Assembly (NCBI GenBank): GCA_020853095.1 | Contig: JADYZN010000004.1 | Span: 1 to 43,184, forward strand | Direction of reading: 5' to 3' | From: Phycisphaerales bacterium | GTDB taxonomy: Bacteria; Planctomycetota; Phycisphaerae; Tepidisphaerales; Tepidisphaeraceae | Length of the DNA stretch: 43,184 nt | Position numbers and translations under genes: made by a program | Part shown: positions 1-43,184 of the stretch, piece after piece | Numbering within the stretch: position 1 is the first letter of the stretch | Layout of the letters: each line of letters starts with the position of its first letter | Notes under the pieces: model-generated | Seen by the model: the letters and a program-made list of their open reading frames with translations, nothing else | What the model was told of the DNA's origin: nothing | Database searches by the model: none

Positions 1-56
1 AGCACCTTCAGCACATCCCGTTCCCGCTGTGACATCAATATCCGATCTTTCTCCAT
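1..56 (-). CDS. Transposase N-terminus, ISNCY-like (partial, runs off left edge)
   Basis: The minus strand reads ATG at 56-54 and stays open to the window edge, giving 18 residues that begin MEKDRILMSQRERDVLKVL (the last codon is incomplete). The MSQRERDVLKVL stretch matches my recollection of the start of ISNCY-family transposases, where an MSQKERDRLKVL-like segment precedes a helix-turn-helix. The repeated end sequence directly upstream (76-121) fits an insertion sequence. With only 18 residues visible, the family is an inference and the intactness of the gene is unknown. Confidence 0.5.
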   Translation of the reverse strand, partial: MEKDRILMSQRERDVLKV

Positions 57-75
57 CCCTTACAGTGGAGCCGAA

Positions 76-121
76 ACCGGACATTTCTACCTTGCTAAGA
101 CCGGACATTACTATTTTGCTA
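76..121. repeat. Two 22-bp direct repeats at the IS end
   Basis: The copies at 76-97 and 100-121 share ACCGGACATT, a CTA in the middle and TTGCTA at the end. They differ at four positions in the middle and are separated by two bases. They are probably transposase-binding sites. Confidence 0.7.
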
Positions 122-159
122 CGACAAAACCGCCGAAGGATCAGCGAAAGCGAAAAAGA

Positions 160-194
160 AAAAAGAAGAAAGTAAAAGGTCCGCAGTGCGGGCC
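160..194 (-). terminator. Possible terminator of the TPR lipoprotein gene
   Basis: Read on the minus strand, GGCCCGC-ACT-GCGGACC (194-178) forms a seven-pair stem with one mismatch. It is followed by a T-rich run, TTTTACTTTCTTC and further T residues. It lies about 70 bp beyond the stop codon of the TPR gene. The stem is short and imperfect, so this is tentative. Confidence 0.4.
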
Positions 195-261
195 CTACGG
201 GTCATCCCCGTGATGTCCGGGTGGGAGATGGCTTTCGCACCGCGTTTCCCGTTCAGGATAC

Positions 262-1116
262 TCATTCCCGCGGGGTTTGGGTGGATTCGGAAGGGGTGGG
301 GGTGGGCGCCGGCGGGGGGGAGGTTGATTCGTTGGCGCGCGGCTGGCCGGGCAATCGGGTGGGGGGGGCGATGGGGCCGGGGGGGATGATTGGCTGGACG
401 AGTTGGTTTTGCTCCTTGATGCTGGGGCCGACGATGACCCCCAGCCGGCGCAGGGCATCGGAAATCTCAACGTCGGCCGAATCCAGGCCGTACGCCTGGC
501 GGAGGATCGCCTCGGCCCGTGCGTTCTGGTGCAGTTGTTCAAGATACAGGCCGAATTCCTTGAGCAGGCTGACGTTGCGCGGCTCCAGAAGCGAGGCGCG
601 GTTGTAGGCGTCGATGGCCGAATCGGGGTCCATGCCGTAACGATAGACGCGGGCGAGGATGCGGTAGCTTTCAACCGATCCGGCCTGTGCTTTTTCGGTG
701 AGTTTTTCGATCTCGGAGGTCTTGTCGCTGCTGTTGGCGATCACACGGGCCAAGGCGTCCATGATCGTGAAGCGGAAGGTGGTCATCCGGTCCCGGCCGG
801 CCAGCGTCAGGGGCATCACATCCAGCGAGGTCTTGAAGGCCTGGATGGCCTGCTGCATCGCCCCGAGTTTTTCTTCGCAGAGGCCCAGGTGGTAATAGGA
901 CATGAAATCGCTGGGAACGGTGCGGACGGCGTTGCGATAGGCGGCGGCGGCGTCGGTGTATTGTCCCTGGGCGAAGAACCTCGCCCCATCATCACGCGAA
1001 TCCAGCCCGTAGGTGGTCGGCCGGTCGTTGGCGCAGCCGCCCACCGAGGCAACCACCGCCGCCGACAATCCCAACGACAGAATCGCACAAGTCAGTCTGG
1101 ATGAAACTCGAATCAC
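262..1116 (-). CDS. TPR-repeat lipoprotein
   Basis: This 284-residue protein starts at GTG 1116-1114, which has GGAGG five bases upstream. The longer open frame running further upstream lacks this signal. The N-terminus is a lipoprotein signal (SLGLSAAVVASVGGC, lipobox VGGC), so the protein should be anchored to a membrane by its cysteine. Two tetratricopeptide blocks follow: one with ARFFAQGQYTDAAAAYRNA and a second around YRYGMDPDSAIDAYNRA and LEQLHQNARAEAILRQAY. The last 45 residues are a proline-rich tail. TPR proteins are protein-interaction scaffolds; the partner is unknown. The gene is divergent from the dehydrogenase at 1303. Confidence 0.8.
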   Translation of the reverse strand: MIRVSSRLTCAILSLGLSAAVVASVGGCANDRPTTYGLDSRDDGARFFAQGQYTDAAAAYRNAVRTVPSDFMSYYHLGLCEEKLGAMQQAIQAFKTSLDVMPLTLAGRDRMTTFRFTIMDALARVIANSSDKTSEIEKLTEKAQAGSVESYRILARVYRYGMDPDSAIDAYNRASLLEPRNVSLLKEFGLYLEQLHQNARAEAILRQAYGLDSADVEISDALRRLGVIVGPSIKEQNQLVQPIIPPGPIAPPTRLPGQPRANESTSPPPAPTPTPSESTQTPRE

Positions 1117-1286
1117 GGCCACCTCCGTGCAGCAGTTGAGGAAAATGTCTGATCGGCCCGGCCGGTGTCCCATATCCGGCCCAATCGCCCGAAAACTCAC
1201 GCGATAAACTACATCCATCAGGTCGAATTGCAAGAGATGTTGTGCCGCGGCATTGAAATTTTCCAGTGCGGACACCGGCCGCGGGA

Positions 1287-1295
1287 TGCTATAGT
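1287..1295 (+). promoter_or_regulatory. Extended -10 promoter, probably leaderless
   Basis: TGC followed by TATAGT (1290-1295) is an extended -10 element. The ATG of the dehydrogenase lies seven bases downstream (1303) with no Shine-Dalgarno sequence between, so transcription should begin at or next to the start codon. No good -35 is seen at 16-18 bases. Confidence 0.45.
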
Positions 1296-1302
1296 CATCC
1301 CG

Positions 1303-2283
1303 ATGGACCTGCCCGACGCCAATGCCCTCCGCGTGTCCAAAGAGGACCTTCGGTCGTTCGTGTATGAATCGGCGATTCGCGTGAAGATGCCCGCCGATCA
1401 CGCATCGCAGCTGGCCGACCTGCTGATCGCAAGCGACCTGCGCGGCATCTACAGCCACGGCAGCCGGCAGATCGTCCGATACGTCCACGAAATCCGCCAG
1501 GGAGGGATCAATCCCCATCCCACCGTCACCATTGAACGCGAGTCGGCCAACAGCCTGGTCATGAATGGCGACCATGGACTGGGGTATTTCCCCGCCTACG
1601 AGGGGACGATCCGCACCATCGAGAAGGCCCGCACGCACGGGATGGCCGCGATGGTGACCCGGCGGCACGGACACATCGGCGCCGCCGGCATCTATTCGCG
1701 AATGACGATCGAACACGACCTGCTGACGTTTGTCACCTCGGGCGTGCAGCTTCATCTCTCACCCGACCGTTCGGTCGTCCGGGCGGCCGGCGGGTCGCCG
1801 ATGTCGTTCAGCGCCCCGGCGATGGCCGAGCCGCCCCTGGTTCTCGATTGCGGCGTGACCCATGACATGCAAAACGATGCGCCGCAGTTTGTCCCGTTGA
1901 TCCATGCCGCGCCGCGGGCGGTGTTGCGCGCGATCGGGTTCGGCACGATCTGCCAGAGCTGGGGCGGATTGCTGGCCGGCCTGACGATCGACCCGCCGCC
2001 CCAATCCACCCCATACCGGGCGGCCAACCAGGGGGCGATGCTCTTCACGTTCAAAATCTCGCTGTTCGCCGATGTCCAGACGTTCAAACGCGAGATGGAT
2101 CAATACGCCCGGCAGGTTCGACAGCTCCGGCCGATCGACCCCTCGCACGCGGCATCCCTGCCCGGCTGGGTCGAGGCGCAAACGGAATCGGTCAATCGCC
2201 GTGATGGCATCCCCCTGGGCGATGCGCACCGGATGGACCTTGAAAAACTGGCCGATGAACTGGGAATGAAAACACCCTGGTAA
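1303..2283 (+). CDS. Malate/L-lactate dehydrogenase family (Ldh_2) oxidoreductase
   Basis: The 326-residue product belongs to the NAD(P)-dependent family that includes malate/L-lactate, L-sulfolactate and ureidoglycolate dehydrogenases. Recognisable family features are the early helical segment ending SDLRGIYSHGSRQ (the SHG motif), NGDHGLGYFPA, and ARTHGMAAMVTRRHGHIGAAG, followed by the C-terminal segment with GDAHRMDLEKLADELG. I chose the ATG at 1303 because family members start close to this point and because a -10 box lies seven bases upstream. The upstream in-frame stretch from 1165 is not family-like. The substrate cannot be told from sequence. At 326 residues it is slightly shorter than the usual 330-350. 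Confidence 0.75.
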   Translation: MDLPDANALRVSKEDLRSFVYESAIRVKMPADHASQLADLLIASDLRGIYSHGSRQIVRYVHEIRQGGINPHPTVTIERESANSLVMNGDHGLGYFPAYEGTIRTIEKARTHGMAAMVTRRHGHIGAAGIYSRMTIEHDLLTFVTSGVQLHLSPDRSVVRAAGGSPMSFSAPAMAEPPLVLDCGVTHDMQNDAPQFVPLIHAAPRAVLRAIGFGTICQSWGGLLAGLTIDPPPQSTPYRAANQGAMLFTFKISLFADVQTFKREMDQYARQVRQLRPIDPSHAASLPGWVEAQTESVNRRDGIPLGDAHRMDLEKLADELGMKTPW

Positions 2284-2363
2284 CTCATGAGGAGTATTAG
2301 ATGAGAATTGTCATCATCCGCGCGAACTTTGATATTCAACACTGAAAAATTCCCCCATCGTGT

Positions 2364-2391
2364 TTGGGATGATGCGGCCGTCGGCTACAAT
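2364..2391 (+). promoter_or_regulatory. Promoter of the ABC peptide-transporter operon
   Basis: TTGGGA (2364-2369), 16 bases, then TACAAT (2386-2391). The presumed start ATG of the first permease is at 2402 and has no Shine-Dalgarno sequence, so the transcript would have almost no leader. Confidence 0.5.
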
Positions 2392-2401
2392 ATCACCCCT
2401 G

Positions 2402-3325
2402 ATGGCGCGATTCATTGCCTGGCGGGTGGCGCAGTTTCCACTGATCCTGGCGGCGATTTATCTGATCACGTTTCTGCTGGCGTGGGTGGCGCCGGGCAGT
2501 CCATTCGACCGGTCCGAGCGCAAACTGCCGCCGGCGGTGGAACAATCGCTCAAACGGCGATTCCATGCCGAACACTGGTACGGCTTTTTGGCGTATTATC
2601 CCAAAAACGTGCTGTTCAACGGGGATTTCGGCAACAGCTTCAATTACGAGGAATTCACCGTCAACGACATCCTGCGCACCTCGCTGCCGGTCAGCGTCAC
2701 GCTGGGGGTCTGCGCCATGGTGATCGCCACGTTCGCGGGGGTGGGGCTGGGGGTGTTGGCGGCCGTGCGGCGGGGCGGGACGTGGGATGGGATCAGCCTG
2801 ACGGTGGCGCTGCTGGGCGTCAGCCTGCCGGCGTTCGTCATCGCGGCGGCGCTGTCGGCGATCTTCTGCATGAAACTGCGCTGGCTCCCCTTTGGCCAAT
2901 GGGGAAGCTGGCGCGATCTGCTGCTGCCCTCGCTGGCTTTGTCGCTGATGCCGATGGCCTACATCGCCCGGTTGATGCGCGTGGCGATGATGGATGTGCT
3001 GGCCGGCGATTTTGTCCGCACCGCGCGGGCCAAGGGATTGCCCAATCGGGTGGTGATCTGGAAACATTGCCTGCGCAACGCCTTTTTGCCCGTCCTGAGT
3101 TATCTCGGCCCGGCCGCCGCCATGACCCTGACCGGTTCCTTCGTCGTCGAAAAAGTTTTCAACATCCCCGGACTGGGGCAACATTTTGTGAACTCGGTCC
3201 TGAACCGCGACCAGACCCTGATCCTTGGGACGGTCATGGTCTATTCGGTCTTCCTGTTGACGTTCAACCTGCTGGTGGACATCGGATACGCCCTGATCGA
3301 TCCACGGATCGAGCTGGGTCGATGA
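2402..3325 (+). CDS. ABC peptide transporter permease, OppB/DppB type (pair 1)
   Basis: This 307-residue inner-membrane permease starts MARFIAWRVAQFPLILAAIYLITF, the usual DppB/OppB first helix. The ATG at 2402 was chosen on that basis and because the promoter leaves little room for earlier starts. A periplasmic segment follows (residues about 30-90), then five further helices. The EAA loop that contacts the ATPase is FVRTARAKGLPNRVVIWKHCLRN, and the C-terminal family block is VEKVFNIPGLGQHFVNSVLNRDQ. It is the first gene of an operon with its partner permease 12 bp downstream. The transported substrate is probably a peptide, but this family also carries nickel, sugars and opines. Confidence 0.9.
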   Translation: MARFIAWRVAQFPLILAAIYLITFLLAWVAPGSPFDRSERKLPPAVEQSLKRRFHAEHWYGFLAYYPKNVLFNGDFGNSFNYEEFTVNDILRTSLPVSVTLGVCAMVIATFAGVGLGVLAAVRRGGTWDGISLTVALLGVSLPAFVIAAALSAIFCMKLRWLPFGQWGSWRDLLLPSLALSLMPMAYIARLMRVAMMDVLAGDFVRTARAKGLPNRVVIWKHCLRNAFLPVLSYLGPAAAMTLTGSFVVEKVFNIPGLGQHFVNSVLNRDQTLILGTVMVYSVFLLTFNLLVDIGYALIDPRIELGR

Positions 3326-3337
3326 AAGGAGTTGCCC

Positions 3338-4288
3338 ATGACCACCATGGCGATTGATTCAACCCTCGGACGTTCCCGTTGCCGATGGCCTGCCCGCATC
3401 CTGCGCAATCGCCGGCTGGCGCTGGGAGGAGGATTCGCCGCCTTGATGCTCCTGGTCTGCATCGCCACGCTCCCATGGACCAACGCGCCCGGCTCGACGT
3501 TGTATTACAACAACCAGCAATCCGCACAGGCCCGCCAGCCACCCCGGTTTGGCGATGGACCGGGATACTGGTTCGGAACCGACGCCCTGGGCCGCGGCAT
3601 GTTGGGCCGATGCCTGATCGGCGGGGCGATCAGCCTGCTGATCGGGGCCACCGCCGCCCTGATTTCACTGGTCCTTGGCGTCACCGTCGGCCTGGTGGCC
3701 GGCTATCGCGGCGGATGGGTCGATGGGTTGCTGATGCGGATGGTGGACATCCTCTACGGGCTGCCCTACATCCTGATGGTGATCCTGTTCAAGATTGCCC
3801 TCGAACCGCCGCTGCGCCGGATCATGGGTGAAAACGCGGCCAACCTGGTGGTGCTTTTCCTGGCGATCGGCCTGGTCAGTTGGCTGACGATGGCGCGGGT
3901 GGTGCGCGGGCAGGTTCTCTCTTTGCGCACGCAGCCGTTCGTCGAGGCCGCGCGGGCCTGCGGTATTCGGGAACGGCGGATTTTCATCCGCCACCTGCTG
4001 CCCAATCTCGCCGGCCCGATCATCGTCTACGCCACACTGACGATCCCCTCGGCCATTTTGCAGGAGTCTTTTTTGAGCTTCCTGGGCGTCGGCATCAAGG
4101 CCCCGATGCCGACCTGGGGGTCGCTGGCCAGCGATGGGTTGATGCCCGCGCTCAATACGATCCAGTCGCGCTGGTGGATGCTGGTTTTTCCGTGTACCCT
4201 GCTGGCGTTGACGCTCCTGAGCCTGAACTTCCTGGGCGATGGGTTGCGGGATCTGCTGGATACGCGCGATTCAAAACTCGAAACGTGA
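3338..4288 (+). CDS. ABC peptide transporter permease, OppC/DppC type (pair 1)
   Basis: This 316-residue permease starts at ATG 3338, with AAGGAG six bases upstream. The first helix is near residues 29-45. A periplasmic stretch follows, then the family motif FGTDALGRGMLGR (normally GTDxLGRDxxSR). The EAA loop is FVEAARACGIRERRIFIRHLLPN, and the end is typical (ESFLSFLGVGIKAPMPTWGSL, NFLGDGLRDLLDTR). It pairs with the permease at 2402 to form a heterodimeric channel. The conserved Asp of the GRD motif is Gly here. Confidence 0.9.
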   Translation: MTTMAIDSTLGRSRCRWPARILRNRRLALGGGFAALMLLVCIATLPWTNAPGSTLYYNNQQSAQARQPPRFGDGPGYWFGTDALGRGMLGRCLIGGAISLLIGATAALISLVLGVTVGLVAGYRGGWVDGLLMRMVDILYGLPYILMVILFKIALEPPLRRIMGENAANLVVLFLAIGLVSWLTMARVVRGQVLSLRTQPFVEAARACGIRERRIFIRHLLPNLAGPIIVYATLTIPSAILQESFLSFLGVGIKAPMPTWGSLASDGLMPALNTIQSRWWMLVFPCTLLALTLLSLNFLGDGLRDLLDTRDSKLET

Positions 4289-4366
4289 TCGTAGGAACGT
4301 GAATTGGAGCCGGGCGGGTTCGCCGTTTCCATCGCCTGGCGTAAAACGCCCAGAACCGGGAATACC

Positions 4367-6325
4367 ATGGACAATCGCTTCGGCTTCAAAGACCTGATCC
4401 TGATGGTGCTGCTGGTCGTGCTCATCGCGATGGTGGGGCTGGCGATGGTGCAGTACGACCGCCAGTGGCAGGTCATGCAGGATTCGCGCAAGGCGCAATC
4501 CGAACAGACCCGCGAGCTGATCGCCATCCGCAACCTGATGGAACGGGGCAATTTCGCCGCCGGTTCCGGCTCCTCGCGGCCGGCCGGCGGACCGGCCGAG
4601 CGATTTGAATCCACCGATCCGGAAAACCCCTTCCACGCCATCCAACAGGCCCGGCAGCAGCCCGACTTCGCCCGCGGCGACTGGCTGACCGAAAACTTCT
4701 CGGTCAAGGTTCCCAAGCTCACGCCGCTGCTCTCCTCGGATGTCTACGCGGCCATCACCCAGTCCCGCGTCCTCGAATCGCTGGTCTATCGCGACCCCGA
4801 CACCCTCCAATACATCCCACTGCTGGCCAAAAGCTGGCAGATCAAGGACAACTCCGCCGCATGGGAGGCCGCCGGCAGGGAACGCCGCGACAAGGGGATG
4901 ACAAAGGAGCAGATCGACGCCGACTTGACGATGCCCCCGGCCATCGAGATCACCTTCCAGCTGCGCGAGGATGTACAATTCAGCGACGGCCAGCCGATGA
5001 CGGCCGACGACGTGGTCTTCACCTACGACTGGCTGAACAACAAGGAGGTGGACGCCGCCCGCGCCCGCACCGGCTACACCCTCTGCCGCGGCGTCCGCAA
5101 GACCGGCCCGCTTGAAGTCGTCTTCCAATGGCGCGAACCCTATTTCGAGGCCTTCGCCAACTCCGCCGGCCTGACAGTCCTGCCCAAACATTTCTACGGA
5201 CAGTACACCCCCGCCCAGTTCAACCAGACCGTCGGGCTGCTCATGGGGACCGGCCCCTATCGCCTCGACAGCCCCACCGACTGGCGGCCGGGAAAACCGA
5301 TCATCCTGCTGCGCAACGAACGCTACTGGGGCGTCGTTCCCACCTTCAACCGCGTGGTCTATCTCGAAGTCGAGGAGGAGGCCGCCGCCATGACGATGTT
5401 CCTCAACGGCGAGTTCGACCTGTTCGGCGCCCAGCCCGATCAGTACAAACAGATGAAGGATGACCCGCAGGTCCGCGACCGCACCAACTTCTTCCGCTAT
5501 TACAGCATGACCGGCGGGTACAGCTACATCGCCTGGAACGAAAAACGCGCCGGCAACCCCACCCCCTTCGCCGACGCGCGCATCCGTCGGGCGATGACGA
5601 TGCTCATCAACCGCCAGGGGCTGATCGACTCGATCTACCAGGGGTTCGGCAAGGTCGCCACCGGCCCCTTCAGCATCGGCTCCCGCCAGATCGACCCGGC
5701 AATCGCCCCGCTGCCCAACGACATCGCCCAGGCCAAGGCCCTCTTAAAGGAATGCGGCTACGAAGACCGCGACCACGACGGCGTGGTGGAGGACCCTTCG
5801 GGCCATCCGCTGACCTTCAAACTCATCTACCCCAACAAAAGCCCCGTCTACGACAAGATCGCCCTCTACATCAAGGACGACCTCGCCCGCGGCGGGGTCA
5901 ATCTCCAGCCCGACCCCACCGAATGGTCCATCATGCTCAAGCGCCTCGACTCCCGCGACTTTGACGCCATCTCGCTGGGATGGACCGGCGGCGTCGAGAC
6001 CGACATCTTCCAGATGTTCCACTCCAGCCAGATCGAAGGAGGGGGCGACAACTTCATCTCCTACGCCAACCCGGCGCTCGACGCCGCCATCGACGCCGCC
6101 CGCCGGACGGTCGATGAATCGGCCCGGATGAAACTGTGGCAGGAGTGCCATCGCATCCTCCACCAGGACCAGCCCTACACCTTCCTGGCCAACCGCGAGG
6201 CGCTGGTCTTCATCGACAAACGGATCCACAACGTCCGCCGATCCCGGATCTCCCTCAATTACGTCGAAACCGACTCGATGCCCATCCCCTGGTACGTTCC
6301 GATGGATTTACAGAAGCATCGCTGA
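4367..6325 (+). CDS. Peptide ABC transporter substrate-binding protein, membrane-anchored
   Basis: This 652-residue protein belongs to the SBP_bac_5 (DppA/OppA) family. The mature domain includes VKVPKLTPLLSSDVYAA, the family signature FQLREDVQFSDGQPMTADDV, and a second lobe ending in the dimer-hinge region. It is not led by a cleavable signal or lipobox. Instead it has one uncleaved hydrophobic helix (residues about 9-28, DLILMVLLVVLIAMVGLAMV) followed by a polar, probably coiled-coil segment (30-60) and a Gly/Ser/Pro-rich linker. It should therefore be tethered on the outer face of the membrane. The gene sits between two permease pairs and is the only binding protein in the operon, so both pairs may share it. 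Confidence 0.88.
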   Translation: MDNRFGFKDLILMVLLVVLIAMVGLAMVQYDRQWQVMQDSRKAQSEQTRELIAIRNLMERGNFAAGSGSSRPAGGPAERFESTDPENPFHAIQQARQQPDFARGDWLTENFSVKVPKLTPLLSSDVYAAITQSRVLESLVYRDPDTLQYIPLLAKSWQIKDNSAAWEAAGRERRDKGMTKEQIDADLTMPPAIEITFQLREDVQFSDGQPMTADDVVFTYDWLNNKEVDAARARTGYTLCRGVRKTGPLEVVFQWREPYFEAFANSAGLTVLPKHFYGQYTPAQFNQTVGLLMGTGPYRLDSPTDWRPGKPIILLRNERYWGVVPTFNRVVYLEVEEEAAAMTMFLNGEFDLFGAQPDQYKQMKDDPQVRDRTNFFRYYSMTGGYSYIAWNEKRAGNPTPFADARIRRAMTMLINRQGLIDSIYQGFGKVATGPFSIGSRQIDPAIAPLPNDIAQAKALLKECGYEDRDHDGVVEDPSGHPLTFKLIYPNKSPVYDKIALYIKDDLARGGVNLQPDPTEWSIMLKRLDSRDFDAISLGWTGGVETDIFQMFHSSQIEGGGDNFISYANPALDAAIDAARRTVDESARMKLWQECHRILHQDQPYTFLANREALVFIDKRIHNVRRSRISLNYVETDSMPIPWYVPMDLQKHR

Positions 6326-6348
6326 ATCGCGGCGGCACAAGGCGACAC

Positions 6349-7452
6349 ATGGCCGGTTACATCCTTCGCAGACTGCTGCTGCTTTTCCCCACGCTGGTCG
6401 GGATCACCATGGTGACCTTCCTGGTGATGGCCCTCTCCCCCGGCGGGATCGGCGCCTCCCTGATCGCCAACGAGGGGATGATGCGACCCGATGAACGCCA
6501 GGCGGTCGAGGCGTACCTCAATCAACGTTACGGCCTGGACAAACCGCTCCCCATCCAATACCTCCGCTGGTTGAACAAAATTTCCCCCCTGGGGGTCAAG
6601 GAAATCGGCGCCGGCTGGCCTTCAGGCGCCTCCTTTGGCCTCAAATCACCCGACCTGGGCGAAAGTTTCATCCGCCGGCGGCCGGTGGGGGCGCTGATCG
6701 CCGAGGCGCTGCCGGTCACGCTCCTGCTCAACGCCATCGCGCTGCCGATCATCTACATCCTGTCGATCTGGACCGGCATCCTCGCCGCCCGCCACCGGGG
6801 AAAATTCCTCGATGTCGGGTTGGGGACCTCCTTCATCGCCCTCTGGTCGATCCCCGCCATCCTCATGGGGGTGTTATTGATCGGCTTCCTCTCCAACGAC
6901 CGCTATCTGCACTGGTTTCCCACCAACGGCCTGCACACCCGCTCGGCCGTTCACGCCGGTTCACTGACCGCCGAACAGATGACCTTCCTGCCGACTCTCC
7001 ACAACGGCCACTGGCAGCGCGGCTGGCTGGTCGATCTCCTGTGGCATCTGGTCCTGCCGGTCCTGTGCCTGGTTTACGGCAGCTTCGCCATCCTTTCCAA
7101 GCTCGCCCGCGGAGCGGTGCTGGACAATCTCACCGCCGACTACGCCCGCACCGCGCGCGCCAAGGGGCTTGGCCCCCGGCAGGTCCTCTACCGCCACATC
7201 TTCCGCAACAGCCTTCTCCCCCTGATCACCGTCGCCGCCGAAATCCTCCCCGGACTCATCGGCGGCTCGGTCATCGTCGAGACGATCTTCGGCATTCAGG
7301 GGATGGGCAAACTCGCCGTCGACGCCGTCTTTCAAAAAGACCCCGAGCTGGTCCTCTCCGAAACCGTCGTCGTCAGCCTCTTGACCCTCATCAGCTATCT
7401 GCTGGCCGACCTGCTCTACGCCGCCGCCGATCCGAGGGTCAGCTATGAGTAA
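6349..7452 (+). CDS. ABC peptide transporter permease, YejB-like (pair 2)
   Basis: The 367-residue permease starts MAGYILRRLLLLFPTLVGIT, with AAGG upstream of ATG 6349. It is longer than DppB and, like YejB, has an extended periplasmic loop before the helices and an insert around residues 190-220 (FPTNGLHTRSAVHAG onward). The EAA loop is YARTARAKGLGPRQVLYRHIFRN, and the C-terminal block is VETIFGIQGMGKLAVDAVFQKDPE. It overlaps the next gene by eight bases. It is a second DppB-class subunit in the same operon and is clearly diverged from the one at 2402. Confidence 0.88.
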   Translation: MAGYILRRLLLLFPTLVGITMVTFLVMALSPGGIGASLIANEGMMRPDERQAVEAYLNQRYGLDKPLPIQYLRWLNKISPLGVKEIGAGWPSGASFGLKSPDLGESFIRRRPVGALIAEALPVTLLLNAIALPIIYILSIWTGILAARHRGKFLDVGLGTSFIALWSIPAILMGVLLIGFLSNDRYLHWFPTNGLHTRSAVHAGSLTAEQMTFLPTLHNGHWQRGWLVDLLWHLVLPVLCLVYGSFAILSKLARGAVLDNLTADYARTARAKGLGPRQVLYRHIFRNSLLPLITVAAEILPGLIGGSVIVETIFGIQGMGKLAVDAVFQKDPELVLSETVVVSLLTLISYLLADLLYAAADPRVSYE

Positions 7453-8842
7453 CATCGTCACCGAACGGCTCCTCTCCCGCGGGGCGGACCTTCCCGGACC
7501 CAAACACCTCCGCCCGCGCGGCTTCGTGGCGCTGGTGATGGGGCGGGCGATGGTCCGCTGGTCGGCCCGCATCGGGGCGATCTGGATTCTCCTGGTCGCC
7601 TTCTGCGCCATCTTCGCCCCATTCCTGGCCAACAGCGCCCCGTTTATCCTCAAAAGCGAAGGCAAGCTCTCCTTTCCCCTGTTCGGCTCCCTTCATCCGA
7701 TCGACCTGATCCTGCCGGTGGGGGCCATGGTCGGCACGATCCTGCTGATCCGCCGGCGGATCGGCTTCTCATCCTCGTTGGCGCTGCTTCTGTGGGCGTG
7801 CGCCCTGACCGGAGCGGCCGCCTGCTGGCCTTCCAGCGCCGACTACCTTCAACAGATGAGTTCCCTGGTCGGCCCGGCCGGCGGGATGGGGTTGTTGATC
7901 GGGTTCTGGATTCTTCTGGCCGCCATCGTGATCCTGTTTCCCCTGCTCATCCCGCGCAAGGCGATCCTCATCACCGGCGGCTGCCTCCTCCCGCTGCTGA
8001 TCTGGCTGCTGATCTTCCCGGTCCGCCCCCCAAAGACCATCGTCTACGAACAATACCGCGACCTCGCCCGCGCCGGGAACATCCAGTTCGCCCTGTACGC
8101 CCCGTTGCCCTTCTCACCCTCCGACCGCCTGCGCGACCTGGGGGATGCCTCCTTCCTTTCACCCAGCCGAATTCACCCGATGGGGACCGAATACGCCGGG
8201 GCGGATGTCTGCTCGCGGATGATCCACGCCTGCCGAATCGCCCTGGCGATCGGATTGATCTCCACCGGCATCGCCCGCCTGATCGGGGTACTGGTGGGGG
8301 GGATGATGGGATATTTCGCCGGCAAGACGGACATCTTCGGGATGCGCCTGATCGAAATTTTCGAGGCCATCCCCACCCTCTTTCTCCTGATCACCTTCGT
8401 CGCCTTCTACGGCCGAAACCTGTACGCCATGATGGTCATCATCGGCATCACCGGCTGGACCAGCACCGCCCGTTTCATCCGCGCTGAATTTCTCAAGCTG
8501 CGCAAACAGGATTTCGTGCAGGCCGCCATCGCATCGGGGCTGCCGTTGCGACGGGTCCTCTTTGGCCACATGCTCCCCAACGGCATCACGCCGGTTCTGG
8601 TCACCACCAGCTTCGGCATCGCCGCCGCCATCCTGTACGAATCGACCCTCAGCTTTCTGGGATTGGGGCTGATCGACCAGCCGAGCTGGGGGCAGATGCT
8701 CAACCAGGCCCGCGGCGTCGGGGCCTCCTTCATCTGGTGGATCGCCATCTACCCCGGCCTGGCGATTTTCCTGACCGTCCTGGCCTACAACCTGATCGGC
8801 GAAGCCCTCCGCGACGCCATCGACCCCCACCTGAACCGTTGA
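7445..8842 (+). CDS. ABC peptide transporter permease, YejE-like with extra membrane helices (pair 2)
   Basis: The product has 465 residues, against about 300-340 for DppC/YejE. Helix 1 spans about residues 42-60. It is followed by SEGKLSFPLFGSLHP, which resembles the YejE segment after helix 1. Four additional hydrophobic stretches then come at about 86-102, 109-127, 146-169 and 172-193. After these the standard permease core begins with GTEYAGADVCSRM (247-259), a diverged GTDxxGRDVxSR motif. The EAA loop is FVQAAIASGLPLRRVLFGHMLPN. The start overlaps the upstream stop, so translation is probably coupled. The role of the inserted bundle is unknown. Confidence 0.87.
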   Translation: MSNIVTERLLSRGADLPGPKHLRPRGFVALVMGRAMVRWSARIGAIWILLVAFCAIFAPFLANSAPFILKSEGKLSFPLFGSLHPIDLILPVGAMVGTILLIRRRIGFSSSLALLLWACALTGAAACWPSSADYLQQMSSLVGPAGGMGLLIGFWILLAAIVILFPLLIPRKAILITGGCLLPLLIWLLIFPVRPPKTIVYEQYRDLARAGNIQFALYAPLPFSPSDRLRDLGDASFLSPSRIHPMGTEYAGADVCSRMIHACRIALAIGLISTGIARLIGVLVGGMMGYFAGKTDIFGMRLIEIFEAIPTLFLLITFVAFYGRNLYAMMVIIGITGWTSTARFIRAEFLKLRKQDFVQAAIASGLPLRRVLFGHMLPNGITPVLVTTSFGIAAAILYESTLSFLGLGLIDQPSWGQMLNQARGVGASFIWWIAIYPGLAIFLTVLAYNLIGEALRDAIDPHLNR

Positions 8843-8854
8843 GGAGGACCGACT

Positions 8855-9010
8855 ATGACTGGAACACCTAAAACTATGGTTGGAGCGTCTAAAATCCGCT
8901 CCGGAGCATTGATTTTCCCCACTGTGATGGAAGAATTCCGCTTCGGAGGGCCGATACCCCCCCGGCGGTCGGGTGGGGGTGGTGCGATGGTGTTGGCGGG
9001 AACTGACTGA
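8855..9010 (+). CDS. Small ORF (51 aa) coupled to the ATPase gene
   Basis: ATG 8855 has GAGGAGG seven bases upstream, one of the strongest ribosome-binding sites in the operon. The frame runs 51 codons to TGA 9008-9010, whose last base is the A of the next gene's ATG (TGATG). The product begins [20 protein letters not shown] and contains PPRRSGGGG. It has no membrane helix and no family I recognise. It may be a real small protein or a leader ORF that couples translation between the permease and ATPase halves of the operon. Confidence 0.5.
8882..8916 (+). promoter_or_regulatory. Nested inverted repeats inside the small ORF
   Basis: GGAGCG (8882-8887) can pair with CGCTCC (8897-8902). The overlapping GCTCCGGAGC (8898-8907) is a perfect 10-bp palindrome, flanked by AAAATC and GATTTT, which are also complementary. 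The two pairings are mutually exclusive, which would suit an RNA switch or a processing site between the permease and ATPase genes. No T-run follows, so it is not a simple terminator. Confidence 0.4.
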
Positions 9011-10098
9011 TGCCAGAAAAACCCCTGCTTGAGATTGATCGACTGGCCATCGGCTTTGACACCCCGCGCGGGGCGATTGTGCCGGTGCGGGGGGTGTCGA
9101 TGTCGATTTTTCCCGGCCAGACGATGGCGGTGGTGGGGGAATCGGGGTGCGGCAAATCGGTCACGGCCCTGTCGATTCTGGGGTTGGTCCCCCGCCCGCC
9201 GGGAAGGGTGCTGGGGGGGAGGATTCTGCTGGAGGGGCAGGACCTGCTGGGGTATTCCGAAAAACAGATGCAGCGGGTGCGCGGCCGGCGGATCGCCATG
9301 ATTTTTCAGGAGCCGATGACCTCGCTCAATCCGGTCTACACCATCGGGGAGCAGATCGCCGAGGCGGTGGCGCTGCACCAGGAGGTGGGTCGGGCAAAGG
9401 CGTACGAAGTGGCCGAGGAGGCGCTGCGCGACGTGGGAATCGCCGATCCGCACCGGCGGCTCTTTGAATATCCCCACCAGATGTCCGGCGGGATGCGCCA
9501 GCGGGTGATGATCGCGATGGCCCTCTCCTGCCGGCCGCAACTTCTGATCGCCGATGAACCGACGACGGCGCTGGATGTGACGATCCAGGCGCAGATCCTG
9601 GAGCTGTTGCAGCGATTGCAGCGCCAAAGGGGAATGGCGATCCTGCTGATCACCCACGACCTGGGGGTGGTGGCCGAAAACGCCGACGTGGTGGCGGTGA
9701 TGTACGCCGGCCGGGTGGTGGAGTGTGCGACGGTCGAACAACTGTTCGAGCATCCGCGTCATCCATACACGCGCGGCCTGTTGCGGTCGGTCCCGCGGCT
9801 GGGAAGCGCCGCCGGTCGGCTGGAGACGATCGAGGGAACGGTCCCCAATCCGGGGAATTTCCCGGCCGGGTGCGCGTTTCACCCCCGATGCCCCGACATG
9901 AAGGGGGATCGGGTTTGCGCGACGGTCGATCCCACCCTCCGGCAGGTGGGACAGAATCACTGGTCGGCCTGCCATCACGCCGATGGGTATGCCGAGGCGC
10001 CCGAATCGACCCCGCGCATCGGGCATCTCCGCACCGTGCCGATGGATTGGGTCACCGACGGGACTGAAACGCCGGCCGCTAAGGAACCAAAGGCATGA
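9010..10098 (+). CDS. Peptide ABC transporter ATPase, OppD/DppD type
   Basis: This 362-residue cytoplasmic ATPase powers the permeases encoded upstream. It shows Walker A GESGCGKS (residues about 46-53), the Q-loop in [12 protein letters not shown], the signature [15 protein letters not shown], Walker [13 protein letters not shown] and the H-loop THDLGVV. The C-terminal oligopeptide-transporter domain carries CAFHPRCP and further cysteines, a cluster known in some family members to bind Fe-S. The start overlaps the stop of the 51-codon ORF. The last 35 residues are an unusual acidic/proline tail. It overlaps the next ATPase gene by four bases (ATGA). Confidence 0.93.
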
Positions 10099-11162
10099 AC
10101 ACCCAGCCAACCCCCCCCGACAAGCCGGTGATCGAGGTGAAGGACCTGCGAACCTGGTTCCCGATCCGCCGGGGGATTCTTTCGCGGACGGTGGGGCACG
10201 TGAAGGCGGTCGATCAGGTCGGCTTTTCCATCGCCGCTGGCAAAACCCTGGGGCTGGTGGGGGAATCGGGTTGCGGCAAGACGACCGTGGGCAGGACGAT
10301 CCTTCGGCTGATTCCCGCCACCGGGGGGCAGGTCCATTTCCAGGGTGAGGATTTCTTCGCATTGCGGGGGGAGGCGCTGCGAAAGAAGCGCCGGCAGATG
10401 CAGATCGTCTTTCAGGACCCGGTGGGAAGTCTCAATCCGCGCATGATGGTGGGGCGGATCATCGGCGAAGGGATGGAGGTGCATGGGATCGCGCGCGGAT
10501 CGGAAAAGGATCAGCTCGTCGCCTCGTTGCTGGAGCGCGTGGGGCTGGAAGCATCCCACGCCAGGCGCTATCCGCACGAATTTTCCGGCGGCCAGCGACA
10601 GCGGATCGGCATCGCCCGGGCGTTGGCCTTGTCCCCCGCCTTCATCGTCTGCGATGAACCGGTCTCGGCGCTGGATGTCTCAATCCAGGCGCAGATTCTC
10701 AACCTTCTGGAGGACCTGCAGGCCGAGCGGAACATCGCGTTTTTGTTCATCGCCCACAATCTGGCGGTCGTGGAGCATTTTTCCGATGAAGTGGCGGTGA
10801 TGTACCTGGGCCGAATCGTCGAAAAAGCGACTTCGGGCGAGCTGTACGGCAACCCCAAACACCCCTACACCCTCTCGCTTTTGTCGGCCGTCCCCGAACC
10901 CAACCCCCATCCCACTCGAAAACGGATCATCCTCGCCGGCGAAGTCCCCTCACCGGCCAATCCCCCCGGCGGATGCCCCTTCCACCCGCGCTGTCCCCTG
11001 ACCCGACAGGCCGCCCAGCAGGCCGACGAAAAAGAGACCCTCCTGATCGACTCCTTGGGCCAACCCGCCCGCATCCTCCGCCAATGCGCCCTGCAAGTCC
11101 CCCCATTGGAACAAAAACAGGGCCAGGAAGGCCACCTCGCCGCCTGCTGGGTGGCCAAATAG
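10095..11162 (+). CDS. Peptide ABC transporter ATPase, OppF/DppF type
   Basis: This 355-residue partner of the preceding ATPase has Walker [11 protein letters not shown]-loop [14 protein letters not shown], signature [15 protein letters not shown], Walker [13 protein letters not shown] and H-loop [11 protein letters not shown]. Its C-terminal domain has CPFHPRCP plus later cysteines. It is the last gene of the transporter operon and converges on the dsbD-like gene 44 bp away. No clear terminator is seen in that gap. It ends with TAG. Confidence 0.93.
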
Positions 11163-11206
11163 CCCGATTGATTGCCTTGAAGGGGACGCTGTGCGGAGGC
11201 ATTGGC

Positions 11207-13021
11207 TCATTGCGATGGACCCTGGAGGGCGTCGCTCCCGCGACGCCGGGTTTGCTCTGGTACGGGAGCCCTCGCGATGTCGCCGCCGGCTGCTTGGTCC
11301 AGCGCCCGCAGCAAGTCGTCGCTTCCATATACGGAAGCCAGCACGATCGGGCCATTGAGCTTCGGGGCGTAGATCGCCGTCAGGGGAATCCCCCCGGCCG
11401 GGTTCAGTTGCAGCAGCAGCGGCTTGGCCAACTCCGAATCGGTCATGTCCGCCTTGAAAGCGACCACCTCGTGCCGGCGCAGCGCCTGCCAGATTTTCGG
11501 ATCCTGGTAGACGGTTCCCTCGATGTACTGGCAGGTGGCGCACCAGTTGGCGGTGAATTTCACCAGCACGATTTTTCCCTCGGACTTTGCCCGCTCAAAG
11601 CGTTCGGGTGTGTACGCCTCCCATTGCGATTCAACCTGCCCCTCGCCGCCGGACAGCATCGGCCGGCCCAACCCCGTCATCTTTGCCGTCCACCACAACG
11701 AAGCGCCGATCATCGCCACCGCCAGCACCGAGCTGATCGCCACCGCCCCGGCCGAGCGGGTCAACTGGACCGTTCGCGCCATCAGATAAAATCCCGCCAC
11801 CGCCACGGTCGCGCTGACCAGCCACCAGAACCCCGGCCCATGAATCGCTCGCCCCGCGCCGAAATACATCGCCGCCACCAGCAGCAAAAATCCCATCATC
11901 TGCTTGAACAATTCCGCCCAAGGCCCCGATCGCGGAAACCGCCGGGCCGCCTCGGGAAACGCGCTGAGGATCAGATACGGAGAGGCCATCCCCACCCCCA
12001 CCATCAACATCGCCGGAACCCCCACAATGGCCGGATGGCTCGCCGCCCACAACAGCAGCGCCGGCAGCAGCGGGGCGGTGCAGGGGGTCGCCAAGATCGC
12101 CGTCAACGCCCCCCAGAAAAAATTCCCTCCGAAAGTGTCATGCCGCGGCGAAAACCGATACGCCGCCGTCGGCAGGCTCACCGTGAACGCCCCCAGCAAT
12201 CCCAGCCCCATCACCGCCAGCAATGCCACCATCGGCCAGATGAACCACGCCCTGCTGAACAGTTCCCCCCACGAAATCACCCGCAACACCAGCACCAGCA
12301 TCGCCAAAACCGCGAAGATGGCGATCAACCCGATGCTGAAGACCACCCCCAGCATGAAACTTCTGCCCCGGCGATGCTGCGACACCTCATAAAACCCGAT
12401 CGCCTTGAGCGGCAGAACCGGCAGCACGCACGGCATCACGTTAAAAAGCAACCCCGCCACGAACGCCGCCCCGAACGCCGTCCAGATCGACCAGTCCGCG
12501 CCGGCCGGGTTGCCGCCGATCGTGGCTGGCAACGCCGCCACGGCCGACCCGGTCCCCCGCGTGATCGTCAGTTGCGCCTCAAACGGCTGATTTTCCGGAA
12601 AATAGCACGCCTTGTCGTCGCAGAGCTGATATCGAACCTTCCCCCGGATCGTCCGTTGTCCCATTTCGGCATCGCCCGCCATCACAAACGGCACGTTGAC
12701 CGTGATGGTTCCGGTGTACACGTTCAACTTTCCCAGCAGCGGATATTCCTGATCCTCCCCGCGCGGATAGTCCGGCACTCCAAACTCAATCCCCTCCTGC
12801 GCCGCCGGCAGCACTTCCAGCTTGATGTAATTGCCGCTTGAAGGGGTGTTTGACTGCGCGTGATAACCGGCTGGGATGTCGATCACCACCGCCAAATCAC
12901 CCCGTTCCCCCTGCGCGATGCTCGAATCGGCCACGGTCGCCCGCACCTGCGCCTGGGGCGCCCCTTGCGCCATCACCCCCAACCCCAGCACCACCGAGCA
13001 GATCCAGAGGCAAATCTTCAT
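11207..13021 (-). CDS. dsbD: DsbD-like thiol:disulfide interchange protein
   Basis: This 604-residue membrane protein carries reducing equivalents from cytoplasmic thioredoxin to the periplasm. After a signal sequence (MKICLWICSVVLGLGVMAQG) it has the N-terminal DsbD domain with the pair C134/C139 (YQLCDDKACYFP). The membrane core contains C198 (NVMPCVLPVLP) and C314 (LATPCTAPLLP). The C-terminal thioredoxin domain has the CxxC C494-A-T-C497 (FTANWCATCQ). The ATG at 13021 was chosen because a -10 box lies five bases upstream and the signal peptide begins there; the ATG at 13039 is an alternative. The last 16 residues are translated from a dispersed repeat (see 11223-11247). Confidence 0.9.
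   Translation of the reverse strand: MKICLWICSVVLGLGVMAQGAPQAQVRATVADSSIAQGERGDLAVVIDIPAGYHAQSNTPSSGNYIKLEVLPAAQEGIEFGVPDYPRGEDQEYPLLGKLNVYTGTITVNVPFVMAGDAEMGQRTIRGKVRYQLCDDKACYFPENQPFEAQLTITRGTGSAVAALPATIGGNPAGADWSIWTAFGAAFVAGLLFNVMPCVLPVLPLKAIGFYEVSQHRRGRSFMLGVVFSIGLIAIFAVLAMLVLVLRVISWGELFSRAWFIWPMVALLAVMGLGLLGAFTVSLPTAAYRFSPRHDTFGGNFFWGALTAILATPCTAPLLPALLLWAASHPAIVGVPAMLMVGVGMASPYLILSAFPEAARRFPRSGPWAELFKQMMGFLLLVAAMYFGAGRAIHGPGFWWLVSATVAVAGFYLMARTVQLTRSAGAVAISSVLAVAMIGASLWWTAKMTGLGRPMLSGGEGQVESQWEAYTPERFERAKSEGKIVLVKFTANWCATCQYIEGTVYQDPKIWQALRRHEVVAFKADMTDSELAKPLLLQLNPAGGIPLTAIYAPKLNGPIVLASVYGSDDLLRALDQAAGGDIARAPVPEQTRRRGSDALQGPSQ
11223..11247 (-). repeat. 25-bp dispersed repeat, copy 1 (inside the dsbD 3' end)
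   Basis: Arms GGCGTCG (11228-11234) and CGACGCC (11241-11247) flank a six-base centre. The reverse complement matches 35729-35753 at 22 of 25 positions, and all three differences are C/T. It encodes part of the C-terminal tail (TRRRGSDALQG) of the DsbD-like protein. Confidence 0.65.
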
Positions 13022-13026
13022 GCCCC

Positions 13027-13056
13027 ATAGTATGCCCATTTCACCGCCGAGGTGAA
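13027..13056 (-). promoter_or_regulatory. Promoter of the dsbD-like gene
   Basis: On the minus strand TTCACC (13056-13051), 18 bases, then TACTAT (13032-13027), five bases before the ATG at 13021. The -35 lies within the inverted repeat at 13039-13057. The spacing implies a leaderless transcript. Confidence 0.4.
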
Positions 13057-13057
13057 A
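13039..13057. promoter_or_regulatory. Palindromic operator between dsbD and the Rrf2 gene
   Basis: TTTCACC-GCCGA-GGTGAAA is a perfect 7-bp inverted repeat. It ends two bases before the -35 of the rrf2 promoter and covers the -35 of the divergent dsbD promoter. Rrf2 proteins bind such dyads as dimers, so it may be an autoregulatory site that also controls dsbD. Confidence 0.5.
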
Positions 13058-13059
13058 CG

Positions 13060-13088
13060 TTGACCGATCCAACTTAAACCCTTACTAT
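13060..13088 (+). promoter_or_regulatory. Sigma70-type promoter of the Rrf2 gene
   Basis: TTGACC (13060-13065), 17 bases, TACTAT (13083-13088). The start codon is at 13118, leaving a leader of about 22 bases that contains GGGAG. Confidence 0.65.
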
Positions 13089-13117
13089 TTCGATAGGAAT
13101 TGTGCGGGAGTCGGCTT

Positions 13118-13555
13118 TTGCGTCTTTCCAAACGTACTGAATACGGGCTGCGGGCGGTGGTGCAACTGGCCCGCCTCTGGCCTCGTAACTTCGTTCAATC
13201 CAAAGACTTGGCACACGATGAGGAGCTGCCCAACAAGTTCCTCGAATCGATCCTGCTGGCCCTTCGCCGGGGCGGATTTCTCGACAGCAAAGTCGGCAGC
13301 GGTGGGGGGTATCGGCTCTCCCGCTCTCCGCGTGACATGCTCGTGGGGGACATCATCCGCCGGCTGGAAGGGCGTTTGACCGTCAAAGATGGCAACCCGC
13401 CGGCCGAACAATCCCCCGGCAAGGTGGCGGTCCGGCTGATCAACCAGAAACTCACCGATGCCACCGATGAGGTTCTGGACCGGATGACCCTCGAAGAATT
13501 GCTCGAACACGTCAACCGTGCCGCCAATTTGCAACAGGAAATGTATTATATCTAG
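13118..13555 (+). CDS. Rrf2-family transcriptional regulator
   Basis: This 145-residue DNA-binding protein starts at TTG 13118, which has GGGAG seven bases upstream. The frame extends to TTG 13100, but that lacks an RBS. Family features are RLSKRTEYGLRAVVQLARL, the recognition-helix region LAHDEELPNKFLESILLALRRGGFL and the wing SKVGSGGGYRLSRSP. The three cysteines that hold the Fe-S cluster in IscR and NsrR are absent, so it is not an IscR-type Fe-S sensor and probably senses by another route. Its neighbours (DsbD, DedA, Mn-SOD) point to redox or envelope stress. It ends with TAG. Confidence 0.85.
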   Translation: MRLSKRTEYGLRAVVQLARLWPRNFVQSKDLAHDEELPNKFLESILLALRRGGFLDSKVGSGGGYRLSRSPRDMLVGDIIRRLEGRLTVKDGNPPAEQSPGKVAVRLINQKLTDATDEVLDRMTLEELLEHVNRAANLQQEMYYI

Positions 13556-13581
13556 CACGTCCTGGCATCTGGAGTTGATTG

Positions 13582-14277
13582 ATGGATATCCTTGGGGCCA
13601 CTGTCCTGGATCATGTCCAGAATTGGATCCACAGCGGCGGTTATTATGTCCTGTTCGGGCTGTTGTTCGCCTGCGGATTGGGATTGCCCCTTCCCGAAGA
13701 CATCCCGCTTCTGCTGGCCGGCTATTTCGTCGCCAACGACCAGATGCACCTCTGGATCGCCTCGATCGTCGCCTGGTGCGGCATCATCGGCGGCGACTGC
13801 GTCCTTTATTCGCTGGGCAAACGTTACGGCCTGGGGATCACCAAAGTCCCGATCATCGGCAAGCACGTCACCGCGGCCCGCATCAAGCGGGCTGAGGGAT
13901 TGTTCGTCAAATACGGCGTCTGGGTCGTCGGCATCGGCCGAATGTTCGCCGGCATCCGCGGCGCGATGGTGATCGCGGCCGGAACCACCCGCTACAATTT
14001 CGTCAAATTTCTCATCGCCGACGGCCTGGGGGCCATCGTCAGCGGCGGCCTGTTCCTGGCGCTGGGCTATTACGCGGGCAAAAAACTGGGTGATTTGAAC
14101 GAATTGCGATCCAAAATCCAGCACTACGAGCATTACGTCCTAGGAGGCGTCATCGCCGCCGTGGTGCTGGCGATCCTCTATTTCTGGTGGCGATCCCGCC
14201 GTCACAAGACGCTGGCCGAGGCCGCCGTGGATGCGGTCGAACGCAAGACCGAACCGGAATCTTTCAAAGCCGGTTGA
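13582..14277 (+). CDS. DedA-family membrane protein
   Basis: This 231-residue inner-membrane protein of the DedA/SNARE-associated (VTT) family has members proposed to flip undecaprenyl phosphate or phospholipids. ATG 13582 has GGAG seven bases upstream. It shows the re-entrant motif LGLPLPEDIPLLLAGYFVA, then GGDCVLYSLGKRYG, and the conserved block GVWVVGIGRMFAGIRGAMVIAAGTTRYNFVKF containing the GRxxxGxR-like pattern. A C-terminal helix (VLGGVIAAVVLAILYFWW) precedes a charged tail. It lies 26 bp after the Rrf2 gene and is probably co-transcribed with it. Confidence 0.85.
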   Translation: MDILGATVLDHVQNWIHSGGYYVLFGLLFACGLGLPLPEDIPLLLAGYFVANDQMHLWIASIVAWCGIIGGDCVLYSLGKRYGLGITKVPIIGKHVTAARIKRAEGLFVKYGVWVVGIGRMFAGIRGAMVIAAGTTRYNFVKFLIADGLGAIVSGGLFLALGYYAGKKLGDLNELRSKIQHYEHYVLGGVIAAVVLAILYFWWRSRRHKTLAEAAVDAVERKTEPESFKAG

Positions 14278-14287
14278 CCCGGCTTTG
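14265..14287 (+). terminator. Stem-loop overlapping the dedA stop codon
   Basis: CAAAGCCGG (14265-14273), loop TTGAC, CCGGCTTTG (14279-14287): nine perfect pairs spanning the TGA stop. No T-run follows directly; seven T residues come 28 bases later. It may be a terminator or an mRNA-stabilising end. Confidence 0.45.
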
Positions 14288-14297
14288 TGATGCGCCT

Positions 14298-14315
14298 AAC
14301 GTTCAGAACGTTCAG
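14298..14315. promoter_or_regulatory. Palindrome upstream of the superoxide dismutase gene
   Basis: AACGTTC-A-GAACGTT (14298-14312) is a perfect 15-bp dyad that also reads as the direct repeat AACGTTCAG twice (14298-14315). It is followed by a run of seven T residues. It sits 37 bp before the sod ATG and could be an operator. Confidence 0.45.
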
Positions 14316-14351
14316 TTTTTTTAACCCCTGTTATTGGAAGGAGTCCCGACC

Positions 14352-14969
14352 ATGCCGTATCAATTGCCACCCCTGCCGTTCGCTTCCGATGCCCTCGAAC
14401 CGCACATCGACAAGCAGACGATGGAAATTCATCACGACAAGCACCACGCCGCTTACGTGAACAATTTCAACAAGGCCATCAGCGAAAACGCCCCCCAGCT
14501 TGAGGGCAAGCCGCTGCACGAAATCCTGGCCAACAATCTGGCCATCGTGCCGGAGAAAATCAAAACCGCCGTCCGCAACAACGCCGGCGGCGCCCACAAC
14601 CACTCGCTGTTCTGGGAAATCCTCAATCCGGCCAACAAAAGCGCCACCCCCGTCGGCAATCTCGCGCAGGCGATCAACGCCGCGTTCGGTTCGTTCGACA
14701 AATTCAAGGAACAGTTCACCGCCGCCGCCACCACCCGCTTTGGTTCAGGCTGGGCCTGGCTGATCAAACGAGGCCAGAAGGTCGAAGTGATTTCCACCGC
14801 CAATCAGGACAGCCCGATCATGGAAGGAGCCTTCCCGATCATCGGCCTGGACGTGTGGGAACACGCCTATTATCTCAAATATCAGAACCGCCGCCCCGAT
14901 TACATCGCGGCTTTCTGGAACGTGGTCAACTGGAAAGTGGCCGAAGACCGCTTCAATCGCGCACAATAA
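14352..14969 (+). CDS. sodA: Superoxide dismutase, Mn type
   Basis: This 205-residue enzyme converts superoxide to oxygen and hydrogen peroxide. ATG 14352 has AAGGAG upstream. Metal ligands by family alignment are H27 (IHHDKHH), H84 (AHNHSLFW), D167 and H171 (DVWEHAYYL). The choice of Mn over Fe follows from the Gly pair before the second ligand ([10 protein letters not shown]) and the Gln in ANQDSP (Q152), positions that separate the two groups. There is no signal peptide, so it is cytoplasmic. It follows dedA by 74 bp. Confidence 0.95.
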
Positions 14970-15002
14970 TCCCCGATCCGATTTGTCTGTGATGCCAAGC
15001 CG

Positions 15003-15046
15003 GCCTCCACTCCCTCCTCCGGATTTTCCGGGGGAGGGTTGGAGGC
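15003..15046. repeat. GC-rich hairpin repeat, copy 1
   Basis: The outer stem is GCCTCC/GGAGGC (15003-15008, 15041-15046). The inner stem is CCCTCCTCCGGA (15012-15023) with TCCGGGGGAGGG (15027-15038), one wobble pair and a three-base loop. It lies between the convergent sod and HD-GYP genes, where it could end both transcripts. The right arm GGGGGAGGG recurs at 29705 and 35707. Confidence 0.7.
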
Positions 15047-15079
15047 GTTGGCGTGAGCGTCAATCCTCGATCGGCCCCA

Positions 15080-16246
15080 TCAAACGCCCGCCGGCAGAAA
15101 TTGATCGGTCGCGGTGTTGTCGATGGATTGAATGGCCGGCGCGCCATCCTCCCACAAATTGATCGGATCATCCGGCGCTGCGCCCTCCGCGCTCAATCGG
15201 CGCACCACCGGCCGGTACGGTTTGGTCCCATCCACCTTCACGATGACCGCCCGAGTCCCATCCGACAGTTGCACCATGCTCCCCGGCGGAAACGGCGGGC
15301 AGACCGCCTGAAGGATGCGAAGCACCTCCGGGTCCACCCATCCACGATACGTCGTGCGCATCAGGTGCAGGATTTCCAGGTTGCTGCGCCGTTTCTGTCC
15401 CTGTTCGGAGATCGTCAACTGGTCGTACAAATTCGCCGCCATCAAAATACGAGCGAAAACGTGGATCTTCTGACCCTCCAGGCGCGAACGGGTTCCATCG
15501 CGGTGCTGGGTGATGGGAAACCCGGTTCCATCAAAATGCTGGTGATGGTGCAGCACCGCCGAAGCGCCCGATGGCTCTATGCCATCATGCACCAGTTCAT
15601 AGCTGTATCGCGGATGTTTTTCCCATTCCTCGGCGGCCGCCGGGTCCATCGGTGGGTCGATGCCATGATAGGATCGCAACGCCTCGGGCAGTTTGAGCTT
15701 TCCCATGTCATGGAGCATTCCCGCCACGCCAAGATTGACCACCTCCCTGGCGTGTTGCGGTGACAGCCGTTGCCGCTGATCAATCAGGTATCGTTCCAGC
15801 TTGATCCCCAGAAGCAACGACAGATGGGCCACCGCCGTCGCGTGGCCGATCGCATCGCCGCTCATCCGCGACATCTGATCGAGATAGATCGGATTTTGCC
15901 CCTGGGACATCAACGTCAGGACGAGTTGCCTCGTTCCGGCGTAATAATCGGTGTACGAAACGGTGGGTTTGGCGTTGCGCTCGTTGGCGCGGATGGTTTC
16001 CTTGATCTGCCGATAGATGTTCTGACGTTCGGGGCTGAGATTGACCGCCAGGTGTTTGTCCAGGTCCTCCAGCCCGGGATAATCCACGTAGACCGCCTCG
16101 ACCCCAAGATCACGCAGGCGCGCAATCACCGACTGCTCCAGCACGTAACCGCGCTTGAGCAGATCCTGTCCCGGTTGGTCCGGGTGAACGACCGGCACGG
16201 CCAGAGTCATCCCGGGTGATGCTTCATCCAGTGAACAAATCAGCAC
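15080..16246 (-). CDS. HD-GYP domain protein (c-di-GMP phosphodiesterase-like)
   Basis: The 388-residue product starts at GTG 16246. Residues 1-100 form an N-terminal domain of the kind often found before HD-GYP domains. The catalytic domain has the HD pair at 179-180 (GMLHDMGKLKLP) and the GYP region HHHQHFDGTGFP (233-244). Several conserved positions differ: the usual HHE is HHH, GYP is GFP, and the Asp of IADxYDAL is Asn in MAANLYDQL. Known HD-GYP proteins hydrolyse cyclic di-GMP; the substitutions leave activity uncertain. There is no transmembrane segment, so it is cytoplasmic. It ends in a proline-containing 80-residue extension. Confidence 0.82.
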   Translation of the reverse strand: MLICSLDEASPGMTLAVPVVHPDQPGQDLLKRGYVLEQSVIARLRDLGVEAVYVDYPGLEDLDKHLAVNLSPERQNIYRQIKETIRANERNAKPTVSYTDYYAGTRQLVLTLMSQGQNPIYLDQMSRMSGDAIGHATAVAHLSLLLGIKLERYLIDQRQRLSPQHAREVVNLGVAGMLHDMGKLKLPEALRSYHGIDPPMDPAAAEEWEKHPRYSYELVHDGIEPSGASAVLHHHQHFDGTGFPITQHRDGTRSRLEGQKIHVFARILMAANLYDQLTISEQGQKRRSNLEILHLMRTTYRGWVDPEVLRILQAVCPPFPPGSMVQLSDGTRAVIVKVDGTKPYRPVVRRLSAEGAAPDDPINLWEDGAPAIQSIDNTATDQFLPAGV

Positions 16247-16303
16247 AACACACCACTTGTGCTATCGGGCATCGCGCGCGTCGGCTTGCCCTTTGAACGG
16301 ACG

Positions 16304-16332
16304 ATTCTTAGACAACGATCCCACTTGCGCAA
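16304..16332 (-). promoter_or_regulatory. Possible promoter of the HD-GYP gene
   Basis: On the minus strand TTGCGC (16332-16327), 16 bases, then TAAGAAT (16310-16304), with about 57 bases left before the GTG start. Confidence 0.35.
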
Positions 16333-16368
16333 TAAACCGTAAAATTGCGGCAACTTATCGGACTTTCA

Positions 16369-17910
16369 TCACCCAAGTCGTTGTTCGATGACTTGTCGCA
16401 TGATCTCGACGGGTGCGTCCCGGCCCGTCCAGAAATGAAACTGGCCGGCCGCCTGCCGCAGAAACATTTCAACCCCGCCCACCGTGCGGGCGCCCGCCTG
16501 TTGAGCCAGCGTCAGCAGCCGGGTTTGCATGGGGTTGTAGACCGCGTCGAACACCAGCGAGTCGGCCGACAGTTTGGGCATCTGTCCATCAAACACCGAG
16601 GCCCCGGCGTGCGGGTGCATCCCGATGCTGGTGGTGTGAATGAAAATATCGCAGCACGTCCCCGACAGTTTGGACAGTTCGGCCGCGACGACCTTGCCGG
16701 TCTTCCCGTTGAACTCATCGGCCAGCGCGTCGGCCCGCTCGCGGGTGCGATTGTAAATGACCACCGTGGCGCCGTAATGGGCCAGCGCCGCCACCGCCGT
16801 CCGGCCGGTCCCGCCCGCGCCGATCACGGCGACCCTTCGGCCGGCCAGCTCCTCGCGTTGGATGCCCAGCGGCGCGGTGATCGAGTCGAGGATGGCGCCG
16901 TAATCGGTGTTGATGCCGTGCATCACCGGTTCGCCCCCGCCGTTTCGATCAATGCGGATCGTATTGACCGCGCCGATGGATTGCGCCAGCGGCTCGATCC
17001 GGCCGGCCTTTTCCTGCAAATAACGCAGGGCGTTTTCCTTGTGCGGAATCGTGATCGACAAACCGCTCAGGTCCATCCCCCGCATCGCCAGGAACGATTC
17101 CATGAACGCCTTGAACGATTCGTATCCCGCGTTGACCAGCAACGGCAGATAAACACCGTCAATCCCCGCCTGCGAAAATGCCGCGTTGTGAATCGCCGGC
17201 GACATCGAATGCGCAATCGGACTGCCGACCACGCCATACACTTTCGTATCCGGCCCGATCGCATCCCACCGGTAGATCCGCTTCATCTGCTCGATGGTGA
17301 CCTGCCCCGGCGCGGTGGCCGATGGGTTGGAAAGGGAGGCGAACGTCAAAAACGCCCCGAACTTTTTCGCCAGAATCCGCGAAAGCATCCCCGCCTCCCC
17401 CATGCACAGGGCGACCGACGGTTTCTGGCGATTTTGAAGAATCTCAAAGGCTTCAAGGTTGTCGCGCAACGTGCGCGCTGACCAGACGATTTTGACAATC
17501 TCCGCCGTCGTCTGGTTCAACTCCGTCAGCACGTTGTGCATCTTGTCCGGCCGGCCGGAAAAATCATGAAAACTGACGATCGTGCGGGGGCGATTCTCGT
17601 CGGACGGCCGGAGCTGTTTCCACAACCCCGACTTCAATTCCACGTCGATATAAGCGGCCTTGTTCGCCCTGGACAACAGCGCGGCCCGCTGTTCATCGGG
17701 CAATTCGCATCGTCCACCCTCCCACGTCGGCCGGCAGGTCACGATCACCGGCAACGTCGATTGCGACACCACCTGCTCGATCAGATCCCCGTCCGTGACC
17801 TCATCGACCCGCAACTCCACCAGATCCGCCCCCGCCTCCGCCGCCAACGCCACATCCCGCCGAGCCTGGGCCAGGTCCGAAACGAAAATGGGAACGCACA
17901 AATAGGTCAT
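16369..17910 (-). CDS. aroDE: Bifunctional 3-dehydroquinate dehydratase / shikimate dehydrogenase
   Basis: This 513-residue fusion catalyses two consecutive steps of the shikimate pathway. Residues 1-215 are a type I (AroD) domain with H115 (SFHDFSG) and the Schiff-base lysine K140 (AEIVKIVWSA). Residues 222-513 are AroE with the shikimate site SPIAHSMSPAIHN, catalytic K291 (ITIPHKEN) and D336 (GINTDYGA), the nucleotide motif GAGGTG (364-369) and the NADP-type NRTR (387-390). ATG 17910 starts one base after the dapA stop, so the two genes form an operon. Such AroDE fusions are known in plants, chlamydiae and planctomycetes. Confidence 0.95.
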   Translation of the reverse strand: MTYLCVPIFVSDLAQARRDVALAAEAGADLVELRVDEVTDGDLIEQVVSQSTLPVIVTCRPTWEGGRCELPDEQRAALLSRANKAAYIDVELKSGLWKQLRPSDENRPRTIVSFHDFSGRPDKMHNVLTELNQTTAEIVKIVWSARTLRDNLEAFEILQNRQKPSVALCMGEAGMLSRILAKKFGAFLTFASLSNPSATAPGQVTIEQMKRIYRWDAIGPDTKVYGVVGSPIAHSMSPAIHNAAFSQAGIDGVYLPLLVNAGYESFKAFMESFLAMRGMDLSGLSITIPHKENALRYLQEKAGRIEPLAQSIGAVNTIRIDRNGGGEPVMHGINTDYGAILDSITAPLGIQREELAGRRVAVIGAGGTGRTAVAALAHYGATVVIYNRTRERADALADEFNGKTGKVVAAELSKLSGTCCDIFIHTTSIGMHPHAGASVFDGQMPKLSADSLVFDAVYNPMQTRLLTLAQQAGARTVGGVEMFLRQAAGQFHFWTGRDAPVEIMRQVIEQRLG

Positions 17911-17911
17911 C

Positions 17912-18787
17912 TCACTTGCTAAGGTCCAATCCATTCATCAGTTCCGCGATCTGCTTTTTGGTCCCTTCGCCCGCTTCCCACACCGGCAATCGCAATTCGC
18001 CGCTGTCCAGCTTCGCGTGTTGCATGGCGAATTTGATTCCCGGCGGGTTGCCATCCAGAAACATGGCGCGCATCAGCGGAAACAGTTGCCGATGCACCTT
18101 GCCCGCATCGGCGTATCGCCCCTCGGCCGCCAGTTTCACCAGTTGTTTGATCCGCGCCGGGACCAGGTTGGACAGCACGCTGATGACCCCCTTTGCCCCG
18201 ATGCTCATCAACGGCAACGTCAGCGAATCATCCCCCGACAGAATCGTGATGTCGCACAACGACGCGATCTCACTGGTCATGTCCATCGAGCCGGTCGCTT
18301 CCTTGATCGCCACGATGTTCGGGTGCTTCGCCAATCTCGCAACCGTCTGCGCCGACATCGTGATCCCCGTCCGGCCGGGAATGTTGTACAGCACGATCGG
18401 CAGATCCACCCCGTCGGCCAACGTCATAAAATGACGATACAGCCCCTCCTGCGACGGCTTGTTGTAATACGGATTGACCGACAATCCTCCATCCGCCCCC
18501 GCCTTCTTCGCGAATTCATGCAGTTGCATCGCCTCGCTGGTGGCGTTGGCCCCCACACCCGCGATCACCGGAACCCTGCCGGCGGCGGTCTTCACGCTCA
18601 ATTCGATCACCCGCTCATGCTCTTCAAAATCGAGCGTGGGCGATTCGCCGGTTGTCCCCACCGGAACCAGCCCGTCGATGCCGCTCTCTATCTGCCGTTC
18701 GATCTGCTGTCGCAACCGCTGCTCGTCCAGTTTCCCGTCTCGAAACGGGGTAATCATCGCCGTCATTGCACCATGAAACATATTCAT
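17912..18787 (-). CDS. dapA: 4-hydroxy-tetrahydrodipicolinate synthase
   Basis: The 291-residue product has the family's normal length. It condenses pyruvate with aspartate semialdehyde in lysine and diaminopimelate synthesis. Key residues are the Schiff-base lysine K162 (VAIKEATG), Y134 (LYNIPGRTG) and the Thr pair in VPVGTTGES (45-46). I chose ATG 18787; ATG 18781, two codons later, is equally possible, and the longer frame to 18910 is not family-like. The enzyme is cytoplasmic. It is the first gene of a two-gene operon with aroDE. A TATGAT box 28 bases before the start on the minus strand may be its -10. Confidence 0.94.
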   Translation of the reverse strand: MNMFHGAMTAMITPFRDGKLDEQRLRQQIERQIESGIDGLVPVGTTGESPTLDFEEHERVIELSVKTAAGRVPVIAGVGANATSEAMQLHEFAKKAGADGGLSVNPYYNKPSQEGLYRHFMTLADGVDLPIVLYNIPGRTGITMSAQTVARLAKHPNIVAIKEATGSMDMTSEIASLCDITILSGDDSLTLPLMSIGAKGVISVLSNLVPARIKQLVKLAAEGRYADAGKVHRQLFPLMRAMFLDGNPPGIKFAMQHAKLDSGELRLPVWEAGEGTKKQIAELMNGLDLSK

Positions 18788-18866
18788 TCCATCTCGTTGA
18801 GGTCCAAAGCGCCCCATCATAGTCCGCCCAATGCCGGCCAACAAATGCGAACATCCTATCGTCCCC

Positions 18867-18894
18867 GTGGAAATCTCTCCTCGAAGATTATAAT
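18867..18894 (+). promoter_or_regulatory. Promoter of mobA, probably leaderless
   Basis: A consensus TATAAT (18889-18894) lies seven bases before the ATG at 18902. The only -35 candidate is a weak GTGGAA (18867-18872) at 16 bases. The intervening CCTCTCC cannot act as a ribosome-binding site. Confidence 0.5.
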
Positions 18895-18901
18895 CCTCTC
18901 C

Positions 18902-19507
18902 ATGCCCCAACCCGATCCCGCCACCGTGACATTGGCCATCCTCGCAGGCGGCGCTGGCTCACGCATGGGCTTGCCCAAAAGTCACCTCGAAATTCATGGC
19001 CAACCTGTCCTCCATTACCTGCTCCGGCGGTTCCAATGGCCCGGCCCAACTCTGCTGGTCACCTCGCCCGGCCGACAAAACCCACCGGCCGCCTCTGAAT
19101 TCAACCTCGAAGTCGCCGACCCCATTCCCGACCAAGGCCCCCTGCGCGGCCTGCTGACCGCCTTGGAACACTCCTCCACCCCATGGGTCCTCGCCTGCAC
19201 CACCGACATGCCGCTGGTCCAACCATTGCACCTTCATTGGCTTTTGGAACAATCTTCATCCCACCCCGAAACGCTCGGCCTGATGATCCAACCCCAGGCC
19301 GGCCAGATCGAACCCTTTCCCTCCCTTTTTCATACCTCCGCCACCGATCCTATCGCACAACAGCTTCTACAATCCCGCCGATCCGTTCATGGTCTGGCCC
19401 GCTTGTCCGGTTTTTCGGTTGTCAGTGCCCCGGCCGAATGGGATTCAAAAGTTTGGACCAACCTCAACAACCGCAACGACTTGCATCAATTTCTGGATAC
19501 CCTCTAA
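18902..19507 (+). CDS. mobA: Molybdenum cofactor guanylyltransferase-like NTP transferase
   Basis: This 201-residue protein has the nucleotidyltransferase motif LAILAGGAGSRMGLPKSHLEI (residues about 11-31) and the metal-binding TTDMPLV. It also has the substrate segment DQGPLRGLLTAL seen in MobA proteins, which attach GMP to molybdopterin. The C-terminal part is short but within the family range. It overlaps the convergent glycosyltransferase gene by four bases at its stop. No other molybdenum gene is nearby, so the assignment rests on sequence alone. Confidence 0.8.
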   Translation: MPQPDPATVTLAILAGGAGSRMGLPKSHLEIHGQPVLHYLLRRFQWPGPTLLVTSPGRQNPPAASEFNLEVADPIPDQGPLRGLLTALEHSSTPWVLACTTDMPLVQPLHLHWLLEQSSSHPETLGLMIQPQAGQIEPFPSLFHTSATDPIAQQLLQSRRSVHGLARLSGFSVVSAPAEWDSKVWTNLNNRNDLHQFLDTL

Positions 19508-20631
19508 CCCATCGCCCGCGACAACAATTTGCCCGCCACGTGTTTCGCATCAAAAAATTCTTCCGCCAGCTTTCGAGCCAGCCGCGACTGTTTGCCATAA
19601 TCCGATGCGATCACTTCAAACGCCTCGACGGCCTCATCCAGCGTATCAAATCGAAATATCCCTTCGGAATTTGGCAAAATCTTGCTTGGGCCGGTGTTTT
19701 GCACCACACACGGCCTGCCACTGGCCAGATAACACAATGTCCGATCGCTCAGCCACGCCGTCTGATATTTCACATACGCCGGCTTGGCACACCCGAATTC
19801 CCCTCCGGATTGCTGCACATAATCCCGAAACGCCTCGGCCGTCGGCGTCACCTCGTGTGACTCACGCACACGCCAACCCTTGTCCCGCAACATTTGATAT
19901 TCAGCGGCCTCACCCGCCAGGCATATTGCTAACTCCAGTGGGTGACTGACTTTATGCGGCAGGTCCAGGAACGGCAAAAACCCCGATCGTTTGTCGTTTT
20001 TGAAATACGATCCATCGGCCTCCACGATCCATTCATCCATGTACCAGTGCGATACCGTGGTGAATGGCGCCGTTGGCACGGGTGGACAGGCCGGCCATTG
20101 GTCCAATGAAACACATGGAGATGTGTAAATCCACTCACGCCCCACATCCGGAAACCGCGAACCCGCCCGCCCAACCGTTTCGCCGATCGTAAAACAGGCC
20201 TGATGCGCCGGCACCGGCAAATATCCCTTGGCGATGTTGATTTGCAGAATGCCCGGATCGATGTCCATGAAGGCCGACCGCTTGAATTTCCGCACAAAAT
20301 CGGGCGACAAATCGTATCGAAAATCAATCAACAGGTCCGATTCCAGAACCTGTTCCACCGAAACGCACCCCGACGCCACATCGCCCGACAACTCCCGTCC
20401 ATCCCGTGTGGCAATGGCGATGGATGGGTCAAAACCATACGGCTTTAAGCGATATTTCAACGTCTGAATTTGATCCCGTGTCTGGTCATCGGTGCATTTG
20501 GGGTCATTGACATCAAACCAGATGATCTCATGGCCAAGGGCGCGCAGTCCAAACGCCCAGTTCAAAAAAACCCATAAAACCCCACCCTGGGGATAACGCA
20601 GCGTATTGGATGTGGAGAGGCAGATTTGCAT
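19504..20631 (-). CDS. Glycosyltransferase-like protein (GT-B fold)
   Basis: The 375-residue protein starts MQICLSTSNTLRYPQGGVLWVFLNWAFGLRALGHEIIWFDV, a typical first Rossmann strand and helix of GT-B enzymes. The C-terminal donor domain contains YLASGRPCVVQNTGPSKILPNSEGIFRF and TLDEAVEAFEVIASDYGKQSRLARKLAEEFFDAKHV, as in family 1/4-like transferases that act in the cytoplasm. The sugar and acceptor are not predictable. It starts 12 bp after the 78-residue gene and probably shares its transcript. Confidence 0.7.
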   Translation of the reverse strand: MQICLSTSNTLRYPQGGVLWVFLNWAFGLRALGHEIIWFDVNDPKCTDDQTRDQIQTLKYRLKPYGFDPSIAIATRDGRELSGDVASGCVSVEQVLESDLLIDFRYDLSPDFVRKFKRSAFMDIDPGILQINIAKGYLPVPAHQACFTIGETVGRAGSRFPDVGREWIYTSPCVSLDQWPACPPVPTAPFTTVSHWYMDEWIVEADGSYFKNDKRSGFLPFLDLPHKVSHPLELAICLAGEAAEYQMLRDKGWRVRESHEVTPTAEAFRDYVQQSGGEFGCAKPAYVKYQTAWLSDRTLCYLASGRPCVVQNTGPSKILPNSEGIFRFDTLDEAVEAFEVIASDYGKQSRLARKLAEEFFDAKHVAGKLLSRAMG

Positions 20632-20643
20632 CGTCAGGCTCGT

Positions 20644-20880
20644 TCATGGCGGCGGGGGGGTTGTATCGCTCAACAATTCCTGCACTCGCTGCACCCGCCC
20701 GGGATGGGTTTCCAACAGGATTTCAATGGCCCGGTTCAATTCCCGCATCCGGGGGTCATTTTGGATCACCTGTGCCCCGTCCGCGGGGGCTTGCAGGCGG
20801 TCCAGGTCGGCGGCCAGGGACAAAACCCGTTGCCGCATGGGTAAATAGTACAAATCAAGCAGTTGTCTGGCCGTGAGCAT
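20644..20880 (-). CDS. Hypothetical protein, 78 aa
   Basis: The product starts MLTARQLLDLYYLPMRQRVL and appears wholly helical, with a charged middle (LAADLDRLQAPADG, RMRELNRAIEILLETHPGRV) and a PPPP end. No family is recognised. ATG 20880 is favoured because TACAAT lies seven bases upstream; the frame extends to 21036 but lacks a start signal there. It precedes the glycosyltransferase by 12 bp. Confidence 0.55.
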   Translation of the reverse strand: MLTARQLLDLYYLPMRQRVLSLAADLDRLQAPADGAQVIQNDPRMRELNRAIEILLETHPGRVQRVQELLSDTTPPPP

Positions 20881-20887
20881 GGAGACG

Positions 20888-20893
20888 ATTGTA
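20888..20893 (-). promoter_or_regulatory. -10 box of the 78-aa gene, probably leaderless
   Basis: TACAAT on the minus strand ends seven bases before ATG 20880 (bases CGTCTCC between). This is the same arrangement as at mobA. No convincing -35 is present. Confidence 0.35.
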
Positions 20894-21011
20894 CCCGCTC
20901 GGCGGGGCATCGAAACGCCATCAAGCCCCTCCAACAGACGGATTTGTCGGCGCAGCTTTCCTCTCTTATGGCAACGGCCTACGATTTGCCGATAGGGACT
21001 GATGAGTTTCG

Positions 21012-21039
21012 TTGACTCCCCACCCGGACGGGTCATAAT
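21012..21039 (+). promoter_or_regulatory. Promoter of the DUF2203 gene
   Basis: TTGACT (21012-21017), 16 bases, CATAAT (21034-21039). The leader to ATG 21125 is about 79 bases and carries AAAGG upstream of the start. Confidence 0.55.
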
Positions 21040-21124
21040 CCGGGATGGTGCATCAGCCGCCGCACGGGATATCGAGCGGCCCGCGCGGCGCGAGTTCAGT
21101 CTCGCGATAGAAAGGCGGCAACAG

Positions 21125-21556
21125 ATGGCAGGTTCACAATCGTTAAGCCCACAGCCGGTTCACCCTTCCCGTCCCCGGCGGCGATTTACGCTGACCGAGG
21201 CAAACCGGTCCCTTCCGCTGGTCAGGCGGATCGTGGCCGACATCGTTCAAGCCCAGCAGGTCGCCTCGGAATTGCATACCCAGGCCGAATTGCTTTCCGG
21301 ACGCGATCAACAGGATGCCCAGGGCGAACTGCAACGGCAGGTCAGTCGCCTGCAGGAATACGTCGATGAGCTGACCGAAGTCGGCGTGGAATTGAAAGAT
21401 TATCATGTCGGCCTGATCGATTTCATCGCCCGCCACCAGGGACGCGACATTTACCTGTGCTGGAAACTGGGCGAAGACCAGATCACCCACTGGCACGAGC
21501 TGCAGGATGGCTTTGCCGGCCGCCAGCCCGTGTCGTTGCTGGAAGACAGCGAATGA
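21125..21556 (+). CDS. DUF2203 family protein
   Basis: The 143-residue product matches the DUF2203 pattern: RFTLTEANRSLPLVRRIVADIV at residues about 20-41, a central helix-rich part (LSGRDQQDAQGELQRQVSRLQ), then GVELKDYHVGLIDFIARHQGRDIYLCWKLGEDQITHWHELQDGFAGRQPV. The family's function is unknown. ATG 21125 was chosen for its AAAGG. It is cytoplasmic and probably coiled-coil. It is a single-gene unit ending in a clear terminator. Confidence 0.82.
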   Translation: MAGSQSLSPQPVHPSRPRRRFTLTEANRSLPLVRRIVADIVQAQQVASELHTQAELLSGRDQQDAQGELQRQVSRLQEYVDELTEVGVELKDYHVGLIDFIARHQGRDIYLCWKLGEDQITHWHELQDGFAGRQPVSLLEDSE

Positions 21557-21589
21557 TGTGTTCGGCTTGAATTTCCAACCCCATGCACG

Positions 21590-21622
21590 ACGGGCGGGCC
21601 AGATGGCTCGCCCGTTTGTTTG
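21590..21622 (+). terminator. Rho-independent terminator of the DUF2203 gene
   Basis: ACGGGCGGGCC (21590-21600), loop AGAT, GGCTCGCCCGT (21605-21615): 11 pairs with one wobble, followed by TTGTTTG. Confidence 0.75.
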
Positions 21623-21683
21623 ATATCAAAGCAGCCCGGCCCCGCTAAAAACGTTGGCGGAAATGCCCATTCGGTTGGGCCGA

Positions 21684-22664
21684 TCATCCAAACCGATGCC
21701 CCGTGAAATGGATGAAGACATCCTCCAGCGTCGGCTTGCCGACCGAAACCGATTCCACCAGTCCGGGCAACGCCCCGATCAGCGCCGGGATGAATTCATG
21801 CCCCCGTTCGCGCTGGATGCGCAGGGTCTGGTCGACCGGTTCGGGGTTGATGTCGAACTTCCGCTGGATCATCTCCCTGGCGCGGGTTGGATCGGTCGTG
21901 CAAAGCGTGATCACGTCCCCGCCGAGGGTCGATTTCAGCGTAGCCGGTGAATCACACGCCACCAGTGATCCTTTTTCCATGATCGCCAGGCGGCCGCATT
22001 TGTCCGCTTCGTCCATCAGGTGGGTGGTCATCAGGATCGTCACCCCATCCTGGGCCTGAATCTCCTGCAAATAATGCCACAGGTCGATCCGGGCGCCTGG
22101 GTCCAACCCTGTGGAAGGTTCATCCAGCAGCAGGACTCGCGGCTGGTTGAGCAATCCCTTGGCCAATTCCACCCGCCGGCGCATCCCGCCGGAAAAATTT
22201 CCCACTTTTTCGTGCCGCCGGTCGATCAGTTTCAGCCGCGACAACAACCGCTCCATCCGCCGGTTCAACTCAGCGCCGCGTATGCCGTACAGGTGGCCAT
22301 GATGACGAAGGTTTTCATCGGCCGTCAATTGCTTGTCCAGCGAAGGATACTGAAACACAACCCCGATCTGCTGTCGAATCGATTCGCGCTGTTTCAGCAG
22401 GTCCATCCCAAGAATCCGCACGCTGGTGGGCGGCTGATCCTGTGATGGCCGGATCAGCGTACACAAGATCCGAAACAACGTCGTCTTGCCCGAACCATTT
22501 GGACCCAGAAAACCAAATATCTCACCCTGTCGAACCGCCAGCGACAGATCGCGCACCGCGACATGCTCACCATACGCATGGGTCAGATGTTCGATCTCGA
22601 CCACGGATTGGCCCATCCGGCCCCGCTGGACAGCCTCGCTGGTTTCATTTGTCGGCACGATCAT
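21684..22664 (-). CDS. ABC transporter ATPase in the oxidase operon
   Basis: This 326-residue ATPase resembles the DrrA/NatA/CcmA-type partners of ABC-2 permeases. It has Walker A GPNGSGKTT, Q-loop VVFQYPSLDKQLT, signature FSGGMRRRVELAKGL, Walker B VLLLDEPSTGLD and H-loop TTHLMDEAD. The C-terminal domain ends PTLEDVFIHFTGHRFG, as in daunorubicin-type exporters. ATG 22664 has AGAGGCGG upstream and lies 10 bp after the cox3 stop, so it belongs to the oxidase operon. No permease gene follows, because the next gene is convergent. Its partner must be encoded elsewhere. Confidence 0.88.
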   Translation of the reverse strand: MIVPTNETSEAVQRGRMGQSVVEIEHLTHAYGEHVAVRDLSLAVRQGEIFGFLGPNGSGKTTLFRILCTLIRPSQDQPPTSVRILGMDLLKQRESIRQQIGVVFQYPSLDKQLTADENLRHHGHLYGIRGAELNRRMERLLSRLKLIDRRHEKVGNFSGGMRRRVELAKGLLNQPRVLLLDEPSTGLDPGARIDLWHYLQEIQAQDGVTILMTTHLMDEADKCGRLAIMEKGSLVACDSPATLKSTLGGDVITLCTTDPTRAREMIQRKFDINPEPVDQTLRIQRERGHEFIPALIGALPGLVESVSVGKPTLEDVFIHFTGHRFG

Positions 22665-22674
22665 TGGCCGCCTC

Positions 22675-23220
22675 TCACGTGAGATACAACAACCCGAACA
22701 ACACGATCCAAACCCCCACCACAAAATGCCAGTACATCCCAACGTATTCCGTCGCCGCTGCCAAGATTCCGCCCCGCGCGGTCTGAACCCCCAGCACCCC
22801 CAACGCCACCAACCCACCCGCCAGATGCACTCGATGCGCCCCGGACAGCAGCGCATAAGATGCCCAGAACCGGCTGTGTCGCATGTCGCCGATCGGTTGA
22901 AACGCGCCGATGGCCAGAAAGACACAACCCAGCAGCGCCGTCAATCCCAACATTCCCATCACCCGCCGATGTCTTCCGGTACGCGCTGCCGACACCCCCA
23001 TCGCCATCGTCAGGGATGAACCGATCAACACCAGTACATTGGCCGCCCCCATCGGCTTGTTCAACAACGACGATTGCGACTCGAACATCGGCCGGGAAGA
23101 TGAACGCAAAACGATGTACGACCCCACCAGCGCGATGAAAAACATCATCTCGGCCGCCAGGAACATCCATGTCCCCACCTTTCCCGGCGGCAGCGGGTCT
23201 TGGGTCTCAGGAGCCGGCAT
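22675..23220 (-). CDS. ctaE: Cytochrome c oxidase subunit III
   Basis: This 181-residue integral membrane protein shows the subunit III features GTWMFLAAEMMFFIALVGSYIVLR (first helix, with the conserved Glu) and SGAHRVHLAGGL. It ends MYWHFVVGVWIVLFGLLYLT with the WHFVD-like motif (here WHFVV). It has five helices, the short bacterial form that lacks the first two helices of the mitochondrial protein. Its start overlaps the upstream lipoprotein gene by 14 bases, so the two are translationally coupled. Confidence 0.9.
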   Translation of the reverse strand: MPAPETQDPLPPGKVGTWMFLAAEMMFFIALVGSYIVLRSSSRPMFESQSSLLNKPMGAANVLVLIGSSLTMAMGVSAARTGRHRRVMGMLGLTALLGCVFLAIGAFQPIGDMRHSRFWASYALLSGAHRVHLAGGLVALGVLGVQTARGGILAAATEYVGMYWHFVVGVWIVLFGLLYLT

Positions 23221-23968
23221 AAGTCACCTTCAACTCCACCGGCTTGCCCTCACCAATCGTCACCGGCTGTTCCTGCCGGCCCAGCCGTTCGTGCCAGCTC
23301 ACCAGCTTGTATTGGCCGGGTGGAATGCGTTCGATTTGAAACGTTCCATCCGCCGCCGACAACGTCGCCAGCGGCGTCTTCACCACCGCGATCCACGCGC
23401 TCATCCACGGATGCACATCGCATCGAACGTGAATCCATTCGGCGGATTTGAACGTGACGGTCTTTTCCTGTCCCGCGCCGGTCATGCCAAAATTGGCCGG
23501 CGGATTTTTTTGCGGGTCGTAATGCACGTTGTGCAACGTCGGGTCGCTGGATCGAATCCGCACCGGCTGGCCCGCCTGCACCAGCAGCACGTGCGGCACG
23601 TACTGGCAGTTGATCTGGTCCAGCAGCGCGGACTGCGATGGCGGCGACCCGCCGATCTCCGGCCCACCCTCCAGATAAACCACCGTGTTTTGCAATCCCC
23701 CGTTCTGATCCACCAGGACGGTCTGCTCCTTCAACGGCGTTGAACCATCGTGGCAGGGCTGGTTGGCGATGGTGCGCATTTCCGGCGGCGTGCCCTCGAA
23801 AACCACCCGCCCCCGAACGATGCCGTCGCCAGTCAATCGCGTTGTCGGCCTGGCCGACGTGGATGAATTGTCCTGGGCAGAACCCCTGTCGCACCCCATC
23901 CCAAGGCCGATCAATCCCGACAGTACAACCCCGACCACCCAGAGCTTTGGTTTGACCACGACTCTCAC
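23207..23968 (-). CDS. His-rich lipoprotein, cupredoxin-like with carboxypeptidase-like repeat
   Basis: The 253-residue product starts at GTG 23968 (GGAG five bases upstream). Its signal ends in the lipobox LGMGC, so it should be membrane-anchored outside the cytoplasm. Residues about 45-195 resemble the cupredoxin-like methylamine-utilisation type: CHDGSTPLKEQTVLVDQNGGLQNTVVYL, then SSDPTLHNVHYDP and VRCDVHPWMSAWIAVV. The C-terminal part (GTFQIERIPPGQYKLVSWHE) is a carboxypeptidase-regulatory-like beta domain. The conserved His and Cys residues could hold copper. A role in copper delivery or electron transfer to the oxidase is inferred from its position between ctaB and cox3. Confidence 0.7.
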   Translation of the reverse strand: MRVVVKPKLWVVGVVLSGLIGLGMGCDRGSAQDNSSTSARPTTRLTGDGIVRGRVVFEGTPPEMRTIANQPCHDGSTPLKEQTVLVDQNGGLQNTVVYLEGGPEIGGSPPSQSALLDQINCQYVPHVLLVQAGQPVRIRSSDPTLHNVHYDPQKNPPANFGMTGAGQEKTVTFKSAEWIHVRCDVHPWMSAWIAVVKTPLATLSAADGTFQIERIPPGQYKLVSWHERLGRQEQPVTIGEGKPVELKVTYAGS

Positions 23969-23979
23969 TCAATCTCCGT

Positions 23980-24894
23980 TCACAGCCGATCCACCATCAT
24001 CACCCCAAGCAGCAGCGGCAGATAAATGATCGACGCGAAAAACAGCTTGCGGGCGTCAATTCGCCTTTTCGAGATCGCCGCCGACACGCCGAACGACAAA
24101 AACCCAAGCCCCAGCAGCACCGCCGCCGTGAAATAAACCGCGCCGGTCATCCGCAGCATCGGCGGCATCAGGCTGATCGGGATCAACGCCAGCGCGTAAA
24201 TCACGATCTGCCGGCCGGTGATTTCAAGTCCCGGATCGACCACCGGCAGCATCGCGAAACCGCCCCGCGCGTAATCGTCCTTGTACAAGATCGCGATCGC
24301 CAGAAAATGCGGCATCTGCCACATGAACAATATCCCGAACAGCGCCAGCGACTCCATCGACAACGATCCCTGGCAGGCGCTCCACCCCATGACCGGCGGG
24401 ATCGCCCCCGGCACCGCGCCGATCACCGTGTTCAACGTCGAAATCCGCTTCATCGGCGTGTACAAAAAGACGTAACTGCCGATCGTGAACGCCCCCAGCA
24501 GCGCCGTCAGCACGTTCACGAACAACGCCAGCCACGCCACCCCGACAATCGCCAGCGCCACGCCGAACCAGAGCGCCTCCCACGGCATCATCCGACCCGC
24601 CGGCAGCGGACGATTTTGTGTTCGCGGCATCAACTGGTCGTATTTACGCTCGATCAACTGATTGAAAACCCCCGCCGACGATGCCGCCAGCGCCGTTCCA
24701 AACAACGCATGCAGCAGCAACATCCATTGCATCGAGTCGCGGCTGGCCATGTAAAATCCGACCATCGTCGTGATGACGATCAGAAAATTCATGCGCGGCT
24801 TGGTCAATTCGTAAAAATCGTGCAGCCTCGCCGACAACGAAGCCGGCCGCACCACCACCTCATCCACCACTGTTGTTGAAGTTTCAATGTTCAT
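23980..24894 (-). CDS. ctaB: Protoheme IX farnesyltransferase (heme O synthase)
   Basis: This 304-residue member of the UbiA prenyltransferase family adds a farnesyl group to heme b. It has TKPRMNFLIVITTMVGFYM, the first Asp-rich motif NQLIERKYDQLMPRTQNRPLPAG (first Asp replaced by Glu), YTPMKRISTLNTVIGAVPGAIPPVMGW, and the second motif region FMWQMPHFLAIAILYKDDYARGG. About nine helices are present. It is seven bases after ctaA and 11 before the lipoprotein gene. It supplies heme O to CtaA and then heme A to the oxidase. Confidence 0.93.
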   Translation of the reverse strand: MNIETSTTVVDEVVVRPASLSARLHDFYELTKPRMNFLIVITTMVGFYMASRDSMQWMLLLHALFGTALAASSAGVFNQLIERKYDQLMPRTQNRPLPAGRMMPWEALWFGVALAIVGVAWLALFVNVLTALLGAFTIGSYVFLYTPMKRISTLNTVIGAVPGAIPPVMGWSACQGSLSMESLALFGILFMWQMPHFLAIAILYKDDYARGGFAMLPVVDPGLEITGRQIVIYALALIPISLMPPMLRMTGAVYFTAAVLLGLGFLSFGVSAAISKRRIDARKLFFASIIYLPLLLGVMMVDRL

Positions 24895-24901
24895 GAATGT
24901 A

Positions 24902-26143
24902 TCAACCCACCGCCCCGGGGGCGGAACCCATCACGTTCAACGATCGCACCGACGCCGCCTCGCTGGATGACACGGCGCCCTTCAATCGCTTCAGATGCCA
25001 TAGCCGCAGCGTCACAATGAACGCGCAGACCAAGATCAACGCCCCGGTCGCCACGTGCGCACTGGCCAGGTCCGCCGGCTTTCGCCACCAGACCGTATAC
25101 ATCCCCAGCGTCAACTGTACCACCAGCAGCCCCAAAAGCATCCATGCGGCCCGCCGAAGAAACAACACCCGGCCATGCCTTCGCAGCAGATGAACCGCCA
25201 ACCCGATCACGCCGATGCTCACCACCAGCGCCCCAACCCGATGCGAAAAATGAATCCAAACCTGCCACAGGCTCACCCGCTGGTCCAGTTTCGGATCGCC
25301 CAACCGCGACAAATTGGCGGTGTCCAGCTCCTGTGCATTGGTTGGCGGCAGGAGATGGCCGTAATTCAACGGAAAATCAGGGATCGCCAACCCCGCCTGC
25401 TCATGCCTCATCACCGCGCCAATGACCAGTTGGGCGTAAATCAGGCAGACCGCGGTCAATCCCCACCCCCACGCCCGTCGTAAACCCGCCACGTTCAACG
25501 ACCGGTCCCCATCGGTTGCGATTTGATCCACCCACCACCGCGAAGTCATCACCGCCGACGCGGCCGCCAGGCAGAAAAAGGCCTGCGCGAAACAGGCGTG
25601 AACAATCGCCAGGTCCAGGTTCACCATCACCACCCGCAACCCGCCCAGGATACCCTGAAAAATAACCGCCCCCAGAATCGCCATCGCCAGCCAACGGATG
25701 CTTCGCCTCGGCTCGCGCGTGCGAAACGGGAGTGCGGCGGCGCAAATCAAAGCCACCGCTCCAAATCCCACCGCGACCTGATGCAGATTCGCCACCGCCG
25801 ACCCAAGAGTCAAAATGGCACACGAAATCGCCGTGTTGCGCAGGATGCGCGCCATTCGCGCACCACCCGCCGGCGCCCAGGCACGCAACACCAGCAAAAT
25901 CGAACAAAATCCCACCAACGTCCCCATCAGCCGGTGGGTGTGCTCATAAAAAATCCCGCCGATCCATAAGTTGGGCGGGAACAGGAACATGTTGTAACCA
26001 TAGCTGTTGGGCCAATCGGGCACGGACATGCCGGCCTTGTGGCTGGTGACCAGCCCCCCCAGGAAGATCAACGGAAAAGTCGCCGCCATCGTGGCGATGG
26101 CCAGCCAATGAAGCACCGGGCTGTATGAGGCATCACGTTTCAT
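24902..26143 (-). CDS. ctaA: Heme A synthase (COX15/CtaA)
   Basis: This 413-residue, eight-helix membrane protein oxidises heme O to heme A. Conserved histidine sites are visible in EHTHRLMGTLVG, HQVAVGF, HACFAQAFFCLAA and HFSHRVGALVV. The first helix is followed by SHKAGMSVPDWPNSYGYNMF, the proteobacterial and planctomycete type of first loop. At 413 residues it is longer than Bacillus CtaA (about 300) and similar to COX15. It lies 15 bp downstream of coxA and seven bases upstream of ctaB. Confidence 0.92.
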   Translation of the reverse strand: MKRDASYSPVLHWLAIATMAATFPLIFLGGLVTSHKAGMSVPDWPNSYGYNMFLFPPNLWIGGIFYEHTHRLMGTLVGFCSILLVLRAWAPAGGARMARILRNTAISCAILTLGSAVANLHQVAVGFGAVALICAAALPFRTREPRRSIRWLAMAILGAVIFQGILGGLRVVMVNLDLAIVHACFAQAFFCLAAASAVMTSRWWVDQIATDGDRSLNVAGLRRAWGWGLTAVCLIYAQLVIGAVMRHEQAGLAIPDFPLNYGHLLPPTNAQELDTANLSRLGDPKLDQRVSLWQVWIHFSHRVGALVVSIGVIGLAVHLLRRHGRVLFLRRAAWMLLGLLVVQLTLGMYTVWWRKPADLASAHVATGALILVCAFIVTLRLWHLKRLKGAVSSSEAASVRSLNVMGSAPGAVG

Positions 26144-26158
26144 GTTGTTGCGAATATC

Positions 26159-28069
26159 TCAGCCTTTTGCCGAAGCGGGTTCAACCAGCACGCGGGTTTG
26201 CGGCAGCCAGTCCTCGGCCACGCATGGCGAAGAATACTCGTATGGCCCCCGATGCACCACAGGTATTCGGGCAAAGTTCCCACGTGGCGGGGGGCTGGTG
26301 ACATCGGTCCATTCCAGCGTATTGGCCTGCCACGGATTGGCCGGCGCGGCACGGCCCCATATCCAGCTTCCGATGAAATTGATGATAAACGGAATCTGCG
26401 ACAATGCCAGCGCGAACGCGCTGTAGCTGATGAACTGATTCATCGGCTTGAAATGCGCCCAAAGCTCAAAATGGGTGTAATCCGCGTATCGACGCGGAAA
26501 ACCCGCGATCCCCAGGATGTGCATCGCGAAAAACGTGCAGTTGAACGTGATGAACGTCAACACGAAATGAACGTATCCCAGCTTGTCGTTCATCATCCGC
26601 CCGAACATTTTGGGATACCAGTAATAAATCGCCGCGAAGACGCCGAACATCGACCCGCCGAACAGGACGTAATGAATGTGGGCCACGATGAAATAGGTGT
26701 CGGTGATGTAAATGTCCACCGGCGTCGAGGCCATGAAAATCCCCGACAGCCCGCCGATGACGAACATCGAGACAAACGCGATGGCGTTGCACATGGGGAC
26801 CGTGAACCGGATGTTGCCGCCCCACATCGTCGCCAGCCAGTTGAAGACTTTGACGCCCGATGGAACCGCGATGAACATGCTGGAAATGGCAAACGTCGTC
26901 GCCAGCGCCGGGTTCATGCCCGACTGGAACATGTGGTGACCCCACACCACGAACCCCAGAAACGCGATGGATGCCATGGCGTACACCATCGGCCGATATC
27001 CAAAGACGGGTTTGCGCGAAAATACAGGCAGAATGTCCGATACCATCCCCATCGCCGGCAGGATCATGATGTAGACCGCCGGGTGCGAGTAAAACCAGAA
27101 CAGGTGTTGGTGCAACAGCGGCACTCCGCCATCGGAAAAAAATCCGGTCAGCCGATGATGGTCCATCAGGTTCATCACCATCGCCGCCCCCAGCACCGGC
27201 GTCGCCAGCAACACCAGGATGGCAGTGATGAACAACGACCAGACCGACAACGGCATCCGAAACATCGTCATGCCCGGACATCGAAGTTTCACCACGGTGG
27301 TGATGTAATTGATCGCCCCCAATAAACTGACAAACCCCAGCACCAGCAGACTCAAAAACCAGGCCGACTGCCCGTCAAAGGCCACCGCCCGCACCCCCAC
27401 GACCCAACCCCACGCCGCCACCCCCGACAACAGGATCGAGACCGCGCCGGTCACGAATTTACCGCGCAGTTTCACCCCATAAGCGCAGACGTAGCCAAAG
27501 CACAAAAACGCGGCGATGAAATTGATGATGATCGGCGTCAAAGGCCACGCTTCACGTCCGTTTTGCCAGATGGCGCTCAGCGGCGGATAGCTCGTCCACC
27601 CCGCGGAGGCCGCATTGCCCGGCAGAAAAAAGCCGGCCAGCATGATCGCCCCCGCCGGCAATCCCGCCCAGAACGACAGCCCGTTGAGAAACTCAAACGC
27701 CATGTCGCGGGCGCCGATTTTCAGCGGGATCAGGTAATTGCCAAAGACGTTCACCAGCAGCGGTATGATCACGAAAAAAACCATGATCGTCGCGTGCATT
27801 GAAAAAACCATGTTGTAAAAATCCGGCGGCATCAGCCCGCCGGGCCAATCCATCAGTCTCCCCAGGATCGGCACGGGATGATTCGCATCGCCCGGAAAGG
27901 CCAGTTGCCACCGAATCAGCATCGCCAGCAATCCGCCCAGCGCGAAAAACAACAGCGACACGAACAAAAACTGCATCGCGATGATCTTGTGATCCGTCGA
28001 ATAGATGTATCGTTTCAACCAGCCGGTGGGCGGGCCGTCGATGGAATTGAGGCGCGGCGGTTCGCTCAT
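26159..28069 (-). CDS. ctaD: Cytochrome c oxidase subunit I, A2 type
   Basis: The 636-residue catalytic subunit reduces oxygen at a heme a3-CuB centre. Ligands by family alignment are H92 and H466 (heme a), H464 (heme a3), and H329, H378 and H379 (CuB); Y333 is the cross-linked tyrosine. The motif is YSHPAVY (327-333), so the Glu of GHPEVY is replaced and a Tyr-Ser pair precedes the His. That pair is the mark of A2-type oxidases. K407 of the K channel is present (SGVKVFN). Residues about 177-232 are an insert with two extra hydrophobic segments. The start overlaps the coxB stop (ATGA). Confidence 0.95.
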   Translation of the reverse strand: MSEPPRLNSIDGPPTGWLKRYIYSTDHKIIAMQFLFVSLLFFALGGLLAMLIRWQLAFPGDANHPVPILGRLMDWPGGLMPPDFYNMVFSMHATIMVFFVIIPLLVNVFGNYLIPLKIGARDMAFEFLNGLSFWAGLPAGAIMLAGFFLPGNAASAGWTSYPPLSAIWQNGREAWPLTPIIINFIAAFLCFGYVCAYGVKLRGKFVTGAVSILLSGVAAWGWVVGVRAVAFDGQSAWFLSLLVLGFVSLLGAINYITTVVKLRCPGMTMFRMPLSVWSLFITAILVLLATPVLGAAMVMNLMDHHRLTGFFSDGGVPLLHQHLFWFYSHPAVYIMILPAMGMVSDILPVFSRKPVFGYRPMVYAMASIAFLGFVVWGHHMFQSGMNPALATTFAISSMFIAVPSGVKVFNWLATMWGGNIRFTVPMCNAIAFVSMFVIGGLSGIFMASTPVDIYITDTYFIVAHIHYVLFGGSMFGVFAAIYYWYPKMFGRMMNDKLGYVHFVLTFITFNCTFFAMHILGIAGFPRRYADYTHFELWAHFKPMNQFISYSAFALALSQIPFIINFIGSWIWGRAAPANPWQANTLEWTDVTSPPPRGNFARIPVVHRGPYEYSSPCVAEDWLPQTRVLVEPASAKG

Positions 28070-29007
28070 GGATCGGCCTTCCCCCCGCGCATCTCATGTT
28101 TGGCGGCGTATTGTTCCTGTGAAATCACCACCATCCTCCCCTGCATCGTGAAATGCCCCTGGCCACACAATTCCTGGCAGGCAATCTCAAAATATCCCGG
28201 CGGCCCAAGTTGTTCGCTCATCATCGTCGGCGTAAACGTGAAAACCCCCATCAACCCCGGCACGGTATCCAGCTTGACCCTGAAGTTGGGCAGCGTGAAG
28301 CTGTGGATGACATCCTTGGAAGTCAGATAAACATCCACCGGCCGATTGACCGGCACTTCCATCGCCCTCGCCAGGGCGTCCTCATAATCATCATCCTTTC
28401 CCCTGGGATCATCATAGACCTTGCCGAGCGGGTTTTCGATTGTGTTGTATCGCTCAATCTCAAATTCAACCTGGTCGGCCGGCAGATCGCGCGGCCCGTT
28501 GACGCCGCCATGCCGCTTGCGATCGGGCCACCATTGATCCGTTGGCTTGGCATACACAAGATATTGGCCGAACTCTCCATCCGCGCCCGGGTAAATGATG
28601 TTCCATTTGAACATCTGGCCGATGACGAGAATTTTGGCCGGCCTGATGGTGGGGGGGCGCGATTCCGGCGCGTATCGAATCGCAGTCCAGACCTGCTTGC
28701 TGGAAAAGGTCAACACCCCCAGGATGGCCGCGGGGATGATCGTCCAGAGCACCTCCAGGCGCGTGTTGCCATGGATGTATCTGGCCTTGCGGCCGGCGCG
28801 GTGGCGATAGCGAACCATCAAAACCACAATCGCCCCCTGCACCAGCACCATCACGACAATTGTGATCCAGAAAATCCAGAGAAAAAGACGATCCACCGAC
28901 CGTCCATGAATCGAATAATTGGGCAGCAGCCACCACGACGACCAGTCGGCCGCCAAGGTGGTGGAAGGAAACAAACAAGTCACGATCAAAACAGCAAGAA
29001 ATATCAA
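28066..29007 (-). CDS. ctaC: Cytochrome c oxidase subunit II
   Basis: This 313-residue protein accepts electrons from cytochrome c through the CuA centre. A signal sequence (MIFLAVLIVTCLFPSTTLAA) is followed by two helices (about 41-65 and 86-102). CuA ligands are H235 (KDVIHSFTLP), C277, E279, C281, H285 and M288 (CQELCGQGHFTM). A charged insert at about 143-216, with DDPRGKDDDYED, enlarges the outer domain. There is no fused cytochrome c. The start TTG 29007 is the only codon giving a full signal sequence, but it lacks a clear ribosome-binding site. It is the first gene of the oxidase operon. Confidence 0.92.
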   Translation of the reverse strand: MIFLAVLIVTCLFPSTTLAADWSSWWLLPNYSIHGRSVDRLFLWIFWITIVVMVLVQGAIVVLMVRYRHRAGRKARYIHGNTRLEVLWTIIPAAILGVLTFSSKQVWTAIRYAPESRPPTIRPAKILVIGQMFKWNIIYPGADGEFGQYLVYAKPTDQWWPDRKRHGGVNGPRDLPADQVEFEIERYNTIENPLGKVYDDPRGKDDDYEDALARAMEVPVNRPVDVYLTSKDVIHSFTLPNFRVKLDTVPGLMGVFTFTPTMMSEQLGPPGYFEIACQELCGQGHFTMQGRMVVISQEQYAAKHEMRGGKADP

Positions 29008-29031
29008 AATTCTTGGGTAAACTGGCCGGCC

Positions 29032-29060
29032 ATCATACGACTCGCATCACTTGTCGCCAA
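29032..29060 (-). promoter_or_regulatory. Promoter of the cytochrome oxidase operon
   Basis: On the minus strand TTGGCG (29060-29055), 17 bases, TATGAT (29037-29032), giving a leader of roughly 18 bases before TTG 29007. Confidence 0.6.
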
Positions 29061-29331
29061 TCCAAAATCATTCCTGTTTCCAACAAGTCACAGCATTGAC
29101 AGAACCGATAAGAAAAGTACGTTGAGTGGATCGGGCAGGAGCGACATTTTTACATGGATGTTTCAGATCGCTCCGAATCACGAACTTGGGCAGCACCGGC
29201 CGGTTCTTTTCATGCCGGCCGGCAACATCCAAACAACATGGGTCTGTCGCGAATCGGCGGCCTGGTGTCATCGCCATAAGCCTTGGCACAAGCTGATTTT
29301 GTGGTTCACAACAGGCTCAACAGGATCAAAC
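29061..29331. other. Intergenic region upstream of the oxidase operon and a small ORF
   Basis: No convincing gene is seen here. It holds a possible weak plus-strand promoter (TTGACA 29096-29101, TACGTT 29118-29123). It also holds an inverted pair CCGGCCGG (29196-29203 and 29215-29222) with an 11-base loop. An in-frame extension of the 94-residue ORF runs back through it but lacks start signals. Confidence 0.4.
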
Positions 29332-29616
29332 ATGGCGAAAAATCCCGTTCTTGATCTTCCACTGCACAACTTCATGCGGGCGGAAATCGCACTGACGTTG
29401 CAGCAGGTTCTTCAAATCCACACCGTCGGCAGCCTGCTCAACGCCTGGCGGAGTCCCAAAAACCAGAAATCCATCGAGCAAGTTTTTGATACCCCGCAAC
29501 AGGCCCGACATGCGATCTCCGTCTGCGCCACCTGGCTTGGCGTATCGATGGGCGCCTCCCCCTCATTGGCCGGCGGCTGGTGGCGCACGGACGACCACTC
29601 CTCCGTCCACGCCTGA
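29332..29616 (+). CDS. Hypothetical protein, 94 aa
   Basis: ATG 29332 has AGGA seven bases upstream. The product starts MAKNPVLDLPLHNFMRAEIA and includes LLNAWRSPKNQKSIEQVFDTPQQARHAISV, which looks helical and soluble. The end (ATWLGVSMGASPSLAGGWWR) is mildly hydrophobic. No family is recognised. It stands alone between the oxidase operon and zwf and ends just before a tandem repeat. Confidence 0.5.
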   Translation: MAKNPVLDLPLHNFMRAEIALTLQQVLQIHTVGSLLNAWRSPKNQKSIEQVFDTPQQARHAISVCATWLGVSMGASPSLAGGWWRTDDHSSVHA

Positions 29617-29617
29617 C

Positions 29618-29690
29618 CCAACCTTCTTGTCCCCTCGTCCCGGGCCAACCTTCTTATCCCCTCGTCCCGGGCCAACCTTCTTATCCCCTC
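29618..29690. repeat. 27-bp tandem repeat, about 2.7 units
   Basis: Units at 29618-29644 and 29645-29671 begin CCAACCTTCTT and end CCTCGTCCCGGG, differing at one base. A truncated third unit (29672-29690) runs into the hairpin that follows. Confidence 0.8.
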
Positions 29691-29744
29691 TCCCGGTACT
29701 CCGGGGGAGGGTAAGGGAGGGGGCCTTCTTAGCTTGACCCTCCC
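29686..29744. repeat. GC-rich hairpin repeat, copy 2
   Basis: CCCTCTCCCGG (29686-29696), loop TACT, CCGGGGGAGGG (29701-29711): 11 pairs with one wobble. A second pair, GGGAGGG (29715-29721) with CCCTCCC (29738-29744), follows. It lies between convergent genes and may terminate zwf and the 94-residue ORF. Confidence 0.65.
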
Positions 29745-29745
29745 C

Positions 29746-31287
<1,542 letters not shown>

Positions 31288-31310
31288 AATGACCTTTCAA
31301 TAAAACGCCA

Positions 31311-31339
31311 CTGATACGCACGCACCGCCCAAAGTGCAA
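31311..31339 (-). promoter_or_regulatory. Promoter of zwf
   Basis: On the minus strand TTGCAC (31339-31334), 17 bases, TATCAG (31316-31311), with a 23-base leader holding AAAGG. Confidence 0.5.
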
Positions 31340-31357
31340 GGACATTCCCATCTCATC

Positions 31358-31386
31358 TTGTGCATCCCCATCCCATGCCTTAAATA
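31358..31386 (+). promoter_or_regulatory. Possible promoter of the CBM9-like gene
   Basis: TTGTGC (31358-31363), 17 bases, TAAATA (31381-31386). If this is real, transcription begins near 31393 and the second ATG (31395) would be the start, without a leader. Confidence 0.4.
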
Positions 31387-32066
31387 TGTCCGGCATGCAA
31401 TATCTGGTGCGTCAATCCGTCCAGGCCCCCGATCTGTCACCCGAAGCCGACCTGTCAAGCTGGACCGCCGCCGAGGTGCTTCACGTGGACCAGTACCGCC
31501 CCGAAAGCTCATCCCATCATCCAAAGACGGCCGTTCGACTGTTGCACCATGACCGGCATCTGTTCGTCCGGTTCGACGTGCAGGATCAGTTTGTCCGCTG
31601 CATCCGCGATCAATACCAGGACCTGGTCAGCAAGGACTCCTGCGTCGAATTTTTCCTCAAACCCAGGGAATCCGCCGGCTATTTCAATTTTGAAATCAAC
31701 TGCGGCGGCACGATGCTCCTTTTTTACATCGAAGATCCCGCCCGCGTGCCGGATGCCTTTTTCCGAAAATTCACCCCCATCCCGCTTGAGCAGGGCCGCC
31801 AGGTCCTCATCCAAAGCTCACTGCCCAAACGCATCGACCCCGAAATCACCACGCCGACCCGATGGCAATTGACCACATCCGTGCCGATCTCACTCCTCGA
31901 ATCGTATGTCGGCCCGCTCCACCCCCTGTCAGGCCAGACCTGGCAAGGCAACTTTTTCAAATGCGCCGATGAATGCTCCCACCCCCATTGGGCCAGTTGG
32001 TCCCCCATCCAAGGCCAGCTCCGTTTCCATCAACCCCAATTCTTCGGCTCGATCAAGTTCGAATAA
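31386..32066 (+). CDS. CBM9-like carbohydrate-binding protein
   Basis: The 226-residue product resembles the carbohydrate-binding family 9-like proteins. It has LSSWTAAEVLHVDQYRPESS at the start, TAVRLLHHDRHLFVRFDVQDQFVRC, the central DSCVEFFLKP and FNFEINCGGTMLLFYIED, and near the end WQGNFFKCADECSHPHWASWSP. These are matching beta-sandwich positions in the family. No signal peptide is visible, so its location is uncertain. The ATG at 31386 gives the longest form, but a promoter reading favours ATG 31395. It lies directly before the glycosidase operon. Confidence 0.72.
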   Translation: MSGMQYLVRQSVQAPDLSPEADLSSWTAAEVLHVDQYRPESSSHHPKTAVRLLHHDRHLFVRFDVQDQFVRCIRDQYQDLVSKDSCVEFFLKPRESAGYFNFEINCGGTMLLFYIEDPARVPDAFFRKFTPIPLEQGRQVLIQSSLPKRIDPEITTPTRWQLTTSVPISLLESYVGPLHPLSGQTWQGNFFKCADECSHPHWASWSPIQGQLRFHQPQFFGSIKFE

Positions 32067-32071
32067 TTTGC

Positions 32072-32105
32072 TTGGCGCGACATAGTTCACGATATAAACT
32101 AAGTC
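32072..32105 (+). promoter_or_regulatory. Promoter and operator of the glycosidase operon
   Basis: TTGGCG (32072-32077), 17 bases, TAAACT (32095-32100), then ATG at 32109 with no ribosome-binding site. The inverted repeat GACATAGTT-N9-AACTAAGTC (32079-32105) covers the spacer and the -10. The same 27-bp layout overlaps the ROK promoter at 35777-35803. Confidence 0.6.
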
Positions 32106-32108
32106 GCA

Positions 32109-34037
32109 ATGAAGTGGCTCCAATCTCTTTTCGCCCTCCTGTTTTTCATTCCGCCGGCTTTTGGCGGCACACTCAATCCGATCATCGCCATCTACGGCGG
32201 ATCGAACAGCCAGACCCAAGAACGAGCGCCGGCCGAGGGTGTGGACGTTTATTATCCATCCATCGACTGGTATCAAACTCCCCCATGGCTGGCCGGCATG
32301 ACAAAAGCGGCCCATGAGCAGGGGATCAAAGTCTATCCTTCGCTGGCCGCCGCCTACGATGCTTCTGGTGGCAAGCCCACGCCTTTCGCGGCCGAACACT
32401 CTGAATTCTGGGAAAAACGCAAAAATGGCACGCTTCTGGACAGTGGCGATGCCATCAATCTGAGCTGGGGCTATCCACAAGTCCGCCAGTACAAGGTCGA
32501 GGCGTTCACCCGGCTGGTGAGGGAATCGGGAGTCGATGGCATTCTGCTGGATTACACCCGATTTTTCGGCAACGACAGCGGTTACAGCCCGATCATTGTT
32601 GAGGCGTTCCGTAAAAAGACCGGCCGCGACCCCATGACAATTCCGACCGATGATCCACAGTGGATTCGGTTTCGGGCAGGGTATGTGACCAAATTTGTTC
32701 GAGAGTTGAAACAATCCCTTTCAACCCTCGGCCGCAAGGTTGAATTGATCGCCTGCGTGAACCCCGAATCTGATTTGTGTCTGAACAATAATTTGCAGGA
32801 TTGGAAAGGGTGGTTGGATCAGGGGCTGATCGACGGCGTGACCGTCATGGTCTATGAGCGCGACACCAACAACACAATGGGACGGGTGCATCTGGCCAGA
32901 GAAACGATTGCCGGCCGCGTGCCGTTGATCGCGATGATCTGCCCCGAATATGACAATCTGCCGACACCTCAGTTGATTCTGGAAGGCAGCCGCAAGGCAC
33001 TGCGGGCGGGGGCCGATGGAGTGGCCTATTACCACGAAGGGTCGATCATCCGGCTGAATCTGTGGGAGGCGATTGGAGAGGTTGCTCGCTGGGATTTGAA
33101 GACAATTCAATCCGAGCCGGTAAACCTGATGTTGAACGGCGGATTTGATCAGGAATTGCAGTCGTGGGCGGTGGGGTATGGCCAAGGCGTGCGGGTTGAA
33201 AATGGGGCGCTGCGAATGGAGTTGCCTTCATCCGATGGCATACGTCAGGTGGCGGATCGGGGGCTGATCGAACAGGGGACCGCGATTGAATTTTCCGCGA
33301 AGGCGATACTTAAATCCGATGGGCCTGCGCAACTTGTCGCCCAAATCACGCTGTCCTTTGAAGGTCCTGGCAAAAACGTGCAATACCGCGTGCCGCTGGA
33401 GTTGCGGCCAGGCGAAAATTGGCAGCAATGGTCGGCCGATATGAATCTGCCTGATTCTGCGCACTTGAAGTCGATTCAACTGTATCTCCACCCAACCCAG
33501 GGCGACGGGGCGTGCGTGGTGGATGATGTCAGCCTGAAGATCATTCCAAAGAGCGTGCCGGCCGGGCAATATGCCATCCCATCGCCCGCGGCGATTGATC
33601 CGCCCAAGGGGGTGAATGTCGCCCGCGGCCAGGTGGTGCGGGGAACGTCGTTCTGGGAAAACGGTTTTGATTACGACAACGCCGTTGACGGCGATTTATC
33701 CAGCGAAAATTACGGCAAAGGAGCGGCATGGCATTCACAACGACCCGCCAAGGATCAGTCGATCACCATCTATCTTGATCGACCATACCGCATCACCAAA
33801 ATCCGTCTTTTGAATGCCTCGGCCATGGCGGCATATCGAACCGATGCCTACAAACTGGAAGTGTCGGCCGACGGCAAAACTTTTTATCAAGTCGCTTCCG
33901 GCCGTCTGCCGGACGATGGAACCACCTGGACCGAAATCAAACTGCCTCCCACACCCGCCAGTCTGATCCGTTTCACCGGCGTACGCGGCTTCAATCTGGA
34001 CTATGCTGTGGGGTTGAAAGAAATCGAGGTTTACTGA
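32109..34037 (+). CDS. Secreted GHL10-like glycoside hydrolase with CBM and F5/8 C domains
   Basis: This 642-residue protein is probably exported by the signal MKWLQSLFALLFFIPPAFGG. Residues about 25-340 form a TIM-barrel-like domain of the hypothetical glycosidase type (GHL), with VRESGVDGILLDYTRFFG, similar to the DGIxLDxxRYP strand of GHL10. A beta-sandwich of the CBM4/9 kind follows (about 345-485, LMLNGGFDQELQSWAVGYG). Last comes an F5/8 type C (CBM32-like) domain (about 505-642, VARGQVVRGTSFWENGFDYDNAVDGD). Substrate is unknown. No Shine-Dalgarno precedes the ATG. Its stop overlaps the next start (TGATG). Confidence 0.78.
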   Translation: MKWLQSLFALLFFIPPAFGGTLNPIIAIYGGSNSQTQERAPAEGVDVYYPSIDWYQTPPWLAGMTKAAHEQGIKVYPSLAAAYDASGGKPTPFAAEHSEFWEKRKNGTLLDSGDAINLSWGYPQVRQYKVEAFTRLVRESGVDGILLDYTRFFGNDSGYSPIIVEAFRKKTGRDPMTIPTDDPQWIRFRAGYVTKFVRELKQSLSTLGRKVELIACVNPESDLCLNNNLQDWKGWLDQGLIDGVTVMVYERDTNNTMGRVHLARETIAGRVPLIAMICPEYDNLPTPQLILEGSRKALRAGADGVAYYHEGSIIRLNLWEAIGEVARWDLKTIQSEPVNLMLNGGFDQELQSWAVGYGQGVRVENGALRMELPSSDGIRQVADRGLIEQGTAIEFSAKAILKSDGPAQLVAQITLSFEGPGKNVQYRVPLELRPGENWQQWSADMNLPDSAHLKSIQLYLHPTQGDGACVVDDVSLKIIPKSVPAGQYAIPSPAAIDPPKGVNVARGQVVRGTSFWENGFDYDNAVDGDLSSENYGKGAAWHSQRPAKDQSITIYLDRPYRITKIRLLNASAMAAYRTDAYKLEVSADGKTFYQVASGRLPDDGTTWTEIKLPPTPASLIRFTGVRGFNLDYAVGLKEIEVY

Positions 34038-35674
34038 TGCGATGTGTATTCACGACCGTGATAATCGGATGGATGTGCTGCTCCGTGATGGCGAACGAGA
34101 ATTACGTGACGACAGTCACGCCCAACCCCGGTGCGGGGAAGTTTCGATTGCGGCATGATCCGGACAGGCCGGTGCTGGGATTTTATGGCGGGATCGGGTT
34201 GTGGAAATTGTCCGATGGGCGCTGGACAGGGTATGGCGTCAAGTCCAAAGAGCAGGTGGATTACCTGATCCAGCGGTGCAAAGAGAACGGGATGAACCGG
34301 ATCTATGCTTCGATGCAGGAGGAGCAGTATTCGTCGAAGTACACGCCTTCGCCGGTCGAGGGGAGCACGGATTATATCGCCTACTGCATCCAGCGGGCGC
34401 ACGAGGAGGGGATCGAGTTTTATGCGGACATGCCGATTTTCGCGTATGTTCATGGCAAAAACGATGAATTCGCCAAGGCGCATCCGGAGGTGTTTACGCG
34501 CGATCAATCCGGCGTGTTGGATACGCACATGTTCAGTGCCGCCTGGCCATTGGTACGACAATACAAGCGCGCGCTGTTGATGGAATTCGTGCAGAATTAT
34601 CCGATTGATGGCTTGCAGTTGGATTTTATTCGATATCCGTATTACTGGAAGAACCTTCGGGAAGGATATTGCAGGCATGGGTATGATCAGCCGTCGCTGG
34701 AGAAGTTCCGGCGGGAGTTTGGTTATAACGCGAGTTATGTGCCGACTCCTAACGATCCGCGCTGGTTGAAAGTGCGGTCGGACACGGTGACACAGTTTAT
34801 TCGGGAGCTGTGCGGGGATTTGGAACAGGCCGGGGTGAAGCTTCCGATCGGTGTTTATGATTCGGGGACGTATGGACGCAAGGACAGCTATCACGATGTG
34901 TTGCAGGATTGGCAGCAATGGGAGACAGAGGGGCTGGTCGATCAGCACAGCCCGATGTTTCTGATGACGGCCGGCATGGGGAACCTCGCGTATACGGTGC
35001 AAAGCCTGATGGAAGTGAAACGGCCGAGCACCGAGTTGCTGGGGCCGATATTTCTGGCGGAAGGGTTTAACACCGACCAGGGGGATGTGCCGACGGCTGA
35101 CATGGTGCGTGATGCGGCCAGGCGGATGATCAAGCTGGGGTGCAATTCGCTGTGGTTCTGCCGGGCGTCGGAGATCGAGCAGTACGATTTGTGGCCGGTA
35201 GTGAAGGAGATATCGCAATGGTCGATCAAGGAAATCCGCGGCGAGGATTTCGATCCATTTTATGAGAATTTACTGGCAACAGGCGCGATCCAGCCGGGAG
35301 TGGAGGTGCAACTTGCGGCGAATAAAGGAGTTGAGTTAACTCAGGTGGTGAAGTTCCGGCCGATCCAGCATTTGTCGGTGGATTCGCTCGCGATCAAGGT
35401 GAAGGTGGATTTTTCGGGGGCAAAAGTGGAGGGGCCCGCTGGGTTGCGACTGAAGTTGAAATATAAGAACGGGATGGAAGAGACGGTGTCTTATCGGACG
35501 GGCGTTGCCGTGCAGGGCATGTCGGAACTGGTATGGACCGTTCCGGTCACGACGGATTTTAATACGATTCTGCTGACGGAGGCTCAATTAACGGTGGAAT
35601 TTCCCAGGGGAACGGGCAAGGCGGTGGTTCAGGGTGCGGAGATGATTCGGGATCCGTTGTTGAGGCGGCCGTAA
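34037..35674 (+). CDS. Secreted GHL10-like glycoside hydrolase
   Basis: The 545-residue product starts with a signal peptide (MRCVFTTVIIGWMCCSVMA). The catalytic-type barrel has RCKENGMNRIYASMQEEQY, AHEEGIEFYADMPIFAYVHGKNDEFAKAHPEVFTRD and NYPIDGLQLDFIRYPYYW. The last is the GHL10/DUF187 hallmark, in which the Asp is a candidate catalytic residue. The last 120 residues are a beta domain. The start overlaps the previous stop by one base, so the two hydrolases are made together. Enzyme activity is inferred from fold; no characterised homolog is recognised. Confidence 0.75.
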   Translation: MRCVFTTVIIGWMCCSVMANENYVTTVTPNPGAGKFRLRHDPDRPVLGFYGGIGLWKLSDGRWTGYGVKSKEQVDYLIQRCKENGMNRIYASMQEEQYSSKYTPSPVEGSTDYIAYCIQRAHEEGIEFYADMPIFAYVHGKNDEFAKAHPEVFTRDQSGVLDTHMFSAAWPLVRQYKRALLMEFVQNYPIDGLQLDFIRYPYYWKNLREGYCRHGYDQPSLEKFRREFGYNASYVPTPNDPRWLKVRSDTVTQFIRELCGDLEQAGVKLPIGVYDSGTYGRKDSYHDVLQDWQQWETEGLVDQHSPMFLMTAGMGNLAYTVQSLMEVKRPSTELLGPIFLAEGFNTDQGDVPTADMVRDAARRMIKLGCNSLWFCRASEIEQYDLWPVVKEISQWSIKEIRGEDFDPFYENLLATGAIQPGVEVQLAANKGVELTQVVKFRPIQHLSVDSLAIKVKVDFSGAKVEGPAGLRLKLKYKNGMEETVSYRTGVAVQGMSELVWTVPVTTDFNTILLTEAQLTVEFPRGTGKAVVQGAEMIRDPLLRRP

Positions 35675-35689
35675 AACCCTCTCCCTTGC

Positions 35690-35715
35690 CCCTCTCCCAG
35701 CGTGCTGGGGGAGGG
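35690..35715. repeat. GC-rich hairpin repeat, copy 3
   Basis: CCCTCTCCCAGC (35690-35701), two bases, GCTGGGGGAGGG (35704-35715): 12 pairs with one wobble. It follows the hydrolase stop by 15 bases and may terminate or stabilise that transcript. The flanks CCCCTCT and AGAGGGG offer an alternative pairing. Confidence 0.7.
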
Positions 35716-35728
35716 AACCAGAGGGGCC

Positions 35729-35753
35729 GGCGTCGTGGGAGCGATGCCTTCCA
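35729..35753 (+). repeat. 25-bp dispersed repeat, copy 2
   Basis: GGCGTCG (35729-35735), TGGGAG, CGATGCC (35742-35748), TTCCA. It matches the reverse complement of 11223-11247 at 22 of 25 positions. Here it is intergenic. Confidence 0.65.
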
Positions 35754-35770
35754 AGAAAAAAAGATTTTTC

Positions 35771-35803
35771 TTGACAGACATTATTTATGAAGTAAACTAT
35801 GTC
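35771..35803 (+). promoter_or_regulatory. Promoter and operator of the ROK gene
   Basis: A consensus TTGACA (35771-35776), 16 bases, TAAACT (35793-35798). The inverted repeat GACATTATT-N9-AACTATGTC (35777-35803) fills the spacer and covers the -10. Transcription should start near 35805, which excludes ATG 35799 as the start codon. Confidence 0.65.
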
Positions 35804-35840
35804 ACGTTATCGCAAATCAGCCCTCGTATCGAAGGTTGTC

Positions 35841-36917
35841 ATGGACAAGGCTCAGATCGGAAACAGCGACCTGATTTCAACGGTGAACAGCCGGTTGATT
35901 TTGCAGGCGGTGCGGGTGATGCAGCCGACGTATCGGGCGTCGGTGGCCCGGCAGACGGGGTTGAAGCCGGCGACGGTGACGGGGATCGTCAATGATTTGT
36001 TGTCGCAGCAGATTTTGAGTGAAGTGCCCGCCGCGACACCGACGGGCAGCGACGAATCGGGGACGCGGTGGGGGCGGCCGCCTTTGATGTTGCAGGTGAA
36101 TGCGGATGCCAAGCGGATCGTGGCGATTGACCTGGAGCCGGATCGGATTCGGGTGGCGTTGACGGATCTTTTGGTGAACGTGCTGAATTATCAGGAGCAG
36201 GCGATTGATCGGTTTTCCGAGCCGGAGGCGATCATCAAGACGATGTTGAAGCTGGCCGGCCGGGCGTTGGAGGATGTGGACCGGCAGCAGTTGCAGGGGG
36301 TGGGGGTGAGCCTGCCGGGATTGATTGACCGGGAGGCGGGGGTTTTGATCAGTTCAACCAACATGCCCAAATGGCGGGATGTGCCGATCCGGGACATTTT
36401 GCAGAAAGAGTTGGGGGTTCCGGTGCAGGTGGAGCGGTCGATTCACCTGGCGGCGGTCTACGAGAAATGGTCGGACCCGAATCATGCGCACCGGACGACG
36501 TTGATGTTGACACTGCGGACGGGGGTGGGGATCAGCATCATGCACCATGGGCATCTGCTGACGGGCCGGCGGGGTTTTGAAGGGGAGATCGGGCACACGG
36601 TGGTGGACCTGAACGGCAAGGCATGCGAATGCGGCGGCAAGGGGTGCCTGGAGACGTTTGTCAGCGCCTCGGCGATCGTGGCGCGGGCGGCGGAGATGAT
36701 TCATCAGGGCAAGTGCCAAGGATTGTTGACGGCGATGCGCGGGGGGACGGATTTGCGGCCGGAACTGATCTATAAGTTCGCCAAACGCGGCGACCGGGAC
36801 TGCGCCCGGATCGTTCAGGAAATCGGCAAATATCTGGGAATCGCGATCGGCAACATGATCAATCTGTTCGCGCCCGATGAGGTGGTGATCTGCGGTTCGA
36901 TTGACATGGTGGAGTAG
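35841..36917 (+). CDS. ROK-family transcriptional regulator, truncated by in-frame TAG
   Basis: ATG 35841 has GAAGG five bases upstream. The N-terminal helix-turn-helix (YRASVARQTGLKPATVTGIVNDLLSQQ) is followed by the ROK sugar-sensing domain: ATPase-like strands, VGVSLPGLIDREAGV, GFEGEIGHTVVDL and the zinc motif CECGGKGCLE. The kinase DN motif is absent, which fits a repressor. The frame stops at TAG 36915-36917 after 358 residues (CGSIDMVE), but the reading frame continues for 75 more codons with the normal C-terminal ROK sequence. It therefore lacks the last helices, and its function is uncertain. It sits inside the locus it probably regulates. Confidence 0.8.
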   Translation: MDKAQIGNSDLISTVNSRLILQAVRVMQPTYRASVARQTGLKPATVTGIVNDLLSQQILSEVPAATPTGSDESGTRWGRPPLMLQVNADAKRIVAIDLEPDRIRVALTDLLVNVLNYQEQAIDRFSEPEAIIKTMLKLAGRALEDVDRQQLQGVGVSLPGLIDREAGVLISSTNMPKWRDVPIRDILQKELGVPVQVERSIHLAAVYEKWSDPNHAHRTTLMLTLRTGVGISIMHHGHLLTGRRGFEGEIGHTVVDLNGKACECGGKGCLETFVSASAIVARAAEMIHQGKCQGLLTAMRGGTDLRPELIYKFAKRGDRDCARIVQEIGKYLGIAIGNMINLFAPDEVVICGSIDMVE

Positions 36918-37145
36918 TTGATTCTGGAGGCGGTGCGGGAGCAGGTCGAGAAGAGCGCCCTGCCGCGCAGCCGCGAGGGGCTGACGATCCGGCTGGCGCG
37001 GGAAAAGGACCGGCTGCCACTGCTGGGCGCGGCGGTGCTGGTGGCGGAGGAGATGTTTGAACTGCCGAGTTTGAGGCATTCGGGGGGAATGGCGGAGAAC
37101 GAATCGTCTCTGGCGGCCAGTCATGGAAACGGCCGCGGAGAATGA
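35841..37145 (+). pseudogene. Full-length ROK gene span including the part after the amber codon
   Basis: Codons 36918-37145 run directly on in frame after TAG and encode LILEAVREQVEKSALPRSRE, then LPLLGAAVLVAEEMF. That is what an intact ROK protein has after its VxxCGxxxxxx strand (a helix, then the LGAAxLA helix). With TAG read as an amino acid the protein would be 434 residues. A single base change explains the stop. Whether it is a mutation, a sequencing error or a suppressed codon cannot be told from sequence. Confidence 0.65.
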
Positions 37146-37220
37146 ATCTCTCACGGAGAAATAAACAATTCCGGACTTGCCGGATGTCGGCGGTCCACAA
37201 CTTTTTTGGAGGAGACCGAT

Positions 37221-38660
37221 ATGCGGACTTATTTCATACTTTTATCGGCGGTTCTGGCGACACCGGTGATGGCGGCGCCAACCTGGACGTATGACGCCAA
37301 TGTTCTGCCAACCGATGGTTCGGCCGCGCCCGCGCCGTGGAGCATCTACGGAAACAACCCAACGCTGGGGACCGACGGCGGGACGAATTACATCCAGATC
37401 GATACCAGCCCATATGGCGGGACCAATGGGTCGTATGCGTATTACACGGTGGACCCGGCACATTGGAATGTGACTGACGCCGCGGGTTACAGCTATGAGT
37501 GGCGGGCGCGACTGGATCCGAGCGTGCCGACCAACCCCAGTTCGGCCGGCATTGTGGCGGGGACATCGAGTGCATACAGCGCGATGCGGATATTTAACAA
37601 TTACGGCACCGGCGCGGTGATCACGCAGCCGTTGACGGTGCAACTGCAAAGCGGCGGTGGGGGGCCGACGGTGACGCATGTGCTGGGCAATCCTTATGCG
37701 TGGCACACCTATCGGGTGGATGTCAGCGGCGGAACGCACCGGCTGTATGTGGACAATTATGCGACGCCGGTGCTGAGCGCCGCATTGGGTAACGCCGGAG
37801 CCAACACGTTTTATTTCGGTGATGGCACAGGCGACGATGATGGGAAGTACCAGGTTGATTACATGCGGACGTATCAATCCGGGCCGGTGGGTGCGCCGGC
37901 GCTGCCGGCCGCGAATTCGGCGGCCACGACGTTGTTTTTGGCGCATTATGATGGTTATCCAGCCGCGCCGGGGGCGAATTTGAGCGCGGATTTTTCGGTG
38001 GGCAGCCCGACGCCGGTGGGCAATGGCGGGGAACTTGTCTCCACGGCGAAGTTTGGCGGCGGATCACTGGATCAGCAAAGTGTTAGCGGCGTGGTGTCGT
38101 ACAACACGGCCGGCAATTTCAATAAAGACGCCGGCACGGTTGAGATGTGGATCAAGCCGACAAGCTGGAACACGGACGGGTATTTGTCGTTTTTTGATGT
38201 TTACGCCGCCGGCGTTGGCGACATTCGCTTCGCCAAGACGGCCGGCGGAACTCTGCAGGCGTACGCGGCCGACCTGGCGGGCGGCACCTCGTGGTCGATC
38301 ACGGCGAACGCGGCTTCCTTGCTGGATGACAACTGGCACCACATCGCCTGGAGTTGGGATTCCAACGCGAATATGTCTTTCCTGTACCTGGATGGCGTAC
38401 CGCTGGCCAGCACGATGGGTTACAGCGGACTGGCGGGCGTGGATTATCTGGGGACGTTGCCGACGGAATTCCAGGTCGGCACGGTGCAGTCGGGATCGGC
38501 GCCGTTTAATGGCCTGATTGACGATTTCCGAATCAGCAGCGTGGATATGTATGGCGGGACAACCTTTACGCCGCCGACCCAGGCGTTCGCGGTTCCGGAG
38601 CCTTCGTCGCTGGCGCTGCTGGCGCTGGGGGTTTTGGGAATGCGGCGGCGGCGGGTGTGA
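37221..38660 (+). CDS. LamG-domain PEP-CTERM protein
   Basis: This 479-residue secreted protein starts at ATG 37221 (GGAGG eight bases upstream) with the signal MRTYFILLSAVLATPVMAA. Residues about 20-225 form one beta-sandwich. Residues about 240-450 form a second that is clearly LamG/concanavalin-like (GTVEMWIKPTSWNTDGYLSF, DDNWHHIAWSWDS, FNGLIDDFRIS). It ends with the PEP-CTERM sorting signal: VPEP, a hydrophobic helix and RRRR. It should be exported and handled by an exosortase, perhaps for polysaccharide binding at the surface. A strong terminator follows. Confidence 0.85.
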   Translation: MRTYFILLSAVLATPVMAAPTWTYDANVLPTDGSAAPAPWSIYGNNPTLGTDGGTNYIQIDTSPYGGTNGSYAYYTVDPAHWNVTDAAGYSYEWRARLDPSVPTNPSSAGIVAGTSSAYSAMRIFNNYGTGAVITQPLTVQLQSGGGGPTVTHVLGNPYAWHTYRVDVSGGTHRLYVDNYATPVLSAALGNAGANTFYFGDGTGDDDGKYQVDYMRTYQSGPVGAPALPAANSAATTLFLAHYDGYPAAPGANLSADFSVGSPTPVGNGGELVSTAKFGGGSLDQQSVSGVVSYNTAGNFNKDAGTVEMWIKPTSWNTDGYLSFFDVYAAGVGDIRFAKTAGGTLQAYAADLAGGTSWSITANAASLLDDNWHHIAWSWDSNANMSFLYLDGVPLASTMGYSGLAGVDYLGTLPTEFQVGTVQSGSAPFNGLIDDFRISSVDMYGGTTFTPPTQAFAVPEPSSLALLALGVLGMRRRRV

Positions 38661-38675
38661 GTGATGTTTTACGGG

Positions 38676-38710
38676 CCTTCCCCGCCGTGAAAAGCGGCGG
38701 GGAAGGTTTT
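38676..38710 (+). terminator. Rho-independent terminator after the PEP-CTERM gene
   Basis: CCTTCCCCGCCG (38676-38687), loop TGAAAAG, CGGCGGGGAAGG (38695-38706), TTTT: 12 perfect pairs. It should end or reduce transcription before the pseudopilin gene. Confidence 0.85.
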
Positions 38711-38736
38711 GGTCTTCAAGTGCGAGGTGATCCATC

Positions 38737-39450
38737 ATGCGAAAAGGAATGGGTATGAACCGGCGGATTAAGGGATTTACACTGGTGGAATTGCTGGTGG
38801 TCATCGGCATTATCGCGCTTTTGATCTCGATGCTGCTGCCGGCACTGGGCAAAGCGAGGGAATCGGCCAAACGTGCGGCGTGCGCTTCCAATCTGCGGCA
38901 GGTCGGTTTGCTGTGGCAGATGTATGCCAATGAACACAAGGGGTTTTTCCCGGATCATGGCATCGGGTTTGGCAACTGGACGCTGATCACGCCGGACCTG
39001 CACGACATTTTTGACAATCAGTACAAATTCAATCACCGCGCGTTTTACTGTCCGGATTGGAACACCGACGTCAACGGCGGGGATCCGGATTATCTGTGGG
39101 CCAACCCGCGCACGGATACGACACCGCATACCTACACAGTTGGATATTCAATTTACATGCCGCAGGGCAACACCATCGCCTGGAACAACGCCCTGGGGAA
39201 CAAATTGCCGCCGCTGATGAAAAACAGCGACAAGCGGGCCGCGGAGATCCCGCTGGCGTTTGATGAGACCAACCTGTATGGGCCGCCTTACAACAGCACG
39301 ATCACGTATGGGTATTCGACCCATTACAGCAAAGGGCCAAAACCCGATGGAGGAAATGCGCTGTTCGGAGATGGGCACGTCGTCTGGAGGCCATTTAGCG
39401 AGATGATTCATGTGGTGAATTATCCCAGCCAATTTGAGCGGTTCTTCTGA
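38737..39450 (+). CDS. Type II secretion-like pseudopilin
   Basis: ATG 38737 has GAGGTG seven bases upstream. The 237-residue product begins with a short basic leader and the prepilin peptidase site [20 protein letters not shown], with cleavage after the Gly before Phe and Glu at +5. Its hydrophobic helix continues [16 protein letters not shown], a form common in planctomycetes. The globular part has [24 protein letters not shown] and ends [11 protein letters not shown], the DGHV block of this protein group. It is inner-membrane anchored and may act in secretion or surface assembly. It lies within the carbohydrate locus, after a terminator. Confidence 0.85.
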
Positions 39451-39456
39451 TCGAAT

Positions 39457-39488
39457 GAGGCATTCCGCGGGGTATGGAATGATTCCTC
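39457..39488 (+). terminator. Weak stem-loop after the pseudopilin gene
   Basis: GAGGCATTCC (39457-39466), loop of nine, GGAATG (39476-39481), three-base bulge, CCTC. No T-run follows; it is a possible transcript end or processing site. Confidence 0.3.
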
Positions 39489-39529
39489 GTTGGTGAGGCA
39501 TTGGCGTATTGTCTTGTAAAGGATTGATG

Positions 39530-40462
39530 ATGGCGGCGAAGGCTTTGTTATTGGCCATTGTATCGTGCTGCGCGGCCGTGGCATCGGAGGGGGGGATCAA
39601 ATGGTCCAGGATAGGGCCGCCGGAACAGGTGAAGATTACCGATGAGGGAGGGTTGGCGTTGAAGGTGGAGGGTCAGGCGACGGCCGGGGCGATCAGTGAA
39701 CCGAAAAAGTTGCCGCCGGGTGCGGATGCGATACTGGTGGAGGCGCGAATCGGCGATGGGGAAGAATATCAGGTGACGATCAGTGCGCACGATGGGGATG
39801 GGGGACAGACGGTGGGGTATTGGCAGAATCTTGTTCCATTGCGACAGCCGACGGATGTGGCGGCGCTGTTGGCATTGAATTGGCGGATGACGGGCATGGA
39901 GAACGGGAAGCCGGGGGCGGGGGTGCGATTGTTTGTGGGAACCGATGGTCGGGCAACATCGGCCGAAATAGAAGACATACGCTGGCGGTTCGTGCGGTCG
40001 GGAGCGGGAGCGGCCGGGGCCATTTGGGCGTGCATCGCAAATGGGGAACATCATCCGAGCCAAAGTTTTGTGGCCAGGGGGAAACTGGCCGCGGTGAAGC
40101 TGCGATTGCGTCATTCATCGCAAGGGCCGGGGCCGGGGTTGAAGCTGATCTTGTACCCCTGGCGGGAAAATGTCGCACAGACGCGAAAGGGTGAACCGAT
40201 CGGCACGGGCCGGCTGGAAGGAGCGGCGGTTCCTGCGGGCGAGGAGGGCAACGAGCGGGATGTCGCGGTGGGAATGGATGTGTCGACGGAGTCGGGAAAA
40301 ACGTATCTGGTGGAGGTCGTGGCTGACGAAGTGGGCGGATCGGATCAGAAAATAGTCCTGTGGGGCGGGCCGGGTGAATATGAACCGGGAAAGTGCTTTG
40401 ATAATGATCGTGAAATGACCGGCTGGGACCTATATTTCCAGACGTATTATGAAGCGAAGTAA
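39530..40462 (+). CDS. Secreted protein of unknown function
   Basis: The 310-residue product starts at ATG 39530 (AAAGG seven bases upstream; ATG 39527 is an alternative), with the signal MAAKALLLAIVSCCAAVA. The rest looks beta-rich: a first half with SEPKKLPPGADAILVEARIGD and AEIEDIRWRFV, and a second half with SFVARGKLAAVKLRLRHSSQGPG and GKTYLVEVVADEVGG, resembling tandem carbohydrate-binding sandwiches. No family is recognised. Its 3' end overlaps the next gene by 14 bases, so it belongs to the same operon as the glycosidase-like pair. Confidence 0.65.
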   Translation: MAAKALLLAIVSCCAAVASEGGIKWSRIGPPEQVKITDEGGLALKVEGQATAGAISEPKKLPPGADAILVEARIGDGEEYQVTISAHDGDGGQTVGYWQNLVPLRQPTDVAALLALNWRMTGMENGKPGAGVRLFVGTDGRATSAEIEDIRWRFVRSGAGAAGAIWACIANGEHHPSQSFVARGKLAAVKLRLRHSSQGPGPGLKLILYPWRENVAQTRKGEPIGTGRLEGAAVPAGEEGNERDVAVGMDVSTESGKTYLVEVVADEVGGSDQKIVLWGGPGEYEPGKCFDNDREMTGWDLYFQTYYEAK

Positions 40463-41855
40463 CGTTTATTTATTGGTTGTCCTCCTGCTGGCGATGGGTC
40501 AGTCGTCATGGGGCCAGGTGAAGCTGGTTCCGTTGACGGATGAGATTCCGTACGCGCGGCGGAATACGCCTTATGGGGTGGTTTATTATTCGTTGACCAA
40601 GGATGAGAACGCCGCCCGTGCGATGTTGAGCAGCATCAGGGAGATGGGGGCGACGCGGGCGTTGACGCTGGCGTATTGGTGGCAGGCCGAGACGCTGGGG
40701 GGGGATTATTGGAAGAAAGAGTACCGGTCGGAAAATATCGGGGAGGGTTATTACAAGTCGTTGGATTTGTACGTACGCATCAGCCGGGAGCTGGGGTTGA
40801 AGCCGGCGATGCGGCTGGGGGGTTTTCGGGAATGGAACGGGCTGTGGCATCCGGCCGATCCGAGCGGGTCGGTTGAACATTACGCGGCGTGGGTGGAGAA
40901 GCTGGCGGCGCGGTATCGCGGACAGGTGGATCATTACATCATCGCTGACGAGGAGAACACTCCATTTGCGCCCGCGAAATATGATGGATCGGCGCAGGCG
41001 TATTTTCAGCGGATGTTCGTGCCATTGGCGAAGGCGATTCGCAAAGGCGATCCGGAGGCGAAGATCAGCACGTGCGGGGTGTCCTCGGCGCCGGCCACCG
41101 ATTGGCTGCTGGAACTGATCAAGCTGGGATTGCCCAGGTATGGAGATGGGGTGGGGTGCAATTTGTGGCATGGGGTGGTGGAGGACACCTGGCAGGTAAA
41201 GCAGTTCATGGCGGCGGTGCGCAAGGCGTGGCCTCAGGTTAAATTTTATTCCAGCGGCGTAGGGTACGTCATCAATCGCGGGGAGCATGACCGCCTGCAG
41301 GCGGGAATCACGGCGCAGACGATGTTCACGCTGTGGGACATCGGATGGGACAGCGCATCGTATTATCTGTATGGGGCGAGCATCACGGCGGACACGAAAA
41401 AGAATTACGGGTTGATCGACCTCAGCGGTGGAGAGGGCGGGTATGTCCGTACGGATGCATGGAAGGCGTATCAGACGATCGCCGGCACGTTTTATGACCG
41501 GGATCGATTGAAGAAGTGTTCGTTTCCGATCACGTTTCGCGCCGCTCGGGCGTTGACGGCGGAGGATGGGACGACAATCGCGATGGCGCCTCCCGATCCG
41601 GTGGTGCGGGCATTTGTGCGGGAGGATGCGCAGCTACTGATTTATCTGGCTTACAAGCCAGGCGCGCCGCGTGAGGGAACATTGCGGCTGGCGATCGGGA
41701 GCGATCAATGGGCCGATCCGGAGCAAATTCCATTGTTGAGTGTCAGGGATCGGTCCCCTTTGAAGCACCATTATGAAGCTGGAAAACTGATTCTGGAAGA
41801 GATTGTGGTGGGGGTGGAACCGACGTTGATCACCGTCAGGAGAATTACTCGATGA
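40449..41855 (+). CDS. Secreted clan-A-like glycoside hydrolase homolog (paralog 1)
   Basis: This 468-residue protein has a signal peptide (MKRSNVYLLVVLLLAMGQSSWG) and a TIM-barrel-like domain of the GH39/GH5 type. DHYIIADEENTPFAP corresponds to the acid/base strand. The later pattern KFYSSGVGYVINRGEHDRLQAG, followed by ASYYLYGAS, corresponds to the nucleophile strand and the QA helix. The usual Glu of TEvGY is replaced by Ser-Gly. A C-terminal beta domain follows WKAYQTIAGTFYDRDRL. It is paralogous to the next gene and overlaps it by four bases (ATGA). Confidence 0.72.
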   Translation: MKRSNVYLLVVLLLAMGQSSWGQVKLVPLTDEIPYARRNTPYGVVYYSLTKDENAARAMLSSIREMGATRALTLAYWWQAETLGGDYWKKEYRSENIGEGYYKSLDLYVRISRELGLKPAMRLGGFREWNGLWHPADPSGSVEHYAAWVEKLAARYRGQVDHYIIADEENTPFAPAKYDGSAQAYFQRMFVPLAKAIRKGDPEAKISTCGVSSAPATDWLLELIKLGLPRYGDGVGCNLWHGVVEDTWQVKQFMAAVRKAWPQVKFYSSGVGYVINRGEHDRLQAGITAQTMFTLWDIGWDSASYYLYGASITADTKKNYGLIDLSGGEGGYVRTDAWKAYQTIAGTFYDRDRLKKCSFPITFRAARALTAEDGTTIAMAPPDPVVRAFVREDAQLLIYLAYKPGAPREGTLRLAIGSDQWADPEQIPLLSVRDRSPLKHHYEAGKLILEEIVVGVEPTLITVRRITR

Positions 41856-43184
41856 AGATTGCGCTATTGTTGGTCACCATGATTGCGCTGGCAGCGGACG
41901 CGGCACCAGGCCCGTTGATGTCGTCGTTGTCGGAACAACAGCGGCAACAGTTCACAAAGATGACAATGCCACCGCCGGCGAAGGAACGACACGGACCTTA
42001 TTCAACGCCAATGTATTACCTGATGCACAAAGGGTACGAATACAATGGGAGCCTGGACGAGGGACCGACGGGGCGCACGTATATCCAGAACAAGCCGGGA
42101 CCGGATTATGGGTGCTGGGCGCTGGATCGCAATCGCCCGGACTGGCAGGAGGCGATGATCAAGGACTGGGTGGAACTGGGGTTGAACAACACGCACCTGA
42201 ACATCTATCCGCTGGAGGACAAGTACGATCTGCCGGCGGATTATCTGAAGGCGATAAGGGACTTTGCGCATCTCAGCGAACAATACGGCTTGAAGGTGGG
42301 GGTGCGGCTGGATCCGCCGGGGGGATACGTGGCATGGGATGTCAATCCGGACAATCCGGACAATCATCTGAAGGAATATCTGCAATGGACCAGGACGCTG
42401 GCGGAATTGTTGAAGGGGAAGACGGCGTATTGGGTGCTGGGTGATGAGCTGACGCTGCATGAGAAGTCGGAGAAGGACCTGCCGGAAAAGGCGTGGACGA
42501 CGGAAGGGTATTTGAACTATTTCAAACAGGTCAGCACGGCCATTAAACAGATCGATCCCGATGCGAAGGTGTCGATGTTCGCAGCCGAAAGCGGCAAGTG
42601 GGACGTGGTGTTGAACCTGCTCAAGCATGGCTATGCGGAATACGGCGATGCGGTGGCGATCAATTATTACAACTACACTGATGTGCCGCGATTTTTTGAT
42701 GATGCGCGGAAACTGGCGCCGAAACTGATGTTTTTGTCCAATGGAGTGGGGTATTGCTCCAACGGGCTGGTGGAGCCGAGGTATCCGGAGGGGGATCCGT
42801 ATTCCAGGGTATCCAGTGAAGAAGAGCACGGTGACACGATTGCAAAGAATATGTTCGCCTGGTGGGATCTTGGGGCATCCACCGCGCCGTATTACATCAG
42901 CCTGCGGAATTGGGTGAAGGATGGAAAGGTCTATCCTCGGTGGTTCGGATTTTTCGGGTTTGAGGATTACATCATCGAGAATGACCAGTTGAGCGTGAAG
43001 CGATATCCGGGGTGGTATGCGTTGCGGACCATTGCGCATACGTTTTACAACCGCGATCAGTTCAGGACGCCGGGGTTTGCGGTGAAATCATCGGCTGATT
43101 TGACGATGTTCAAGGCGTATGAGCACAAGCTGGCGGGTGGAAGCGAATTGTTGCTGATGCTGTGGAACGATTCGGGGAATCAGA
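41852..43184 (+). CDS. Secreted clan-A-like glycoside hydrolase homolog (paralog 2, runs off right edge)
   Basis: The frame is open from ATG 41852 to the window end (444 codons seen). It starts with a signal peptide (MKIALLLVTMIALAADA). The barrel has TAYWVLGDELTLHEKS at the acid/base position and KLMFLSNGVGYCSNG where the nucleophile Glu is expected, again replaced. Then come NMFAWWDLGASTAPYY and WYALRTIAHTFYNRDQF, the same order as in the gene before. The two are tandem paralogs. The C-terminal beta domain is cut by the window edge. No promoter separates them. Confidence 0.72.
   Translation, partial: MKIALLLVTMIALAADAAPGPLMSSLSEQQRQQFTKMTMPPPAKERHGPYSTPMYYLMHKGYEYNGSLDEGPTGRTYIQNKPGPDYGCWALDRNRPDWQEAMIKDWVELGLNNTHLNIYPLEDKYDLPADYLKAIRDFAHLSEQYGLKVGVRLDPPGGYVAWDVNPDNPDNHLKEYLQWTRTLAELLKGKTAYWVLGDELTLHEKSEKDLPEKAWTTEGYLNYFKQVSTAIKQIDPDAKVSMFAAESGKWDVVLNLLKHGYAEYGDAVAINYYNYTDVPRFFDDARKLAPKLMFLSNGVGYCSNGLVEPRYPEGDPYSRVSSEEEHGDTIAKNMFAWWDLGASTAPYYISLRNWVKDGKVYPRWFGFFGFEDYIIENDQLSVKRYPGWYALRTIAHTFYNRDQFRTPGFAVKSSADLTMFKAYEHKLAGGSELLLMLWNDSGNQ

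Follow-up and report, generated by a model that had tools for sequence, protein, structure and literature searches.

Two regulators of the ROK family have described operators against which the present locus can be read. The operator of XylR of Paenibacillus polymyxa is ACTTAGTTTAAGCAATAGACAAAGT and was tested by EMSA (PMC9104551), and RokB of Streptomyces coelicolor has the site TTTGTTC-N11-GAACAAA (PMC4856308). For the Phycisphaerae, our search for literature on ROK regulation found none. The window analysed here, a stretch of 43,184 bp from a Phycisphaerales bacterium, carries two palindromes which we propose, with a probability of roughly 0.8, to be operators of the adjacent ROK protein, a predicted sugar-relieved autorepressor of itself and of secreted glycosidases.

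Palindromes and promoter architecture

The preliminary description of this DNA had placed palindromes at 32079-32105 and 35777-35803, and the sequence contains both exactly as written there: GACATAGTTCACGATATAAACTAAGTC (operator 1) and GACATTATTTATGAAGTAAACTATGTC (operator 2), each 27 bp long. It had also assigned them a common 9-N9-9 form. The pair is indeed palindromic, but comparison of all copies shows that the real symmetry is longer, 12-N3-12, with the symmetric consensus GACWTARTTYAC-NNN-GTRAAYTAWGTC, i.e., 12-bp arms around a 3-bp centre. All eight sites fit [AG]TT[CT]-N7-AAA[CT], which puts a core of the XylR type, GTTT-N7-AAAC, at the promoter.

Operator 1 is preceded by a CBM9 gene (31386-32066) and followed by two overlapping forward-strand genes for GHL10 glycosidase-like proteins. 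The first (32109-34037) encodes a secreted GHL10 glycosidase-like protein with an F5/8C domain (PF02638, 2.4e-21; PF00754, 7.8e-16), whose N-terminus reads as signal-peptide-like in the sequence; the second GHL10 gene (34037-35674; PF02638, 8.7e-22) overlaps it by one base and belongs to the same operon. Operator 2 stands at the promoter of the ROK gene, beyond which follow a PEP-CTERM/LamG protein and then a prepilin-like protein. Xylose catabolism genes, as would be typical of XylR, are not found beside the ROK gene, the neighbours being CBM9, GHL10, PEP-CTERM and prepilin-like genes. A hairpin-like repeat, GGCGTCG-N-GGGAGCGACGCC, occurs twice in the window (35729-35748 and 11228-11247; 0.05 expected in shuffles) and once on contig C21 of the same genome, directly before a ROK promoter; it may be an intergenic repeat.

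Each of the eight sites has TTGRCR at its left edge and TAAAYT or TAAACA at operator positions 17-22, the operator starting 0-1 bp past the TTGRCR hexamer and the two hexamers being 16-17 bp apart. The earlier placement of the sites inside the -35/-10 interval therefore needs extending: they cover the spacer, but, starting 0-1 bp past the -35, they also cover the -10. At the ROK promoter, the -35 hexamer TTGACA (35771-35776, forward strand; 10/12 in the promoter scan) is followed after 16 nt by TAAACT (35793-35798). This is the only one of the two promoters that passes a generic sigma-70 scan, the glycosidase promoter reaching 8/12. For the latter, the -35-like hexamer TTGGCG (32072-32077, forward strand) was assigned from the sequence and from its counterparts at the same spacing in two related genomes, TTGACA in G001 and TTGACG/TTGGCG in G018; operator 1 overlaps the spacer and the -10 TAAACT at 32095-32100.

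The glycosidase ATG lies 8 nt past the -10, so the glycosidase mRNA is probably leaderless. A few ROK proteins activate transcription. That the present ROK is such an activator, or that the palindrome is a structure in leader RNA, appears improbable to us: a site that covers the -10 is better suited to steric repression, and transcription is expected to start downstream of operator 1, which would leave the palindrome out of the RNA.

Taken by itself, the operator 1/2 pair could be within reach of chance. Palindromes of the 9-N9-9 form with at most two mismatches number 95 in the window, and dinucleotide shuffles give 87 on average. A palindrome pair as alike as the two operators is present in 98 of 300 such shuffles. 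The low expectation that a pattern search gave is circular, as the pattern was written from these two sites. The operators are established because they are conserved across genomes, not by the palindromes in the window alone.

Distribution of the sites in the genome and its relatives

The preliminary description had proposed to search the complete genome for the motif and to see whether hits precede glycosidase genes. In the 3.6-Mb assembly, which is fragmented into 77 contigs, the pattern with at most two mismatches occurs at three strong places, each of which is a promoter of this cassette, for either the ROK gene or the glycosidases; the reversed control gave 0. The third strong site belongs to contig C21, where it marks the promoter of a second copy of this ROK gene, part of which has been deleted. 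A sequence model (R1) built from the eight sites, each taken in both orientations, recovered the same three sites with E-values of 7e-5 to 3e-4 (2e-4 for operator 1 and 7e-5 for operator 2), and one weaker place, C1:93-115, with E 1.2. Matrix matches within the window at 34715 and 39400 (about 14 bits) lie inside predicted genes and were discounted as sites.

Both sites are kept at the same two promoters in G001, a genome of the same genus (Phycisphaerales MAG SJ194, JADLBV010000026.1), where the ortholog of operator 1 is CACATAGTTTACGAGATAAACAATGTG and the counterpart of operator 2, in the same place, is CACATTATTTACGAGGTAAACTATGTC. G018, which represents another genus of the family (MAG SJ207, JADLCB010000026.1), has three sites beside an intact ROK ortholog; one site each stands before the CBM9 gene, what remains of a secreted leader, and the ROK gene itself. 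The counterpart of operator 2 is GACTTTATTTATGTAGTAAATTATATC, again in the same place. Across these two genomes and that of the window (G000), the operator sites hold while their flanks diverge. The three are close kin, and their agreement does not amount to three independent events. G018 (C26; L040:2500-3562) has two copies of the unit made up of promoter, operator and signal-peptide leader. One is fused to the CBM9 gene, and the other precedes a short remnant of a leader at the expected GHL10 position. Judged by this arrangement, the regulatory and secretion unit has apparently been copied onto another gene.

Among 61 relatives, model matches with E<0.01 were confined to G000, G001 and G018, the three with a close ortholog of this ROK, and every match lies beside it; weaker matches occur in G001 (C131, E 0.05) and G032 (E 0.22). 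The strict pattern was found in three of 397 genomes of the class, namely G000, G018 and a lone match elsewhere, which is no more than the control, itself yielding scattered single matches. G001 is absent from this result because its sites carry two or three mismatches. The exact motif was not found by the strict pattern in any other ROK lineage in the 397 genomes. Matches in G005 and G007 carry two mismatches each and arise at the same rate as in the control. A match of 24.9 bits on G001:C5 falls within pheT, where the conserved stretch NIVDVTNYVM is encoded, and we discarded it as a coincidence of coding sequence.

That operators 1 and 2 are unrelated palindromes, alike by chance as the 98 of 300 shuffles would allow, is very hard to reconcile with their retention at matching promoters in three genomes, with the confinement of the motif to relatives that have the ROK ortholog and with its fit to an EMSA-tested ROK operator. 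The searches of the 61 relatives and the 397 class genomes strongly disfavour it.

A regulator other than the adjacent ROK protein, either a ROK paralog or a member of a different family, might control both genes. The genome does encode three further full-length ROK proteins, but their own promoters (L006, L007, L008) lack the site, and the motif co-occurs with this ROK across relatives; we regard control by another regulator as unlikely. ROK genes here do not share the motif as a rule, since only two of 12 other ROK promoters scanned have a similar site. One, in G019 (C333; L014:1427-1453; 17.4 bits), lies 65 bp before the inferred start of a divergent ROK gene, and the other, in G024 (C417; L042:1501-1527; 14.6 bits), lies 28 bp before such a start. 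These palindromes, in two other genera of the family, suggest an older shared operator type.

A weak, conserved operator-like site also precedes a pair of RraA-like and acetamidase/formamidase-like (FmdA/AmdA-like) genes in all three genomes (L052:90-116, L058:1498-1524 and L061:1419-1445), elsewhere in the genome from the cassette. The weaker model matches on C1 (E 1.2) and G001:C131 (E 0.05) are those before this pair, and a similar site occupies the same position at the G018 ortholog. The right half-site is a good match and the left half a poor one. Near the pair, both C1 and G018 encode a sodium:solute symporter; C1 has a GHL10 gene there as well, and G018 has BNR proteins. The site may place the RraA/amidase pair under the control of this ROK; control by a ROK paralog instead is conceivable.

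The ROK protein and its damaged copies

As assembled, the ROK regulator gene (35841-36917, forward strand; PF00480) encodes 358 amino acids and ends at an in-frame TAG (36915-36917). Position 35841 is most likely the translation start, because an upstream ATG at 35799, inside operator 2, is not kept in G018. The ROK domain scores 7.3e-49 in the window ORF and 9.8e-57 with the stop read through, and the protein is 89% identical to the intact 429-aa G018 ortholog. An N-terminal winged-helix region is present, with the NagC (NF047937) and Mlc (NF049930) models matching from residues 3-5 and the alignment with Lmo0178 of Listeria beginning at residue 5. The protein has lost the phosphate loop and the catalytic Asp of the sugar kinases (DLGGTT and DNDANVAA of glucokinase 2qm1 align with DLEPDR and ERSIHLAA), and the zinc motif CxCGxxGCxE and the sugar motif ExGH are kept as CECGGKGCLE and GEIGH. 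With its helix-turn-helix present, its kinase residues replaced and its zinc and sugar-binding motifs kept, the protein is a regulator in character.

The TAG takes off about 75 C-terminal residues, so that the window copy lacks the complete C-terminal ROK lobe found in the G018 ortholog. The frame continues, conserved, from 36918 to 37145 on the forward strand; should the stop be genuine, the protein lacks this stretch. At the position of the TAG, a sense codon stands in the C21 copy and in the G018 ortholog alike. Past it, 54 codons differ from G018 by 12 synonymous and three non-synonymous changes, and dN/dS is about 0.08 versus 0.16 before the TAG. The continued conservation of these codons implies either that the stop arose very recently or that it reflects a sequencing, consensus or assembly error. 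Given the TAG in the assembly, the activity of the window ROK, as judged from its sequence, is uncertain.

The second ROK cassette (L004; contig C21, 1-3803) has an intact promoter and operator, and its ROK gene lacks about 1 kb. Past the damaged gene, C21 carries prepilin-like, PEP-CTERM and secreted-protein genes. C21 overlaps two other contigs exactly, by 127 bp in each case: one of its ends matches the right end of the window contig, and the other matches contig C1. Overlaps of this kind are expected of edges in an assembly graph whose word length is close to that value, so the C21 junctions are probably supported by reads, although C21 could come from a strain variant. At the right end of the window, a secreted-protein gene (41860-43184) is open at the contig end and 58% identical overall to its C21 counterpart, with the last 127 bp identical. 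The relatives of this gene on C21 and in G018 gave no Pfam match.

These observations bear on a variant of the autorepressor explanation, not its opposite, in which the regulon is decaying: the operators would be real but their own repressor defunct in this genome, leaving the glycosidases constitutive or under another ROK. We hold this to be a real but lesser possibility. It is consistent with the in-frame TAG where the other two copies read sense codons, with a C21 copy that retains promoter and operator and is missing about 1 kb of the ROK gene, and with the likely read-supported joining of C21 to the window contig and C1. It fits less well with codons past the TAG that are as conserved as those before it, with a stop that is very recent or erroneous, and with the fragmentation of the assembly. 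With its window ROK truncated and its C21 copy mostly deleted, the genome may encode no functional form of this repressor.

We regard as doubtful the broader suggestion that this ROK regulon is being rewired, with the unit copied to CBM9 in G018, both repressor copies damaged in G000 and the operators remaining. Were it true, the operators would be orphans, or the repressor would work without its C-terminal lobe.

Predicted circuit and comparison with known ROK systems

Returning to autorepression by the adjacent ROK protein, the link between ROK gene and glycosidase operon drawn in the preliminary description is well supported by the genome search and by the conservation of both sites in relatives. 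The ROK product would be a sugar-responsive repressor resembling NagC, Mlc and XylR, whose dimer would contact the two GACWTARTTYAC half-sites with a helix-turn-helix apiece. As the operator stretches from the edge of the -35 across the whole -10, the bound dimer would keep RNA polymerase off the glycosidase promoter and its own promoter. Sugar freed by the secreted enzymes would bind ROK and release it from the operator, and the outcome would be negative autoregulation with coordinated induction. Binding by ROK, repression rather than activation and a sugar ligand are what we infer from this arrangement. So understood, this is an ordinary small sugar-control circuit, unusual in that both repressor copies are damaged in this assembly. 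It gives a concrete candidate operator for a ROK regulator in the Phycisphaerae (Planctomycetota) and links otherwise uncharacterised GHL10/CBM9 secreted proteins to a predicted sugar-induction circuit. Such operator claims rest largely on cross-genome comparison and not on palindromes by themselves.

At the protein level, NagC and Mlc (NF047937, NF049930; PDB 1z6r, 3bp8) have the same domain plan, a helix-turn-helix followed by the ROK domain, and are the best NCBIfam matches, their models covering the ROK protein over most of the model length. However, the scores are far under the equivalog cut-offs (187 versus 650 bits for NagC), and the protein is not an ortholog of either. Among the solved structures nearest to the protein are those of ROK regulators, namely Lmo0178, 1z05 and Mlc. 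Lmo0178 (PDB 5f7p, 5f7q, 5f7r) is the closest solved ROK regulator, aligning over nearly its whole length with E 1e-43 in this protein-level comparison, but its sequence is distant.

Like the present ROK, RokB is a ROK regulator with an inverted-repeat site overlapping a start codon, but its half-site and spacing are different, and the present matrix gives its site a score of -19. The same matrix does not fit the clostridial group-1 XylR motif either. The closest resemblance is to XylR of P. polymyxa, a ROK repressor that shares the 25-27 bp palindrome, the ACTTAGTTTA half-site, the GTTT-N7-AAAC core and the position of the operator on sugar-gene promoters. The sites described here differ in their conserved outer G and inner C/G, and their neighbours encode GHL10/CBM9 secreted proteins, in contrast to xylAB. 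The P. polymyxa operator scores 16.8 bits with the site matrix in the same register, and the motif accordingly belongs, as a variant, to an operator type already known for ROK proteins. The proposal that it defines a new ROK subgroup is thus not borne out: by its sequence, it is a close variant of the XylR-type ROK operator and a clade-specific version of that known type.
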